Source: Polyangiaceae bacterium (lineage in GTDB: Bacteria > Myxococcota_A > Polyangia > Polyangiales > Polyangiaceae). From it: DNA of 64,000 bases. Below the pieces are notes generated by a model that ran no database searches, was not told the DNA's origin, and saw nothing but the letters and a program-made list of their open reading frames with translations. A program made the position numbers and the translations under genes. The stretch covers positions 1 to 64,000 of the forward strand of contig JAICQQ010000012.1 of the NCBI GenBank assembly GCA_025937785.1, given 5' to 3'. Shown in pieces: positions 1 to 64,000 of the stretch (its first letter is position 1; each line of letters opens with the position of its first letter).

Positions 1-144
1 GCCCTGCTCCGCGCTTGGCGCAAAGCACCGCGCGAACCTTCTGCCACTGCCGCTCGTCCAGCTGCTGTCTAACCATGCTGCCTACCCACGGAACACACTT
101 CGACCGCCATGGATAGCTCTTTCCTCGACTTCTCGGGCACGCAC

Positions 145-170
145 ACGTTCACGTTCACGTTCACGTTCAC
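145..170. repeat. ACGTTC hexanucleotide tandem repeat
   Basis: Four exact ACGTTC units plus a partial fifth. A two-unit version occurs at the matching place of the second duplicate near 461-472, so copy number differs between the two paralogous units. This suggests slippage expansion after duplication. Confidence 0.85.
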
Positions 171-217
171 GGGCCGGACTAATTCAGGGACAGGCCCTAG
201 TCTCAATAGGACGCCAG

Positions 218-270
218 AGTCCGAAATTCGCGCGGCCTCATACAGGCCGGGCCGCGCGAATTTCGGGACT
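218..270. repeat. Long inverted repeat / stem-loop
   Basis: Left arm 218-236 is the reverse complement of right arm 251-270 except for one extra G on the right, giving about 19 paired bases around a 14-nt loop; the loop itself can pair a little further. There is no T-tract on either side, so it is not a typical intrinsic terminator. It lies between the two halves of the direct duplication. It could be a REP-like element. Confidence 0.7.
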
Positions 271-491
271 GAACGACCCCGTAAACGTGAAGGTAAACGT
301 GCCCGGCTCAAACTGCTCGACGAGAAGGACCTGAAAGCGGGCAAGGAGCGAACCTTCTGCGCTGCCGCCCATCCAGCTCGCTGTCTAACCCTCTGGCGTA
401 CCCATGGAACACGCTTCGACCGCATGGACAGCCTTTCCTCGACGTCTCGGGCACGGATGCGTTCACGTTCACGGGGCCGGGGACAGCCCTA

Positions 492-516
492 GCCATCGGC
501 CATCAGCCATCAGCCA
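492..516. repeat. 7-bp GCCATCA tandem repeat
   Basis: About three and a half units of GCCATC(A/G) lie 65 bp upstream of the PrsW-like gene. Confidence 0.75.
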
Positions 517-580
517 AATTTCGGTGCAGCCTCGCTTGGCGATAGCTCTCAGCGGGGCGATTTTGCGGTAAGGTGCTCGC

Positions 581-1606
581 GTGCTGTTCTTGTTGGCGCT
601 GCTGGTGATATCGCCGGTAGTTTTGTTCTACTTCCTCATCATCAAGGGCACCGATCGCTACGAGCCCGAGCCTTTCTGGTTGCTCACGCTGATGTTCTTT
701 TGGGGAGCAGTGGGGGCGACCGGCACCGCCCTCATCGGCAACGCGATTGGAGAAGGTGCGCTGAGCTGGGCGTTGAACGCGAAGCCGGGCGATGCGTTGC
801 TCACGGCGTCGACCGCCTCGTTCGTGGCCCCGCTCGTCGAGGAATCCACGAAGGGTTTCGGGCTCATCATGCTCTGGGGCCTGTCGGCGATTTGGTTGCG
901 CGAACTCGACGGCCCCCTGGATGGCGCCATCTACGGCGGCGTGATCGGCCTCGGTTTCACGCTCACCGAAGACGCGCTTTACGTCGCTAGCGCGGGTGCG
1001 CAGCAGGGCGCCGCGGGCTTCACCGGGTTGTTCTTCATCAGGACCGTGCTGGCGGGCCTTGGACACGCGTCGTTCACGGCGATGACGGGTGTCGGGGTCG
1101 GAGTCGCCGCAGAAAGCAAGAGCGTCCTCGTCAAGCTCATCGCTCCGATGGGGGGCTGGGTGGCCGCCGTCGGCTTGCACGGGCTGCACAACTTCCTGGT
1201 CACCTTCGCCCTGGGCGACGGCGTCGGGTTGCTCCTGAAGTTCTTGGTGTTCTGGACCTTTCAGGCCATCTTCTTCTTCGTGATCGTGCTGCTCGCGATC
1301 CGCGATCGATCGATCGTGCTGCGCGGGCTCGTCGACGAGACGGGTCGACTGCTCCACCCGAAGGAGCTGAAGCGCACCACCAGCTATTGGATGCTGGTTC
1401 CATTCGTTAACTTCTTCTCGCTCATGAGCAGCCCCGGCGGCTACTCCAAGAGCCGACAGAAGCAGCTCGACCTGATCGATCTGGCATTTCTGAAGCATCG
1501 CCAGCGGGACGGCGCCCGCTCCCTGGCGCTGCAAGAAAAGGAGCAATCGCTCCGCCGGCGCGTACAGCAAGCCAACGAACAAGGCATCTTCATCGGCGTC
1601 CGCTGA
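581..1606 (+). CDS. PrsW-family intramembrane glutamic protease
   Basis: This is a 341-residue multi-pass membrane protein of the PrsW family, which cleaves membrane-anchored substrates such as anti-sigma factors in other bacteria. The family hallmarks are visible: the EExxK motif (E87, E88, K91), a second motif with FTLTED at 126-131, GLGH at 159-162 and an LHGLHN block at 199-204, each inside or beside a hydrophobic segment. The GTG start at 581 puts a transmembrane helix at residues 1-21. The C-terminal 100 residues are soluble, charged and cytoplasmic-looking. No anti-sigma factor gene lies beside it, so the substrate cannot be inferred. The family call is firm; the role is inference. Confidence 0.88.
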   Translation: MLFLLALLVISPVVLFYFLIIKGTDRYEPEPFWLLTLMFFWGAVGATGTALIGNAIGEGALSWALNAKPGDALLTASTASFVAPLVEESTKGFGLIMLWGLSAIWLRELDGPLDGAIYGGVIGLGFTLTEDALYVASAGAQQGAAGFTGLFFIRTVLAGLGHASFTAMTGVGVGVAAESKSVLVKLIAPMGGWVAAVGLHGLHNFLVTFALGDGVGLLLKFLVFWTFQAIFFFVIVLLAIRDRSIVLRGLVDETGRLLHPKELKRTTSYWMLVPFVNFFSLMSSPGGYSKSRQKQLDLIDLAFLKHRQRDGARSLALQEKEQSLRRRVQQANEQGIFIGVR

Positions 1607-1770
1607 ACCCTCGGCGCGCCCAGTTCGAGGTTCTGGCTCGCCTCGAGGAACGGCCCAGCCACAGGCGTGCAGACCGAAGCTGAGCTGATCACGAAATTGC
1701 GGCAGCAAGAAGCCGTCGTCGTCCCCGCCCAGACAGTCCCCCGAGCTCCGAGGGGGCTCGAGGTGAGCAG

Positions 1771-2910
1771 CTAGCGAGCGAGGGAACGGGCGATGACGAG
1801 GCGCTGGATCTGGCTGGTGCCTTCGTAGATCTGCAGCACCTTGGCGTCCCGCATCAACTTCTCGACGGGGTAGTCTTTCACGTAGCCGTTGCCGCCGAAA
1901 ACCTGCACCGCATCGAGCGCGGTTTGCATGGCTCGATCCGCGCCGAAGGCCTTGGCGTAGCTCGAAACGATCGGATCGCGCACGCCGTTGTCGAGATTCC
2001 AGGCGCCTTTCAACGTGAGCAAGCGTGTGGCCTCGGTGCTGATGGCCATGTCCGCTAGCATGGCTTGCACCATTTGATGCTCGATGATGGGCTGCCCGAA
2101 CGTGACGCGTTCTTTGGCGTACGCGACGCTTTCGTCGAGGCAGCGCTGCATCAACCCGGTCGCCATCGCGCCGATGTCGGGCCGCGTCTGGTTGAAGGTT
2201 TCCATCGCCAACTTGAACCCCTGGCCTTCGGGCGCGAGCAGGTTGGCCTTCGGGACTTTGACGTTTTCGAAATGCACGGCCGCGGTGTCGCTGGCCCGCT
2301 GCCCCAGCTTGTCTTCGTGTTTGCCGACGCGAAGGCCCTCCGTCTCGCGGTCGACGATGAAGGCCGCGATACCCCGATGGCGCAGTTCGGGGTCACTGGT
2401 GGCAAAGACGACGTAGAAACTCGCGAACGAAGCGTTCGTTATCCAGCACTTTTCGCCGTTCAGCACGAAGTCGTCGCCGTGCTTCTCGAAGCGCATCCTG
2501 AGTCCGGCGACATCGCTACCGCCGGTGGGTTCGGTGGTGCAGTAGCTGGCGAACACGGGCTCGGCGGTGAGCATGCCCAGATACTTCGTCTTCTGCGCTT
2601 CGGAGCCCGCGAGCTTGATCGGCGTGAGCGCCAGCGTGTTCGCGAGCATGCTGGTTTGGATGCCGGTGCAGCCGTAGGCGAGCTGCTCGGCGATGAGGGC
2701 GTTGTCGAGCTCGCCCAGGCCCGCTCCGCCGTATTCGGAGGGGACCGTTGGATTGATGAGCCCGAGCTCGTGTCCGGCTTCGAAGACGTCTTTGGGAAAG
2801 CGGGCGTCGCGATCGCATTCGGCGGCGATGGGCGTGACCCGCTCCTTGGTGAAGCGCTTCGCCATCTCGACGAGCGCCTGTTGCTCCTCGGTCAAACTGA
2901 ACCCCAGCAT
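1771..2910 (-). CDS. Acyl-CoA dehydrogenase
   Basis: A 379-residue FAD-dependent acyl-CoA dehydrogenase, the enzyme of the first beta-oxidation step that makes the 2-enoyl-CoA. Length and layout match the short/medium-chain type. Visible signatures are the FAD/substrate loop TEPTGGSDVAG near residue 130, the CWITNA strand, the C-terminal FGGNGY, and the catalytic-base segment YEGTSQIQR where E363 is the expected base. Upstream on the same strand, only a few bases away, is a 41-codon membrane peptide gene, then ccmD and ccmC. The four genes run in one direction and may be one transcript, although a functional link between beta-oxidation and heme handling is not obvious. Chain-length specificity cannot be read from the sequence. 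Confidence 0.95.
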   Translation of the reverse strand: MLGFSLTEEQQALVEMAKRFTKERVTPIAAECDRDARFPKDVFEAGHELGLINPTVPSEYGGAGLGELDNALIAEQLAYGCTGIQTSMLANTLALTPIKLAGSEAQKTKYLGMLTAEPVFASYCTTEPTGGSDVAGLRMRFEKHGDDFVLNGEKCWITNASFASFYVVFATSDPELRHRGIAAFIVDRETEGLRVGKHEDKLGQRASDTAAVHFENVKVPKANLLAPEGQGFKLAMETFNQTRPDIGAMATGLMQRCLDESVAYAKERVTFGQPIIEHQMVQAMLADMAISTEATRLLTLKGAWNLDNGVRDPIVSSYAKAFGADRAMQTALDAVQVFGGNGYVKDYPVEKLMRDAKVLQIYEGTSQIQRLVIARSLAR

Positions 2911-2913
2911 TTG

Positions 2914-3039
2914 CTACTCCTTCGCCCGCTTTTTCAGGCGGGCCACTTCGGCGCGAACGGCTTTTGCACCCAACACGTAGCCAAAACTCAGCCCGATCAA
3001 TAGCACGCCCGGGATGTAGATGATGTGTTCGAACGTCAT
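2914..3039 (-). CDS. 41-residue single-span membrane peptide after ccmD
   Basis: A small open frame (ATG at 3039, TAG at 2914) lies between ccmD and the acyl-CoA dehydrogenase with gaps of 15 and 3 bases. It encodes one hydrophobic helix (about residues 6-24, IIYIPGVLLIGLSFGYVLG) followed by a positively charged tail with Lys/Arg/Glu, giving an N-out/C-in topology. The size and topology recall CcmD, which also has one helix and a basic cytoplasmic tail, so it may be a second small subunit of the heme-handling complex. Codon use is GC-rich like its neighbours. No family is recognised, and expression is unproven. Confidence 0.55.
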   Translation of the reverse strand: MTFEHIIYIPGVLLIGLSFGYVLGAKAVRAEVARLKKRAKE

Positions 3040-3054
3040 GGACGCCCAATAGTT

Positions 3055-3303
3055 TCAGTCTGCGCGGCCGGCGCCCGCAGAGTCGGCACGCTTCAAGGCC
3101 TGTTCGAGGCGGTCGACCTTTTCGGTCAGTGACCGTTGACGCCGATGCGTCATGGCCAGGAAGCCGAAGAAAAGGAGCCACATCGCGGCATAGGCGATCA
3201 CGAGCAGCGACTCGGCGCTGGTGCTGTCGGAGCCGCCTTCGACCGGGACGAATTCGCTGGGGGTCTTGGTGGGTGTCTGAAGGGAAATCGAGTGCGTGGT
3301 CAT
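3055..3303 (-). CDS. ccmD: CcmD-like heme exporter small subunit
   Basis: An 82-residue protein with a polar N-terminus, one transmembrane segment (about residues 32-52, ending MWLLFFGFLAM) and a Lys/Arg/Glu-rich coiled-coil tail. CcmD is the small membrane protein that holds CcmC and the apocytochrome chaperone CcmE together during cytochrome c maturation (system I). Sequence conservation in this family is low, so the call rests on the topology, the size and the position 18 bases after ccmC. The N-terminal 30 residues are longer than in enterobacterial CcmD. Confidence 0.7.
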   Translation of the reverse strand: MTTHSISLQTPTKTPSEFVPVEGGSDSTSAESLLVIAYAAMWLLFFGFLAMTHRRQRSLTEKVDRLEQALKRADSAGAGRAD

Positions 3304-3321
3304 GCTGGCTCCAGGGAGGAT

Positions 3322-4032
3322 TCAGGCTTCGTCGAGCAGGCCCAAGCTGGCGGCGTGCTCTTCGGCTCGGTTCAGCCGCGCCTTGGTGACGGCAAGGCTG
3401 GCTCGGCTGATCAAGAGCAAGATCGCGAGCAGGGTCATGGCTACGAAGCCCATCAAGAGCGCGGTACGCATGTCTGGATGCCGCAGGCCGCCGCCGCCCT
3501 TGCCGATCACCGCTGGGTGCACGCCGCCCCATTTTTGCACGGAATAGTGGATGATGGGTAAGTTGACGGTGCCGAGTACACCAAGCGCTGCGGCGAACTT
3601 GCGCTCGGCCTCGCCGTCGCCTGCAAACGCGCGCAGCACTACGACTGCGATGTAGATGAGGACGCTGAGCAGCGTGGTCACGAGCCGCGGCTCCCACGCC
3701 CAGTACACGCCCCACGCCTTTTTGGCCCACAGCGGACCGCTGATCAACATCACGGCGCCGAACGCGACCGCCACTTCGGCCCCGGCGCGGGCCCAGGCGT
3801 CGCGCTTATCGGTGGGCGTCACGAGGTAAGCGGCGCTGGCGACGAAGCAGACGGTACCACTCAGGTACATGGCGTACGCCGAAGGCACATGAAAGTAGAA
3901 AATCTTCTGCGCGATGCCGCCCGCCTCGATCTGTGCGGCCGGCGTCTGCATGAAGATGAAATAGATCAGGTACCCGAAGAAGATCGCCGTGACGGCAACC
4001 AGCCCGTTGAACAGAAGGTCACGTCGCTCCAT
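3322..4032 (-). CDS. ccmC: Heme transporter permease CcmC
   Basis: A 236-residue six-helix membrane protein of the CcmC/CcsA family, which presents heme to CcmE on the periplasmic side during cytochrome c biogenesis. The tryptophan-rich heme-binding signature is present as W107-G-V-Y-W-A-W-E-P-R-L at 107-117, with Glu-Pro where many CcmC proteins have Asp-Ala. The two axial-ligand histidine regions are visible: FHVPSAY (H48) and PIIHYSVQKW (H162). It is followed by ccmD. ccmA, ccmB, ccmE and ccmF are not in this window, so the rest of the system must be elsewhere. A c-type cytochrome lipoprotein at 28210-28833 is a plausible client. Confidence 0.9.
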   Translation of the reverse strand: MERRDLLFNGLVAVTAIFFGYLIYFIFMQTPAAQIEAGGIAQKIFYFHVPSAYAMYLSGTVCFVASAAYLVTPTDKRDAWARAGAEVAVAFGAVMLISGPLWAKKAWGVYWAWEPRLVTTLLSVLIYIAVVVLRAFAGDGEAERKFAAALGVLGTVNLPIIHYSVQKWGGVHPAVIGKGGGGLRHPDMRTALLMGFVAMTLLAILLLISRASLAVTKARLNRAEEHAASLGLLDEA

Positions 4033-4146
4033 GAATGCCCCGCGAATCTACCGGGCCCCGCCAGAAATGCCAACCGCTACGCGCCGAACCAACGTTCGAC
4101 GTGATTTGTTCCGACGAAGCGCCGAAAAAAGCGCTTCAGCCGAGTG

Positions 4147-5646
4147 TTAGACCTGGCAGGAGGCGAGGGAGAGGAACGCGGTAATTTTCGCGCGCAGCAA
4201 CTCGAATTCTTTGAGGGTCACGTCGAGCTCCGCTTCGCGCTGCGTGCGGGCCGTGTCGACCATATCGAAGCTCGTGCCGGTGCCGTTCAAGAAAGTGATC
4301 TGCGCGAATCTGGCGGACTGGCGCGCGATTTCTGCGGCGCGCGTGCTCACGACCAGGTTCGCTTCGGCCACTCGAATGCTGCGCAGCGCGCGATCGACCT
4401 CGACGCGTGCTTCGCGCTTGCGGTCGATCACCGACTCCTGCGCGATCGCCAGCTGCGCCTCGTTGACCTGGCGCGTGCCGTAACGGAAGCCGCCGTCGTA
4501 AATGTTCCAGCTCAGCACCGCGCCGATGGTCCATGTCACCGACTCGCCGTTCGCCGTGCGGTTGGCGTCGGACCAATAGGTGGCTGACGAAACGCCGTCG
4601 ATGGTCGGCACGTAGAGATAGTCGACGCTCTTCACGTTGCGGCGAGCGATTTCCGCGTTGGCTTCGGCAGCGCGCACGTCCAAGCGGGCATCGATGGATT
4701 TTTGCTCTTCGCACGAGTTGCGCGCCTGGACGGCCAGGGCATCGAGGCTGATGTTGGGCGCCACGCCCCAAGCGTCCGAAGTGCCCAGCGCCAGCCCGAG
4801 GTTCTCGCGCGATCGGCGGATGGCTTCGTCGGCGTTGATCACCTGCTGGCGCGCCCGCTCCACCTCTTGCTCCATACGCAGCACGTCGACCGCGCTGGCC
4901 GAGCCGAGCCGTGCCCGGCGCCGGTTCAACTCGAGATTCGAGAGTGCAGAGCGCAAGCTGACGCGGCTGACCTCGGCGGCGCGCTCGGCCGTCACCACCT
5001 GGATGATGGCGTTGGCTACGTCGCCGACCGTGAGGCGCTCGGCGTCCTGGGCTTCGAGCTGGCGGGCGTTGATGGCTTGCTTTGCGGTGCCGCGGTCGTA
5101 CCAAGCCTTGCTGGCGAGCAGCGGAACCCGCAAGTTCAGGCCAGCGTTCCAGGTGGTCGCGGGATCGGGTAGGGAGGTGGTCTGGGGCGGGGTGGCGAAG
5201 ATGTCCACACCTTCACCGCGCAGCAGGTGGTGGTTGATCTGGGCGTCGCCGGTCAGTGAGGGCAGGGCTGGTGCCAGCGCTTGGCGTGCCTGACCGCGCG
5301 CGACGTCGACCTGGGAGCGCGCCGTCTTCAGGAGCGACGAGTTGCTGCGGATCAATTTCAATGCCTGGCGCCAATCGCTGAGCTGGTTGGGAGCAGCCGG
5401 CGGATCTTCGAGCATGGGATCGCTGACTTCCAGTTCCGGCGGGCGCACCTGGATATCGGCGTCTGCTGCGGCGGGTGATGCGGGTGGGGCAGCCGCGGGT
5501 GGGGCAGCCGCCGGGGCCACGGGTCGGGGCGGGGCGGGTGCCGGAGCGGGTGCCGGTTGCGCAGGTGCCGGCTGCGCGAGGACCGCTAGGGGGCTGAGGA
5601 TCGTAGAGCAAAGAGTGAGAGCGCAAAGCGATCGGAGACGACGCAT
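4147..5646 (-). CDS. TolC-family outer membrane efflux protein
   Basis: A 499-residue TolC/OEP-type outer-membrane channel component. The start at 5646 gives a signal peptide ending near VLAQPA, followed by about 40 residues of Pro/Ala-rich linker. After it come the two long alpha-helical OEP repeats (heptad-rich segments with ERAAEV, RRRARLGSASAVDVLRMEQEVERARQ and EAQLAIAQESVIDRKREARVEVDRAL) and strand segments such as WTIGAVLSWNIYDGG. The GSASAVDVL/GTGTSFDMVDTA pair is the characteristic repeated motif of the family. An alternative start 18 codons upstream would bury the signal peptide. No adaptor or inner-membrane pump gene is adjacent; ccmC lies 114 bases downstream on the same strand. 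The transported substrate is unknown. Confidence 0.92.
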   Translation of the reverse strand: MRRLRSLCALTLCSTILSPLAVLAQPAPAQPAPAPAPAPPRPVAPAAAPPAAAPPASPAAADADIQVRPPELEVSDPMLEDPPAAPNQLSDWRQALKLIRSNSSLLKTARSQVDVARGQARQALAPALPSLTGDAQINHHLLRGEGVDIFATPPQTTSLPDPATTWNAGLNLRVPLLASKAWYDRGTAKQAINARQLEAQDAERLTVGDVANAIIQVVTAERAAEVSRVSLRSALSNLELNRRRARLGSASAVDVLRMEQEVERARQQVINADEAIRRSRENLGLALGTSDAWGVAPNISLDALAVQARNSCEEQKSIDARLDVRAAEANAEIARRNVKSVDYLYVPTIDGVSSATYWSDANRTANGESVTWTIGAVLSWNIYDGGFRYGTRQVNEAQLAIAQESVIDRKREARVEVDRALRSIRVAEANLVVSTRAAEIARQSARFAQITFLNGTGTSFDMVDTARTQREAELDVTLKEFELLRAKITAFLSLASCQV

Positions 5647-5911
5647 GGGGCGTATCGTTAGTGTCGAAGCGCCGAGACGCCAATGGGCTTGTCGTCGCAT
5701 TGGATTGGTCCAGCGTCCGAAAGCCTGCCAGCGGGGATGCCGCGGCGCCCTTCCGGCCTACGCCAGGCCTGACCTACGCCGGCAGAACCCTGCGCCGGCT
5801 GACCCTGCGCCTAGCCTGCGAGCGTGGGTCGGCCGACACCCGACGAGGCGGCAGCCACGCTCTCAGCCGACCGGTTCGTGGAGCCCGCGCCAGCCCCCGT
5901 AGCGCCCGCGC

Positions 5912-6592
5912 CTAGCGCTGCTCGGAGCACGCCTGCGCCGAGGTCGAGATCGGTCCCAAGGGGGCGCCGGGCGGGTCTGAGCGCAACCATTCGGCGAGCA
6001 GGCGTTCGGCGGCCGAGGTGTCGCCGTCGAGCGCGTCGGAGAGCACCGTCTTGGCACGGCTGTGCTGCCCGGCGCGCACCAGGGCGTGCGCGTACGAGCT
6101 GCCGATCTCCGGCTCGTTGGGGAAGGCCGTGTAGGCCTGCTCGAGGTACTTGAGTGCGTCCCCTGGACGGTTCAGGGCGACGTCGAGCAGATGACCCAGA
6201 TTGTGGGCGCACATGGGGAAGTGTGGCGCGAGCAGCATGGCTTTGCGGTAGGCGGCCGCGGCGCTTCGGTAGTTGCCGAGCAGCGTTTGCGCCAGCCCTA
6301 ACAGCGCCCAGGTACGCTCGGCGGGTTCCCCGCCCACTTGGCCCAGATCGTGGCCCTGGGTTTGGGCAACGCTCAGCAACTCACGTGCCAGCAAGGCTGA
6401 TTTCCAAGGCTGATCTTGCACGATGAGTTCGGCCAATTTGCGCTTGCCGAACAGCGCCGCGCTCGACCGGGGCTCCGCGTGACGCAGGAGCTTGTTGAGC
6501 ATTGGCACCAGCTCGCTCGGGGGCAGATCGTGCGCCAGCGCCCATTGGATGTCACTCAGCATGCGTTGCACGTTGGGGGCTTGCTCGGGCAC
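5912..6592 (-). CDS. Tetratricopeptide-repeat protein
   Basis: A soluble protein of about 226 residues (GTG at 6592; TTG at 6631 and ATG at 6562 are alternatives). The central part has TPR-type helical hairpins: segments such as TWALLGLAQTLLGNYRSAAAAYRKAMLLAPHFP and the following PGDALKYLEQAYTAFPNEPEIGSSYA unit show the W/G/Y/A/P spacing of TPRs. There is no signal peptide or transmembrane segment, so it is probably cytoplasmic. Partner and function are unknown. It follows the helicase gene on the same strand but is separated from it by the 22-bp repeat tract. Confidence 0.75.
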   Translation of the reverse strand: MPEQAPNVQRMLSDIQWALAHDLPPSELVPMLNKLLRHAEPRSSAALFGKRKLAELIVQDQPWKSALLARELLSVAQTQGHDLGQVGGEPAERTWALLGLAQTLLGNYRSAAAAYRKAMLLAPHFPMCAHNLGHLLDVALNRPGDALKYLEQAYTAFPNEPEIGSSYAHALVRAGQHSRAKTVLSDALDGDTSAAERLLAEWLRSDPPGAPLGPISTSAQACSEQR

Positions 6593-6696
6593 GTCGCTCT
6601 CTGTGGTAGCGTTTGGCGCTGAGCCGCGCAATCGTTTTGTCGCCGGATTTTCTCGAGTTTACGGCAGAATCTGGGGTGCGCAGTTTGCTTTCGGTG

Positions 6697-6785
6697 CTAC
6701 GCAGCGTGCCCGACCGGGCTACGCAGCGTGCCCGACCGACTCTACGCAGCGTGCCCGACCGGGCTACGCAGCGTGCCCGACCCAG
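6697..6785. repeat. 22-bp minisatellite, four copies
   Basis: Four consecutive units of CTACGCAGCGTGCCCGACCG plus two or three variable bases (6697-6718, 6719-6741, 6742-6763, 6764-6785). The first 19 bases are invariant and only the last few vary. The tract ends 13 bases before the helicase stop codon, between two minus-strand genes. The 22/23-bp unit is not a multiple of three, so it is not a coding repeat. Confidence 0.95.
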
Positions 6786-6797
6786 CGCTGCTGCGAC

Positions 6798-9094
<2,297 letters not shown>

Positions 9095-9098
<4 letters not shown>

Positions 9099-9604
9099 GG
9101 TGATGGCGTGCTCGGGGGGAGCGGATGGGAATCAGCGGCTGCAAGCCCGAGCTCTTGCAGTACCCTCTCGACTTCGCGTCGAAGGCGCGAAAGGTTCCGG
9201 GCTTCATACCTCACCGCGTGTTCTTCGGCATACCGAAGCTGATCAATCTGTTTCAGAGCCAGGCGCCCGGTGGGGTCGGCCCCGCACGCCGCCTCGAGGC
9301 TTGCGCGCGCGTCCCACTCAGGTCCAAGGGATTTTCGAAATTCGGCCACTGCCGCCCCGGCCTCCCCGCCATCTCGGACGGTGGCGGCGACGGTCCGGGC
9401 TCGCCCGAGGGCCTGAACGAGCCGGTGGATACCCACGCGGCAGTCGCTGTGAGCGCCCTCAACCCTTGGAAACCACACCTGTCCTATGATCTCGAAGGTA
9501 CACACCGCCGTGAAGGCGGAGACCACCAGGCCCAGGAGCAGGTAACCGGCCCTGCGGCCAATTTGGCTGGCGCGCTCACTGCGGGGGGCCGGAGGGCTTG
9601 GCAT
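9095..9604 (-). CDS. Single-span membrane protein of unknown function
   Basis: A 169-residue protein (ATG at 9604; a TTG at 9646 is possible) with one N-terminal transmembrane helix (around GYLLLGLVVSAFTAVCTFEIIG) and a soluble domain outside. The domain has two Cys residues (SDCRVG and EAACGAD) that could form a disulfide and a Lys/Arg/Glu-rich helical C-terminus (EEHAVRYEARNLSRLRREVERVL). It resembles pilin-like or secreted helical proteins in shape only; no family is recognised. The gene overlaps the start of the helicase gene by four bases, so the two are probably co-translated. Confidence 0.6.
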
Positions 9605-9704
9605 AACGTGCGGATCGCTGTAGTGCCCCCGGCTGCCCTGAGTCAAACAGTTGCGGTAGGCGCATTGACCACAGGGCCTCCGTCCAGCATAGTTTCACAA
9701 GAAT

Positions 9705-10763
9705 TTGAAACTCCCGAAACCAGGCGAATCTGTGTCGTTTACCGTCGAATCTGCGATCGAAACCCTCGGCCAAGCAGCCCTCGCGCGACAGGCGGACGAA
9801 CGCTTTGCCGAACGACTCGGCGACGTGCGCGATCTTCTGTGTGATGACCTCGCGACCATCGAGCGCGGGCTCGAGCAGGCGCTCGAGTCGGGGCTCTCAC
9901 CGGGGCGCGATGCGGCGCAGCACCTGGTCCGCCTGGGAGGTAAGCGCGTGCGGCCGATGGCGCTACTGCTGAGCGCCGCCTGCTTCGGAGGCATCTCCCC
10001 CGCGGCCCGCCAGCTGGCATTGGTGGCGGAGCTCTTGCACTCTGCGACCTTGCTTCACGACGATGTCGTGGACGACGGCATGGAGCGCCGCGGCGCTGTC
10101 ACGGCCCGGCGTCTCTGGGGCAACGCGGTGAGCGTGCTCGGTGGAGATTTCGTGCTCGTCCGTTCGCTCGAGCTCACCAGCCAGCATGCGCCCCAGCTGA
10201 TGCCCAGCTTGGTGGCTACCTTGCGCCAGCTGATCGACGGTGAGATCCGGCAACTGCGCGGGCGCACCCAGCTCGACGTCTCGGAGACGACGTATCAGCT
10301 GATTCTGCGGGATAAGACCGCGTCATTGTTTCGGTGGTCGACGCAGACCGGCGCGGCGCTCGGGGGAGCCTCGGCCGAAGCCTGCGAACGCCTGGCTCGC
10401 TTCGGGGAGCACCTGGGCATCGCCTTCCAGTTGGTCGACGACGTGCTCGACTATTCCGGGCAGCAGACCGGCAAAACGTTGCTCGCCGATCTGGCGGAAG
10501 GCAAATTGACGCTACCGTTGGTATTGGCCGTGGCCGCGCGGCCTGAGCTTGCCAAGTCGCTCGAACGCATTCACGCGGGTGACCGCGCGCCAGTCGAGCA
10601 CGTGGGCGAACAAGTCGTGCAGAGCGGCGTCTGCGAGATCGTGCGCCAACGCGCCAGGGAACACACAGACCTCGCCCTCCAGGCGTTGGCAACGATCCCG
10701 AGCAGCGCGGCCAAGGGCCTGCTCGGCGACGTGGCGCAGCAGCTCGCCGCCCGGGTCGCTTAG
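9705..10763 (+). CDS. Polyprenyl diphosphate synthase
   Basis: A 352-residue trans-isoprenyl diphosphate synthase that condenses isopentenyl diphosphate onto an allylic primer to make a linear prenyl chain for quinones or carriers. First Asp-rich motif LLHDDVVDDGMERRG (D119, D120, D123), second motif FQLVDDVLDYSG (D245, D246, D249), the GGKRVRP substrate loop (78-84), and the post-DDVLD KT/DLAEGKLTLP segment are all present. The bulkier residues before the first DDxxD are alanine/threonine, as in long-chain synthases, so octaprenyl- or heptaprenyl-type product is likelier than farnesyl. The start is a TTG at 9705 or the GTG at 9732. It is divergent from the membrane protein gene at 9604. Confidence 0.93.
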   Translation: MKLPKPGESVSFTVESAIETLGQAALARQADERFAERLGDVRDLLCDDLATIERGLEQALESGLSPGRDAAQHLVRLGGKRVRPMALLLSAACFGGISPAARQLALVAELLHSATLLHDDVVDDGMERRGAVTARRLWGNAVSVLGGDFVLVRSLELTSQHAPQLMPSLVATLRQLIDGEIRQLRGRTQLDVSETTYQLILRDKTASLFRWSTQTGAALGGASAEACERLARFGEHLGIAFQLVDDVLDYSGQQTGKTLLADLAEGKLTLPLVLAVAARPELAKSLERIHAGDRAPVEHVGEQVVQSGVCEIVRQRAREHTDLALQALATIPSSAAKGLLGDVAQQLAARVA

Positions 10764-10836
10764 CTCGGGTCGAAAGTCCGTGGGAGTGGCAGCTCCACGG
10801 GTGGGGTGGCAGGCTAGCGGCGTGGGAGCAGCTGGG

Positions 10837-11481
10837 ATGGGTGGCGTTGGTGGCAGGCACGGCCTCGCCGTGGGCGCTTTCGTTTTGGCTCGAGCTGTCA
10901 GCGCTTCCGGCGCGCCGGAGGATCACGTTGAGCATGACGGCGGGTCACCGGCGGCGGGCGCGGAGCAGCACGAGGGCCGTGTCGGCGTCGTGCTGTCGCC
11001 GACGCTGGCGGTGGCGGACAGCTGCTCACGGGACAGCGACGTAGTGATGTGCGAGACGATGCGCGCCTTTCTGGCGCTCGAAGGCTCGCTGCAGCTCCCG
11101 CTACTGCCCCAACTCAGCGTGGGTCCGTTACTGAGGCTGGGGTTCGAAGGCGGGGGTCGCGGTAGCGGCGGTACGACGTCTTCCGGTGCGGCAGGTCGCA
11201 GCAGCCTGAGCAGTCAGTTCGGCGCTGCCGGCGCCGAGCTCCGGGTGCTACCATTCGCCCCCGCGTCGTTCTGGTTGGGAGCGCGTGCGGGCCTTCTGGG
11301 GGTGCGCGACGTTGCCAGCGTGGAAGCCGAAGCCGAGAGCGAAACGGTCGAGAGCTACGCGCGGGCGCCGAGCCTCGGCGGCGGCCTGGGTTTCGACGTG
11401 GGTCTGGACTCCGGCTACGGTCTCAGCTTCATGCTGAGCGTGGGGAGGCATCCCCGGGCAGAACGGGGTCTACTGGTCTAG
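10837..11481 (+). CDS. Outer-membrane beta-barrel-like protein, probably frameshifted near its end
   Basis: A secreted protein of 214 residues as read, with a signal-like N-terminus (ATG 10837; GTG at 10822 also possible) ending near VSASGA. The body alternates hydrophobic and polar residues with many Gly (SLQLPLLPQLSVGPLLRLGFEG, FWLGARAGLLGV, LGGGLGFDVGLDSGYGLSFMLSVG), as in small beta-barrels. The frame stops at 11481, but the +1 frame from about 11456 continues GQNGVYWSSGPWIGLGLGMFFDV and stops at 11527; this ends with a Phe-containing terminal strand typical of outer-membrane proteins. One extra base in the CATCCCCGGG run around 11451-11458 would explain it. It may be a sequencing error or a recent mutation. 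Confidence 0.6.
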   Translation: MGGVGGRHGLAVGAFVLARAVSASGAPEDHVEHDGGSPAAGAEQHEGRVGVVLSPTLAVADSCSRDSDVVMCETMRAFLALEGSLQLPLLPQLSVGPLLRLGFEGGGRGSGGTTSSGAAGRSSLSSQFGAAGAELRVLPFAPASFWLGARAGLLGVRDVASVEAEAESETVESYARAPSLGGGLGFDVGLDSGYGLSFMLSVGRHPRAERGLLV

Positions 11482-11557
11482 TGGCCCCTGGATCGGCTTG
11501 GGACTGGGGATGTTCTTCGACGTGTAAGGTCCGCTGCGCCGGGTGGCGCGCGGTACG

Positions 11558-12559
11558 TCAGTTGAGCTGCGAATCGGGGTCGTTCTTGGCTTCGCTTTCG
11601 ATGAACGACAGGGTGATTTCTCGTTCGAGCGCGGAGCGGATCTCGGCTTCGACCAGTTCGACGGATCCCGCGAGCCGCTCGACGTTGCGCTGATAGACGA
11701 ACACCCGCGCGGTCGGGTGGGCGGAGGCCTCGCGCGCGTTCACGCCGTCGAGCAAGAGCAGGGCGCGCGGATCGACGCCGTCGACCACCACTTCGACGCC
11801 CGGGGTGTCAGCCGCGTAGACCTCGTCTTCGCGGACGAAGAGCCTGAGGTCGTCGGGGAGCGACAGCACCGCGCGCTTGGCGGTGACCTCGAAGGTCTCG
11901 CGGGTGAGCGTCCAGACCGGCGCCGGGAGCTCCAGGTCGAGCTCGCGAGCAGTCAGAAACGCCTCGGTGGCGCCGCGCGCGTCGCCGCGCTCGTCGCGGA
12001 CCAAACCGAGGTAATAGGTCGCCTCCGGGTTCTTCCCGCTCCGCTTGGCGGCCTCCTCGATCAGGGGCGCCGCGCGCTCGACATCGCCCGTTTCGTACAG
12101 CGCGCGCCCCACGAGGAAGGTGTGGTTCGGGTTCTCGAACGGTCCGGGCGGGAAGCGTTCACAGAGCGCCTTGGCCTCGTCGAGCTCGCCTTTGCCGAGG
12201 TGCGCGTCGAACTTCAAGAGCAGCGTGTCGACGAGCTCGTCGTCGTTCTCGGCGAGCGTGAGCGCGTGGTCGCAGATGCGCAGCGCCTCGTCGAAATCTC
12301 CGAGTGGGTGAATGTAAACCTCGGCCGCGTTGAGCATCGCTTCGAGGTAAGTATCGTCGAGCGCGATCGCCTCGCGGTAGCTCTCGATCGCATCCTCGAA
12401 TTCGCCTTGGAGCGCAGCCACGTATCCGAGCAGGTTGTGCGCCTCGGGGGACTGGCTATCGAGCTCCAGGGCTCGGCGAGCGGACTGTTCGGCGCCTCGC
12501 GAATCCCCGCGTTGCACGAGATCCCATCCTCGGTCGAGGTGTGCTGAGAACTGATCCAT
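11558..12559 (-). CDS. TPR protein with a catalytically dead zincin-like C-terminal domain
   Basis: A cytoplasmic protein of 333 residues (ATG 12559). Residues 1-210 are tetratricopeptide repeats (units with SPEAHNLLGYVAALQGEFEDAIESYREAIALD, then further hairpins). The C-terminal 120 residues resemble the PF06262 zincin-like metallopeptidase family: TRETFEVTAKRAVLSLPDDL aligns with its first helix and RVFVYQRNVERLAG with its strand, and the final helix EAEIRSALEREITLSFI lies where the family has its HExGH zinc motif. Here both zinc-binding histidines are replaced (R-E-I-T-L), so no zinc site remains. It is probably a binding scaffold derived from a peptidase. It sits alone between convergent and divergent neighbours. 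Confidence 0.75.
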   Translation of the reverse strand: MDQFSAHLDRGWDLVQRGDSRGAEQSARRALELDSQSPEAHNLLGYVAALQGEFEDAIESYREAIALDDTYLEAMLNAAEVYIHPLGDFDEALRICDHALTLAENDDELVDTLLLKFDAHLGKGELDEAKALCERFPPGPFENPNHTFLVGRALYETGDVERAAPLIEEAAKRSGKNPEATYYLGLVRDERGDARGATEAFLTARELDLELPAPVWTLTRETFEVTAKRAVLSLPDDLRLFVREDEVYAADTPGVEVVVDGVDPRALLLLDGVNAREASAHPTARVFVYQRNVERLAGSVELVEAEIRSALEREITLSFIESEAKNDPDSQLN

Positions 12560-12688
12560 ACTGTTAGTGAGCTCCCTTGGCCTCACCACGAGGTTGCGTC
12601 AAGCCATCCGGCAGGTGTCGACGACGAGTTAAGGGGAGGGTCGGTCCGTCGGTCGACTGCTCGGCGCAGCGAGGCTAAGCGATCACGA

Positions 12689-14479
12689 TTACTCGTGAAT
12701 CTGAACTAGGCTTCCGGCGCGTTGCGGAGACGACCAGGCACCGTGGCTGCCTTGAACCAGCACGGGCGTCGCGAAGAAAAAGAGATACTTCGCGTCGAGC
12801 GGCGCCAGGTTGATGCAGCCGTGGCTCATCTCCACGCCGTAGTTGGCGTGCCAGAATGCACCGTGTAGCGCGTAAGATTTGTGGAAATACATGACGTACG
12901 GCACGTCTTCGATGCTGTAGGGCAGGTCGCCCGCCGCCGTGCCGTCGCCGTCCATGGTGTCGGTCAGGTGCTTCACGTAGATGCGCCAGGTACCGGTCGG
13001 TGTGCGGTGGTCCTTTTCCTTGATGCTGGACTTCTTCCCCGACGAGATCAGCGTTGCGTACTTCGGTGTCTCACCTTCGAAGGCTACCACCGTCTGCTGT
13101 GAGAGATTGACGTCGATCCAGCGCTCGCCGGGCTGGAGCTCGCTCGGAACGTCCGCGGGTTCCGTGACTCGAAGGAAGCGACTCTTCACCCACAAGCCGT
13201 CTCGGGTCTGATGGTAAGCCACGCCGCGGTGGTTCTTCGTCTCGCCGCTGAGTGCGACCGCCTGAAAACGCTCGAGCGTGCGGTCGGGTTCGATGGTGTT
13301 CTTGGCCTCGTCGATACGGTAGGCGCTGGTGCTCTTTTGCACGCCGATCACCCACGCCATGGGCAGTCGGTACTCGGTGCCGAGCTCGACCCCTTTGAAG
13401 TCCGAGCCCTTGGTTTGCCAGAAGCGATCGGCAGGTGCGACCAGGCCCTTGGTGGTCTTGTACCAAGTGCGGCCGTGCCAGCTGAAGGTCTTGTCGATGG
13501 CGACGTAGAAACCGCTGACCATGCGCTTGGCGAGCACGTCGTCCGCATCGCTCTGGAGCTTGTCCAGCGTGACCTCGTGCAGGCGGTCCTTGGCGTCTTC
13601 GGCTTGCCACCAGGGGACCTCCACCGGGGGCTCGGCGGCTGCCTCGGCCGCGGCGTCCGTGCCTTCGACGAGGCCGCGTTGCTCGGAGACACGCACCGCA
13701 GCGGGCCCTGGCCCAGGCGCCTCGGTGGCGGCGGTCTTCACATCGATGGCTGGCTTCTGCTCGCTGGCGGTGCTGGCAGCCCGGGGCGCGGGGCGCTCGG
13801 ACTCTTTCTCGCCGGCCGCCGTTTTCTCCGCCTCCTTCGCGCTGTCGAGGTACGGCTCGTACGTGTGCATTTGCTCGCGTGTCGGGATCGAGCGGTAAAG
13901 CGGGGTGCCGTTCTTCGCGTTGCGCGCGTAGCGGTAGGGCAGCACGTCGTCCAGGTTGGGCGGTTTCTGCACGAACTTGAGATCGGGGCTCTTCTCGTCG
14001 ATCGTGCCCGAGTTGCCGCAGACGAAGCCCCCGCCCACCAGCGCGTACCAGCCGCCGCTGCAGTTATCCTTGGACGCGGGGGGGCCGCTGACCGGGAGGC
14101 GCTCGCCGTTGCGCGCGTAGCCGAACTTGGCTTCCTTGTCGAAGCTAAGCTTGTCGTAGAGCCCCGTGGAGCTGCTCGTCACCACGAACCACGGGCCCGG
14201 GTGGGGCGGCGGCGGTTCGGGCGCTGCGGTCGGCTCGGGGGCAGAGCTGGCGGGCTTCGGGGGATGCAGCTCCGCGGGGAGGGTGGGCTTGCCTGACTGG
14301 CCAGCGCCGACGGGGGCGCTGCTCGTCGGCGGGAGTGCCCGCTCGTCCGGCTCCTGATCGCAGCCGGTGACTGCCAGGAGCAACAGCTGCCCGAGCCCCA
14401 GCAGGCCGCGAAGCGACGGCTGGCGGCGGGCGCGGGGGCCAAGGAAGAGAGGCAAGCGTGATTCCGTTGAAGAAACCAT
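12689..14479 (-). CDS. L,D-transpeptidase (YkuD domain) lipoprotein
   Basis: A 596-residue periplasmic lipoprotein that would cross-link peptidoglycan 3-3 or attach proteins to it. The N-terminus has a signal peptide with lipobox VTGC (lipidated Cys 40), then a Pro/Ala linker. The middle (about 75-330) contains an SH3-like segment and a second charged linker rich in Glu/Ala/Pro. The C-terminal YkuD domain has the motif HGAFWHANYG ... SHGCINL, with Cys 555 as nucleophile and the conserved Ser-His-Gly. The start at 14479 keeps the signal peptide. The upstream neighbour is divergent and unrelated. Substrate choice between transpeptidation and lipoprotein anchoring cannot be read from the sequence. 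Confidence 0.9.
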   Translation of the reverse strand: MVSSTESRLPLFLGPRARRQPSLRGLLGLGQLLLLAVTGCDQEPDERALPPTSSAPVGAGQSGKPTLPAELHPPKPASSAPEPTAAPEPPPPHPGPWFVVTSSSTGLYDKLSFDKEAKFGYARNGERLPVSGPPASKDNCSGGWYALVGGGFVCGNSGTIDEKSPDLKFVQKPPNLDDVLPYRYARNAKNGTPLYRSIPTREQMHTYEPYLDSAKEAEKTAAGEKESERPAPRAASTASEQKPAIDVKTAATEAPGPGPAAVRVSEQRGLVEGTDAAAEAAAEPPVEVPWWQAEDAKDRLHEVTLDKLQSDADDVLAKRMVSGFYVAIDKTFSWHGRTWYKTTKGLVAPADRFWQTKGSDFKGVELGTEYRLPMAWVIGVQKSTSAYRIDEAKNTIEPDRTLERFQAVALSGETKNHRGVAYHQTRDGLWVKSRFLRVTEPADVPSELQPGERWIDVNLSQQTVVAFEGETPKYATLISSGKKSSIKEKDHRTPTGTWRIYVKHLTDTMDGDGTAAGDLPYSIEDVPYVMYFHKSYALHGAFWHANYGVEMSHGCINLAPLDAKYLFFFATPVLVQGSHGAWSSPQRAGSLVQIHE

Positions 14480-14657
14480 GGACCGTTCGAGTTTCACCCC
14501 CTACTACCTGCAGCGGCTCCCACAATCCAATTCTCGGTGCCCTGGCGCCCCCTCGCGTGAACGGCTTTCATCATGATCTATTTAATGAGTCCCTGCATTT
14601 GGGCGACATCGTCGGTGGCAAAAAGGAGCGCCAGTCCGCCTCGCTCATCAAAAGCTA

Positions 14658-14693
14658 GGCCGGCCTCCGCCGCCCATCTGGAGGAGGCCGACC
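14658..14693. other. GC-rich hairpin in a divergent intergenic region
   Basis: GGCCGGCCTCC (14658-14668) can pair with GGAGGCCGACC (14683-14693) with one mismatch around a 14-nt loop. It lies in the 300-bp gap between two divergent genes and lacks a T-tract. It may be an operator or an RNA structure; the rest of the gap shows nothing recognisable. Confidence 0.35.
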
Positions 14694-14796
14694 CGACCAC
14701 AGGAGGCTGCAGCCAACGCTGCGTACGCTATTCATAAGCTAGAGGTATGCCAAGGCCCGACGGGCCGATTCCCCCGGCGCAGCGGACCAGACTATC

Positions 14797-16305
14797 GTGA
14801 CCCTCGTGGACGTGAAGACGCAGTGGCGTGGCCAGCCAGACACGAAGCGATGGCGCTTCTATGCGCTCGTGGGGCTCTCGATGGTACTGCACTCCGCGCT
14901 CACTCCGTTGGCGGCGCTGCTCGGCCTGCTCGGATTACTCGGGCTGTCCGATCCCCCGCCCACGGCGGCGTTGCCTCCCATCACGGCCATTCCGATCGAT
15001 CTCATCGAGGACCCTACGCCCGTCCCCGCACCGGCGGATCCAGAGCCCGAAGAGGAGCCGAGCGGCGTCGTGGCGCTGCCACCGAGCCCCGAGCCCCTGG
15101 CAGCGCCGACCGGCAAGGATCCCGCGGCCGAACCCCCGAAAGACCCGAACGACGAAAAGATCGGGAATGGGGACGGCAAGGAGGCCAAGGATCCGGAGCA
15201 GAACGACAAGGTGGGTGATCCGGTGGCGCTGAGCGGCGCCGCGGGGAAGCTTGCCAAAAGCGGCGCGAAAATCCGCATCAAGATCGATACGGACAAGGTT
15301 CGCCAGCACAAACTCGGGCCGCGCATCGGCGAGATTTTAGGACGCGTGCCGCAGTGGCACGACTTTTTGGGACCCGCCAAGCTCGACCCGATCCGCGACA
15401 TCGATCGACTGCTGATCGCCGGGCCCGAGCTTCGGGACTCGTCGGGCGTGGTGGCGGTGCTTCGGTACAACGTGCCGGAGCCGGTGATGGCGTCGGCGAT
15501 CGACAGTCTGGTGCAGCGCTCGTCGGGTGAATGGCTCACGGGGGCGACCCGCGCGGCTTCTGCGCGCGCCGATCGGGCAGAGCGGATCTTCGCTTTCTTT
15601 GCGCCTCAGCTGCTGGCCATCGTGCCTCCGTCGGCGAAGCGCGACGCCGTCAAGCGTTGGCCCAAAAACACGCGACTCGATCCCATCCCCGGGGATGTCG
15701 TGCTGGTGGCGACGGTGGAAACGCCGCATCTGGTGAATACCGGGTTGCCTTTCCGCTTTCCGGAGACGCTCGAGTGGATCCGCGCCAACGTGACGCCTAC
15801 GCCCGACGGCGGCGCCATCGCGATCATCGAGGCTCAGGATACCAGTGAAGAGCTGGCGCGAAAACATGCCGACTGGCTCGAGCGCCGCGTCCTCGCGACG
15901 ACGAAGCTTCAGGGCTTTGCCGCGGCGGCAGCCAAGCTGCTTTACGGCACCGAATCCTTCGTGGACAAGGTCAGCTTCCGTTCGGAGGGCAACAGAATCG
16001 AGGGCACGCTCAGCATCACGGCGACTCAGATCGAGAGCCTGCTGAAGATGGTAGAAGGCGTCATCAACCAGTGGAACCCGAAGCCGCCGGCGGGTGCGCC
16101 CAGCGCGAGCGGGTCCGGCCAGCCACTGCTTCCGCCACCGCCAAGTGCGCTTCCAAGCGTCACGCCGAGCGGCGCCACACCGAGCGGCGCAGGACCCAGC
16201 GCCCCAGCTCCAGAGGACAGCGGCCCCGAGCCCGAGCCAGCGCCGACGCCCGAGCCAGCACCCGAGCGCGACGGTGAGACCGGCGCTGTCGGTGCACCCG
16301 AGTGA
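14797..16305 (+). CDS. Membrane-anchored periplasmic protein of unknown function, TonB-like architecture
   Basis: A 502-residue protein starting at GTG 14797. It has a short cytoplasmic N-terminus, one membrane anchor (about 22-50), a Pro/Glu/Asp-rich stretch (52-125) that would span the periplasm as in TonB or GltJ-type proteins, then a globular domain (about 140-430), and a second Pro/Ser/Gly-rich C-terminal tail. The globular part has no recognised motif; segments such as IRIKIDTDKVRQHKLGPRIG and FLGPAKLDPIRDIDRLLIAG look conserved in style. The architecture (anchor, extended linker, globular domain) suggests periplasmic reach, but the biochemical role is unknown. Confidence 0.75.
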   Translation: MTLVDVKTQWRGQPDTKRWRFYALVGLSMVLHSALTPLAALLGLLGLLGLSDPPPTAALPPITAIPIDLIEDPTPVPAPADPEPEEEPSGVVALPPSPEPLAAPTGKDPAAEPPKDPNDEKIGNGDGKEAKDPEQNDKVGDPVALSGAAGKLAKSGAKIRIKIDTDKVRQHKLGPRIGEILGRVPQWHDFLGPAKLDPIRDIDRLLIAGPELRDSSGVVAVLRYNVPEPVMASAIDSLVQRSSGEWLTGATRAASARADRAERIFAFFAPQLLAIVPPSAKRDAVKRWPKNTRLDPIPGDVVLVATVETPHLVNTGLPFRFPETLEWIRANVTPTPDGGAIAIIEAQDTSEELARKHADWLERRVLATTKLQGFAAAAAKLLYGTESFVDKVSFRSEGNRIEGTLSITATQIESLLKMVEGVINQWNPKPPAGAPSASGSGQPLLPPPPSALPSVTPSGATPSGAGPSAPAPEDSGPEPEPAPTPEPAPERDGETGAVGAPE

Positions 16306-16320
16306 GCACGGCGCGCGTTC

Positions 16321-16347
16321 GAGCTAGAGCTAGAGCTAGAGCTAGAG
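16321..16347. repeat. GAGCTA hexanucleotide tandem repeat
   Basis: Four and a half GAGCTA units lie between two convergent genes and run into the 3' end of the minus-strand gene, whose stop codon is inside the tract at 16342-16344. Confidence 0.9.
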
Positions 16348-17586
16348 CCTGGCTTGCTCCGCGACGCTGCTGAGCACGGCGTCCGCGTCGCGGGGATTCA
16401 GCGAGCCGACGCACAGCGCCCGGCCTTTGCGCGGCACGACCAGAAGCCGGCACTTGCCCCGGACCGAGTCGCTGAGGGACGAAAGCGCGAAATCGATGAG
16501 CAGCCCCAGCAGGATGAACAGCACCGCGAGCCCGAGCAGCGTCGCCGAGCCGCCCGGCACCCGGACCCCATCGACGAACAAGCCCATGCCGACGTAGCTG
16601 CCGATGACCAGAGCGACGAGCCCGGCGTACATGCCGAGCCGCGCAAAGCGAACTTCGCGCGTGACGCTCGCGAGGTTACTGAGAGGGACCAGCGTCGCGC
16701 GTTCGCGCAGGGTCCGCCCGAGCAGCTCCGTGTGGTAGGTGACCTCGAGCCCGCGCTGGCTGAGCACGAGCTTCGCCGGGCGCTTGTAGGCGAAGACGTA
16801 GCGGGCGATGAGGCGCGAAACGTGTGCCACGGCCAACACCAAGGTGACGGCCAGAATCGCGGTGACCCAGGGGCTTTTCGGCGGCGGCGCCAACTCACCC
16901 ACGAGCGACGACGCGCCGGCTGCGCCTTGGGTTTGGCTGCCGGCGAGCAAGCTGCGCAGGACAAGGTCGTCGACGCGGGGCGCGACGTCGCCCGCGATCT
17001 CCCTGGCGGCCTCCGCGCGCGCCTCGCCGAGGCTCACCGCAGCGACCAAGCTTTCGGTGCGCCCGAAATCCACGCCACCGGTCAGCGGATCTTCGACGAG
17101 TGCGCTCACCGCGAGCCACAGCGGCCGAGCTTCCGCGCCCAGCAAGCGCTCGAGGGGGGGCAGGGCAGCGCAGCTAGTGTGTGCGGTCAGCCAGATCAAC
17201 AGCGCCGCCGCCGCGCGCTCTTGCTCCGGACTGCTCGGAAACTGAGGCCGCAGCCCGAGGGCGAGCAGCGCGCCGATCAGGCTGACCTGCTCCGCGGAGC
17301 GCGCGCCGTGCTCGAGGACCTCCCAGCAGTTGCCCCAGGCCGTCGCGAAATCGCGCTGCGGATCGACCGACGGGGGCACGGGTCGCCCGGCCTGAGGTTC
17401 TCGCGGAAACTTCGTGCTGCGGCCGGCAAAGGCGGTCTCGGCAGCGCTCACGACCGCCTGCGCCATGGCTGCCACGTGGGGATGGCGGCCGAGCTCATCG
17501 AGCAAGCGTTGCTGCTCGTCGAGGGGGCCGTCGGGAGGGCGCTGCCCCTCCTGCGAGGCGCCAAAGTCTGGGGTCGTAGCTGTCAC
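16342..17586 (-). CDS. Membrane protein of unknown function
   Basis: A 414-residue protein with a mainly helical, Ala/Leu-rich soluble N-terminal half (residues 1-235) and two or three transmembrane segments in the C-terminal half (about 240-262, 315-338 and 345-370). Between the first and later segments a stretch around KLVLSQRGLEVTYHTELLGRTLRERATLVPL resembles a PH-like membrane-associated beta domain. The C-terminus (CRLLVVPRKGRALCVGSLNPRDADAVL) is similar in style. The stop codon lies in a hexamer repeat shared with the convergent gene. No family or role can be assigned. Confidence 0.7.
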   Translation of the reverse strand: MTATTPDFGASQEGQRPPDGPLDEQQRLLDELGRHPHVAAMAQAVVSAAETAFAGRSTKFPREPQAGRPVPPSVDPQRDFATAWGNCWEVLEHGARSAEQVSLIGALLALGLRPQFPSSPEQERAAAALLIWLTAHTSCAALPPLERLLGAEARPLWLAVSALVEDPLTGGVDFGRTESLVAAVSLGEARAEAAREIAGDVAPRVDDLVLRSLLAGSQTQGAAGASSLVGELAPPPKSPWVTAILAVTLVLAVAHVSRLIARYVFAYKRPAKLVLSQRGLEVTYHTELLGRTLRERATLVPLSNLASVTREVRFARLGMYAGLVALVIGSYVGMGLFVDGVRVPGGSATLLGLAVLFILLGLLIDFALSSLSDSVRGKCRLLVVPRKGRALCVGSLNPRDADAVLSSVAEQARL

Positions 17587-17837
17587 GCTGCTCGTGGCCT
17601 TATCCGATGCGGGGCGACAATGCCAGTGTTCTGGTGCTTGGCCCCGCGGCCTCGACCGCTGAAACGACCGAAGCGTTCTCGTTCAGCGCGCGGCAAGCGG
17701 CGATTTCAGTGCTGTCGGGCGCAGTCCAACCCACACGACGCGGCCAAAAGTTGGCCCGTATTTGGGAACCGGGTTAGCGATTTCAGTGCGGCTCGGAGCT
17801 TCCCAGCGGGCGCTGGCGCCGGCCCAAGGAGTATCTC

Positions 17838-18122
17838 ATGTCGAAGCACATGCCCAAAGTCCCCCTGGTTCAAACCCTGCGCGAGCTACTGCGCGACGTC
17901 TTCCGCCAGCGCGGCGCAGGCGTCCCGAACGCGCGGTTCGCGCGCGCCCTCGGCTATGCCGACGGCTACATGCAGGCTCTGATCGACGCGGGCCTGGCTG
18001 AGGAGCGCGAGCTGCTGCAAGTGGTCGCCGAGGAACGCACGCGCACGGACGGGCCGGGGAGCAGCGAGCTCGCGCCGGTCGCCGAGAGCGAAGTGCCGCC
18101 CGTAGCGCGCGCGGTGGCCTGA
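17838..18122 (+). CDS. Small soluble protein of unknown function
   Basis: A 94-residue protein with a good ribosome-binding site (GGAG eight bases before ATG 17838). The N-terminal 60 residues are helical and basic (LVQTLRELLRDVFRQRGAG, then YADGYMQALIDAGLAEERELLQVV), and the C-terminal 30 are a disordered Glu/Ala/Pro tail. There are no Cys residues and no membrane segment. It ends 13 bases from the convergent PfkB gene. It is probably a short regulator or structural protein, but no family is recognised. Confidence 0.65.
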   Translation: MSKHMPKVPLVQTLRELLRDVFRQRGAGVPNARFARALGYADGYMQALIDAGLAEERELLQVVAEERTRTDGPGSSELAPVAESEVPPVARAVA

Positions 18123-18135
18123 GCCCCGAGGGCGT

Positions 18136-19052
18136 TCACTCGACGTGGACGAGGTTTCTGAGCTCGGCGAGCCGTTGCTCGACGTCCTTGACCGTCAGGT
18201 TGCGCACCCGGGTCGTGCCGACCCCCTCGACGCAGTACGACGCGACGGTCGCGGCGGTGAGCAGCGCGCGCCGGGTGGTGCCGCCGTCCACCGTGCCGAG
18301 CTGGGCCAGCTGCCCCAGGAGCGCGCCCGCGAAGGTATCCCCGGCGCCGGTCGGGTCGACCTCGTCCTCGAGCGGGAATGCCGGCACGAAGAAGATGCCG
18401 TCCGCGTCGAATAGCATGGCGCCGTACTCGCCGCGCTTGACGATCAGGCGCTCGGGCCCGAGCGACAAGATCGCTTGCGCCGCCCGCTTGATGTTGTGTT
18501 CGCCCGCAAACTGCCGCAGCTCTTCGTCGTTGATCACCATCGCCTGCACGCGCTTGATGACCCGTTCGAGCGCGGGACGCTCGATGTCGATCCACAGGTT
18601 CATCGTGTCGGCGGCGACGAACTTCGGAGCACGAACCTGGTCGAGCACCTCGAGCTGGAGCTCGGGTTGAATGTTGGCGAGCAGCACTACGGGGCTGTCC
18701 CGATAGCTGGGCGGCAGCTTGGGACGGAAGTCCGCGAACACGTTGAGCTCGGTCTTCAGCGTCTCGCGGCTGGCCAGGTTATCGGCGTAGCGCCCCGCCC
18801 AGCGAAAGGTCTTGCCGTTGGCTTTCTCGATGCCGCTGGTATCGACGTTGCGGGTTTCGAGATCGCTGATCACGCTGGCTGGAAAATCGTCACCGACCAC
18901 GGCCACGATCCGCGGGCGCGCGAAGAGGCTGGCAGCGATGGCGCTGTAGGTAGCAGCCCCCCCGATCACGTCGGGAAACTCACCGCTCGGTAAGACCAAG
19001 TCGTCGAACGCCATCGAGCCCACGATGAGGATAGGTTTGTCGGATTCAGCGC

Positions 19053-19056
<4 letters not shown>
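18136..19056 (-). CDS. PfkB-family kinase
   Basis: A 306-residue ribokinase/adenosine-kinase-fold (PfkB) enzyme. Family marks are the N-terminal GGAATYSA glycine motif (32-39), the substrate loop near residues 95-130, and DPTGAGDTFAG (234-244) with D240 as catalytic base. The ATG at 19056 overlaps the MTA phosphorylase stop by four bases, so translation is coupled. Because the upstream gene makes adenine and 5-methylthioribose-1-phosphate from MTA, the kinase may act on a nucleoside or sugar of this salvage route, but the specificity residues are not diagnostic. A longer open frame extends upstream into the phosphorylase gene and is not the real start. Confidence 0.88.
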
Positions 19057-19925
<869 letters not shown>

Positions 19926-19961
19926 GGGTGGCCCTTAGCACGCAATGTCGCGCTGGATCAA

Positions 19962-20606
19962 TCACTCCCCGAGTTTCGCGCCGCTGAGCTCGCGGCCTTC
20001 CGCTAACAGCTGTTCGGCGAGCCGCGCGGCGCGCTGGCGGCGGCACTCTTCTGCGCGGAAGATCGAGGTGAGTTTGGTCGTCGCCTCGTCGATATCGTCG
20101 TTCACCAGGACGTAGTCGAACAGCCCGTAGTGCTCGATCTCGCGCGTCGCGACTTTGAAGCGGCGCTGTACGGTCGCTTCGTCTTCGCTGGCGCGCCCGC
20201 GCAGGCGCTGTTCCAGAATGGCCATGCTCGGCGGCAGAATGAAGATGGCGACCGCGTCGGGTTCGGCGCATTTGATCTGACGGGCGCCCTGGTGGTCGAT
20301 GTCGAAAATGATGCCGCGCAACTGCTGGTTCTTCGTGAGCTCGTTCTTGCTCGTGCCGTACAAGTTGCCGTGCACCTCGGCCCATTCGAGAAACTCGCCT
20401 TGCTCGATCAGGTTCGCGAACGTCGCTCGATCGACGAAATGGTATTCGCGTCCGTCTTGTTCGCTGCTACGCGGCGCGCGGGTGGTGTGCGAGACGCTGA
20501 ATGCAAGCCCCAGGTCTGCCTTCAAGAGTCTACCCGTGAGCGTCGTTTTCCCTGCCCCCGACGGGGACGAGATGATCAAAGGCAGGGGTCGCAAGCTATT
20601 CGACAT
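19962..20606 (-). CDS. gmk: Guanylate kinase
   Basis: A 214-residue guanylate kinase, converting GMP and ATP to GDP and ADP, essential for guanine nucleotide supply. The P-loop SSPSGAGKTT (13-22) and the GMP-binding segment with SVSHTTRAPR, REYHFVD, EFLEWAEVHGNLYGTS and DIDHQGARQIK are intact. The chosen ATG at 20606 overlaps yicC by 11 bases; a TTG/ATG further upstream would lengthen the overlap. Linkage to yicC is common in bacteria. The gene upstream of DUF507 in the same run (350-residue RelA-like protein) may make guanine alarmones, which target this enzyme in other phyla. Confidence 0.97.
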   Translation of the reverse strand: MSNSLRPLPLIISSPSGAGKTTLTGRLLKADLGLAFSVSHTTRAPRSSEQDGREYHFVDRATFANLIEQGEFLEWAEVHGNLYGTSKNELTKNQQLRGIIFDIDHQGARQIKCAEPDAVAIFILPPSMAILEQRLRGRASEDEATVQRRFKVATREIEHYGLFDYVLVNDDIDEATTKLTSIFRAEECRRQRAARLAEQLLAEGRELSGAKLGE

Positions 20607-21468
20607 TCTGCACCTGCTCACGCATGCGTTCGATCTCTGCTTTCATCTCCACGACTACGTGTGAAAGTTCTGCGTCCTGGCTCTTGGCTCCCACGGTGTT
20701 CACCTCTCGCCCCACTTCTTGCAGCAGAAAGTCGAGCCTCCTTCCGATCAGCTCGTCGCTCGCGAGCAGCCGCTCGATCTGGTCGAAATGGCTGTCGAGT
20801 CTGACGAGCTCTTCGGTGACGTCCGTGCGATCGGCGAGCAGCGCGAGTTCGAGCTCGAGTCGCCCCTGATCGATGGCGACGTTGCTGTCTTTCAGCAGGC
20901 GTTCCACGCGTTCTTCCAGGCGCGATCGGTGCAGGGGCACCAGGCGCTCTGCTTGCTCGCGAATCCGCTCGCGCAGCCCGCGGGCGAGTTCGAGCCGCCG
21001 TCCGAGCTCGCGGCCGAGCGCCGCGCCCTCTTGTTCGCGCATTTGATTCAGGTGCACCACTGCGGCTTTCAGCGCTGCGATCAGGGCGTTTTGGATCTGC
21101 TCCGACTGCATCGAAGAAGGAGCTTGGATCAGCTCTGGGATAGCCGTCACCGCCGAAACGGGCAGATCGGTCCCGGGGGCCAGCTCATCCCGCAGCGTTT
21201 GCAGGGCAAGATAAATGGAGCGTGCCCTGGCGATAGACAGATTGGGGGCGGGTAGGGCGGCGTCGTCGACACGCACGCCGATATCGAAGCGGCCGCGGCT
21301 GAGCAGCTCGCGTGCCTTCTGCTCGGTGAAGAACGCGTAGTCGGACAGCTCGACGGGTAAGCGCACCCGTACGTCGACGTAGCGATGGTTCAGCGCGCGC
21401 ACCTCGAGCGTCAAGCGCCCGTCGCCGAGCGGGGCTTCGCCCACACCGTAACCCGTCATGCTGCGCAT
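20596..21468 (-). CDS. yicC: YicC/YloC family endoribonuclease
   Basis: A 290-residue YicC-family protein. The family's N-terminal signature MRSMTGYG ... EVRALNHRYVDVRVRLP and the C-terminal EELVRLDSHFDQ ... GRRLDFLLQEVGREVNTVGAKSQD block are present. E. coli YicC was shown to have ribonuclease activity in RNA turnover; the function in this organism is assumed from family. It lies 12 bases after DUF507 and overlaps gmk, so DUF507-yicC-gmk is a tight operon. Confidence 0.95.
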   Translation of the reverse strand: MRSMTGYGVGEAPLGDGRLTLEVRALNHRYVDVRVRLPVELSDYAFFTEQKARELLSRGRFDIGVRVDDAALPAPNLSIARARSIYLALQTLRDELAPGTDLPVSAVTAIPELIQAPSSMQSEQIQNALIAALKAAVVHLNQMREQEGAALGRELGRRLELARGLRERIREQAERLVPLHRSRLEERVERLLKDSNVAIDQGRLELELALLADRTDVTEELVRLDSHFDQIERLLASDELIGRRLDFLLQEVGREVNTVGAKSQDAELSHVVVEMKAEIERMREQVQNVE

Positions 21469-21480
21469 GGGTTTTCGCGA

Positions 21481-21990
21481 TCAGAGGCCTTTGCGACGGC
21501 GGATGTCGTCCATCATGCGCTGATACTCGACTTCCCAGATCGCGGTGCCCTCCTCGACGTGTTTGAGTTGGCCGCGCACCGCTTCTTGCAGCTTCAGTTC
21601 GTCCGCGGCCGCCTTGCGCAGGGGCGTCCGCATTCTAAGGCGGAGCTGCACGTCCTCGGCGAACACCTCATCGACGTGCTGGGAGTACATGAGCATTTCG
21701 ACCAGTTGATCGAGCAAGTAGTCGATGGCGTCGTCCCCCAGCTTGATCTTACGGTCGCCGGCTACCAGCTTCTTCAGCTTGGCAAACTCGGTCGGCGGTA
21801 GGCCGCGCGCCGCGAGCAGCTCCTTGGCCTTCTCGTTGACCTCACTTTCGTCCCGAACGTATTGCCCGAGCACGGACTCGAGATCTGCTTGAACCTCACG
21901 GGGGGAGCTGGTTTCGATGTCGCCGGCACTGGTGAGCAGGCTCACCATCTCGGCGGCCATCGCTGGAATCTTGGCGCTGGAAAGCCGCAT
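21481..21990 (-). CDS. DUF507 family protein
   Basis: A 169-residue protein (ATG 21990) matching the DUF507 pattern: an N-terminal MRLSSAKIPAMAAEMV helix and repeated Glu/Asp/Lys-rich helices up to the C-terminal basic end DDIRRRKGL. DUF507 proteins are widespread in delta-type bacteria and Aquificae and have no established function. The gene is the first of the DUF507-yicC-gmk run. It has no signal peptide or membrane segment. The acidic residues and helices suggest a soluble, possibly RNA- or protein-binding role, but this is not shown. Confidence 0.85.
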   Translation of the reverse strand: MRLSSAKIPAMAAEMVSLLTSAGDIETSSPREVQADLESVLGQYVRDESEVNEKAKELLAARGLPPTEFAKLKKLVAGDRKIKLGDDAIDYLLDQLVEMLMYSQHVDEVFAEDVQLRLRMRTPLRKAAADELKLQEAVRGQLKHVEEGTAIWEVEYQRMMDDIRRRKGL

Positions 21991-22126
21991 CCCCAACTGT
22001 TACCCCATTTCTCGCCAGGTCGGATCTGCCGATCGGAGGCGAGGAGCGTTTTGCTACGCTTTTTCTTGGCGGATCCTAGGGGCTGGCGCGCGGCAAACGA
22101 GCGGGGCGGCGAACGACTCTGGCGTT

Positions 22127-23179
22127 TCAGCCGGTTTTTGGCGAGGGCTTACGAGCCCCCAGGCGGAGACGCCGGAAAACCGCTTCCTTCTGGCGCCGCT
22201 TATAGGCCTCGTGGCTCGCGTCGCCTTCTTCGTTGTGGGACTCGGTTTCGGCGTCCAAGATTTGGAATTCACACAACATATAGACGATGGGGCCGAGCTT
22301 CTTCGAGGCGGGGGGCGCCATCTCCATGATGTCTTTGGGCACCCGCACCGGGACGTCGCACACGAAATGAATCACCCGGTACGTCGGGGCGGTGAAGCGG
22401 TTGTCTGCAGGGATCAGCGTATCGTCCAGCGCCCCCTGAAATTTGTCCGTCATTTGGCGCAGGTGCGGGTGTGCATCGCAGTAGCTGCGGAAGTGAAAGA
22501 TCGTGTTCGTGCTCTCCTTCGGCACCACGTAGTTGAAGGGGAACAACCGCTCGGTGAGGTAGAGCAGCACTGGGAGGATGTCGTCTTGCGTCCGCGTGAC
22601 GATGCGAAACCGCAGCTTGTCGTAGAGCGCTGCCGCCGTCGCTTCGGGTTTGCTGAGGAGCTTCGTGTAGGTCGAGTCGAGGTTCTTGCGGCCCCCGATG
22701 AACTCCGTAATGGGAAACCCCTCGCTCAGCATCGTCCCGACGACCCGGTAAACCTTCTCTTCTACTAGGTGGAACAGGTCACGATCGCTGACGGGCAAGC
22801 GGAACAGCAGTTCGCGCCCTGCCAGGTGGTCGATGATGTGAATCGTCTTCAGGATCGTGCAGGCGCAGAGCTGCCGGTGCCCTTGGGTCGACGCCATCAG
22901 CAGCAGCTCTTCCAGCGAGGCCTGTTCGACCGGCTTGGGAATCGCGAAGGAAAAGTGCCGCCGCAGGTATGAAATCGCATCCTTCTTGATGCGATCGATG
23001 AACTCGGCGTCCTCGGGATCGTCGAGGTCGAGCTCGTGGTTTCGGACGAAGCTGCGGGCCTGCTCGGGAGCGGCGAAATTGAGTCGATGCCAGTCGATGA
23101 CCGAGCCACCTCGCAGAATCAGGCGCAGGGCTTCGACGTCGTGGAGCGTGAAGTCGTCGACGGACTTCAGCCTGGGCAA
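22127..23179 (-). CDS. RelA/SpoT-like nucleotidyltransferase-fold protein (TIGR04552-like)
   Basis: A 350-residue protein that I associate with the TIGR04552 family of myxobacteria, usually annotated without function. Its core has the order of motifs of (p)ppGpp synthetase domains: GRKNLDSTYTKL (163-174) for the R-x-K-S segment, YDKLRFRIV (186-194) for D-x-x-G-x-R-I-V, YRVIH (267-271) for the Y-x-x-x-H motif, and CEFQILDAETES then EEGDASHEAYK (303-327) for E-x-Q-I-R-T with the following acidic/His/Tyr stretch. The Asp and Glu expected to bind magnesium are kept; the Gly of D-x-x-G is Leu. Residues 1-150 are a separate helical domain. Start is TTG 23179. Upstream of DUF507, yicC and gmk on the same strand. 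Confidence 0.7.
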   Translation of the reverse strand: MPRLKSVDDFTLHDVEALRLILRGGSVIDWHRLNFAAPEQARSFVRNHELDLDDPEDAEFIDRIKKDAISYLRRHFSFAIPKPVEQASLEELLLMASTQGHRQLCACTILKTIHIIDHLAGRELLFRLPVSDRDLFHLVEEKVYRVVGTMLSEGFPITEFIGGRKNLDSTYTKLLSKPEATAAALYDKLRFRIVTRTQDDILPVLLYLTERLFPFNYVVPKESTNTIFHFRSYCDAHPHLRQMTDKFQGALDDTLIPADNRFTAPTYRVIHFVCDVPVRVPKDIMEMAPPASKKLGPIVYMLCEFQILDAETESHNEEGDASHEAYKRRQKEAVFRRLRLGARKPSPKTG

Positions 23180-23232
23180 TGGGTCATCGCCCAGCCGCTT
23201 GCGGCGCGGCGCTCGGGGGTCGTCGGACTGAT

Positions 23233-23409
23233 TCAGTGCCCTGGATGGGTGGTGGTGGCGTCACCGGCCGCGGGGCGACCGAGCGACAGGGTGCCGAAGA
23301 AGATTCCAAGCGTGAGCCCTAGGACGGCGAGTTGTGCGCCGATTTCAGCACTTGCTGCCAGCAGAGCGAGAGGGATGAGGATGAGCAAGTACCAGACGTT
23401 GAGCTTCAT
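23233..23409 (-). CDS. Small two-span membrane protein
   Basis: A 58-residue protein from ATG 23409, preceded by GGAGAAG ten bases upstream. It has two hydrophobic stretches (residues 4-20 and 24-43, turning at EIGAQ) and a short polar tail ending in TTTHPGH. A longer open frame begins further upstream but has no ribosome-binding site and starts with polar sequence. Function unknown. It lies immediately upstream of the TTG start of the RelA-like gene on the same strand and might be co-transcribed with it. Confidence 0.6.
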   Translation of the reverse strand: MKLNVWYLLILIPLALLAASAEIGAQLAVLGLTLGIFFGTLSLGRPAAGDATTTHPGH

Positions 23410-23642
23410 ACTGTTTCGCTTCTCCGATAGTTTCCTGAAGTGTCGCGTCGCAGACTCCCCTCGAATCCTTAACGGCCGTACCGGGTGGGGGGATGTAGGA
23501 TACCCTGCCACATCTGTTGCTTGAGGGGCAAACTGTTAGCGGGCCTCGCTTCCGTATTCAAGAGCGTCCTGCCTCCGTCGCTTATTTAGTCAGAGATCCT
23601 CCCGAGATGTCGCGTATTGGCCCCCTTGCTCGCACCGGTGAT

Positions 23643-24260
23643 ATGGATGAGACACTCGGGGCATTCATGACTCTGGACGAGCGTCAGCCAGTCACCGCCC
23701 AGGCCACCAGACCAGTCGAGCGTAGCGATCGAACAGCGGTGGGCGGCGCGCCCAGACGCTTGCAACCACTCGCCGGGTCCCTGATCGTCACGCTGTTCGC
23801 CGCGGCGTTGGCCGCCGCGTGCGGCGAGGAGGGCCTTCTGCCGACCACCGTGGATCCTGGGCCAGACTTCAATGTTTCCCTAGTCTTGTTCGATGAGAAC
23901 TTCTACTACTGCCAGATCGAACCGATGCTCTTTGCGCAGGGTTGTGGCCCCGGCAACGCGGCGGAAGGAGACCCCAGCAACGGTTGTCACCACAGCGTGA
24001 CGAGCTATCGCTTGATCGACTACTCTCCGCGGGTGGCCGAGGGTTGCAGCGGGAATTCGCCTGGGCCTGGGACACGCATCCCGGATTCCGCCCGACAGAA
24101 CTACCAACTCACCCAGGCGCGCATGAAACGCGACCCCGAGGCGGCCCCGCTCTTGCTGCGCCCCACGGGGCAGAGCGCGCACCCGCGCACCATCTTCAGC
24201 GAAGACAGCGCCGAAGCCGACCTCATTCGCCAGTGGGCCAATCAGTTCTCGAGTCAATGA
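23643..24260 (+). CDS. Lipoprotein with Cys/His-rich cytochrome-like segment
   Basis: A secreted lipoprotein of about 205 residues; the start is uncertain (ATG at 23607, 23643 or 23667). The export signal runs GSLIVTLFAAALAAAC, with the lipidated Cys just before GEEG. The mature part has FYYCQIEPMLFAQGCG ... GDPSNGCHHS, a pattern like the heme-attachment region of planctomycete-type c cytochromes (EPxFxxxCxxCH) but with the two Cys about 15 residues apart, so it is not a standard CxxCH. Its stop codon overlaps the ATG of the SH3 gene (ATGA). It is the first gene of a four-gene plus-strand operon with DUF4266 and DUF3570. Confidence 0.65.
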   Translation: MDETLGAFMTLDERQPVTAQATRPVERSDRTAVGGAPRRLQPLAGSLIVTLFAAALAAACGEEGLLPTTVDPGPDFNVSLVLFDENFYYCQIEPMLFAQGCGPGNAAEGDPSNGCHHSVTSYRLIDYSPRVAEGCSGNSPGPGTRIPDSARQNYQLTQARMKRDPEAAPLLLRPTGQSAHPRTIFSEDSAEADLIRQWANQFSSQ

Positions 24261-25030
24261 GAGCCGTCGATTCCGTAGCGGTGTGCGCGGGGCTCGTGAC
24301 GCTCCTGGTGCAGGGCGGCCTGGCGCGAGCTGCCGAAGCCGGCGAAGCACCCGAAGCCTTTGCGCGCGTGATCGTCGCAGAGACGGAGCTGCGCGCGGGC
24401 CCTGGCATTTCACACCGGGTGATCCACACGGCCCAGCGGGGCGACACGTTCTTCCTGCAAGGCCGCGCGGGCAGCGACTACTGGCTCGAGGTGGTGATGG
24501 ACGACGGTCGCACCGGGTACATTTTGGGCGATACCGTCGAGACCGTAGCTGTCGATCCCGCGGCGGAGGGTGCGCCGGAGAAGCCCGGCGTCTTCGCACC
24601 ACCGGCGCTCGAGGCGGCCTGGGGCGGCTTCACCATGATGGGCGGCGTGTTCGATCGGGACGGCTACATGGAGTTTCGTCCCCAGCTGGTGATAGGTCCC
24701 GCGATCGCCTTCGAACCCTACGTGGGGCTTGCCCTGCAAGAGCAAGCGCGACGCCTGGTGTACGGCGGCGCGGGCACTCTGAATCTGGCGCCAGACTGGT
24801 CGGTGGCCCCTTTCGTCACGATCGGCGTCGGAGGCATTCACGAAGCGCCGCGCGACGAATTCATCCAAACGTCGAAGCAGTCATTTCACGCACGCGCAGG
24901 CGGGGGAATCTTGGTGTCACTGCGTTGGCGCATCTTGTTCCGGCTCGAAGCCGCGAACGTGGTGCTGTTCACGGAGGATACCTACGCGAACGTACAGAGT
25001 TATTTCGGAGGCTTGGGCACCTATTTTTAG
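24257..25030 (+). CDS. SH3-domain protein with beta-barrel-like C-terminus
   Basis: A 257-residue exported protein. The signal peptide ends near GLARAAEA. Residues about 35-95 form a bacterial SH3 domain (ARVIVAETELRAGPGISHRVI, then GDTFFLQGRAGSDYWLEV and TGYILGDTVE), which often binds peptidoglycan. After a linker, residues 115-257 are Gly/aromatic-rich alternating strands (GGVFDRDGYMEFRPQLVIG, YVGLALQEQ, VAPFVTIGVGG, ending GGLGTYF), consistent with an outer-membrane barrel. It starts inside the previous stop (ATGA) and precedes DUF4266 by 27 bases. The combination could tie an outer-membrane barrel to the cell wall. Confidence 0.72.
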   Translation: MRAVDSVAVCAGLVTLLVQGGLARAAEAGEAPEAFARVIVAETELRAGPGISHRVIHTAQRGDTFFLQGRAGSDYWLEVVMDDGRTGYILGDTVETVAVDPAAEGAPEKPGVFAPPALEAAWGGFTMMGGVFDRDGYMEFRPQLVIGPAIAFEPYVGLALQEQARRLVYGGAGTLNLAPDWSVAPFVTIGVGGIHEAPRDEFIQTSKQSFHARAGGGILVSLRWRILFRLEAANVVLFTEDTYANVQSYFGGLGTYF

Positions 25031-25057
25031 GCTGCTGCCGCAGGTTCGGGTCAAAGC

Positions 25058-25291
25058 ATGGAAAACCATCTGGCAGGTAAGTGGGTGAGGTGCGTGGCAG
25101 CGGTCGCGGTGCTCGCGCTGGGGACGGGCTGTGTGACGGTTCGACCCGAACAGAAGGCGATTCTTGCGGATCCGACCATGCAGTTCGAAAGCAACCCGCT
25201 CGAAGAAAGCGCGCGGCAACACGTCCTCGAGAATCGAGAGGCGGCCTACGGAGGTGGCTCCGTGCAAGGTGGTGGATGCGGCTGCAATTGA
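25058..25291 (+). CDS. DUF4266 lipoprotein
   Basis: A 77-residue lipoprotein of the DUF4266 family, recognised by a lipobox (LGTGC, lipidated Cys 25), the core LADPTMQFESNPLEESARQHVLENREAA and the glycine-rich tail ending GGGCGCN. DUF4266 proteins are typically encoded immediately before DUF3570 proteins, often with a thioredoxin and an ApbE-type FMN transferase in the same cluster; neither partner is seen here. The last 16 bases overlap the DUF3570 start. Function unknown. Confidence 0.9.
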   Translation: MENHLAGKWVRCVAAVAVLALGTGCVTVRPEQKAILADPTMQFESNPLEESARQHVLENREAAYGGGSVQGGGCGCN

Positions 25292-26547
25292 TCCCGAGCG
25301 CGCGGGCGCGTTCGAACCGTTGCCGGTGCTCGCTCGCGTGGCTTTCGGTCGCGCTCGGCGCGCTCCTGGCGCCCGCGGCTCGAGCACAGGTGGCCGACGT
25401 GGACGTACGCACGTCGGTGTTCAACGAGCCGTCGGCGACCAGCAAGCTGACGGTGATTCACCCGGGCGCTGCCGTGGTCGTGCGCCCGACCTCTTGGCTC
25501 GGCGTCAACGCCAGCTACGACGCCGACATAGTCACCGGCGCTACCGAGGCCGTGAAACGGGGCCGATTGGCGGACATCGTGACGCAGGCGACCGATTTTT
25601 CCGACACCCGGCACGTGGTGGGAGGCGGCTTTAGCATCACGCGTGCCAGCACCGAGCTCGCGGCCAACTACGCATACGGCTTCGAGAGCGACTACAAGTC
25701 GCAGTCGTTCGCGGTCGCGGCGGGCACCGACTTCTTGCAGAAGAACACCAACGTCAAGCTGTCGTACGCGCGGGGTTTCGACGAGGTCTGCACCACGGCC
25801 TACGCCGAGACCGATGCCCCCTCGAACCGACAAGCGCTCACGAGCTCCGACGGGTGCTTTGCGAATGCCGATGACCGCGCGGCGCGGGAGATCAACCTGG
25901 ACACGTTCCAGGCAGCTTGGAACCAAAACTGGACGCCGGAGTTGAGTATGCAGGTGGTGCTCACCGGCGCGCTGCAGAACGGGTTTCTCGAGAATCCGTA
26001 CCGATCGGTGGAGATCGCAGCCGCGGGTGACGCAGCGCTCGAAAACCACCCCGACAACCGCGCGCGCGGGGCGCTGGCGCTCCGCTTCAAGTACTACGTC
26101 CGCCCCATCAAGACGGCGATCGGCTTCGGCGTGCGCGGCTACCGCGACACCTGGGACATCCTGGGGCAAACCTACGAGCTCAGCGGCGAACGCTACTTGT
26201 TTCCTTGGTTGAGAGTGTTGGTTCGTGGCCGCTACTACGTTCAGACCGGCGCCCTCTTCTGGAGCGACGACTACACTGGCGGCGAGCCGGAGACGGGACC
26301 GCGGGGCCAGTACTGGTCGGGCGATCGCGAGCTGTCACCGCTCGCCAGCTACAGCGCGGGTGCTCGGGTCCAGCTAGAGAAGACTGCGGCCGGCGACGCG
26401 CGCATCCTCGGCGCCTTCCGGCAGCTGCGCGCGGCCGCCGCCTTCGACGGTATCAAGACCGATCTGAAGGAGTTCACCTGGTCCGGCGAAACTCCGGACG
26501 ACACCATCTCGCTGCTGCTTACCCTGACCGCCGGCGCGTCCTTTTGA
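25276..26547 (+). CDS. DUF3570 outer-membrane protein
   Basis: A 423-residue exported beta-rich protein of the DUF3570 family. The ATG at 25276 begins inside the DUF4266 gene and gives a signal peptide ending near ARAQVADV. The body alternates strand segments (GVNASYDADIVTG, VGGGFSITRASTELAANYAYGFE, ALRFKYYVRPIKTAIGFGVRGYRD, WLRVLVRGRYYVQTGALFW) and ends with TLTAGASF, a terminal Phe typical of outer-membrane barrels. The Cys pair in DEVCTTAY ... SDGCFAN may form a disulfide. The DUF4266-DUF3570 pairing is a known gene pairing, but the biological role of the pair is not established. Confidence 0.9.
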   Translation: MRLQLIPSARARSNRCRCSLAWLSVALGALLAPAARAQVADVDVRTSVFNEPSATSKLTVIHPGAAVVVRPTSWLGVNASYDADIVTGATEAVKRGRLADIVTQATDFSDTRHVVGGGFSITRASTELAANYAYGFESDYKSQSFAVAAGTDFLQKNTNVKLSYARGFDEVCTTAYAETDAPSNRQALTSSDGCFANADDRAAREINLDTFQAAWNQNWTPELSMQVVLTGALQNGFLENPYRSVEIAAAGDAALENHPDNRARGALALRFKYYVRPIKTAIGFGVRGYRDTWDILGQTYELSGERYLFPWLRVLVRGRYYVQTGALFWSDDYTGGEPETGPRGQYWSGDRELSPLASYSAGARVQLEKTAAGDARILGAFRQLRAAAAFDGIKTDLKEFTWSGETPDDTISLLLTLTAGASF

Positions 26548-26626
26548 CGCCCCGATCAGGGATCGCGCTCGGGATCCGAGAACCGGGCGTCTTGCTGACG
26601 CGCGGCCGGTCGGCAAACGGGCTGGT

Positions 26627-28009
26627 TCAATCGTTGGTGCCGGGACCGGTCCGCTCGCCGCGCAGGCCGTGTTTGCGTGCGAGGTCGTAGAGGTGCTTGC
26701 GGTCCATGCGCGCCTCGCGAGCGGCGGCGCTGATGTTGCCTTGGTGGCGGTCGAGCAACCAGGAGACGTAGCGGCGCTCGAAGTCTGCTTCGAAATTGGC
26801 GCGGACCTCGCGGTAGCTCTGGCCCGCGTCGAACTCGATCACACCCTTGGACCCCCCGGGGCCGGCGGTGACGGGCAGATCGACCAAGCGGAGCTCGCTT
26901 TCGTCGCTGGCGGTCGCCATGTAAATCGCGCGATCGAGCACGTTTCTGAGCTCGCGCACGTTGCCGGGCCAATCGTGGGCGGTGAGCGAGCTGATGGTTT
27001 CACGGCTCAGCGAGATCGACTGCGCGGCGGGGTCGCGTTGGCGGGCGAGCTCGAGGAAATGTTCGATCAGCGGAGGGATGTCTTCTCGGCGCGTGCGGAG
27101 CGGGGGCACTGTGATGGGCACGACGCTCAGCCGAAAGTACAGATCTTCGCGGAACTTGCCGCGGTCGACCTCTTCCTTGAGGTTGCGTTTGGTGGCTGCG
27201 ACGATGCGAGCGTTGGCCTTGGTGACGCGGTTGCCGCCGACGCGCCGAAATTCACCGGCTTCGAGCACCCGCAGCAATTTCGGTTGCACGTCGAGCGGCA
27301 GTTCACCGACTTCGTCGAGGAACATCGTGCCGCTGCCCGCGACCTCGAACGCTCCTTGGCGCGCGGAGACCGCCCCCGTGAAGGCGCCGCGTTCGTGACC
27401 GAATAGCTCGCTCTCGATCAAGTTATAGCTGATCGCGCCGCAGTCGACGACGACGAAGGGGTCGTCCTTGCGCGGACTGCAGGCATGGATCGAGCGCGCC
27501 AGGATATCCTTGCCGGTGCCTGTCTCGCCTTCGATCAGCACCGACGCATCGGTGGGGGCGATGCGTTCGAGCACGCCGAAGATGGAGCGCATCGCCAGGC
27601 TCGGCCCGAGCACGTCGCCGAAGCGCGAAGCCTCACTGGGCAGCACGTGGGCTCGACCTGGCTCGCTGCGCAGCACGATTTCGACGTTGCCCACGGTCAG
27701 GGTCGTGCCGTCGTCGATGGTCGCCTCGCGGACCTTGGTGCGGCCGACCTTGGTGTGGTTCGTGGACTCGAGGTCGCGCACCACGATGCCGTTGTCCGTG
27801 CGCAGGATCTCGCAGTGATGGCGGGAGACGGTATCGTCGGGGAGGACCAGGTCATTGTCCGATGACTTGCCGACGCGCACGCGGTCTCGGACCGGCACGC
27901 GCCTGCCGCGGGCCTGACCGCTGATGACGATCAGGAACAGCTCGTGGTGGGGGGCGTCGCTCTGGCGTTCGGCTCGGGTGGATGCCGTCTGCGGAAGGGG
28001 CTGACTCAC
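26627..28009 (-). CDS. Sigma-54-dependent transcriptional activator with FHA sensor domain
   Basis: A 460-residue bacterial enhancer-binding protein with an FHA domain, a layout common in myxobacteria, where Ser/Thr kinases feed sigma-54 promoters. FHA domain at 45-115 ([30 protein letters not shown]). AAA+ domain about 133-365: Walker A GETGTGKD (161-168), GAFTGA (208-213, the sigma-54 contact loop), Walker B FLDEVGE, and the arginine-finger region REDLYFRL. A Fis-type helix-turn-helix ends the protein ([24 protein letters not shown]). GTG start at 28009 with GAGGAAA upstream. A perfect stem-loop sits 29 bases before the start. Targets are unknown. Confidence 0.96.
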
Positions 28010-28037
28010 TAAATTTCCTCGGAGATTTTGGCTGCTA

Positions 28038-28061
28038 GTGGGGAAATTGGGGTTTCCCCAC
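28038..28061. promoter_or_regulatory. Perfect 9-bp stem-loop upstream of the FHA activator gene
   Basis: GTGGGGAAA (28038-28046) pairs exactly with TTTCCCCAC (28053-28061) around a TTGGGG loop. It lies 29 bases before the GTG start of the activator, in its leader, after the cytochrome gene on the same strand. It may be an operator or leader RNA structure, or the terminator of the upstream gene, although no T-tract follows on the minus strand. The remaining 140 bp of the gap show nothing else. Confidence 0.5.
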
Positions 28062-28209
28062 CCCTAAGACTAACTCGGCACACCAGGTTTGTCTTGGGTC
28101 TTGCGCGAGGCAGGGCCCTTGCGCTGGAAAGGCTCGAGTTCCCACTGGATTTGGAGTTAGCCCCAGGTGGTCCTGCCGCATAGGCGAGAGCCCCCGGCCC
28201 AGGGCAGGC

Positions 28210-28833
28210 TCACGGCGCCGGGGCGGGGCGCAGCGGCGCGGCGCTCGGGGCAGGCGGGGTGTTCGGCGCGGGCGGGGTGTTGCCCGGAGCTGCGGCGCTG
28301 CTCGCCGTCGGCGGTAGGCTGCTGGCACCGGGGGCAGGCGCCGCGCTCGGCCCGGGCGCGGCACTCCCCGCCGGCGCGGCCATGCCTTTACCGGACGCGT
28401 TGAGCAAGCGGACCAATTTCACCAAGCCGTCGATCGTCGAGTCGGGCAGATCGTGCCCGGGCATCAGCCCGCGGCCCTGCCGGATGACGGCCTTGATGTC
28501 CGCATCGCTGAGCTGGGCCTGGCGCTCGGGGTTCGTGAGATCCGGCGGGCGTGTCGCCGCAGCCTGCGATCCGTCACCACGACCGATCACCCCGTGACAG
28601 CGCACGCAGTTTTGGCGCCACCCTAGCAAAACCACCTCGCTGATGCCGTGCGCGCTCAAGGGATTCGCGGCGGGATCGGAGACATCCACCTGGTCGCGTC
28701 CGGGCTCGGAGGTGTGATCGTGATCGCTCGGCTTCCACTCGCGCAAGTCGTGAGCCTCGGATTTGCTGCAGGCAGCGCTGAGGAGACTCAGGCCCAGGAT
28801 GGCGGCGCGCGAGAGGGTCCAGCACGAAGGCAT
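28210..28833 (-). CDS. Mono-heme c-type cytochrome lipoprotein
   Basis: A 207-residue lipoprotein with lipobox LSAAC (Cys 22). The cytochrome c domain spans about 60-145: heme attachment CVRCH (76-80) and a downstream Met ligand in GRGLMPGHDLP (M124). The C-terminal 60 residues are a low-complexity Ala/Pro/Ser tail. It would carry electrons in the periplasm and needs cytochrome c maturation, to which ccmC and ccmD in this window belong. It is followed by the FHA activator gene and preceded by an OmpA-type gene on the same strand. Donor and acceptor cannot be inferred. Confidence 0.9.
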   Translation of the reverse strand: MPSCWTLSRAAILGLSLLSAACSKSEAHDLREWKPSDHDHTSEPGRDQVDVSDPAANPLSAHGISEVVLLGWRQNCVRCHGVIGRGDGSQAAATRPPDLTNPERQAQLSDADIKAVIRQGRGLMPGHDLPDSTIDGLVKLVRLLNASGKGMAAPAGSAAPGPSAAPAPGASSLPPTASSAAAPGNTPPAPNTPPAPSAAPLRPAPAP

Positions 28834-28914
28834 GCCGACCCCCATAGCACGAGCGCCGGTGCGCCGACGCAAATCGGCGGACCGGCGCTGAGGGTCCTTT
28901 CGGGCAGGCTGTGC

Positions 28915-29583
28915 TTACAGGTCGAAGACCTTGCCGCCGCCGTCCACGGGGCGACCTAGATATGGTTTGCCTCGGATCTCGGCGATGCGGAACTCGGTGC
29001 GCCGATTCTGGGCTTTGCCCGCTTCGGTCTTGTTGTCCGCGATCGGCTTCTTCTCTCCGAATCCGACGGCCAGCACGCGCTCCTTGGCGACCTCGTGGTC
29101 GACCAGCCACTTCTTGATGGCTAGGGCTCGTTCGCCCGAGAGCTTCTCGTTGTCGGCGTCGTTGCCGACGTCGTCGGTGTGCCCTTCGATGCGGAGCTTA
29201 CTGACCTGCGCATTTTCGTCGAGGAAGAGCTTGAGTTGCTCCAGCACCTCGAGCGTCTCTTTTTCGTCTTCCTTCCGGAAGGTCGCGAGACCGCTATCGA
29301 ACACGATGTTGCCCGGGATGCTGACGGCGTTGCCTTTGACCGTGGCCTTGCTCTTCTTGGGCTTGTCGTCCTTCGGCTCGGGCTTGGGTTCCTCGGCTTT
29401 CGGCTCGGGTTGGGGCTCCGGAGGCGGTGGCGGAGGGGGTGGCGGAGGCGGCGGTGGTGGTGGCGGTGGAGCACTCTGCGCGTCGCCGCTGCCGCCGACC
29501 TTCACCGAGCATCCCGAAACCGTGGGGATGACCAAGGTGGCGCACAGGAACGTGATCAATACCGGTGCTTTCTTCAACAACAT
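28915..29583 (-). CDS. OmpA-family lipoprotein with long polyproline linker
   Basis: A 222-residue lipoprotein. ATG 29583 has AGGAGG at the right distance and opens a signal peptide with VSGC (Cys 25). A run of about 17 Pro follows, then a Pro/Glu/Lys linker (40-80), and an OmpA/Pal-type peptidoglycan-binding domain (about 90-205) with NIVFDSGLATF, IEGHTDDVGND and NRRTEFRI. This anchors the outer membrane to peptidoglycan, and the Pro run could span the periplasm. A longer open frame upstream adds 19 residues and has no ribosome-binding site. Confidence 0.93.
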   Translation of the reverse strand: MLLKKAPVLITFLCATLVIPTVSGCSVKVGGSGDAQSAPPPPPPPPPPPPPPPPPEPQPEPKAEEPKPEPKDDKPKKSKATVKGNAVSIPGNIVFDSGLATFRKEDEKETLEVLEQLKLFLDENAQVSKLRIEGHTDDVGNDADNEKLSGERALAIKKWLVDHEVAKERVLAVGFGEKKPIADNKTEAGKAQNRRTEFRIAEIRGKPYLGRPVDGGGKVFDL

Positions 29584-29947
29584 CTGCCCGTATCCTCCTG
29601 GAGGTTGCCGTGGTCGAGTTTCCCGATTCGAAACATGCACCCTCGCTAGAACAGCGGTAGTCCAACTGCCGCCGCCGACGCAAGGTCTACACGTGCTCCT
29701 CCACGCGAAGCTCAGGGCGATAGACGTGGCCGCCGCCGACCTGCTTCAATGGAAAAAGCGTGTGGGACATCGTCCTCAGCTCCGGCACAGGCGGGCTTCG
29801 CCCCGGTTTTTCGCGCGGCGGCCGGCGGGCGCCCTGGTTTTTACTAGGAATGGCTGGCCGGCCTGGGTTGTGATCACTGCCGACAACGGGGGCGCGGTCG
29901 AGGTCGTTTTGGCCGCCCATCCGCGACGGCCGTGCTAGTCCCCGCGC
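29584..29947. other. Divergent intergenic region before dnaE
   Basis: A 364-bp gap separates the divergent OmpA-like and dnaE genes. Apart from a short GC stem with a TTCG loop and T5 tract near 29792-29811, whose role is unclear, nothing coding is supported. Promoters for both genes must lie here, but no clear -35/-10 pair was identified. Confidence 0.5.
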
Positions 29948-32900
29948 GTGGCAGTCGAGTTCGTTCACCTCCACGTCCACACGCAGTTCTCTTTCCTGAT
30001 CGGTACGATCAAGATCAACGAGCTCGCCGGGCGCGCCCGGAAGTTGAACATGCCGGCGGTCGCGATGACCGACCACCACAACATGTTCGGTGCCATCCGG
30101 CACTACAACAATTGTAAGAAGGCCGGCGTACGTCCCATCCTCGGCAGTGAGGTCAACATTGCCATGCCCTCGGGTGGCATCGCCCACCTCGTGCTGCTCG
30201 CGGCCAACAACGAGGGCTACCAGAATCTGATTCGGATCGTGTCGCGCGGCTATACCAACGCGGCGTCGGACGCAGGCCCCTGTGTCATGTTCGACGAGAT
30301 CGCCCAGCGGCCCAAAGGGCTCGTCGCGCTCACCGGATGCATGGGAGGCACCGTGCCGCAGCAAGTGCTCGAGCAGGGAGAAACCCGCGCGCGGCCCGCG
30401 CTCGCCGAGCTCCGCGACACCTTCGAACCGGGCCACCTGTTCGTCGAGCTGCAAGATCACGGGCTGCCCGAACAACCCGTATTGAACGGCATTCTGGAAT
30501 CTGCTGCGCGGGATCTCGGGCTGCCGCTCGTGGCCACCAACGACGTGCATTTCATGTCGAAGGACGACGGCCAAGCCCAGCTCTACCTGGACTGCGTGCG
30601 GCTCGGACGCACCTACGCTGAAGCGCTCCCCGGGCACCACGGCTCGTTCGAGATGTACTTGAAGAGCCCCGCCGAGATGGCCACGGTGTTCCCCGATCAT
30701 CCGGAGGCACTCAAGCACACGCTGCTCGTGGCCGAGATGTGTTCGGGCCTGGAACTCAAGCTGGGCACACCCATGCTGCCCCAGTTTCCGGTCCCCGAAG
30801 GGCATGACGTCAACAGCTACTTCCGTCACGTCGCCCAGGCGGGGCTGGAAGCGCGCTTCGCCGAGTTCCGCCAGGCCGGCAAGAGCGTGAACGAGGGCGA
30901 GTACCGACAGCGCCTGCACCTCGAGCTCGACGTGATCGTCGGCATGCAGTACCCGGGTTACTTCCTGATCGTCTGGGACTTCATCCGGGAAGCCAAACAC
31001 CGGGGCATCCCCGTCGGGCCAGGCCGTGGGTCAGGAGCGGGTTCGCTGGTTGCCTATTCGATGGGCATCACCGAGATCGATCCGCTGCCCTACAACCTGC
31101 TGTTCGAGCGGTTCCTGAACCCCGAGCGCGTCAGCATGCCGGACTTCGACGTCGACTTCTGCATGTCGCGCCGCGACGAGGTGATCGAGTACGTGGCCTC
31201 GAAGTACGGTGCCGAGAGCGTCGGTCAGATCGCCACGTTCCAGAATCTGAAGGCCCGGAGCGTCATCAAAGACGTGGCTCGTGCCATGGGTATCGCGGCT
31301 CCAGAGGCCCAGCGCATCGCCAGCCTGGTGCCCGAAAAGGGCCAGGGCAAGATGTATACGATCGACGAAGCCCTGGGCGTCGAACCCAAGCTCAAGAGCC
31401 AGTACGACTCTGACGAGCGCGTGAAAGAGCTCATCGATCAGAGCAAGAAGCTCGAAGAACTGACGCGGCACGCGGGCATGCACGCCGCAGGCGTGGTGAT
31501 CAGCGACGGTCCGCTCGACGCGCACGTGCCTTGCTTCGTCAGCGAGAAGACCATCGTCACGCAGTACGACAAGGACGACGTCGAGCTCGCGGGCCTGGTT
31601 AAGTTCGACTTCCTGGGCCTGAAGACGCTGACGGTCATCGATATCGCGCAACGCCTGGTGAACGCGCGTCCCGACCGCCGCGGCCGCCCGATCGACATCA
31701 CCAAGATCGCGCTCGACGACGCGGGCACCTATCAGCTGATCTCGTCGGGCGACACCACCGGCGTTTTCCAGCTGGAATCGTCGGGCATGCAGCAGCTGCT
31801 TCGCGGCCTGAAGCCGGATCGATTCGAGGACATCGTGGCGGCGGTCGCCCTGTACCGTCCGGGTCCGCTCGGGACGGGCATGATCGACGACTTCATCGGT
31901 GGCAAGCACGGGCGCAAGCCGATCCGCAAGCTGCACGAGCTGGTCGACGACGTGCTCAAGCCCACGTACGGGGTGCCGGTGTACCAGGAGCAAGTCATGC
32001 AGATCGCGCAGCGTCTGGCGGGGTACTCGCTGGGCGGCGCCGACTTGCTCCGCCGCGCCATGGGCAAGAAGAAGGCCGAAGAGATGGCGAAGCAGAAGCA
32101 AGCCTTCGTCGAAGGCGCGCGGAAGAACGGCGTCGATCCAGCGCAGGCCGAGGCCATCTTTCAGGAGGTAGAAGGCTTTGCGTCGTACGGCTTCAACAAG
32201 AGCCACTCGGCCGCCTACGCGCTGATCACGTATCAGACCACGTTCTTGAAACGGCATTACCCCACCGAGTTCTTCGCCGCCACGCTCACCGCGGACAAGG
32301 ACAAGATCGAGAAGGTCGTGCGCACGATCGCCGAGGCACGCGCCTGGGGTGTCAGCGTGTTGCCCCCAGACATCAACATGAGCGAGACGGACTTCACCGT
32401 CGTGTACGCGAATCCGGCGGGCGACGGCGCCCCGCGGGGACCTGGCAAGCTCCGGGACCGCTACGGTCCGCAGATCCGCTTCGGCCTCGGCGCCGTGCGT
32501 GGCGTGGGCAGCGCGGCGCTCGAGAGCATGTTCGAAGTGCGGCGCGAAGGCGGCGTCTTCTCGGATCTTTTCGATTTCGCTTCGCGCGTCGATGCCAAGC
32601 GCTTGAACAAGGGGGTGCTCGAGTCGCTGGTGCAGTGTGGAGCCTTCGACTCCGCGTTGAACGAGATGGGCGTGAGCCGCGCCCGTGCTTTCGCGGCGCT
32701 CGACCGCGCGCTCGAGCGCTCGCGGGCAGCGAGCCGCGATCGTGCCCGCGGGCAGACGACCCTGTTCGGTATGTTCGAGCAAGCTGCGCAGCAGTCCGGC
32801 GCGCCGCAGAGCACGAGTGGTGACGAGTACCCGCCGGCGGAGGAATGGGATCGCCTCGAGCTTCTGCGCCGCGAAAAAGCCGCGCTGGGTTGTTACGTGT

Positions 32901-33508
32901 CCGGCCACCCGCTGTTTCGTTACGGCGACAAGCTCGCGCGCCTGGGTGCGTTGGCCACCGTGAAGGTTTCGGGGGAACAACCGTGGAGTGGCGTGAGCGT
33001 GACCGGCATGGTCGAGAATTATCAGGAGCGGTTGTTCAAGGGAGGCAGCGGGGGCAAGGCCGCGTTCTTCGAGATCGAGGACGTCTACGGTCGCCTGAAG
33101 GCGAAGCTCCGCGGCGACCGTATCGAGACCTACGGTCACCTGTTGAAGAGCGGCGAACCCGTGCTGGTGTCAGGAAAAGTGAGCTTTCCGATGACCGACG
33201 AGCCCGACGAGGAGCGGGAGGCGACTCTGCTCGTCGACAGTGTACAGCCGCTGGCGGATGCCGTGCTGCGAGCCACGCGCTCGGTCTCGATCCGTCTCAG
33301 GGCCGAACGTACGCAAAAGGCCGACCTGCGCCGCCTGAAGGAGCTACTGGTCGAATCGCCCGGTCCCTGTCCCGTCGAACTCGTGCTGGAACTCCCGGGC
33401 GGTGCCGAGGCCGTGCTCGACCTGGTGGGCACGCGCGTGACACCCAGCGACAGCGTGCTCGGCGGACTAGAACGTCTGTTCGGCGACACCGTCGCAGAGC
33501 TGCGCTGA
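29948..33508 (+). CDS. dnaE: DNA polymerase III alpha subunit
   Basis: A 1186-residue replicative polymerase subunit. It starts at GTG 29948 with the PHP domain (HLHVHTQFSF at 8-17, TDHHNMFG around 42-49). The polymerase catalytic motif PDFDVDF is at 398-404, with D401 and D403 at the same positions as in E. coli. Further signatures: GPGRGSGAGSLVAY, FLNPERVSMPDFD, the FNKSHSAAYALITYQTTFLKRHYP block, and a C-terminal OB-fold (WSGVSVTGMVENYQERL). Length is close to the family norm. It stands alone, with no accessory replication genes next to it, as is typical. Confidence 0.98.
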   Translation: MAVEFVHLHVHTQFSFLIGTIKINELAGRARKLNMPAVAMTDHHNMFGAIRHYNNCKKAGVRPILGSEVNIAMPSGGIAHLVLLAANNEGYQNLIRIVSRGYTNAASDAGPCVMFDEIAQRPKGLVALTGCMGGTVPQQVLEQGETRARPALAELRDTFEPGHLFVELQDHGLPEQPVLNGILESAARDLGLPLVATNDVHFMSKDDGQAQLYLDCVRLGRTYAEALPGHHGSFEMYLKSPAEMATVFPDHPEALKHTLLVAEMCSGLELKLGTPMLPQFPVPEGHDVNSYFRHVAQAGLEARFAEFRQAGKSVNEGEYRQRLHLELDVIVGMQYPGYFLIVWDFIREAKHRGIPVGPGRGSGAGSLVAYSMGITEIDPLPYNLLFERFLNPERVSMPDFDVDFCMSRRDEVIEYVASKYGAESVGQIATFQNLKARSVIKDVARAMGIAAPEAQRIASLVPEKGQGKMYTIDEALGVEPKLKSQYDSDERVKELIDQSKKLEELTRHAGMHAAGVVISDGPLDAHVPCFVSEKTIVTQYDKDDVELAGLVKFDFLGLKTLTVIDIAQRLVNARPDRRGRPIDITKIALDDAGTYQLISSGDTTGVFQLESSGMQQLLRGLKPDRFEDIVAAVALYRPGPLGTGMIDDFIGGKHGRKPIRKLHELVDDVLKPTYGVPVYQEQVMQIAQRLAGYSLGGADLLRRAMGKKKAEEMAKQKQAFVEGARKNGVDPAQAEAIFQEVEGFASYGFNKSHSAAYALITYQTTFLKRHYPTEFFAATLTADKDKIEKVVRTIAEARAWGVSVLPPDINMSETDFTVVYANPAGDGAPRGPGKLRDRYGPQIRFGLGAVRGVGSAALESMFEVRREGGVFSDLFDFASRVDAKRLNKGVLESLVQCGAFDSALNEMGVSRARAFAALDRALERSRAASRDRARGQTTLFGMFEQAAQQSGAPQSTSGDEYPPAEEWDRLELLRREKAALGCYVSGHPLFRYGDKLARLGALATVKVSGEQPWSGVSVTGMVENYQERLFKGGSGGKAAFFEIEDVYGRLKAKLRGDRIETYGHLLKSGEPVLVSGKVSFPMTDEPDEEREATLLVDSVQPLADAVLRATRSVSIRLRAERTQKADLRRLKELLVESPGPCPVELVLELPGGAEAVLDLVGTRVTPSDSVLGGLERLFGDTVAELR

Positions 33509-33603
33509 CGCTTCGCTAAGTCGTCTTGGAACGGACGCAGCAGCGGCCGACGCGAAGGTGTCTCTCGAGGGCGTTTTGGGTTAGATTCGTGGTGAGGGAC
33601 TGG

Positions 33604-34863
33604 ATGCAGAACCCGCGCGATGAGTTGATCCGAATCGACAAGAGCGGTCAGGCGCACCCAATAGGAGTGGTCGCCAGTCAGCGCATGCGCGCGCGCGAGG
33701 GCACCTACCGCTTGTTGCCGGGGCCGACCCACGTCGTGTTCATGCGCTACACCGGGGAAGATGGGCTGCGCGACGTGGGCGATGGCGAGGTCGTACGGCT
33801 CGCGGGAGAAATCACCGCGCCGGGCATGATGTGCGATGTGCTGGCGCTCGTCGCCCAAGCCTCCTGGCGCGGCGAGCTCTGCGTGATGGATCGCAGTTCG
33901 CGCCGTTCGATCTTTTTCGATCAAGGGAACATCGTCGGCGTACAGACGTCGATCGATTCGGAACGGCTAGGGGCCGTGCTCTACCGTTACGGGGCGCTGA
34001 CCGAAGAGCAGCACGAACGGGTACTCGAGCAGGTGTCCATGGGCAAGCGCGTGGGCGAATCCGCCATCGAGCTCGGGTTCCTGACGCAAAGCGCCGTGTT
34101 CAATTACATCCGCCGGCAAGCCGAAGAGGTGGTGTTCGCGACGCTGACCGTGGGGGACGGCACCTTTTACTTTCTCGACGGGTTCGACGAGGCGAAGCTC
34201 GTCTCGCAACAGGTGATCAGCGCCAACGCTCTGTTGATGGACGGCGTCACGCGTATGGATGAAATGCGCTACTTTCGCCAGCGCATCCCGAGCGCCGACC
34301 ACGTGCCCTATCGGTTGGAAGAGCAGCGCGCCGTGTCCAGCGAGTTCGAAAAGGTGTACGGCGCCGTCGACGGGCGCGCGTCCATCGAAGCCATCGGCCG
34401 CTACACCGGTCTAGGTGAGTTCGAGACTACGAAGCAGCTCTACGCGCTGATCCAATCCAAGCACGTAGCCCTGCGACCGCCGCGCACCGAAGGCGGGCCC
34501 GCTGCCCTCGTCGCCACCGCCAACGACGTGCTCGCCGCGCTCTTCGCCCACATGCGCCAGGCCGGCAAGCGCGACGAGTTCGTCCACAGCATGAGCGCCT
34601 TTGCCGTCGGCGCAGGCGTCTACGACATCCTGTTTCGCAACGCCGGACCCGACGAGCACGGCCGCCTCGAGCCGCAAGTCGTCGCCGAAAACGCCGTCAT
34701 CGTCGCGGCGGGCGCCGACCCCGAGACCATCCTCAAGCAGATGCTCCACGACTACGTCAGCTTCGCGCTCTTCAGCGCCGGAGCCACCCTGGGCCGGGCC
34801 GCGGAGGCCAACCTCGGTCGCGAGCTCGCTGAAGCCGTCGCGAGCCTGCGCCCCCACCGCTGA
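33604..34863 (+). CDS. DUF4388 domain protein
   Basis: A 419-residue cytoplasmic protein from ATG 33604. Residues about 60-160 form the DUF4388 domain (ITAPGMMCDVLALVAQASWRGELCVMDRSSRRSIFFDQGNIVGVQTS), which is frequent in myxobacteria and often found with response regulators or GAF/PATAN modules. Here no receiver domain precedes it; a central domain (ERLGAVLYRYGALTEEQHERVLEQVSMGKRVGESAIELGFLT and onward) resembles the PilB/GspE N-terminal-like helical repeat, and the rest is alpha-helical. It follows dnaE on the same strand with about 95 bp between. Role unknown, likely signalling. Confidence 0.82.
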   Translation: MQNPRDELIRIDKSGQAHPIGVVASQRMRAREGTYRLLPGPTHVVFMRYTGEDGLRDVGDGEVVRLAGEITAPGMMCDVLALVAQASWRGELCVMDRSSRRSIFFDQGNIVGVQTSIDSERLGAVLYRYGALTEEQHERVLEQVSMGKRVGESAIELGFLTQSAVFNYIRRQAEEVVFATLTVGDGTFYFLDGFDEAKLVSQQVISANALLMDGVTRMDEMRYFRQRIPSADHVPYRLEEQRAVSSEFEKVYGAVDGRASIEAIGRYTGLGEFETTKQLYALIQSKHVALRPPRTEGGPAALVATANDVLAALFAHMRQAGKRDEFVHSMSAFAVGAGVYDILFRNAGPDEHGRLEPQVVAENAVIVAAGADPETILKQMLHDYVSFALFSAGATLGRAAEANLGRELAEAVASLRPHR

Positions 34864-35004
34864 CCCAGCGGGCATCGGCGGGTCAGCCCGGAATCAGCTG
34901 GTTCCGCCTCCCGCCAGACCCCGGGGCCTGCCCGCCCGATTTCCATCGACAAACGTGCTGGAACAGCTCGCGGTTTCGCGCTAGACAGCGCCTTCCGATT
35001 CACC

Positions 35005-35081
35005 GGGTCGATAGCTCAGTCGGTTAGAGCAGTGGATTTTTAATCCATTGGTCCAGGGTTCGAGTCCCTGTCGACCCACCA
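35005..35081 (+). tRNA. tRNA-Lys (TTT)
   Basis: A complete cloverleaf with acceptor GGGTCGA pairing with TCGACCC, anticodon loop TTTTTAA giving anticodon TTT, a normal T-arm GGTTCGAGTCC, discriminator A and an encoded CCA end (35079-35081). Confidence 0.97.
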
Positions 35082-35097
35082 TCTGGAGGGGGTAGGG

Positions 35098-35113
35098 GCG
35101 CCCGAAAGGGCGC
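35098..35113 (+). terminator. GC-rich hairpin after tRNA-Lys
   Basis: GCGCCC, GAAA loop, GGGCGC: a perfect 6-bp stem with a GNRA tetraloop beginning 17 bases after the tRNA. No clear T-tract follows, so it is a probable processing or termination hairpin rather than a textbook terminator. Confidence 0.5.
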
Positions 35114-35176
35114 GGGTTGCGGCCCGGTCATGGGGTCCCGCTTGCCCGGTGAAAGTATTCAAGTAACTCTTGGTCG

Positions 35177-37315
35177 GTGGGAAGATTTCGTGGGCATCGT
35201 GGGCACCACTCGAGGGCTCGAAAGTGTCGCGGTCTATTCTGGCTAGTCGTCGGCGTCACTGCCACGAGCTTTGCTGGAGCCTGCGGCGGGGCGACCAGCG
35301 AGAAGGAGCCGACCCATCTCGGCGGGTGGTGCCTGCTCGACTCGGATTGCAAAGATCCGTACTCGTGCACATTTCAGCGCTGTCACGCAGAATGCGCTAA
35401 GACGCGCGACTGCCCAGAGGGTCAGCGCTGCGTGCTGACCGGTGGCGACTTGAATGTCTGTCAGCTGGAGGCAGAAACCTCGTGCACCGAAGACAGCGAC
35501 TGCCAGGGAGAGCAGCGCTGCGGTGCCGATGCCGAATGCCGCGACGTCTGCGCCACGGCCAAGGATTGCGTCGCGGACCAGGTGTGTGCCGGCGACGGAT
35601 CGTGCGCCGAAAAGGACGAGGTGGACGCAGACGGCAACCTGCCGATCGTTAGTGGTGGCGCGGGCGGTACTGGTGGTAGCGGCGGCACTGGCGGTAGCGG
35701 CGGCACTGGCATCGGTGGGGCTGACAGCAGCGGCGGTACCACCACGACTGGTGGCACGGCAGCCGGTGGCAGCAGCGGGACCAGCACCACGGGTACTGGC
35801 GAGCCCGAGTGCGGAAACGGAGTCCTCGACGAGGGTGAGGAATGCGATGACGGCGGCGCTCAGGCGGGCGACGGCTGCAACGCGGACTGCGAAGTAGAGG
35901 CGGGTTGGTCGTGCGACGGCGTCGCGTCGCCGACCTGCGAAGACGTCGACGAGTGCTCCGATGGCACCGCGCAATGCCACCCCCAGGCTTTCTGCATCAA
36001 CGCCGACGGCGGCTACGAGTGCGAGTGCCACGCGAGTTTCGTCGGTGATGGCTTCGACTGCGAAGACCCGTGCACGGCTGACCCAGCGAGCTGCAGCTTG
36101 CCGGTCGTGCAAGTCGTCACCGGCTACGAACACACGTGTGCGCTACTCGAATCCGGTAATGTGCGCTGCTGGGGCAATGCCCAGCACGGCCAGCTTGGCT
36201 ACGGCAATACCGACGTGATTGGTGATGACGAACTGCCGACCCAAGACGTGAGCGCCGCCGGTACGGTGGTCCAGCTGGCTGCTGGTAGCTACCACACTTG
36301 CGCGCTCTTGGACACGGGCAAGGTGCGCTGCTGGGGCTACGGCGAGTACGGGCAGCTCGGCTACGGTAACACGAACAACATCGGCGACGACGAGTTGCCC
36401 GCCGACGCCGGCGATGTAGATGTCGGCGGCGTCGTGCAGCAGATCGCAGCCGGCGGCATGTGCACCTGCGCCCTGTTGAACAATGGTGCCGTCCGTTGCT
36501 GGGGAAATGGAGTGGCCGGCGCGCTTGGCTACGGCAACGTGGAGAACATTGGCGACACCGAGACACCCGCTGAGGCTGGCGACGTAGAACTAGGCGGCAC
36601 GGCGATTCAGATTTCCACCGGCGGCGACCACACCTGCGCCGTCCTGACGGGCGGCGCACTCAAGTGCTGGGGCCTCTCAGGCCGCGGCCGCCTGGGCTAC
36701 GGCAACGATGACGACATCGGCGACAACGAGACACCCGCAGCCGTCGGCGAGATCGACGTGGGGGGCGAAGTGGCAGAGGTATCCGCCGGCGGCTCCAGTC
36801 AGACCTGCGCGCTGCTCACGACAGGAGGGGTTCGCTGCTGGGGTGGGGGGGGCTACGGGGCGCTGGGCTACGGGAACACCAACGACATCGGAGACGACGA
36901 GACGCCGGCCTCCGTCGGCGATGTACCGATCGGAGCTACTGTTTCGGCGATTTCGTCCGGGAGTTCCGTTACCTGCGCAGTACTCTCGGATGGCGGCCTG
37001 GTATGCTGGGGGGGGGACATTCACGGTCTGCTGGGTACCGGCAACGTCGATGACTATACTCAAGAGGTCCCCAACCACGGGCCACAAGTGTGGATCGGGG
37101 ATGACGAAACACCGGACACGGTCGATCCGATCGTGTTGGGGAGCCCGGCCGAAGCCGTCGATATCGGCAGCAAGCACGTCTGCGCTCTCACGACGTCCGG
37201 CTATGTCCGCTGCTGGGGCAACAACGACAACGGGCTCCTCGGCCTCGGCCATTCTTCAGATGACATCGGCGACGACGAAGACCCAACCGCGTTGAGTCCC
37301 GTGAAGCTCTTCTGA
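35177..37315 (+). CDS. RCC1-repeat lipoprotein with Cys-rich, DUF4215 and EGF-like modules
   Basis: A 712-residue outer-surface protein starting at GTG 35177, with lipobox FAGAC (Cys 36). Modules in order: Cys-rich region (48-145), Gly/Ser/Thr linker (158-208), Myxococcus-type Cys-rich repeat GNGVLDEGEECDD ... GDGCNADCEVEAGWSC (213-246), a calcium-binding EGF-like unit DVDECSDGTAQC ... CECHASFVGDGFDC (257-295), and seven RCC1-type repeats (about 315-705), each with H/QTCALL..G.V.CWG......LGYGN. Seven repeats close a full RCC1 beta-propeller. Such propellers bind partners or ligands; here the target is unknown. It is followed by two similar lipoproteins. Confidence 0.92.
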   Translation: MGRFRGHRGHHSRARKCRGLFWLVVGVTATSFAGACGGATSEKEPTHLGGWCLLDSDCKDPYSCTFQRCHAECAKTRDCPEGQRCVLTGGDLNVCQLEAETSCTEDSDCQGEQRCGADAECRDVCATAKDCVADQVCAGDGSCAEKDEVDADGNLPIVSGGAGGTGGSGGTGGSGGTGIGGADSSGGTTTTGGTAAGGSSGTSTTGTGEPECGNGVLDEGEECDDGGAQAGDGCNADCEVEAGWSCDGVASPTCEDVDECSDGTAQCHPQAFCINADGGYECECHASFVGDGFDCEDPCTADPASCSLPVVQVVTGYEHTCALLESGNVRCWGNAQHGQLGYGNTDVIGDDELPTQDVSAAGTVVQLAAGSYHTCALLDTGKVRCWGYGEYGQLGYGNTNNIGDDELPADAGDVDVGGVVQQIAAGGMCTCALLNNGAVRCWGNGVAGALGYGNVENIGDTETPAEAGDVELGGTAIQISTGGDHTCAVLTGGALKCWGLSGRGRLGYGNDDDIGDNETPAAVGEIDVGGEVAEVSAGGSSQTCALLTTGGVRCWGGGGYGALGYGNTNDIGDDETPASVGDVPIGATVSAISSGSSVTCAVLSDGGLVCWGGDIHGLLGTGNVDDYTQEVPNHGPQVWIGDDETPDTVDPIVLGSPAEAVDIGSKHVCALTTSGYVRCWGNNDNGLLGLGHSSDDIGDDEDPTALSPVKLF

Positions 37316-37540
37316 GTTCGCCGACCACGCCCCGGGCCAGCGGACATTGCGCCGAGAAAGGTGCGAGAAGCGGGAGCGGCGGTGGTCAAAGTTCTCAGTT
37401 TTGGGGGAAGATTCCGCTCGCTAGCACGAAAAGGGTGTGTTTTCCGGCGATTGCGGCTTGCGCTCCGGCAGGCGCCCGGTAAGCCTATCAGGACCTAATT
37501 ACGTCCGGCCGCGTCCGGGCGTTGCTTCCGGAGGCAGAGC

Positions 37541-38665
37541 ATGCGTCGGCTTGACTTATTGTGGATGGGTTTGTTGGGGCTCACCTGGGCGGTGGGTGTG
37601 CCCGCGTGCGGTGACAACGAGACCCAGCAGACCGCGGGGGCCGGCGGCAGTAGTGGGAACGGCGGCAGTGGCGGCAGCGCACCGACGACCAGCGGCAACA
37701 ACGCAGGTGGCACGGGTGGGGGCAGCAACAAGACTTCCGAAATCGGCTTGCCTTGTGAATCGAGCCAGGACTGCGCCACAGGGCTCGAGTGTCTGACGAG
37801 TCGATCCAAGGCCTTGACCGAAGGTGGGCCGGCGCACGGGTTCTGTTCGTTCCAGTGCGGCGATGCCGACACGCCGTCCGCGGAGGCGGACGCGGAGTGC
37901 CAGAAGCTGGATCCGAACTCGTTGTGTCACTACTTCGACGAGAACACTGCGTACTGCGTGCAGCGCTGCACCTTCGGGGTGCCCGAGAAATGTCAGGGTC
38001 GCGATGACGTCGTGTGCGATCTGGTACTGCACGAGGCTCCAGGGGCGGTCGCCTGCACGTCGGACATGGACTGCGACATCGGCGATGGCTGCTTGGCGAC
38101 GAGCGAGGATGCTGCGGAGGGCGTTTGTTATTCGACTCCGCAAGTTTGCTTGCCCCGCTGCAACTGGGATCAAGATTGCCCGTCGGGGCGCTTCTGCGAT
38201 CCGCGCTCGGGCGAGTGCATCGACGAGGAGCGGCCGGGTAAGCAGTTCGACGAGACGTGCGATCCTGACGCGGAGGTGGACGAATGCCAGGGCTTCTGCG
38301 CCAACGACGGCGTCTGCGTTCAGAAGTGCATCGTCGGCACCTATCCTGCGTGCGGATCGAGCAGTAACACCGACGCGAGCGCGGATTGCCTGTTCCTGGC
38401 GTATCAGGGAGCCAACGTCGGAGACGTCGGACTGTGCGGCGCGTTGTGCGACTGCACCGACGATTGCCGCGGGGATCTGGTGTGCATTCGCATCGAGAAC
38501 GACCAAGGTCCGTTCGAGTATCGTGGCCGTACCGGCCTGTGCGGGGTCGCGGGTGTCGAGGACACGGTGCTCAGCACCTGTGACGGTGCCGGCGGTGCCG
38601 GCGGTATGGGTGGCGGCTCTTGGGGCGGGCAAGCCGGAGAGGGTGGGGCGCCCTCAGGCGAGTAG
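37541..38665 (+). CDS. Cys-rich lipoprotein A of a tandem pair
   Basis: A 374-residue lipoprotein (lipobox VPAC, Cys 23; GGAGG eight bases upstream of the ATG). After a Gly/Ser/Thr linker (30-65) it has about 30 Cys, arranged in repeating CxxxxDC pairs (SSQDCATGLEC, TSDMDCDIGDGC, NWDQDCPSGRFCDPRSGEC), a pattern of stacked disulfide domains found in myxobacterial surface proteins. The C-terminus is a Gly-rich tail. It is paralogous to the next gene, three bases downstream, with the same order of segments. Function unknown; surface adhesion or scavenging is only a guess. Confidence 0.8.
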   Translation: MRRLDLLWMGLLGLTWAVGVPACGDNETQQTAGAGGSSGNGGSGGSAPTTSGNNAGGTGGGSNKTSEIGLPCESSQDCATGLECLTSRSKALTEGGPAHGFCSFQCGDADTPSAEADAECQKLDPNSLCHYFDENTAYCVQRCTFGVPEKCQGRDDVVCDLVLHEAPGAVACTSDMDCDIGDGCLATSEDAAEGVCYSTPQVCLPRCNWDQDCPSGRFCDPRSGECIDEERPGKQFDETCDPDAEVDECQGFCANDGVCVQKCIVGTYPACGSSSNTDASADCLFLAYQGANVGDVGLCGALCDCTDDCRGDLVCIRIENDQGPFEYRGRTGLCGVAGVEDTVLSTCDGAGGAGGMGGGSWGGQAGEGGAPSGE

Positions 38666-38668
38666 CCC

Positions 38669-39859
38669 ATGACTCGCCCCGCCTGGCCGCTCAGCAGCGT
38701 CCCCGTTCTCGCCGTGATCACCGCTTTCAGCGGTTGCGGCGATGACGAGGGGGTACCGGTGTCGCGCAGCGTCGAAAGCAATAACGCGACGGTTGGTTCG
38801 GGGGGGCTGGTCGATCCGGATGGGGGACAGCCGACCGCCAACTTCGGGCGGCCGTGCGAGCGCGCCGAGGACTGCGGCGTCGACCTGCTGTGTCTCACGT
38901 CCGCGTCGCACACCCTCAGCCAAGGCGGACCACCGGGTGGGCTGTGCACGGTAGCGTGCAACCAAGATCCATCGATCTGCGGCATGCACGCCGCGGACGC
39001 GCGCTGTGTAAACTTCGGCAGCACCTCCTACTGTCTCGAGGTCTGTGACTACGGATCGACTCGCACTGGCGCCTTCGACGCCGCGAAATGCCATGGCCGC
39101 ACCGACTTCGCTTGCACGCCGAGCTGGGTGAGCACGGGGCAGGCTTGCACCAGCGCAGAGGAATGCGTGAGCGGCGAGCGCTGTGACGGGACCTGCTTGC
39201 GCGATGTGCCGACGTGCATGCCGCGCTGCAACAGCGATACGGACTGCGCAGGAGAGTACTGCGATCCCCGCTCAGGCGAGTGTGTCGCGGGACTGCCGAG
39301 CGGGCGCCGCCTCGCGGAGCGGTGCAATGTCAGCATGGAACAGGACACGTGTCGCGGCAGTTGCGGCATGATCGAGCGCAGCGAGGGCGGCCGCTGCGAC
39401 GAAGCGTGCACCCTCGGGGCGTACCCGAGCTGCGGTGTGATACCGGAGCCACCCAATGTGGGCTGCGCCATTCCGGTGAATACAAAAGCTGGTTTTGGCG
39501 ATCTCGGCTACTGCGCGCTGCTATGTGACTGCACCCAAGACTGCCCAGACCAGATGGTGTGCGTCGTGGCCGAGCTCGACTACTTGCAGCGCCCCGGCTT
39601 TTGCAAGTCGCCGGAAGCCGGCGACCGCATCCGCAGCAGTTGCGGGACCGGTGGGGCGGGCGGCGAGGCGGGCGCTGCCAACGGGGGCGGCACCGGAAAC
39701 ACGAGCACGAGCACGAGCACGAGCACTAGCGCGGGAGCCGGGGGCGCGGGTCCCGGTCTCGCCACCGGGATCGGGGGGAGCTTTTCGCAAGCAGGCGCTC
39801 CCGCCGAAGGCGGCGCGGCGGGCGCCACCGACGCTTACGGCGGCACGTTCGGGTTGTAA
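38669..39859 (+). CDS. Cys-rich lipoprotein B of a tandem pair
   Basis: A 396-residue lipoprotein (lipobox FSGC, Cys 23) paralogous to the previous gene: RPCERAEDCGVDLLCLTS, NSDTDCAGEYCDPRSGEC, GYCALLCDCTQDCPDQMVCVV match segment by segment. The C-terminus is a Gly/Ala/Thr/Ser linker including a Ser-Thr run encoded by a hexamer repeat (39701-39728). It starts three bases after the stop of copy A, so the pair is an operon and arose by tandem duplication with heavy divergence. Confidence 0.8.
   Translation: MTRPAWPLSSVPVLAVITAFSGCGDDEGVPVSRSVESNNATVGSGGLVDPDGGQPTANFGRPCERAEDCGVDLLCLTSASHTLSQGGPPGGLCTVACNQDPSICGMHAADARCVNFGSTSYCLEVCDYGSTRTGAFDAAKCHGRTDFACTPSWVSTGQACTSAEECVSGERCDGTCLRDVPTCMPRCNSDTDCAGEYCDPRSGECVAGLPSGRRLAERCNVSMEQDTCRGSCGMIERSEGGRCDEACTLGAYPSCGVIPEPPNVGCAIPVNTKAGFGDLGYCALLCDCTQDCPDQMVCVVAELDYLQRPGFCKSPEAGDRIRSSCGTGGAGGEAGAANGGGTGNTSTSTSTSTSAGAGGAGPGLATGIGGSFSQAGAPAEGGAAGATDAYGGTFGL
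39701..39728. repeat. ACGAGC hexamer tandem repeat in coding sequence
   Basis: About four and a half ACGAGC units encode alternating Ser-Thr near the C-terminus of lipoprotein B; the frame is kept because the unit is six bases. Confidence 0.85.
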
Positions 39860-39865
39860 CGAGCC

Positions 39866-40357
39866 TCAGGGATCGAGCGAGGTACCGCTGGTGTCGATGC
39901 TGCCCCCGCGCATCGCTCCCGGACGGCGCGGGGGCGCCCCGCCGAAGCCTGAGCCGCCAAGGCCCGCACCCGCGGGCCACGCCGTCGAAAGCGTCCCGAG
40001 CTGGACGTCGACGCGGCGCCGAACCCACGCGGCGATGGTGCGGCGAGTCGGGGGGATCAAGAGCAGCATGCCAGCGACGTCGGTGAGCACGCCGGGCGTG
40101 ACCAGGAGCACACCACCGAGCAGGACCAGCATGCCGCTGATCACGCCTTCGTCCGGGACCCGCATCTCGCGCATCGCAGCTTGCCAGCGCCGCCACACGC
40201 GGAGCCCTTCGCGCTTCGCCAAAATGCCTCCGACGACCCCGGTCCCGACTGCGAGGCCCAGCGCGACCCAAAAGCTCGTAGCGCGAGCGATCAGCGTGAG
40301 CAGGTACAGCTCGAGGATGGGAACGACGATGAACAGGACCACCAGGCCGCGCAGCAT
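39866..40357 (-). CDS. fxsA: FxsA-family membrane protein
   Basis: A 163-residue FxsA-type protein with hydrophobic segments at about 1-22, 28-46 and 75-100, the conserved VPILELYLLTLIA start, the GGxLAKREGxxxWRR loop (43-57) and VLLVTPGVLTDVAGMLLLIPPTR. The C-terminal 50 residues are a Gly/Pro-rich soluble tail. In E. coli FxsA reduces F exclusion of phage T7, but the native role is unknown. It faces the tandem lipoproteins convergently. Confidence 0.9.
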   Translation of the reverse strand: MLRGLVVLFIVVPILELYLLTLIARATSFWVALGLAVGTGVVGGILAKREGLRVWRRWQAAMREMRVPDEGVISGMLVLLGGVLLVTPGVLTDVAGMLLLIPPTRRTIAAWVRRRVDVQLGTLSTAWPAGAGLGGSGFGGAPPRRPGAMRGGSIDTSGTSLDP

Positions 40358-40405
40358 CTCCCCAATCTAGTGCTGCGGGCGCCCTGCGGCCAGGTCGGCG
40401 CGAAA

Positions 40406-41566
40406 TCAGGGAGCAGGCGGAGGTTCGAGCGGGTGGGGCTCCGGCGGGGCACCCAAGCGGAACGCTTGCACGAAGCTCAGAGACCCGCCCGCGGGAGCCG
40501 GAAACGTTAGCTCGCCCAGCTGGGCGACCACGCACTGGGACACTTCGCGATCGGGGAAGCGGCTCTCGTCTTCTCGGACGCTCTCGATCGCGCCGTCGTC
40601 GCCGAGATCGATGCGCAGCGCGAGGCGACCCCAAAGCGCCGGGTCGCGCTCGAGCCTGCGTGCGTAGCAAGCCTCGACCGCCGGGATCGCGGGTGCCAGC
40701 GCTCCGGCGACGACGTCGGGCTCGAGCCGCCCTGGGTTCTCGAACAGCACTCCCGGTGCCGGACCGGTCGCAGGCACCGGGGCGTCGCCGCGCCAAAACT
40801 TCACGGAGAGCTCGGCCGCCACGAGCCCTGCGGCGGGTGCCGGATCGTAGCTGAGGTTTTCGACCGCCAGCGACAAGCAGCGGCCCGCCTCGGCGTCGAG
40901 CGCCGTCTTCTGCAGTGTCGCTCGCGTCACCTTGCCGCTGCGCCCGATGCTGAGGCGCAAGCGCGTCTCACCAGACAGTTCGCTGTTGCGGCGCAGCGCA
41001 TCCTCGTAGCAAAGCCGCAGCGGCCAGTAGCCACGGCTCCTCGATTGAGCGAGCAGTCCGCGCTGCGTGAGGCCGGGGCCCGACTTCGCAGGCAGCTGCC
41101 CGGCGATGAGCTCCGTGTCGACGACCACGCGTGCGCCTGGATGGAAACCCGCGCGGTTAGAGATGAAGCTCGGATCGCCTGTTCCGCCGAGGTTCCAGCG
41201 CGCGAGGGTTTCGTCCTCACCGGCGGCAAACACCGGACCCTGCGCGCGTGGCCGCTGGAACGTCTTGTACGGCCGCTCCACTTCGACTTGAGCCTCGATC
41301 GCCGGCGTTGGCGTGGGCGGCGGGGCTGCCAGCGCTTGGGGCGGGGCAGGAGGCGCCGGGTCCTGCGCTACCGCGCTGGCCGACGGCGGGGGGCTATCTC
41401 GGTGCATCCGCGCTTCTGCGATCGGGCGAGTGCTGACGACGCTGGCAGCCGCGAGAGGTGGGGTGAGCGGCGCCGGTGGCTGGTGCCCCGCGCACCCTGT
41501 GAGCAGCCCTGTGAGCAGCCCTGTGAGCGGCAGAGGCCAGAGGCAGGCGGGCAGCCGAGAGCTCAT
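40406..41566 (-). CDS. AgmX/PglI C-terminal-domain lipoprotein
   Basis: A 386-residue lipoprotein from ATG 41566, lipobox LTGC (Cys 25). The signal peptide itself is repetitive: TGLLTGLLTG comes from a 12-bp tandem repeat. After a Pro/Ala linker there are two TonB-C-like AgmX/PglI domains: one with RGYWPLRLCYEDALRR ... SGETRLRLSIGRSGKVTRATL (about 180-265) and one with AIPAVEACYARRLERDPALWGRLALRIDLGDDG (about 290-375), each with a conserved Cys-Tyr. These domains occur in myxobacterial gliding and adhesion proteins. Here the gene stands alone; its role is inferred only by family. Confidence 0.78.
   Translation of the reverse strand: MSSRLPACLWPLPLTGLLTGLLTGCAGHQPPAPLTPPLAAASVVSTRPIAEARMHRDSPPPSASAVAQDPAPPAPPQALAAPPPTPTPAIEAQVEVERPYKTFQRPRAQGPVFAAGEDETLARWNLGGTGDPSFISNRAGFHPGARVVVDTELIAGQLPAKSGPGLTQRGLLAQSRSRGYWPLRLCYEDALRRNSELSGETRLRLSIGRSGKVTRATLQKTALDAEAGRCLSLAVENLSYDPAPAAGLVAAELSVKFWRGDAPVPATGPAPGVLFENPGRLEPDVVAGALAPAIPAVEACYARRLERDPALWGRLALRIDLGDDGAIESVREDESRFPDREVSQCVVAQLGELTFPAPAGGSLSFVQAFRLGAPPEPHPLEPPPAP
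41495..41530. repeat. 12-bp tandem repeat inside a signal peptide
   Basis: Three CCCTGTGAGCAG units (the last with one change) encode the repeated Thr-Gly-Leu-Leu in the hydrophobic core of the AgmX/PglI lipoprotein's signal peptide. Repeat number would change signal-peptide length by four residues per unit. Confidence 0.85.
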
Positions 41567-41742
41567 CGCCGACCTCGATACTGCGCTCGGCCCAGGCGCG
41601 CAAGCGCCGTGCTGAGCGACCGGCCTCGTGTAGGCGTTCGTGCGCACTCACGGACCCCGGAGAACGCGTCGGGCGACCATTGAAACGCGGGGAAGACCCG
41701 GTGATAGTGATTTGCGTTGGACCACGGAGGAGGAGCCCAGCC

Positions 41743-43233
41743 ATGAGCGAAATCGAGAGCGCTGAGGGATTCGAGTTGCGCGAAGAGTTCCGCCACAGCC
41801 AAGTTTTCGGCAACCTCGGGTTGGGACCGCTGGAAACCCAGTACGAGGAGATCTTCGCCGAGGTGCTCGAGGACGGTGTGATCACCCAGGACGAGCGCGC
41901 GCGCCTCGACAAAGCCGCCGACAACCTGGGGCTCGATCGCGGCCGGCTTTACCGGCTCGAGCAGGCCATGGTCGCCGCCTATCAGCAACGCCACCACGTC
42001 AAGATCGTCGAGCACTTCGAGGAGCCCGCGGCGAGTCTGCAGCCGATCGACATGCAGGCGGCAGGTGGCGCAGGGCACGAGATGCTGCTGAGTCAGATCG
42101 AACAGCTGCGCGCGCGCGTGCGCGAACTCGAGGCGGAGCTCGTGCGCGTGCAAGCGAACGTGAACGTCGAGGTCGACTTGACCGATCTCGAGTCGGTCGC
42201 GGCGGACGCTACCGAAGACCCCGACGAGGCGTGGCGTCGCGTGCGGCGCGATCCGACGCAGCCTGCCCATATCCGCGCGCTCTACCGGGGTTACCGAGCG
42301 CGCGAAGAGCTGGACAAGGCCTGGTGCGTGGCGCAGGCGTTGGTGGCGCTCGGTGCAGCCACCGGGGACGAACGCGAGTGCTACGAGCGCTCGCGCAGCA
42401 CCACGTTGATTGCCCCCCGCGGCGCCCTCTCGCACGAAGCGTGGCACCGCTACCTGTTTCATCCCGAGCAAGAGCCACTCACGGGTCAGATCTTCGCGCT
42501 GGTCGCGCCGGCAGCCCTGCTCGGTCGGGTGTCGGCCCTGCGCCGGCAGGGGCACTTGCACCAACCACCGCCGGAGACCCGTCAAGATCCGGCGAAGGCA
42601 ACCATCACGGCGATCCGCGCGATCCCCTGGGCGGCCGCCTTGCTCGGGCTCGCGCCGCCTCCGATCTTCCTCGAGAAGGATCGCGACACCGGCTATGAGC
42701 ACATTCCGGCGGTGCCGCCCCAAACCGTGGTCGGCAAGCGTGTACTCACTGGCCTGAAGCATGCCGATCTCGCGTTCTTGATCGGTCGGCACTTGGCCTA
42801 TTATCGGCAAGAAAACTACGTGAAGGCCCTGTTCTCCGCGGTGCCCGACCTGGAAGACTTATTCCTTGCGGCCCTCACCGTGGGCAACCCGGGGCTGCCG
42901 ATCGCCGCGGACATGAAGCAGCGAGTCGGGCCCATCGCGCGGGCGATCGAGGCGATCCTCGAGCCCGCCCAGACCGACGCGCTGCGCGCGTGCTTTTTGC
43001 GCTTCGTAGAGGAGGGCGGCCGGACCAACCTCCAACGCTGGAGCCAAGGAGTCGAAAAGACGGCTTGCCGCGCCGGCATGCTGCTGGCCAACGACCTGCC
43101 CGCGGCACACGCGCTGCTCGAACGCGAAGAGGGCAGGCACGGCGAGTACGCGAAAGATCTGATCGCGTTCTGCACCAGCGAACCCTACTTCGCGCTGCGC
43201 CGCGAGCTGGGCATCGCTATCGATCAGAACTAA
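41743..43233 (+). CDS. Protein with coiled coil and degenerate M48-like peptidase domain
   Basis: A 496-residue soluble protein (ATG 41743 behind a purine-rich GGAGGAGGAG). Residues 30-80 form an EF/TerB-like helical unit, 112-145 a coiled coil (QIEQLRARVRELEAELVRVQ), 155-225 a helical repeat. The C-terminal half has the order of M48 metallopeptidases: AVPPQTVVGKRVLTGLKHADLAFLIGRHLAYYRQENY (324-359). The family's HExxH should be at LIGRHLAYYR, but R349-H350-L-A-Y353 keeps neither zinc-binding His, so the site is dead. No signal peptide or membrane helix is present. Its 3' end overlaps the convergent EI24 gene by 17 bases. Confidence 0.65.
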   Translation: MSEIESAEGFELREEFRHSQVFGNLGLGPLETQYEEIFAEVLEDGVITQDERARLDKAADNLGLDRGRLYRLEQAMVAAYQQRHHVKIVEHFEEPAASLQPIDMQAAGGAGHEMLLSQIEQLRARVRELEAELVRVQANVNVEVDLTDLESVAADATEDPDEAWRRVRRDPTQPAHIRALYRGYRAREELDKAWCVAQALVALGAATGDERECYERSRSTTLIAPRGALSHEAWHRYLFHPEQEPLTGQIFALVAPAALLGRVSALRRQGHLHQPPPETRQDPAKATITAIRAIPWAAALLGLAPPPIFLEKDRDTGYEHIPAVPPQTVVGKRVLTGLKHADLAFLIGRHLAYYRQENYVKALFSAVPDLEDLFLAALTVGNPGLPIAADMKQRVGPIARAIEAILEPAQTDALRACFLRFVEEGGRTNLQRWSQGVEKTACRAGMLLANDLPAAHALLEREEGRHGEYAKDLIAFCTSEPYFALRRELGIAIDQN

Positions 43234-44026
43234 GGGGCCGAGGCAGCTCCGACAGCACGTCCGGGTCGCTCGCCAAGAGCTGCCATACCAGTTCCGTGGC
43301 AGCAGCCGCTCCGATCGGCAACAGCACGATCTGACAGCCGCACGGGATCCAGAACAGCACCGCGAATGCGGCGCCGAAGCCGAGACAGGGGCCCTTGAAG
43401 CGGGTGAACAAGAGGTAGCGCTCTCGCATGCGGACACCCCGCAGCGTGAGCGGGTAGTCGAGCAGGTTCCATGCGAGCGCCAGGCTCGTCACGACGAGCT
43501 TGAGCGGCACCGTGATCACGACCAAGGGGGGCAGCAGAAGCTCGGCGAGCCATAGCGCCGCGAGCACGGGCACCACCCCGATCAGCACGAAGATCTGCGC
43601 GCGAAACCCACACCAAATTTCGGCGAAGAAACCGAGCGGCGCTCGCTCGGGGACCGCCAACGAGCGCTCGCGCAGCGTCACGATGCGCTCTAGTGCGGGG
43701 CCCGACAACGGCGGGGTAAGGGCAAACGCCAGGCTTGCCCCGAGCAGAAAAACGCCGACGGCCAGCAACCCGGAGGTGCCGGCCCACAGCACTTGGCCCG
43801 CGCTACTCTCGCCGCTCGGAAGCGCGGCCTGGATGGCTGGGAAAACCCAGCGCGTGGTGGACCAGCCCGCCGCGCCGAGCAGCAGCGTCAGGAGTAGCGC
43901 AGGCACGCAGGCGTATGGCCAGGTCTGAGGTGTTGCGAGCACGTAGTGGACGCCCCGAAACAGGGCGCGCACGCCCGTGGTGAAGCCGGGGGTTCGAGGC
44001 TGCGACAGAGGCGTGGCTGGTGTCAT
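43217..44026 (-). CDS. EI24/CysZ-like membrane protein
   Basis: A 269-residue membrane protein with five or six hydrophobic segments, including ACVPALLLTLLLGAAGW, LLAVGVFLLGASLAFALTPPLSGPALERI and the family-type PLVVITVPLKLVVTSLALAWNLLDYPLTLRG block, where the conserved D-Y-P-L-x-x-R-G motif of EI24/CysZ proteins is intact. CysZ is a sulfate transporter in enterobacteria, but EI24-domain proteins in other bacteria are uncharacterised. It overlaps the convergent upstream gene's stop. Transport function is possible, not shown. Confidence 0.85.
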   Translation of the reverse strand: MTPATPLSQPRTPGFTTGVRALFRGVHYVLATPQTWPYACVPALLLTLLLGAAGWSTTRWVFPAIQAALPSGESSAGQVLWAGTSGLLAVGVFLLGASLAFALTPPLSGPALERIVTLRERSLAVPERAPLGFFAEIWCGFRAQIFVLIGVVPVLAALWLAELLLPPLVVITVPLKLVVTSLALAWNLLDYPLTLRGVRMRERYLLFTRFKGPCLGFGAAFAVLFWIPCGCQIVLLPIGAAAATELVWQLLASDPDVLSELPRPLSSDR

Positions 44027-44181
44027 GGGCGCGTGACCGGGTGCGGGGGTTCGAGCGCTGAGGTGGCATTAACACTCCGTAGGTGGCAGCCGTCAATCGG
44101 CCGCAGCAGTCGCTCTCTGATCGCGCGAGCCCCGCGCCTCCGGCATTGCTGCGCTCGCCGCACAGCTGTATGGAGTTCAGT

Positions 44182-45687
44182 ATGGCAAAAGCAAAAAGCC
44201 CTCGCGCTCCCGCTCGACGTGCCGGCGGTCGCGCGCGCGGCGCCGGCCCAGGGCGAGCTGCCGGTAAAGCGCTTGCCACCCGAAAAGTCGCCCGGGCGAC
44301 TAGCAAGGGTGCACCTGATGGGGCGACGGCCGGGACCTCGGAGGCCAAGCAGTTGGTCCAGAGGCTGCGCCACGAAGGCATCGAGCGGGCCAAGATCGGT
44401 GGCTTCGATCTCGACGGGGTCTTGCGGGGCAAGTACGTTTCGCTCGAGAAGCTCGAGTCGGCGCTCGCCAAAGGTTTTGGATTTTGTGACGTCATTTTCG
44501 GTTGGGACATCGCCGACGCACTCTACGATCGCGCCACCCTGACCGGGTGGCACACGGGCTACCCGGACGTTCAGGCGGTGCTCGATCCCGAGACCGAACG
44601 GCGCATCCCCTGGGAGCCCGGCGTCGCCGCCCTTTTATGCGACTTTCGCGCGTCCAACGCCGAGCCTCATCCAGCCTGCCCGCGCTCGCTGCTGAAGCGA
44701 GTGATCGCCCACGCGCGCCGCTTGGGCTTCGAGCCCAAGGTGGGGGTCGAGTTCGAGTTCTTCGTCTTTCGCGAAACGCGCGACACGCTGCACGCGAAGC
44801 ACTTTCAGGAGCTGGCCCCCCTCGATCCCGGCATGTTCGGTTACAGCTGGCTGCGCACCGGGCAAGACGCCGACCTGATGCAAGATCTGCAGCGGAGTCT
44901 GGCGGGCTTCGGAATCGAGATCGAGGGGCTGCACACCGAAACCGGTCCGGGCGTCTACGAAGCTGCCTTGGCTGCGCGCGATGCCTTGGGTGCCGCCGAT
45001 CAGGCCGCGCTGTTCAAGACGGCCGTGAAGCAGATTGCCCACCGGCACGGCCTGAGCGCTTGCTTCATGGCGAAGTGGAGTGCGGCGTACCCTGGGTGCA
45101 GCGGCCACTTGCATCAAAGCCTGTGGCGAGCGGGGCAGAATGCCTTTCATGACGCGCGCGCCCAGGGCGGGATGTCCGCGGTCATGCGAAACTACCTTGC
45201 GGGTCAGCTCGCGCTGATGCAGGAGCTCACGTTGATGATGTCCCCCACGGTGAACAGCTACAAGCGCTACGTGCCAGGGTTGTGGGCCCCGCTCGTCGCC
45301 TCGTGGGGCGTCGAGAACCGCACTTGCGCCCTGCGCGTGATCGGCTGCGAGGATGCCAAAGCGGCGCGCATCGAACATCGCCAGGGCGCGGCGGACATCA
45401 ACCCCTACGTCGCCATCGCGGCGAGCGTCGGCGCAGGTCTGTGGGGCATCGAGCAGGAGCTCACGCCGCCCGAGGCGACGCAGGGTGATCCCGGCGACAG
45501 CGGCCCGAACAGTGTCCCGCGCACCCTGCGCGAAGCCATCGACGCATTCGCAGCGAGCAAGGCCGCGCGACAGCTGTTCGGTGCCGAGTTCGTCGAGCAC
45601 TACGCCATGACCCGCGAATGGGAGGCCCGCGCCTTCGAACGCGCAGTCACCACCTGGGAACTAGAACGCTACTTCGAGAGCATATGA
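44182..45687 (+). CDS. Glutamine synthetase-like ligase with basic N-terminal extension
   Basis: A 501-residue glutamine-synthetase-fold ligase of the PuuA/GlnA-like group, which joins glutamate to amines. Residues 1-55 are a Lys/Arg/Ala extension (AKAKSPRAPARRAGGRARGA) resembling histone-like tails, absent from the family core. The core begins near 72 with GGFDLDGVLRGKYVS. Catalytic residues are kept: E190 and E192 (metal), E260 in GPGVYE, H309/H311 in GHLHQS, and the ARIEHRQGAADINPY region (395-409). Start is ATG 44182 (or 44170). The gene overlaps the next by four bases (ATGA). Partnered with an iron alcohol dehydrogenase, it probably serves amine/polyamine use; the amine substrate is not known. 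Confidence 0.88.
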   Translation: MAKAKSPRAPARRAGGRARGAGPGRAAGKALATRKVARATSKGAPDGATAGTSEAKQLVQRLRHEGIERAKIGGFDLDGVLRGKYVSLEKLESALAKGFGFCDVIFGWDIADALYDRATLTGWHTGYPDVQAVLDPETERRIPWEPGVAALLCDFRASNAEPHPACPRSLLKRVIAHARRLGFEPKVGVEFEFFVFRETRDTLHAKHFQELAPLDPGMFGYSWLRTGQDADLMQDLQRSLAGFGIEIEGLHTETGPGVYEAALAARDALGAADQAALFKTAVKQIAHRHGLSACFMAKWSAAYPGCSGHLHQSLWRAGQNAFHDARAQGGMSAVMRNYLAGQLALMQELTLMMSPTVNSYKRYVPGLWAPLVASWGVENRTCALRVIGCEDAKAARIEHRQGAADINPYVAIAASVGAGLWGIEQELTPPEATQGDPGDSGPNSVPRTLREAIDAFAASKAARQLFGAEFVEHYAMTREWEARAFERAVTTWELERYFESI

Positions 45688-46823
45688 AGCCATTGATCTG
45701 GAACTTTCCGACCCGCATCGTCTTCGGCGCCGGCGTCGTCGCCAGCCTGAGCGATGAAGCCAAGCGGCTGGGCATCCAACGACCGCTGGTCGTCACCGAC
45801 GCCGGTTTGGTCGACGCTGGCGTTGCGCCGCGCGTCGCCAGCGCACTCTCCGGCGCGGGGCTCGTGGTCAGCGTTTTCTCGGGCGTGCTCGGGAATCCCA
45901 CTGAAGTGAACATCGAAGAGGGGGCTACGGCGTACCGCGCACATCGAGCCGACGGCGTGATCGCTCTGGGGGGCGGCTCCCCGCTCGACGCCGGCAAGCT
46001 CATCGCCCTGCGCGCGGTGTGCACGCGGCCGTTCGAAGAGCTGGATGACGCGATCGGGGGCGACCAGTACATCCCGCCCAACGTCCCGCCCATCATTACG
46101 GTGCCCACGACCGCGGGTACCGGCAGTGAGGTGGGACGTTCCGGCGTCGTCACCGTGCGATCGAGCGGGCGCAAGACGGTCATCTTTTCACCGTTCTTAC
46201 TGGCGAAAGTCGCGTTGCTCGATCCCGAGCTCACGCAGAGCATGCCGCCGTCGGTCACGGCCGCGACCGGCTTCGACGCCCTGACCCATTGCATCGAGGC
46301 CTATCTTTCAGTCGGCGATCACCCGATGGCGGACGCGATCGCACTCGGCGGGATCGATCTGGTCGCAAAGCACCTCGAGCGGGCCGTTGCTCGAGGCGAC
46401 GACCTGGCCGCGCGCGGTGCCATGATGAAGGCGGCCATGATGGGCGCCGTCGCATTTCAGAAAGGGCTCGGGGCCTGCCACTCGCTGGCCCACCCACTCT
46501 CGAGCGAGCATGGCTTGCACCACGGGCTCGCCAACGCCCTGTGTCTGCCGGCGGTGATCGAGTTCAACGCGGCCGCAGTCCCCGAGAAGGTGCTGCACGT
46601 GGGCTTGCTGCTCGGAGGCGAAGCCGCCCCCGGCGCGTGCAGGGCACGGCTAGTGGCGCTGCGCGCCTCCGTGGGCCTTCCGTCGGGGCTCGCTGCCGCC
46701 GGTATTGGCGAAGCCGCGCTAGAGAAACTCTCGCGATTGGCCTTCCTCGACGCCTGTCACCAGTCCAATCCGCGGCCCTGCTCCGAAGCGGATCTACTCG
46801 CGCTGTACCGCGCCTCGCTCTAG
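45684..46823 (+). CDS. Iron-containing alcohol dehydrogenase
   Basis: A 379-residue group III alcohol dehydrogenase, NAD(P)-dependent. Family signs: LGGGSPLDAGK (95-105), VPTTAGTGSEVG (140-151), and four metal ligands with the normal spacing, D198 and H202 (GFDALTHCIEAYL), H266 (GACHSLAHP) and H280 (LHHGLANA). It is coupled to the preceding ligase by a start/stop overlap. In amine-use clusters such dehydrogenases reduce or oxidise aldehyde/alcohol intermediates. Its last codons are in a 16-bp tandem repeat, so the exact C-terminus was probably set by repeat expansion. Confidence 0.93.
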   Translation: MKPLIWNFPTRIVFGAGVVASLSDEAKRLGIQRPLVVTDAGLVDAGVAPRVASALSGAGLVVSVFSGVLGNPTEVNIEEGATAYRAHRADGVIALGGGSPLDAGKLIALRAVCTRPFEELDDAIGGDQYIPPNVPPIITVPTTAGTGSEVGRSGVVTVRSSGRKTVIFSPFLLAKVALLDPELTQSMPPSVTAATGFDALTHCIEAYLSVGDHPMADAIALGGIDLVAKHLERAVARGDDLAARGAMMKAAMMGAVAFQKGLGACHSLAHPLSSEHGLHHGLANALCLPAVIEFNAAAVPEKVLHVGLLLGGEAAPGACRARLVALRASVGLPSGLAAAGIGEAALEKLSRLAFLDACHQSNPRPCSEADLLALYRASL

Positions 46824-46853
46824 CAGCGCTTCGCTCTAGCAGCGCCTCGCTCT
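46811..46853. repeat. 16-bp tandem repeat spanning a stop codon
   Basis: Three units of CGCCTCGCTCTAGCAG (46811-46826, 46827-46842, and a partial diverged third) straddle the stop of the alcohol dehydrogenase. The TAG in the first unit is the stop. Any change in repeat number 5' to it would alter the C-terminus. Confidence 0.85.
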
Positions 46854-47085
46854 GGGTGAGCAAACAGCCCGCTGCTGTGACGCGGTGCTTCCTGGTGTGA
46901 CATTGCGATCGCGGGTGTGTGTCCGCCCTGCAATGCCCGCGTGGATCGTGTGACCCGGATTGAGGCGACTGCTGCAGCGAGTTGGAGACAGAAGCTCGTG
47001 GAGTCGCGCACTTTCGTGCAGCGCCACGAGATTTCGATTTCATGGCACAACTTTCGCTCCAACCGAGCGTATTAGCCAACGACTC

Positions 47086-47445
47086 ATGGCAAGACGATTG
47101 AGACAACCTCGTAACGCAGCGACTCGTGGCGCGCCTCGCGAAGAAACACACCACGAAGCGCTGGTGCGCCGAGCGCGACGCTTTCGGCGGCGAGGTGAAC
47201 ATCGTCAGGCGATGTTGTCGCTGCGCGAGGCCTGCCACACCGGCGGGCAATGTCCGCGGCTGTGGACCCTCTACGCCGTCGCCTGCGTGCGAGTGCGTCG
47301 CGTCGATGACGCGAAGCACGCGCTCCAGCAAGCGCTCTGGCTGAGGCAACGCGCGAAGGACGGACGGCGAGTGCGGGTCATGGAGCGACTGCTGATCCAG
47401 CTGGAAGCGTCGCGCACCCCAGATCTACCGCTGCGCGCCGCCTGA
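47086..47445 (+). CDS. Small basic helical protein
   Basis: A 119-residue Arg-rich protein from ATG 47086. The C-terminal 75 residues have a TPR-like hairpin (QAMLSLREACHTGGQC, then LWTLYAVACVRVRRVDDAKHALQQALWLRQRA) ahead of a short basic end. The first 30 residues are very basic, as in nucleic-acid-binding tails. An open frame reaches farther upstream but begins in low-quality sequence. It has no ribosome-binding consensus. I believe it is a genuine gene of a family common in Polyangiales, but I cannot name a function. Confidence 0.55.
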   Translation: MARRLRQPRNAATRGAPREETHHEALVRRARRFRRRGEHRQAMLSLREACHTGGQCPRLWTLYAVACVRVRRVDDAKHALQQALWLRQRAKDGRRVRVMERLLIQLEASRTPDLPLRAA

Positions 47446-47466
47446 CTTCGGCCGCACTGAGCCGAT

Positions 47467-47742
47467 TCACGTGGCGGGTTCGGTCGGCGGCATCGGTTCG
47501 CTGGCTTCGTGCCAGGCGAGCGCCGAGGTCGTGAACGAGCGCAGCGTGTTGCGGATGCAAAACGGGCAGAACCAGCCGATCTGAAACACCGCGCCGCCGC
47601 TGACCAGGTTCGCGGGCGCTGTCTCTGGCGCGCTCCGGATGGTCTTCCGAGCCCGTCCAGCGAGCACCCGAAGGTCGTCTCCGAGATCGGCTTCGAGTTT
47701 GGCTTGGCATTCGCAAACCGAACGAACTGTGGCGGCTTTCAT
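47467..47742 (-). CDS. Small protein with putative zinc-binding Cys pairs
   Basis: A 91-residue protein with CEC near the N-terminus (residues 10-12) and WFCPFCIRN at 57-65, four Cys placed as in a zinc ribbon or a pair of CxC/CxxC metal sites. No signal peptide. It is convergent with the small helical gene at 47445 and is followed upstream by tRNA-Gly. Weak ribosome-binding sequence. Possible metal-binding regulator; not identified. Confidence 0.5.
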   Translation of the reverse strand: MKAATVRSVCECQAKLEADLGDDLRVLAGRARKTIRSAPETAPANLVSGGAVFQIGWFCPFCIRNTLRSFTTSALAWHEASEPMPPTEPAT

Positions 47743-47843
47743 CGAGGGCCCACCGTTTATCTCCGCCTCTCGGGCCGGTCAAGCCGGTCCCTGCCCAATG
47801 TCGCGGAATTGCTGTTTCCGCGCCTCTGAGGTGCGGTTCCCCA

Positions 47844-47871
47844 TTGCGGAGCCTGTTCGACCGACTATGCT
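47844..47871 (+). promoter_or_regulatory. Candidate promoter for tRNA-Gly
   Basis: TTGCGG (47844-47849), a 16-bp spacer and TATGCT (47866-47871) fit a sigma-70 promoter whose start would fall a few bases before the tRNA. Confidence 0.45.
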
Positions 47872-47882
47872 GGCCGAGTTCC

Positions 47883-47955
47883 GCGGGAGTAGCTCAGTTG
47901 GTAGAGCACGAGCTTCCCAAGCTCGGGGTCGAGGGTTCGAGCCCCTTTTCCCGCT
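47883..47955 (+). tRNA. tRNA-Gly (CCC)
   Basis: A cloverleaf with acceptor GCGGGAG pairing with TTCCCGC, anticodon stem CGAGC/GCTCG, loop TTCCCAA with anticodon CCC, and T-loop TTCGAGC. The 3' CCA is not encoded (CAA follows the discriminator T), unlike the tRNA-Lys. Confidence 0.96.
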
Positions 47956-47961
47956 CAACGA

Positions 47962-47986
47962 AAAGCCCTGGTAATGCCGGGGCTTT
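47962..47986 (+). terminator. Intrinsic-type hairpin after tRNA-Gly
   Basis: AAAGCCCTGG (47962-47971) pairs with CCGGGGCTTT (47977-47986) over ten positions including one T-G pair, around a 5-nt loop. It begins seven bases after the tRNA, as expected for termination of the tRNA transcript. Confidence 0.7.
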
Positions 47987-48417
47987 CGTCATTTGGGCGG
48001 ACGCTACGAATTCGGCTGACCACCCTGCCCGAAAGCCAAAGCTTCTCCCCAACGCCACGAGGACAGCACCCGCGGCTCCGGACGTTTTTGTGCGGCTCCT
48101 CGGGCCGCAAACGCCTGGATAACGGTTCGCTCACACGTGAGTTCGTGGCCGGCGCGCAACCTCCTGAGATCCTACAATGTGTTGGCGTGTCGGTTTTGCC
48201 GAAGGTGGTTCGGCCCCGTGGCCCCGCGGGAGCTGCCCAAAACGCTTTCACTGAAAACGGGCCCTTGATGAACGCTGCGACGGATGTCGAAACGTGGCAG
48301 GATTGCATGGGATTCGACAAAGCGGAGGTGGGCGCTACAATTTCCTCCGACGCGCCGGTACCCCGTCGAATCGTTTCAGCGAGGTGGGGCGACGGTGAGA
48401 ACGGACGGAAGGGACTG
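47987..48417. other. Intergenic region with no supported gene
   Basis: About 430 bp with an open frame contiguous with the next gene, but its composition and lack of a ribosome-binding site argue against coding. A sigma-70-like element TCGACA-16 bp-TACAAT (48314-48341) lies 77 bp before the next gene's ATG and is a candidate promoter. Nothing else was recognised. Confidence 0.45.
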
Positions 48418-48906
48418 ATGGCAGATTCGGAAAATCGAGTGAGCAGTGCGGGCGACGCGATTCCCATGAAGAAGACCGGCGTCACGACGTACCTTGCGAT
48501 CGCGGGGGCAGTGGTCGCCGTCGGTGTCGTGGCTCTAGTCACTTCAGGCAAATCCGACGCCGAGGCCGAGCAGAAAGCAGCTGCGGCCATCAAAGCAGCG
48601 ACGGCCAAGAAGAGCACCTCGTCCATGAGCGCGGAAGAGCAGCGCGAGCACATGAAGATGACCGCGCGAGCTTTCGAGCGCGCGGAAGCCGACGCCGCCG
48701 CCAAGGCCGCCGAGGCGCAACAACAGAAGGCAGCCGCAGCCGAGGCCCAGACGCAGGCCCAGGCGGCCGCCAACGCGACGCCGGCCGCGCCCGCCGAGGG
48801 TGGTGCCGCCCCGCCGCCGAAGCCGAAGGTCAGCGGGCAGGCTGCGAAGAAGCAGATCGACAGCCTCGACTCGATGGGCTCCGACATCGCCTCCGCCCTG
48901 GAGTAG
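48418..48906 (+). CDS. Membrane-anchored Ala-rich coiled-coil protein
   Basis: A 162-residue protein from ATG 48418 (GGAAGGG six bases upstream). A membrane helix at about 22-43 (TYLAIAGAVVAVGVVALVTSG) is followed by a long alanine- and glutamine-rich coiled coil (48-135; segments AEEQREHMKMTARAFERAEADAAAKAAEAQQQ) and a C-terminus with QIDSLDSMGSDIASAL. The topology suggests an extended periplasmic or cytoplasmic rod. Function unknown. The next gene (nagZ) is 20 bp of normal sequence and a repeat tract away. Confidence 0.65.
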   Translation: MADSENRVSSAGDAIPMKKTGVTTYLAIAGAVVAVGVVALVTSGKSDAEAEQKAAAAIKAATAKKSTSSMSAEEQREHMKMTARAFERAEADAAAKAAEAQQQKAAAAEAQTQAQAAANATPAAPAEGGAAPPPKPKVSGQAAKKQIDSLDSMGSDIASALE

Positions 48907-48922
48907 GGGCGGGGACGGGTGT

Positions 48923-49046
48923 TTCGCGGAAGCTGGTAGTTTCGCGGAAGCTGGTAGTTTCGCGGAAGCTGGTAGTTTCGCGGAAGCTGGTAGCCTCGCG
49001 GAGGCTGGTAGCTTCGCGGACGCTGGTGGTTTCGTGGAAGCTGTGG
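48923..49046. repeat. 18-bp minisatellite upstream of nagZ
   Basis: About seven units of TTCGCGGAAGCTGGTAGT; the first four are identical, later ones diverge. In one frame it reads Phe-Ala-Glu-Ala-Gly-Ser, in the frame of nagZ it reads Val-Ser-Arg-Lys-Leu-Val, so any copy number keeps both frames open. The last partial unit ends at the leader of nagZ. Confidence 0.95.
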
Positions 49047-49091
49047 GGGTTGTACTACCTGGGGGGCTACGGCCTATGCTTCACTGCGGCG

Positions 49092-50216
49092 ATGGACTCG
49101 CTGACCGACGCCGCGATCGCGCGGCTCTTCACCGTAGGCTTTCATGGCACCTCGCCGAGCCGCGAGCTCGAGGCCCTGCTCGATCGCGGCGTTGGGGGGG
49201 TGATCCTATTCGCGCGCAACGTCGACACTCCCGAGCAAGTGCTCGACCTGACGCGCAGCATCAAGCGGCGAGCGGGGCGCCCCGTGTTCGTCGGGGTGGA
49301 TCAGGAAGGCGGGCGCGTGCGGCGCTTGCGGAGTGGGTTCACCGACGTGCCGGCGATGCGCTCGTTGGGGCTCACGGGCGACGCTGCGCTGGCGCGCGGG
49401 GTCGGGCAGCTCTTGGGGCGTGAGCTGCGGGCCGTCGGGATCGACGTGAATTTCGCTCCCGTAGTGGACGTGGACACGAACCCGAATAACCCAGTGATCG
49501 GCGATCGCTCGCTGAGTTCGGAGGCAGGCGTGGTGGCGGAGCTCGGGGCGGCGCTGGTCGAAGGCTTGCAGGGCGCTGGGGTTGCCGCGTGCGCCAAGCA
49601 CTTTCCCGGCCACGGTGACACCGAGCAGGACTCACACGCCACCTTGCCGCGGCTCGCGCATGGGCTCGAACGGATCGAACGCGTCGAGCTCGTGCCGTTC
49701 GCGCGAGTCGTCGACGCAGGCGTCGCATCGATCATGACGGCGCACGTGCTGATCGATGCGCTCGATGCGGAGCATCCGGCCACGCTGAGTCAGGCGGTCC
49801 TCTCGGACCTACTGCGGCGGCGCTCGAGGTTCGACGGCGTCGTCTTCAGCGACGACCTCGAGATGGCGGCCATTGCCGGCCGCTGCGAACCGGGCGTCGC
49901 CGCCGTACGCGCCCTCCAGGCGGGAGTCGACAACTTGCTGGTGTGTCACTCCTCGATCGTGGCGCACGCCATGATCGACGCGGTCGCAGGCGCTGTCCGG
50001 GACGGCACCCTGCCGGAGGCGCGGGTGCGCGAGGCGGCCCGGCGTGGCGCCGCCCTGAGCCAGCGATTTGCGGCGCCGCCACAGGTGTCTTCGGATCTGA
50101 GTATCCTCGCGTGCGAGGAGCACCGGCGGCTGGTCGAGCGGATCCGCAGGGGCACGCAAGGCGCCTCCGAGCTGGCGGCGGATCCCACGGACTACGCCCG
50201 GCGAGGTGACGCGTGA
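49092..50216 (+). CDS. nagZ: Beta-N-acetylhexosaminidase (NagZ, GH3)
   Basis: A 374-residue cytoplasmic GH3 enzyme that removes GlcNAc from anhydromuropeptides in peptidoglycan recycling. NagZ marks: GVDQEGGRVRRL (68-79), KHFPGHGDTEQDSH (169-182), including the Asp-His dyad used as acid/base (D180, H182), and the nucleophile region VVFSDDLEM (250-258). The ATG at 49092 matches the family start. A GTG at 49026 would add 22 residues that begin in the minisatellite tail. The stop overlaps the next gene by four bases, coupling it to an aspartoacylase-like enzyme. No obvious ampG or ampD neighbours. Confidence 0.93.
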   Translation: MDSLTDAAIARLFTVGFHGTSPSRELEALLDRGVGGVILFARNVDTPEQVLDLTRSIKRRAGRPVFVGVDQEGGRVRRLRSGFTDVPAMRSLGLTGDAALARGVGQLLGRELRAVGIDVNFAPVVDVDTNPNNPVIGDRSLSSEAGVVAELGAALVEGLQGAGVAACAKHFPGHGDTEQDSHATLPRLAHGLERIERVELVPFARVVDAGVASIMTAHVLIDALDAEHPATLSQAVLSDLLRRRSRFDGVVFSDDLEMAAIAGRCEPGVAAVRALQAGVDNLLVCHSSIVAHAMIDAVAGAVRDGTLPEARVREAARRGAALSQRFAAPPQVSSDLSILACEEHRRLVERIRRGTQGASELAADPTDYARRGDA

Positions 50217-51094
50217 GCTCGCCGACGGCTGTGCGGAGGGTGCTGCTCGCTGGTGGCACCCACGGCAACGAGTGGATCGGTGCCTGGCTGGTGCGCAAGT
50301 GGCAGCATGACGCGCGGTCGATCCAACGGCAAGGCTTCGACACCGCGGTGTTGCTGGCCAATCCACCTGCCGTGGAGCGCGGTGTCCGCTACCTGGACCA
50401 AGACTTGAATCGCAGCTTCGACGACCCCCGCGCTGACGGCGCCTCGTGGGAGGAGCGGCGGGCGCGCGAGATCCTCGAAGACTTTGGGGCTGGCGGCCGC
50501 ACGCCCGTGGACGTGGTGCTCGATCTGCACACGACCACCGCCAACATGGGTCTCAGCTACATCATCACCAATCTCGACCCGTTCAACCTGAGAATGGCGG
50601 CCTGGGTTGCACGGCGGGAACCCGGGCTGCGGGTGTACGCGTGGATCGACGAAACGCTGCCGAAGAGCGCGCTCAGCACCATCGTGCCGCGCGGAGCCAC
50701 CATCGAAGTTGGTCCTACGGCGAACAACGTCGTGCGCGGCGACCTCTTGCTCGGGACCGAGCGCGTCGTGGGCCATTGCCTTGACTTCATCGAGGCCTCC
50801 GCGCGCGACGACTGGACGCCGCAGCCAGAAAAGCTCGAAGTTTTCATGCACTTGCGTTCCTACGATTACCCCCGCGACGCGAGCGGTGCGGTGACCGCGT
50901 TCGTGCACCCCAAGCTGCAGGACGCCGACTATCAGCCTCTTGGACCTGGCGACCCCATCTTCCAGTCGCTCGACGGCGAAACGCTCTTCTATGAAGGCGA
51001 AGCTCCCGTGTACCCGGTGTTCGTGAACGAGGCAGCCTATTACGAAAAAGCGATCGCGTTTTCGGTTACGCGACGCGAGATCCTCTGGGTCTGA
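50213..51094 (+). CDS. Aspartoacylase/succinylglutamate desuccinylase-family amidohydrolase
   Basis: A 293-residue zinc amidohydrolase of the M14-like AstE/aspartoacylase family, which hydrolyses N-acyl amino acids. Zinc ligands H17 and E20 (GGTHGNEW) and H106 (LDLHTTTAN), the substrate-binding DLNRSF (64-69), and IEVGPTANN are all visible, arranged as in human aspartoacylase. Starts at GTG 50213 overlapping the nagZ stop. The pairing may point to acylated amino-acid or peptide release from cell-wall turnover, but the natural substrate cannot be read from sequence. Confidence 0.9.
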   Translation: MSSPTAVRRVLLAGGTHGNEWIGAWLVRKWQHDARSIQRQGFDTAVLLANPPAVERGVRYLDQDLNRSFDDPRADGASWEERRAREILEDFGAGGRTPVDVVLDLHTTTANMGLSYIITNLDPFNLRMAAWVARREPGLRVYAWIDETLPKSALSTIVPRGATIEVGPTANNVVRGDLLLGTERVVGHCLDFIEASARDDWTPQPEKLEVFMHLRSYDYPRDASGAVTAFVHPKLQDADYQPLGPGDPIFQSLDGETLFYEGEAPVYPVFVNEAAYYEKAIAFSVTRREILWV

Positions 51095-51104
51095 GTCGGG
51101 CGCG

Positions 51105-52208
51105 TCATTGGAACGGCACGTACTCGAGGCTGAACGTTTCCGCCACAGCCGGGTGCGTGGCTCGGCCCTGGTGCACGTTGACGGCGCTCACGAGGTCGGG
51201 ATCCTCGCGGGCAGCTTCGACCAAGCCGCGCCGGGCTACGTGTCGCACGTAGGGAAAGGTGACGTTACACAGCGCGTAGGTGCTGGTGCGGCTGACCGCT
51301 CCCGGCATGTTGGCGACGCAGTAGTGAACCACGTCGTCGATGACGTAGGTAGGCTCGCCGTGCGTGGTGGGGCGCGTGGTTTCCAGACAACCGCCTTGAT
51401 CTACCGCCACGTCGACGATGACGGCGCCCGGTTTCATCAGTTTCAGGTCCTCGCGGCGTACCAACCTCGGCGCGCGCGCGCCGCGGATCAGGACGGCGCC
51501 AATCACGAGATCGGCGCGAGCCAGCTGATCGAGGATGGTGTAGCGATCGCTGAAGACCGTGGTGACGTTCTGCGGCATCACGTCATCGAGGTAGCGCAGG
51601 CGCTCGATGTTGTTATCGAGGACGAAGACGCTGGCTCCGAAGCCAGCCGCAATCTTTGCGGCGTTGCTGCCCACCACACCGCCGCCGAGGATGGTGATGT
51701 GTGCAGGCTCGACGCCGGGCACGCCACCCAGCAGCACGCCGCGGCCCAGCGCAGGCCGCTCCAAATACTTGGCGCCTTCCTGGATGCTCATACGCCCGGC
51801 GACCTCACTCATCGGTGTGAGGAGCGGCAGCTGACCGTCGTCTCCGCTCAGGGTCTCGTAGGCGAGCGCCGTGGCGCCGGAATCGAGGACGGCGCGCATC
51901 AGGGGTTCCGACGCAGCAAAGTGGAAATAGGTGAAGACGTGCTGACCGGGTCGCATCAGCGGCCACTCGCGCGCCTGCGGCTCCTTGACTTTGACGATGA
52001 GCTCGGCCCGCGCCCAGATCTCTTCGGCGGTGTCACACAGGCGAGCACCGGCTCGCTCGTACTCGGCATCCGCGATACCGCTGCCCACTCCAGCGCTGCG
52101 CTGCACCAGCACCTCGTGGCCCGAGCGGCTCAGATCCTCCACGCCCACGGGCAGCATGGCGACGCGGTATTCGTGTTCTTTGATCTCTTGGGGTACGCCG
52201 ACTATCAC
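51105..52208 (-). CDS. ald: Alanine dehydrogenase
   Basis: A 367-residue NAD-dependent L-alanine dehydrogenase, interconverting alanine and pyruvate plus ammonia. The family residues R15, K75 and H96 fall at the exact positions used in the Mycobacterium enzyme (EHEYR, VKVKEP, YFHF), and the nucleotide-binding GGGVVGSNAA follows. The GTG start at 52208 gives the correct N-terminus VIVGVPQEIK; an earlier ATG-frame extension adds 22 unsupported residues. It converges with the aspartoacylase gene. Pyruvate produced could enter central metabolism beside the phosphofructokinase encoded upstream. Confidence 0.96.
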   Translation of the reverse strand: MIVGVPQEIKEHEYRVAMLPVGVEDLSRSGHEVLVQRSAGVGSGIADAEYERAGARLCDTAEEIWARAELIVKVKEPQAREWPLMRPGQHVFTYFHFAASEPLMRAVLDSGATALAYETLSGDDGQLPLLTPMSEVAGRMSIQEGAKYLERPALGRGVLLGGVPGVEPAHITILGGGVVGSNAAKIAAGFGASVFVLDNNIERLRYLDDVMPQNVTTVFSDRYTILDQLARADLVIGAVLIRGARAPRLVRREDLKLMKPGAVIVDVAVDQGGCLETTRPTTHGEPTYVIDDVVHYCVANMPGAVSRTSTYALCNVTFPYVRHVARRGLVEAAREDPDLVSAVNVHQGRATHPAVAETFSLEYVPFQ

Positions 52209-52328
52209 CCGAAATAGTCTACGAGGTTCAGGGTTTCCGCGCCAAGCGCGGCTGTATGCGCTGCGGAAAGGCACGCCGCGGCCAAAGCCCGCGAGCGTCG
52301 GAACTGGGGCCGAGGCGTGCCGAGTCGA

Positions 52329-53603
52329 TCAGACCCCGAGCCGGAGGGGCGGTGCCTCGTCCTTCACCACGTGCTCGAACTCGTCGCGGAAGGCAGCGAC
52401 GCTGAGACCGACGGCGCTGGCGAGCTTGCGCAGCTGGTCGTCGTTGTCGAAGTCGTCTTTGCGCAGGCGCAGCATGTAGCGGCGTGCGATCTTGTAATAC
52501 TCGGTCTCGATGTTCACGAGCCGCACGCGCGTCTTGCCCGTCTTGGGATCCACCATGTCGTCGAAGCGCTTGGGTTTGAAGACGCCGTTTTGGATCGTCA
52601 CCATCGCGCCCGAACCCCCTTCCAACAAGTACTTCGCCGCGCAGTAACCGAGGTCGCGGGTGTACTCCATGTCGAACGGAATCGGGTCGGTGCAGCGCAG
52701 CTCGTAGCCGATGTCCTTGTCGACGATGGCGGTCGAGACGCCGAAGGCGGCCAGGCGCGCGCGCACCTGCTTCTTGATCAGGTCGCCGAAGTCGATTTCA
52801 GCCAAGCGGATGTGGTCGTGCTCGTCGCGCTCCACATCCGCGAACTTCGCGAGCTCTTCCGGATCGAGGTGTTCGACCAAGCCCTCGGCGAGGACGGCCA
52901 CGCCATCGGAGCGCCCGTAGCTCAGCCGCTTGATGATGGCACCCGCGACGATGTCGACGATCTGATTCAAGCGGATGTTCCTGCCTGCGAATTCCTCCGG
53001 GATCACCGTCACGGTGGCGCCGGAGGCTTTACCGATGCCAAGCGCCAGGTGACCTGCGGTGCGGCCCATGGCGACCACGAAGTACCAGCGGTTGGTCGTG
53101 CGGGCGTCGACCAGCAGGTCCTTCACGATGTTGACGCCCACGTGGCGCGCGGTCTGATACCCGAAGGTGGGAATTCCCTCGGGCAGATCGAGATCGTTGT
53201 CGATGGTCTTCGGGACGTGCACCACGCGCAGCGACCCCTCGGAGTGTTTCGCGAGTGTGAGCGCGGAGAAAGCCGTATCGTCGCCGCCGATCGAGATCAA
53301 TTTGTCCACACCGAGCTTACGCAAGCCGTCCAGCGTGTTTCGGATGTGTTCGGGCTTTTTGGTGGGGTTCGCCCGGGCAGTTCGCAAAATGGAGCCCCCG
53401 CGAAAATGGATGCGCGAGACGGACTCGATGTCGAGCTGGGTGACCTTGGAGGTATCCCCCAACATGATGTGACTGTATCCGTCGAGCAGGCCCAGCGTCT
53501 CGATGCCGGAGAGGTTTGCCCTGATCGAGGCGGCGCCGATCACGCTGTTGATGCCAGGAGCCGGCCCCCCACCGACGACGATTGCTAACTTGTTGTTTGT
53601 CAT
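52329..53603 (-). CDS. 6-phosphofructokinase, probably PPi-dependent
   Basis: A 424-residue phosphofructokinase of the long group II type. Nucleotide/phosphate region GGGPAPGIN (11-19). The ATP/PPi discriminator reads GGDDT (106-110), with Asp where ATP enzymes have Gly, and the catalytic loop is PKTIDNDL (131-138), both as in pyrophosphate-dependent enzymes. MGRTAGHLAL follows near 187. The ATG at 53603 is the sensible start. PPi use would save ATP in glycolysis and make the step reversible. Family call is firm; donor choice is an inference from motif residues. Confidence 0.93.
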   Translation of the reverse strand: MTNNKLAIVVGGGPAPGINSVIGAASIRANLSGIETLGLLDGYSHIMLGDTSKVTQLDIESVSRIHFRGGSILRTARANPTKKPEHIRNTLDGLRKLGVDKLISIGGDDTAFSALTLAKHSEGSLRVVHVPKTIDNDLDLPEGIPTFGYQTARHVGVNIVKDLLVDARTTNRWYFVVAMGRTAGHLALGIGKASGATVTVIPEEFAGRNIRLNQIVDIVAGAIIKRLSYGRSDGVAVLAEGLVEHLDPEELAKFADVERDEHDHIRLAEIDFGDLIKKQVRARLAAFGVSTAIVDKDIGYELRCTDPIPFDMEYTRDLGYCAAKYLLEGGSGAMVTIQNGVFKPKRFDDMVDPKTGKTRVRLVNIETEYYKIARRYMLRLRKDDFDNDDQLRKLASAVGLSVAAFRDEFEHVVKDEAPPLRLGV

Positions 53604-53776
53604 TTGGCGCGGGAGCCTAGGGAAAGAACTCGCGCCGGCCAAGTGCCATTTTCCGGAAGGTTACGCGGGGCGGTCGGAGCCAGCTCGCCTGCAAAGGGTC
53701 GCAGCGCGGCCGCGGCGTCAGCGGCAAATCAGACGTCGTTCCGCAGTGATCGGGCAATTGCTCTCGTTTTGAGGCA

Positions 53777-54913
53777 CTACGCGGCTCGGCTGGTGTTCGG
53801 GTTCGTCACCAGAGCACGCCCCGTTTCGCCCGCATCGAAGAAGTGGACGCGGTTCATATCGAAGAACACGTCCAAGGTTTCGCCGGTTTCGAAGCGAGCG
53901 TAGGCATCGACCAGCGCCACTGAGCGCTCGTGCTCGGGGGTGGCCAGGTAGACGTCCTTGCGGTCGCCCAGAGGCTGCACCAGAAGCACCTTCATTTTTA
54001 GCGAATTATCGCTGGTATCGAAGCGTGCGGTGACGCGGTCGCTCATCGCTTCTGGGCGCACGCCCAGCGTGACGTGGCCCCCGACCTGCTCTTGCATGCC
54101 CTTCGACGCCCAGTCGGGGATGGGGAGCTTGCCGCTGCCTTCGTCGAACCACAGGCGATCGCCCTCGCGCACCACGGAGCCGCGAAAGAAGTTCATCGGG
54201 GGGCTGCCCAAGAAGCCGGCAACGAAGCGATTTCTTGGCTGGTGGTAAATCTCTAGTGCGGTTCCCACCTGCTGAATCACGCCGTCCTTCATCACCACCA
54301 CGCGATCGCCGAGCGTCATGGCCTCTTCTTGATCGTGGGTCACGTAGAGCGTGGTGCTGGCGAGCCGCAGGTGCAGCTGCTTCAGTTCGGCGCGCATTTC
54401 CACGCGGAGCTTGGCGTCGAGGTTGCTGAGCGGCTCGTCGAAGAGGAAGCACTGGGGGTCGCGGACGATGGCACGCCCCACGGCCACCCGCTGACGTTGC
54501 CCGCCGGACAGGGCCTTGGGCTTACGATCCAAGAGATGTTCGATACCGAGCACTTGTGCGGCGCTCTTCACCTTCGCTTCGATCTCGGCCTTCGGGCGCT
54601 TGCGCAGCTTCAGCGCGAACGCCATGTTCTCGCGCACGGTCATGTGGGGGTACAAGGCGTAGCTCTGGAACACCATAGCGATGTCCCGGTCCTTCGGGGG
54701 CACGTCGTTGACGACCCGATCGCCGATCTGAATCGTACCGCCCGTCAGCTCTTCGAGCCCCGCCACCATGCGCAGCGTGGTCGACTTGCCGCAACCAGAA
54801 GGGCCGACCAGCACGATGAACTCGCCGTCCTCGACTTCCAAATTGAAGCCGGTGACGACGTTCACCTGGCCGTCGTAAGACTTGCTGACATCCTTGAGGA
54901 TTACTTGCGCCAT
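53777..54913 (-). CDS. MalK/UgpC-type ABC transporter ATPase
   Basis: A 378-residue ATPase of the carbohydrate-uptake CUT1 group. Walker A GPSGCGKST (37-45), Q-loop FQSYALYPHM, signature ALSGGQRQRVAVGRAI, Walker B LFDEPLSNLDAKLR and the H-loop VTHDQEEAM are intact. The C-terminal 130 residues form the MalK/UgpC regulatory OB-fold (FLGSPPMNFF ... LGVRPEAM). No permease or binding protein is adjacent, so it is an orphan ATPase that may energise several sugar permeases elsewhere. Neighbouring GH9/GH94 genes suggest cellodextrin uptake as one candidate client, an inference only. Confidence 0.95.
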   Translation of the reverse strand: MAQVILKDVSKSYDGQVNVVTGFNLEVEDGEFIVLVGPSGCGKSTTLRMVAGLEELTGGTIQIGDRVVNDVPPKDRDIAMVFQSYALYPHMTVRENMAFALKLRKRPKAEIEAKVKSAAQVLGIEHLLDRKPKALSGGQRQRVAVGRAIVRDPQCFLFDEPLSNLDAKLRVEMRAELKQLHLRLASTTLYVTHDQEEAMTLGDRVVVMKDGVIQQVGTALEIYHQPRNRFVAGFLGSPPMNFFRGSVVREGDRLWFDEGSGKLPIPDWASKGMQEQVGGHVTLGVRPEAMSDRVTARFDTSDNSLKMKVLLVQPLGDRKDVYLATPEHERSVALVDAYARFETGETLDVFFDMNRVHFFDAGETGRALVTNPNTSRAA

Positions 54914-55051
54914 GTTCTTATTTCGCGCGACGCTCGCTCAAAAGGATAACGGGTGCCGGCGAAGCGGCGCGATGATACCGGCTGAGGGCGGCGCGGCAAG
55001 ACCTGAGGGCAAGCCTGCGCGCTTTTTCGTGGTAGCCTGCGGCTTCGGCTT

Positions 55052-56227
55052 ATGAACGCGCGTTCGAATCGATGCCAGCGCAGGTTGCTTCAGGGTTGGC
55101 TCGTAGCGAGCGCGCTGTGCGGGGCTGCCGGTTGTGGACGCACGGAGCTCTCCACGGCCGACCCGTGTTCCGCGGAGCGCGAGACACGCGCGTGCGCAGG
55201 CTTCTGTGGAGCGGGGACGCAAACATGCGTCGCGGGCTTCTGGCAGGCCTGCGAGGTGCCTGTCGTCGAGCGGCCCTGCGACAACGACTGCGGGAGCGGC
55301 ACTCAGGTATGCAGCGACGGCGGCTGGGGTGCGTGCCAGGTGGCCCCGGTGACCGAAACTTGCGTCGATACCTGTGGCGCCGGCGAGCGAACCTGCCGCG
55401 ATGATCGCTGGAGTGAGTGTCGCGTCGAGCCCGTGGTAGCCCCCTGCCAGAACGACTGCGGGGAAGGCGAGCAGGTGTGTCGCGACGATGCCTGGGGCGA
55501 GTGCGAGGTGGCACCCACGTCGCGGCCCTGCGCGACGGCTTGCGGTGAGGGGCTCGAGCGCTGCGAAGCGGGTCGCTGGCGCGCGTGCGATGCGCCGCAG
55601 CCGCGGCCGCCGCTGTTGCACACGACCGTGCGCGACCTCCGCGACACGCATCCTGATTTCGAGAATGACGAGTTTGCAGGCGGCGTGCTGCGTGGCTTGG
55701 TGGAGAAGTACCTGGGCCCCGACGACAAACCGGTACGGGTGGACGGGGCCCGCACGATCACGAGTGATGTGTCCTTCGTGAGTTGGTACAACCTAGTGCC
55801 AGGGGTCAACCTCGAGCAAGAGGTGCCGCTGCAACTGGTCGAGAACCAGACGGGTGACGCGCTCTTCGAGTACCGAAATCACGCCTTCTTCCCGATCGAC
55901 GATCAGCTGTTCGGGAACGAAGGGCGCCGCCACAACTACCATTTCACTCTGGAGGCAGCGACGGAGTTCCGTTACGTGGGCGGCGAGATCTTCCGGTTCA
56001 TCGGCGACGACGACCTGTGGGTGTTCATCAACCGCCGGCTCGCCATCGATCTCGGCAGTTTGCACATGACCGTCCAGGACGAGGTGTCGCTGGACGCCAT
56101 CGCCGAAGACTTCGGGCTCGAACGCGGGGAAGTGTACCCCCTGCACATCTTTTTTGCGGAGCGTCACACGATCGCGTCGAACTTCGTGATCGAGACTTCG
56201 ATCGCAGGGCCTCCCGAGTGTGACTGA
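55052..56227 (+). CDS. Fibro-slime domain lipoprotein with Cys repeats
   Basis: A 391-residue lipoprotein (lipobox AAGC, Cys 28). Residues 38-178 are five units of the form C...CG.G...C...W..C..., an array of small disulfide domains. The C-terminal 200 residues match the fibro-slime domain: HPDFENDEFAGGVLRGLVEKYLG, then FFPIDDQLFGNEG, YHFTLEAATEFRYVGGEIFRFIGDDDLWVFIN, LAIDLGSLH, and FFAERHTIASNF. Fibro-slime proteins are secreted matrix-like proteins in Fibrobacter, Dictyostelium and myxobacteria. Here it is surface-anchored. Placed ahead of the beta-glucan genes, it could assist adhesion to polysaccharide, though that is inferred. Confidence 0.88.
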   Translation: MNARSNRCQRRLLQGWLVASALCGAAGCGRTELSTADPCSAERETRACAGFCGAGTQTCVAGFWQACEVPVVERPCDNDCGSGTQVCSDGGWGACQVAPVTETCVDTCGAGERTCRDDRWSECRVEPVVAPCQNDCGEGEQVCRDDAWGECEVAPTSRPCATACGEGLERCEAGRWRACDAPQPRPPLLHTTVRDLRDTHPDFENDEFAGGVLRGLVEKYLGPDDKPVRVDGARTITSDVSFVSWYNLVPGVNLEQEVPLQLVENQTGDALFEYRNHAFFPIDDQLFGNEGRRHNYHFTLEAATEFRYVGGEIFRFIGDDDLWVFINRRLAIDLGSLHMTVQDEVSLDAIAEDFGLERGEVYPLHIFFAERHTIASNFVIETSIAGPPECD

Positions 56228-56345
56228 GTAAATCCCGCAGGGGCTCAATTTTTCGGCGTCGCGGCGATTCGCCCGCGCCGCGCGGGGCCAGCGGCGGACG
56301 GCATTTGCTTTGCGAACCGCGCTGGCGTTAGGGTCCGCCCGCTCG

Positions 56346-57536
56346 ATGCAGCAAAAAACAGTTCCGTGTAGGCAAATCGTTTGGGGCGCCTGTTTGACGG
56401 CGGCTTTCTTGATGCATGGCACGGCCAACGCTGCGGGCAATGACAAGGCCGCGCGTGCCCGTGGCGACGCCGCCATCGACAAGCACTACCTGGCGATGAA
56501 CATGAAGGAGGCGGAGGACGAGCTCACGGCGGCGATCAAGATGTGCGCCGGCAAGCGCTGCTCTGCGCCCGTCGAAGCCAGCTTGCGCCGCGACCTTGCG
56601 ATGATTTACGTCGCGGTCAAAAAGCAGGGGCCGGCGAAGCAGCAGATGCAGCAGGCGCTCGCGCTCGATCCGGCGCTCCCGCTCGATCCGGACCTCACCA
56701 CCGACGAGCTGCGCAAGGTCTACAAGCAGGCGGGCGGCGGCAAGCCCCGATCCGCGAGCAAGCCAACCGCTGCCGGCAAGCCTGCAGCTGGACCCGAGCC
56801 CCACGTCGAAACGGTGGTGCTCGAGGAAGAGGCGGCGCCGGAATCTGACGACAGTGAGGACGAAGGGGACGAGGAGCAGGGGAGCAGCGGCCCGTTCAAG
56901 CATTGGGTCAGCGGTGCGTTGCAGCTCGACATGATGCTGCACAAGGAGACGAAGGACGCGTGTACCTCCTCGGGCGCCTATTTTTGCTACGACGAAGACG
57001 GTGAGCGTTACGGCTTCCGGGGCGAGCCAGAGCTGCGCGCTGACAAGGGGAACAAGGTCGACGGCGGGCTCGCGATGGCCACGGTGCGCGTGCTTTTGGG
57101 CTACGACTATCACCTGCTGCCCTCACTGACCGTCGGAGGCCGGCTCGGTTTCGCGTTCCGGGGAGGTCCGGTCGACGACGTCGCCGACAAGGAAGGGTTC
57201 TTCCCAGTGCACGTCGAGTTGCGCGCGCAGCGGTTGTTCGGTGGTACGGCGTATCGTCCGAAGGCGTTCACGCCCTACGTGGGTCTGTCGACGGGAATAG
57301 CGCAGGTGGATTCTGCCGTTGCCATCGACGTGTATCAGGTCGACGACCCTGCGCGTTACGGGCTCGAGGGCTACAGGAAGGCCGGCAAAGGCTTCGTCGG
57401 CCTCAGCGGCGGCACCTATTTTCTAGTCGACTCCAAGATCGCGCCGTTTGCCGAGCTGGTGTTCATGCAGATGCTGCCGGTATCGGCGCAAGTCTTCGCC
57501 CTGCGCGTGGGTGCCGCCTACGGGCTCGATCTCTAG
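56346..57536 (+). CDS. Exported helical-repeat plus beta-barrel-like protein
   Basis: A 396-residue exported protein; ATG 56346 gives a signal peptide ending near ANAAG. Residues about 40-115 are a TPR-like domain (DKHYLAMNMKEAEDELTAAIKMC, QGPAKQQMQQALALDPALPLDPDL). A Lys/Pro/Ala and acidic linker (118-185) leads to a beta-rich C-terminus (GALQLDMMLHK, ATVRVLLGYDYHLLPSLTVGGRLGFAF, FFPVHVELRAQRLFGG, ending VFALRVGAAYGLDL), likely an outer-membrane barrel. Unknown role; similar TPR-barrel proteins are common in Polyangiales. Followed by a strong bidirectional hairpin. Confidence 0.72.
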   Translation: MQQKTVPCRQIVWGACLTAAFLMHGTANAAGNDKAARARGDAAIDKHYLAMNMKEAEDELTAAIKMCAGKRCSAPVEASLRRDLAMIYVAVKKQGPAKQQMQQALALDPALPLDPDLTTDELRKVYKQAGGGKPRSASKPTAAGKPAAGPEPHVETVVLEEEAAPESDDSEDEGDEEQGSSGPFKHWVSGALQLDMMLHKETKDACTSSGAYFCYDEDGERYGFRGEPELRADKGNKVDGGLAMATVRVLLGYDYHLLPSLTVGGRLGFAFRGGPVDDVADKEGFFPVHVELRAQRLFGGTAYRPKAFTPYVGLSTGIAQVDSAVAIDVYQVDDPARYGLEGYRKAGKGFVGLSGGTYFLVDSKIAPFAELVFMQMLPVSAQVFALRVGAAYGLDL

Positions 57537-57557
57537 GTCGCAGATCCGACAAACGAA

Positions 57558-57592
57558 CGAGCCCCGAAACGCCTCGTGGCGATCGGGGCTCG
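57558..57592. terminator. Strong hairpin between convergent genes
   Basis: CGAGCCCCGA (57558-57567) is the exact reverse complement of TCGGGGCTCG (57583-57592); the loop contains a small inner stem GCC/GGC. It lies in the 70-bp gap between two convergent genes and would terminate both transcripts. Confidence 0.75.
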
Positions 57593-57609
57593 TGTCAGGC
57601 CGCTTTGGC

Positions 57610-58518
57610 TCAGTAGAACGAGACGTTGTCGAGTGTGATGCTGAAGGCCATGGTGGGGTCGGTGATCTGCCACTGGAGTTGCACGATCTTAGAAGGATCC
57701 CAGGTGGCAGCTTCGCCCCAAGAAGGTTGCTCCAACATCGTGAACGGAGCCATGAACGTGCCGTTGGTGGCAGCCGGCACGCTGATACCATAATGCCCGC
57801 TGTCAGCAACGGTGCCAGGCAAGGCGATCTGGAACGTTACCTCGACATCGTTAGTGATGTCGAATTGGATGCCGGTGTGAATACTGGCATCGTAGGGGCA
57901 GGGCTCGCTGTTGGCGTTGTCGTTGTTGAGATCGACGCCGAAGCCGACGTACTCCGTGAACCCAGAACCACTCGAGCTCAACACACCGCCGGATCCCGGA
58001 GCGCCATCGAGGGGTGTGGTCGTCTGTGTGCCGTCGCTGTCGCCGTATTCGTACCAGTAACCGAGCCGGCCCTCGTTCGGCGAGATCGTGTGATCGTCAT
58101 CCTCGAAGTCGTCGATGATCGGGGCAGTGCCGGCAGCGGGGGGAGCGTCGCAGGTGGCTCCGCCGCCGGTGGTGTTGCCGCCGCTCGTATTGTTGGCGGC
58201 TGTGGCGTTCGTGACACCGGCAACGGTCGCAGCCGTTACGCCGCCGACGGTCGCTGTGGTCGTGGTGGGGCCCGCGGCGCCGCCGGTGGTGCCGGTGGAC
58301 GTCACCGCGCTTGCGTTCGTCACCGCAGCGGCGGTGTTGATGGTCGTGGTGTTCGACGGACCCACGCCGGCCGCTGTGTTGGTCACGTTGTTGTTGGCGT
58401 TGTTGTTCGCGGCGTTGCTGGTGGGCGAATCGGTGGTCTCTTCGGCGGCGCAGCCGGCGAACGCAACGCCAGCAGCAACGAGCCAGGTGGCGGCAGTGGT
58501 GATCGTCCGAATGTTCAT
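57610..58518 (-). CDS. Lipoprotein with Thr/Asn linker and carbohydrate-binding-like domain
   Basis: A 302-residue lipoprotein from ATG 58518 (AAAGGGAT upstream), lipobox FAGC (Cys 23). A 95-residue Thr/Asn/Ala linker (30-125) precedes a beta-sandwich domain beginning TAPIIDDFEDDDHTISPNEGRLGYWYEYGD, the opening common to CBM-type galactose-binding domains in secreted glycanases. A similar domain without the long linker is in the lipoprotein at 59367-60101. Two Cys (CDAPP, EPCPYD) may form a disulfide. It probably binds polysaccharide at the cell surface; ligand unknown. Confidence 0.8.
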   Translation of the reverse strand: MNIRTITTAATWLVAAGVAFAGCAAEETTDSPTSNAANNNANNNVTNTAAGVGPSNTTTINTAAAVTNASAVTSTGTTGGAAGPTTTTATVGGVTAATVAGVTNATAANNTSGGNTTGGGATCDAPPAAGTAPIIDDFEDDDHTISPNEGRLGYWYEYGDSDGTQTTTPLDGAPGSGGVLSSSGSGFTEYVGFGVDLNNDNANSEPCPYDASIHTGIQFDITNDVEVTFQIALPGTVADSGHYGISVPAATNGTFMAPFTMLEQPSWGEAATWDPSKIVQLQWQITDPTMAFSITLDNVSFY

Positions 58519-59366
58519 GGTCAAGATCCCTTTGGCGACCGCGGCGCATGGCAGGCGCGGTCGGAAGCAATTCGATGCGGAAGAGGTTGGCTCGCCCCCG
58601 ATCCGATGTTCTGACCCAGGTTCGCTGGACGAAGCCGAGCGTAAGTTAGCTCATCGGCCGCGAGTGCGCACAAGCGAAAACAGTTTGTATGGTGAGCGAA
58701 TAGTTCCGAGCGCGCAGCAAGCGACAGCACGCAACGAGAGGTGAGAGGGCGTGCACCACCCGGCGATGGTCACGCGCGCCGCAGCGAGACTGGCGATCGC
58801 TCGGCGTCCGCTGGGCTCGCGCAGAGCGCCTACTGGGGCGAAGGCTTCGAGGGGCGAAGGCTTCGACCGGCGTCGGGTGTCCTCGGTTCGCCACGGACTG
58901 CGGGGCAGCTCGCCCATTGCCGCGTCGCCAGTTCTAGTCCCAAGGTAGTAATGCCGTCGAAGTGCTCGGCTGCGCGGCGCGCGGGTCCGCCGGCGGTCAA
59001 ACAAAACTGAAGGGTTAGCGCGGCGCTCGGCATGCACCGGTGTGAAAGGTTCGAGGCTGGTTCCGGCTCACAACGCCCCCGCACGATTCCTTCAACCCGC
59101 CGGTCGGCTGCGCAGAACGCGCTCGGCGGCGGGTCGGGGACGGCAGCGGTCGCGGTTTCCAGCTCGGGTCGCGTGCCGCCGAGCGAAGCCTTGAAAAACG
59201 AAATGAGTATTTGGTAAGCACGGGGCGCCTTCGGCCGACCGTGCTCGGCTCGTCGAGGGCCAGGCAACCAAGCAAGACCATAGCTTCTACCCGTCGCCCG
59301 CCCGCCTGGAACGTTGATTGGTCTGATACCCGTGAGCAGAAGAAACAAAACACCTGGGAGATCCAA
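58519..59366. other. Long intergenic region between divergent lipoprotein genes
   Basis: About 850 bp without a credible gene: open frames are short, Arg-rich shadows. It contains an exact 16-bp tandem duplication (58835-58866). Promoters for both lipoprotein genes should be here. The length and divergent layout make it the likeliest control region of the glucan-use genes, although no operator was identified. Confidence 0.55.
58835..58866. repeat. Exact 16-bp tandem duplication
   Basis: GGGGCGAAGGCTTCGA occurs twice in direct succession (58835-58850, 58851-58866); each unit has the palindromic core GAAGGCTTC. Confidence 0.9.
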
Positions 59367-60101
59367 ATGAGATTCGATTCTAAGGGCCCGATTTTGGCGT
59401 TCGCGCTCGGCAGCTTGCTCGCTGGGGGCTGCAGGAAGGGCGTGGTGCCGAACGACGAGAGCATGATGAGCAGCCCCGAGGGCAAGGCATGTCCGCCGGC
59501 AGAGGGCATGATCGACAACTGCGAGGACAATAACAATCAAGTCATGGTCCAGGCCGGCCGTGGCGGCTACATGTACACGTTCGTCGACAAAGAGGGGTCG
59601 ACCGTGACTCCCAAGTCCGGAGAGGCCGGCGGTATCTTCGAATGCACGCCCGGCGGCGCACAGGGCTCGAAGTTCGGCTTGCGCATGACGGGTTCGATCG
59701 GCACCGCCGAGATCGTCTACGCCGGCATGGGTATGAACCTGGTCGAACCCAAGGGGCCCTACGACGCCTCCAAGTACGGTGGCATCGGGTTCTGGGCGAA
59801 GAAGGGGCCGGGCTCGACGGGCAAGGTTCGCATGAAGGTGCCCGACAAGAACACGGATCCCGCCGGCGGCATCTGTGGCGAATGCTTCAACGATTTCGGC
59901 ATCGACCTGAGTTTCGGAGACGAGTGGGAATACTTCGTGGTTCCCTGGTACAAGATGAGCCAGCAAAAGGGCTGGGGTTCGCCGAAGGTGGCCGAGATCG
60001 ACCCAAGCACGATCATGGGCATCCAGTTCCAGGTGAACGACAAGGGCCGGAACTACGATATCTGGATCGACGATCTTCAGTTCACGGGTTGCGGCGGTTG
60101 A
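59367..60101 (+). CDS. Carbohydrate-binding-like lipoprotein
   Basis: A 244-residue lipoprotein: ATG 59367 with GGGAG seven bases upstream, lipobox LAGGC (Cys 22). The mature domain (40-244) begins MIDNCEDNNNQVMVQAGRGGYMYTF, like the DDFED opening of CBM11-type domains, and continues YDASKYGGIGFWAKKGPGSTGKVRMKVPDKNT, FNDFGIDLSFGDEWEYFVVPWYKMSQ, MGIQFQVNDKGRNYDIWIDDLQF, all typical of a jelly-roll glucan-binding module. It is 140 bp upstream of the GH9 glucanase on the same strand and is probably co-expressed with it. Binding of beta-glucan is inferred. Confidence 0.85.
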   Translation: MRFDSKGPILAFALGSLLAGGCRKGVVPNDESMMSSPEGKACPPAEGMIDNCEDNNNQVMVQAGRGGYMYTFVDKEGSTVTPKSGEAGGIFECTPGGAQGSKFGLRMTGSIGTAEIVYAGMGMNLVEPKGPYDASKYGGIGFWAKKGPGSTGKVRMKVPDKNTDPAGGICGECFNDFGIDLSFGDEWEYFVVPWYKMSQQKGWGSPKVAEIDPSTIMGIQFQVNDKGRNYDIWIDDLQFTGCGG

Positions 60102-60242
60102 TGGCGCTCGGGTGCACCGAACCGCCCGGATTCGGTGCACCGCGAGTGCGAGGGTGGGGGCCTCCCTTCACTGGACCGGGCAACGCTCAGCGCTCGCAGC
60201 GCGCAGCACTTGGAACCAGGGCTTCGCGCTCAGGGGAATAAA

Positions 60243-62606
60243 ATGAAACAGATGTCGCACGTTCGTTCTTACTTCTCGCTGGCCCTCAAGGCCGCGCTGG
60301 GCGGGTTTGCCGCGTTCGGTTGCTCGGCGCAGGCCGGCACCCCGGCGGAGAGCCCCCAGGGCGCTGTCGAGCCTCCGCCTGCCGGCGGGAACCTGCTAAA
60401 AAACTCCACGTTCGAAACTGGCGCGAGCCTGCCGTGGATGACTTCGTTCACCAACCCCGCAACGGGTGAGGCCGTCGTCGAGAACGGCGCGCTGTGTGTC
60501 GCCGTCGAGAAGAAGGGCAGCAACCCGTGGGACGCACAGGTGCGTCACCGCGAGATGATCGTGCAGAAGGGCCACACCTACTCGGTGAAGTTCAAGGCTT
60601 GGGCGGACAAGCCCACCAAGGTCCGACCGAAGGTGGGCCAAGCAGGCCCGCCCTATGGCGAGTACTGGGCTGGGACGCTCGACGTGACGACCGAGCCGCA
60701 AACGTTCGAGGGGACCTTCACGATGTCCGCCGACGACGACCGCACGGCTGAATTCGCCTTTCATTTCGGCGGCAACCTCGCGAGCGCCGAACCGCTGAAG
60801 TTCTGCATCGACGACGTCTATCTGACGGATCCTCAGTTCACGCCACCGCCCGATGCGTCACGAGCAGCGCTACCCAACGTGCGCGTCAACCAGGTGGGGT
60901 ATTACCCCGGGCTCGCCAAATACGCGGTGGCCGTCAACACGGCGACCGAGCCGCTCGACTGGAAGCTGCTCGCTGCCGACGGCAAGGAAGTGCTGGCGGG
61001 TAAAACCAAGCCTCTCGGTATGGATGCCGATTCGGGCGACACACTGCACGCGATCGACTTCTCGGCGGCGAAGAACGAGGGTGAGGGGTACGTGCTCGAA
61101 GTGGGCGCGGACAAGAGCTACCCGTTCACGATCGGCAACGACATCTACAAGGACGTGAAGTACTCGGCGCTCGCCTACTTCTACCACAACCGCAGCGGCA
61201 TCGAGATCAAGGCCGAGTACGTCGGCGACGCGAAATGGGCGCGCCCGGCGGGTCACCTTTCGGACAAAGAGGTCCCCTGCGCGCCTGAAGCGCAGTGCGA
61301 CTACAAGCTCGACGTGAGCGGCGGCTGGTATGACGCCGGCGATCACGGCAAGTACGTGGTGAACGGCGGCATTTCGCTGTGGACCATGCTCAACCAGTAC
61401 GAGCGCCTGAAAGACCTCGGCAGCACCGTCAAAGATTTCGGCGACGGCAAGCTCAAGATCCCCGAGAACGCGAATCAGAAGAACGATCTGCTCGACGAAG
61501 CGCGTTGGCAAATGGAGTGGATGCTGAAGATGCAGGTCCCGGCGGGCCAGAAGATGGCAGGGATGGTGCACCACAAGATGCACGACAAGGAATGGACCGC
61601 GCTCGGGATGAAACCGCCTACTCAGGCGGAAATGCTGCGTTTTCTGCGGCCAGTGAGCACCGCAGCCACGCTCAACCTGGCCGCCACGGCCGCGCAGGCC
61701 GCGCGCATCTACAAGCCGGTCGACGGGGCCTTCGCTGCCAAGTGCTTGAAGGCTGCCGAGACCGCTTACGCGGCAGCCAAGGCCAACCCCGCCGTCTTCG
61801 CCAAGAAAGAAGATACGATCGGCGGCGGCCCCTACGACGATGTGCACGTCGACGACGAGTTCTACTGGGCAGCTGCCGAGCTGTACGCGACCACCAAGAA
61901 GCCCGCGTACAAAACCGACCTGACAGCCTCGAAGTACTTCAAGGAGATCAGCACCAAGGAAGGCGATGTTCCCACGTCGATGACCTGGGCATTGACCGAC
62001 GCGCTCGGCACCATCTCGCTGGCGACGGTACCCGGTGCGCTACCTAAGCCCGAGCAGGACGCGCTGCGTCAGCAAATCGTGGGTGCTGCTGACAAGTACC
62101 TCGCGTTGATCGCCAAGCAGGGCTACCACACCCCGTTCGCTTCGGCCGGCGGCAGCTACCCGTGGGGCTCGAATTCCTTCGTGCTCAACAATGCCATCAT
62201 CCTGGCGTTGGCTTATGACTTCAGCAAAGACCAGAAGTACTTGCAGGGCACGGTCGAGGCGATGAACTACATCTTCGGCCTCAACCCGATGGTGCAGAGC
62301 TACGTGACGGGTTACGGCGAAAACGCCTTGAAGCATCCGCATCATCGTTTCTGGTCGCATCAGGTGAACGAGCAGTTCCCCGAGGCGCCCCCCGGCGCCG
62401 TGTCGGGAGGCCCGAACTCGAGCATCCAAGATCCGTACGCGAAGGCCGCTGGCCTCAAGGGCTGCAAGCCGCAGAAATGTTTCGTGGATCACAGCGAGGC
62501 CTGGAGCGTGAACGAGATCACGATCAACTGGAACGCGCCGCTCGCCTGGCTAGCTGCTTTCCTCGACGAGCAGGGCCCCAAAGCAGCGCCGCCCAAAGCG
62601 AATTAG
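60243..62606 (+). CDS. Lipid-anchored GH9 endoglucanase with CBM4/9-like and CelD_N modules
   Basis: A 787-residue cell-surface GH9 beta-1,4-glucanase that cleaves cellulose or related beta-glucans by inversion. AGGGGA precedes ATG 60243; lipobox AFGC (Cys 27). A CBM4/9-like sandwich spans about 50-190 (NLLKNSTFETG ... FCIDDVYL), an Ig-like CelD_N domain about 210-300 (VRVNQVGYYPG), and the catalytic (alpha/alpha)6 barrel 304-775. Catalytic bases are D364/D367 in GGWYDAGDHGKYV, HPHHRFW is the substrate segment, and the acid is E758 in SVNEITINWNAPLAW. All needed residues are present. It is followed 129 bp later by a GH94 phosphorylase. Confidence 0.95.
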   Translation: MKQMSHVRSYFSLALKAALGGFAAFGCSAQAGTPAESPQGAVEPPPAGGNLLKNSTFETGASLPWMTSFTNPATGEAVVENGALCVAVEKKGSNPWDAQVRHREMIVQKGHTYSVKFKAWADKPTKVRPKVGQAGPPYGEYWAGTLDVTTEPQTFEGTFTMSADDDRTAEFAFHFGGNLASAEPLKFCIDDVYLTDPQFTPPPDASRAALPNVRVNQVGYYPGLAKYAVAVNTATEPLDWKLLAADGKEVLAGKTKPLGMDADSGDTLHAIDFSAAKNEGEGYVLEVGADKSYPFTIGNDIYKDVKYSALAYFYHNRSGIEIKAEYVGDAKWARPAGHLSDKEVPCAPEAQCDYKLDVSGGWYDAGDHGKYVVNGGISLWTMLNQYERLKDLGSTVKDFGDGKLKIPENANQKNDLLDEARWQMEWMLKMQVPAGQKMAGMVHHKMHDKEWTALGMKPPTQAEMLRFLRPVSTAATLNLAATAAQAARIYKPVDGAFAAKCLKAAETAYAAAKANPAVFAKKEDTIGGGPYDDVHVDDEFYWAAAELYATTKKPAYKTDLTASKYFKEISTKEGDVPTSMTWALTDALGTISLATVPGALPKPEQDALRQQIVGAADKYLALIAKQGYHTPFASAGGSYPWGSNSFVLNNAIILALAYDFSKDQKYLQGTVEAMNYIFGLNPMVQSYVTGYGENALKHPHHRFWSHQVNEQFPEAPPGAVSGGPNSSIQDPYAKAAGLKGCKPQKCFVDHSEAWSVNEITINWNAPLAWLAAFLDEQGPKAAPPKAN

Positions 62607-62735
62607 CGCCAGCCTAAAACCCGGCACGTGCGCGGCATGCGCGTAGCACGTGCCACGACGATGTAGTAGGTTCCGGCACCCCTTCGTTCGCCGAGGGGAC
62701 CCAACCCACGCCCCTTCGCGGAGACGTAGCCCAAG

Positions 62736-64000
62736 ATGCAATTCGGCCACTTTGACGACTCGAACAAAGAATATGTGATCACGACTCCGAAGACTCCGTA
62801 TCCGTGGATCAACTACCTCGGGTCAGAGAACTTCTTCGGGCTGGTGTCGAATCAGGCGGGTGGCTACTGCTTCTATCAAGACGCGCGGCTCAGGCGCCTC
62901 ACCCGCTACCGCTACAACAACGTCCCCACGGACGTCGGCGGGCGCTACTTCTACATCCACGAGGCGGGCGACTACTGGACCCCGAGCTGGGGTCCGACCA
63001 AGAAGGAGCTCGACGCGTACGAGTGCCGGCACGGGCTCGGCTACACCAAAATCTCGGGAACGCGCGGCGGCCTCAGAGCTGACCTCTTGTTCTTCGTCCC
63101 GATGGGGGAGACCTGCGAGGTGCACCAGGTCACGTTGAAGAACGAGAGCCAGAAGCCCAAGAGCGTCAAGCTGTTCAGCTTCATCGAGTTCTGCCTGTGG
63201 AACGCGCAGGACGACGGCACCAACTTCCAGCGCAACTTTTCGACGGGCGAGGTCGAGGTGGTGGGCAGCACGCTGTACCACAAGACCGAGTACCGCGAAC
63301 GCCGCAACCACTTCGCGTTCTACCACGTGAACGCCAAGGTCGCGGGCTTCGACACCGATCGCGAGACCTTCCTCGGGCTCTACAACGGATTTTCGGAGCC
63401 CGATGTCGTGAAGAATGGCAAGCCTGGCAACTCGGTGGCCAGCGGCTGGTCGCCCGTGGCGTCGCACTGCCTCGAGGCCGAACTCGCACCCGGCGAAGAG
63501 CGGACCTTCGTCTTCGTGCTCGGCTACGTCGAGAACCCACAGGCCGAAAAATGGGCGAGCCCCGGCGTCATCAACAAGGTGCGCGCCGAGCGGCTGATCG
63601 AGAAGTTCGCCACCACCCAACAGGTCTCGGCGGAGCTCTCGAAGCTCAAGCAGCATTGGAGCAATCTGCTCTCCGGCTACTCCATCAAGTCGAGCGACGA
63701 GAAGCTCGATCGCATGGTCAACATCTGGAACCAGTACCAGTGCATGGTCACCTTCAACATGTCGCGCAGCGCCTCGTACTTCGAGTCGGGCATCGGACGC
63801 GGCATGGGGTTCCGTGACTCGAACCAAGATCTGCTTGGGTTCGTGCACTTGGTGCCGGAGCGTGCTCGCGAGCGCATCCTGGACATCGCCGCGACGCAGT
63901 TCGAGGACGGCAGCGCGTACCACCAGTACCAACCGCTGACGAAGCGGGGCAACAACGAGGTCGGTTCGGGCTTCAACGATGACCCCCTGTGGCTGATTCT
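62736..64000 (+). CDS. GH94 cellobiose/cellodextrin phosphorylase (truncated by window end)
   Basis: The open frame from ATG 62736 (GGAG 13 bases upstream) runs uninterrupted past the window edge, giving the first 421 residues of a roughly 800-residue GH94 enzyme. It has the N-terminal beta-sandwich (IKYGHFD-type start [20 protein letters not shown]), the [11 protein letters not shown] loop and [10 protein letters not shown], whose Asp is the general acid in cellobiose phosphorylase. There is no signal peptide, so phosphorolysis to glucose-1-phosphate is cytoplasmic. Substrate could be cellobiose, longer cellodextrin or another beta-glucobiose. It completes the GH9-CBM-GH94 group. Confidence 0.93.

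Follow-up and report, generated by a model that had tools for sequence, protein, structure and literature searches.

RSH enzymes govern growth and development as well as survival during starvation. On the donor side of the synthetase reaction, the crystal structure of FaRel2 shows that K66, S70, K74, D90, R95, E145, and Q147 bind ATP and Mg2+, and that R64, the arginine of the RxK motif, stacks on the donor adenine (PMC11782079). On the acceptor side, the syn2 to syn4 positions read AVR, SxH, and I-R in (p)ppGpp synthetases and RYT, GxN, and YH in (p)ppApp synthetases; swapping these motifs left specificity unchanged (PMC12226406), so that the acceptor is unreadable from sequence. A census published in 2011 divided RSH proteins into 30 subgroups, one of them being bdRel, a group of small alarmone synthetases (SAS) from beta- and delta-proteobacteria (PMC3153485).

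The gene analyzed here lies in the window (the whole 64,000-nucleotide stretch of DNA that was studied) together with a block of housekeeping genes (cf. Table 1). Its start codon is uncertain, and N-termini vary among the relatives. The encoded protein is a full-length member, with no difference, of two NCBIfam models, TIGR04552 (E 1.3e-100, 337.2 bits, residues 13-338, above the curated 125-bit cut-off) and TIGR04562 (E 3.5e-97). Neither model has an assigned function, in agreement with the preliminary description. No biochemical data on the TIGR04552 family were found in the open-access literature, where TIGR04562 did not appear and TIGR04552 was met only in the mutation table of a single study, as a gene annotated in Bdellovibrio sp. 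NC01 in which a small indel had reached high frequency in one evolved population (PMC9888234); because of this indel, the gene may be dispensable in that population. From comparison of sequences and from structural modeling, we propose to place TIGR04552 among the RelA/SpoT synthetases as a divergent branch whose members most likely act as ATP-dependent 3'-pyrophosphokinases on a non-standard acceptor, a reading to which we give a probability of about 0.6.

Table 1. Position of the TIGR04552 gene, its predicted domains, and its neighbors in the window
Feature	Position	Strand	Basis or remark
TIGR04552-family protein, 350 aa	22127..23179	minus	TTG start; coordinates include stop
RSH synthetase-like catalytic domain, residues 156-340	22160..22714	minus	PF04607, hhalign, PDB profile search, Foldseek, conservation in 121 sequences
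All-helical N-terminal domain, residues 1-155	22715..23179	minus	AF2 model; without PDB match by profile or fold
DUF507 protein, downstream neighbor	21481..21996	minus	PF04368 E 3.3e-29; order kept in Polyangiaceae-type loci
YicC/YloC family endoribonuclease	20596..21468	minus	TIGR00255 E 7.3e-63
Guanylate kinase (gmk)	19962..20621	minus	TIGR03263 E 1.3e-64
S-methyl-5'-thioadenosine phosphorylase	19053..19925	minus	TIGR01694 E 2.8e-92
PfkB-family kinase	18136..19083, start approximate (mechanical ORF to 19530)	minus	PF00294 E 3.4e-29

The C-terminal part of the protein (residues 156-340) is predicted to be a RelA/SpoT-type synthetase domain with the Pol-beta-like RSH fold, an assignment on which four lines agree, namely Pfam, profile-profile comparison, a profile search of the PDB, and AlphaFold2 combined with Foldseek. 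The sole Pfam match is RelA_SpoT (PF04607; E 3.9e-4, residues 165-330, positions 4-112 of the 113 in the profile), and at 21.1 bits it stays under the gathering cut-off of 27 bits. The same model is matched by 36 of 54 homologues (best E 2.2e-7), in which other Pfam models gave weak matches in single members only, and a whole-genome search reported three relatives above the cut-off (G037, G062, and G007, the last only with frame neighbors counted). When compared with 177,635 distinct PDB sequences, the family profile found nothing but RSH synthetases at E < 0.05, including Streptococcus Rel (1vj7, E 8.7e-5), YwaC/SAS2 (E 2.2e-4), and further Rel/RelA chains, while hhalign aligned residues 145-329 with the canonical Rel synthetase domain at E 4.4e-9 and a probability of 96%. 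The preliminary description had matched the RelA/SpoT synthetase motifs in order, including the metal-binding Asp and Glu, and the alignment with Rel bears this out: GGRKNLDSTYTK, DKLRFR, YRVIH, EFQILD, and GDASHEAYK of the window protein are collinear with GRAKNIYSIYRK, DIIAFR, YQSLH, EVQIRT, and GVAAHWKYK of the canonical enzyme. Since the family profile retrieves only RSH synthetases from the PDB at this threshold, the shared order of motifs exceeds chance. The comparison of a predicted structure with RelA/SAS synthetases, which the same description had put forward as a check, likewise recovered the RSH fold. In the AlphaFold2 model of the full-length protein (pLDDT 93.8, pTM 0.90), the 40 best Foldseek matches in the PDB, all with E <= 0.001, were (p)ppGpp synthetases (RelQ/SAS1, RelP/SAS2, Rel, and RelA). 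The TM-scores over the full-length model were low (0.24-0.31 by query), which is ascribed to the insertions and the extra domain. Furthermore, the window protein gave no HD_4 Pfam match, i.e., its synthetase domain comes without an HD hydrolase domain, as in small alarmone synthetases.

The catalytic-domain residues of interest are K165, S169, K173, D187, R192, Y267, E304, Q306, H323, Y326, and K327. In an alignment of 121 TIGR04552 homologues, K165, K173, R192, E304, Q306, Y326, and K327 are invariant, S169 and D187 are each kept in 120, and Y267, the acceptor Tyr, is Y in 106 and F in 15. The residues of FaRel2 that bind ATP and Mg2+ correspond, by alignment, to K165, S169, K173, D187, R192, E304, and Q306, and all features by which the superfamily is recognized are present, that is, the catalytic Asp for Mg2+, the Glu and Gln of E-x-Q, and the phosphate-binding K-x3-S-x3-K. 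Because these donor and metal residues are essentially invariant, a dead enzyme appears unlikely. The Arg of RxK is missing, position 163 being G in 96 and S in 18 of the 121 sequences, and an Arg follows one position later in 112 of them (RxK having become GRK); ATP as the donor is uncertain because of this replacement by Gly and the incomplete conservation of the next-position Arg. In the mechanism that we propose, ATP would occupy the donor site with its triphosphate held by K165, S169, and K173, D187 would hold Mg2+, R192, E304, and Q306 would serve adenine binding and catalysis, and an acceptor stacked against Y267 would receive the beta-gamma pyrophosphate of ATP on its 3'-OH.

This acceptor is probably other than the usual GDP/GTP, since the guanine- and phosphate-recognition motifs are replaced and the acceptor side is enlarged, before the acceptor Tyr, by an insertion of about 45 residues in which N225 and N260 are invariant. 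At the syn2 to syn4 positions, the family has RFR (GVR in a distant branch), then VIH, VIN, or AIQ, and finally a motif without Arg that is followed by the invariant D309, QIRT of the canonical enzymes having become QxxD. Neither the guanosine signatures of (p)ppGpp synthetases nor those of the (p)ppApp synthetases (Apk/Tas1) are therefore found. The Y-x-x-x-H pointed out in the preliminary description is indeed present in the window protein, but its His varies among H, Q, and N across the family, and the guanine-recognition signature is lost. These residues bear on whether the protein might make (p)ppGpp like an ordinary synthetase, its motifs having drifted, and so supply ppGpp in addition to the one long Rel that the genome encodes. 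The donor site and the acceptor-stacking Tyr are conserved, as would be expected of such an enzyme, and the gmk neighborhood recalls the gmk-rpoZ-spoT operon of Escherichia coli; however, the guanosine hallmarks, SxH and the Arg of QIRT, are gone, the replacement D309 is invariant, and the family lacks the RFKDY stretch seen in canonical Rel. Moreover, a single canonical RelA_SpoT protein is encoded elsewhere in the window genome, in a frame of 720 aa that includes an HD domain as well; as this long Rel unites synthetase and hydrolase domains, the window protein is not the housekeeping Rel. On balance, we consider an ordinary (p)ppGpp synthetase unlikely.

The altered Arg of RxK would also fit a nucleotide-binding regulator or sensor devoid of catalysis, and RSH pseudo-synthetase domains do exist, e.g., that of Acinetobacter SpoT, in which the catalytic Asp and Gln are lost (PMC9974481). 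Unlike in Acinetobacter SpoT, D187 as well as E304 and Q306 are kept at the above frequencies over the whole phylum, which makes a pseudo-synthetase rather improbable. We give still less weight to a protein that has kept the fold and changed its chemistry, performing, for instance, nucleotidyl transfer or transfer to a non-nucleotide acceptor; the changed acceptor side, the large insertion with N225 and N260, the invariant D309, and the new N-terminal domain would all agree with this, yet the donor site has retained almost every residue that positions the beta-phosphate for attack.

The N-terminal part (residues 1-155), modeled alone with AF2, is all-helical (pLDDT 86.7), and G24, S26, D29, C107, L110, and H118 are conserved in it. 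Foldseek gave no PDB match to this domain at E < 1, and a sequence-profile search of the PDB returned nothing convincing, the best value being 0.014, to a protein named E8; on these two results, a degenerate HD hydrolase or another known fold was rejected. In the proposed 3'-pyrophosphokinase, this domain may either regulate the enzyme or aid the binding of the acceptor.

The preliminary description had placed the gene on the same strand as those for guanylate kinase, MTA phosphorylase, and a PfkB kinase, which is correct, and DUF507 and YicC genes are found there as well (cf. Table 1). It had also put forward linkage to gmk in other Myxococcota as a check, and such linkage was seen inside the gene's own family but not outside it. 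A downstream gmk on the same strand accompanies the gene in 29/29 nearest loci with enough flank, in 43/56 of all loci from a scan of the genome collection that used closer family members as the query alignment, and in 4/4 sampled genomes of the same family, but in 0/28 loci from other families. Many gmk-linked loci lack the MTA phosphorylase. Among 51 TIGR04552 loci without gmk, lon is nearby in 17 and divergent in 16 of these; outside the gene's own family, the neighbor is often lon and otherwise not consistent. Divergent Lon protease genes of this kind are seen, e.g., at L036:5199-7853, in L042 and L044, and in others. All-against-all clustering of neighbors was done on a smaller set, and many clusters were antisense shadows, which were resolved with Pfam. 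The gmk linkage thus reflects gene order at the level of the family, and the gmk operon was rejected as a general functional link. With the linkage confined in this way, lon often taking its place elsewhere, and the block holding yicC and DUF507 too, the suggested role in the control of purine supply is weakened and we do not retain it. Near the TIGR04552 gene, an SH3_3 protein (23942-25030) is followed by a DUF3570 protein (25081-26547, plus strand, E 9.4e-24).

TIGR04552 is present in 169 of 284 Myxococcota genomes, nearly always as a single copy, and was found in none of 14 control genomes. Ordered by kinship, it occurs in 22/22 genomes of the window's own family (the window genome included), 22/22 of its order, and 13/15 of the rest of the class, and named loci come from Polyangium, Sorangium, Labilithrix, Sandaracinaceae, and many Polyangiaceae MAGs. 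A small tree built from 139 columns of the synthetase core, readable as separation only, sets the family off on a long branch from Rel and from the phylum's other synthetases, as a clade of its own with a support of 0.998. The assembly of the window genome is incomplete (94.9% complete, 8.6% contamination); contamination of the window contig is nevertheless unlikely, because the gmk-linked context matches that of close Polyangiaceae relatives, whose TIGR04552 proteins are 69-77% identical. The same genome encodes a 469-aa frame (G000:C144:4820-5695) with tandem HD_4 matches of 59.5 and 26.2 bits, similar to small alarmone hydrolases, which is a possible partner hydrolase. Other Myxococcota (L183-L188) have several unrelated short synthetases, about 210-350 aa long, whose QIRT-like motifs are canonical. 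It is conceivable, and we put it forward tentatively, that TIGR04552 might be a core enzyme of the whole class, with relatives in Bdellovibrio, that acts beside canonical Rel/ppGpp, its product being either a 3'-pyrophosphorylated signal not yet described or a modified acceptor, RNA or metabolite.

Searches of plasmids and of viral contigs gave no match to TIGR04552 homologues, and carriage on plasmids was rejected on this ground, as was a defence system for lack of any PADLOC or PHROG match. Phage origin was rejected too, because the viral-contig scan was empty and the only homologue in a phage record, that of Microcystis phage MaAM05, sits among bacterial genes. This record (MW495066.1, 273,876 bp) looks like a fragment of a bacterial chromosome deposited as phage; at 118543-129607, the homologue, which also matches RelA_SpoT, lies beside glyS, secF, secDF, mtgA, and gatD. 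Least probable is that the protein acts as a toxin or in defence, in the manner of toxSAS, by making (p)ppApp or pyrophosphorylating tRNA. It would come from the same superfamily, adenine-directed enzymes likewise lack SxH, and VxN/AxQ are nearer to their GxN (PMC12226406); yet the searches just mentioned were empty and, in place of a paired or fused antitoxin or immunity gene and a patchy mobile distribution, we see a near-universal single-copy core gene of the class with housekeeping neighbors (DUF507/yicC/gmk or lon) and no antitoxin.

These findings indicate a branch of RSH enzymes that is conserved, seems capable of catalysis, and has an altered recognition of its substrate; nearly every sampled genome of a class of social and predatory bacteria contains it. 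The family, still labeled by number only, can now be given a fold and a probable catalytic type, and it offers a direct way to seek a new nucleotide signal or RNA modification. Compared with known systems, TIGR04552 (i) shares with toxSAS/FaRel2, CapRel, and Apk/Tas1 the donor-site residues (by alignment with FaRel2) and acceptor motifs that are not those for guanosine, but differs in its core-gene distribution, its lack of an antitoxin neighbor, its syn2 to syn4 residues, and its extra domain; (ii) shares with long RSH enzymes (Rel/RelA) the synthetase core and the final H-x-x-Y-K motif, whereas HD, TGS, and ACT domains are lacking, the specificity motifs are changed, and the clade is separate; and (iii) resembles RelQ/SAS1 and RelP/SAS2 in its synthetase fold, which gave the best Foldseek matches, in the K/S/K, D, R, and E-x-Q of the donor site, in the acceptor Tyr, and in having no HD hydrolase domain, while its identity with them in structural alignments is 13-19%, RxK, SxH, and QIRT are replaced, and a novel N-terminal domain of 155 aa and the insertion of about 45 residues before the acceptor Tyr are added.
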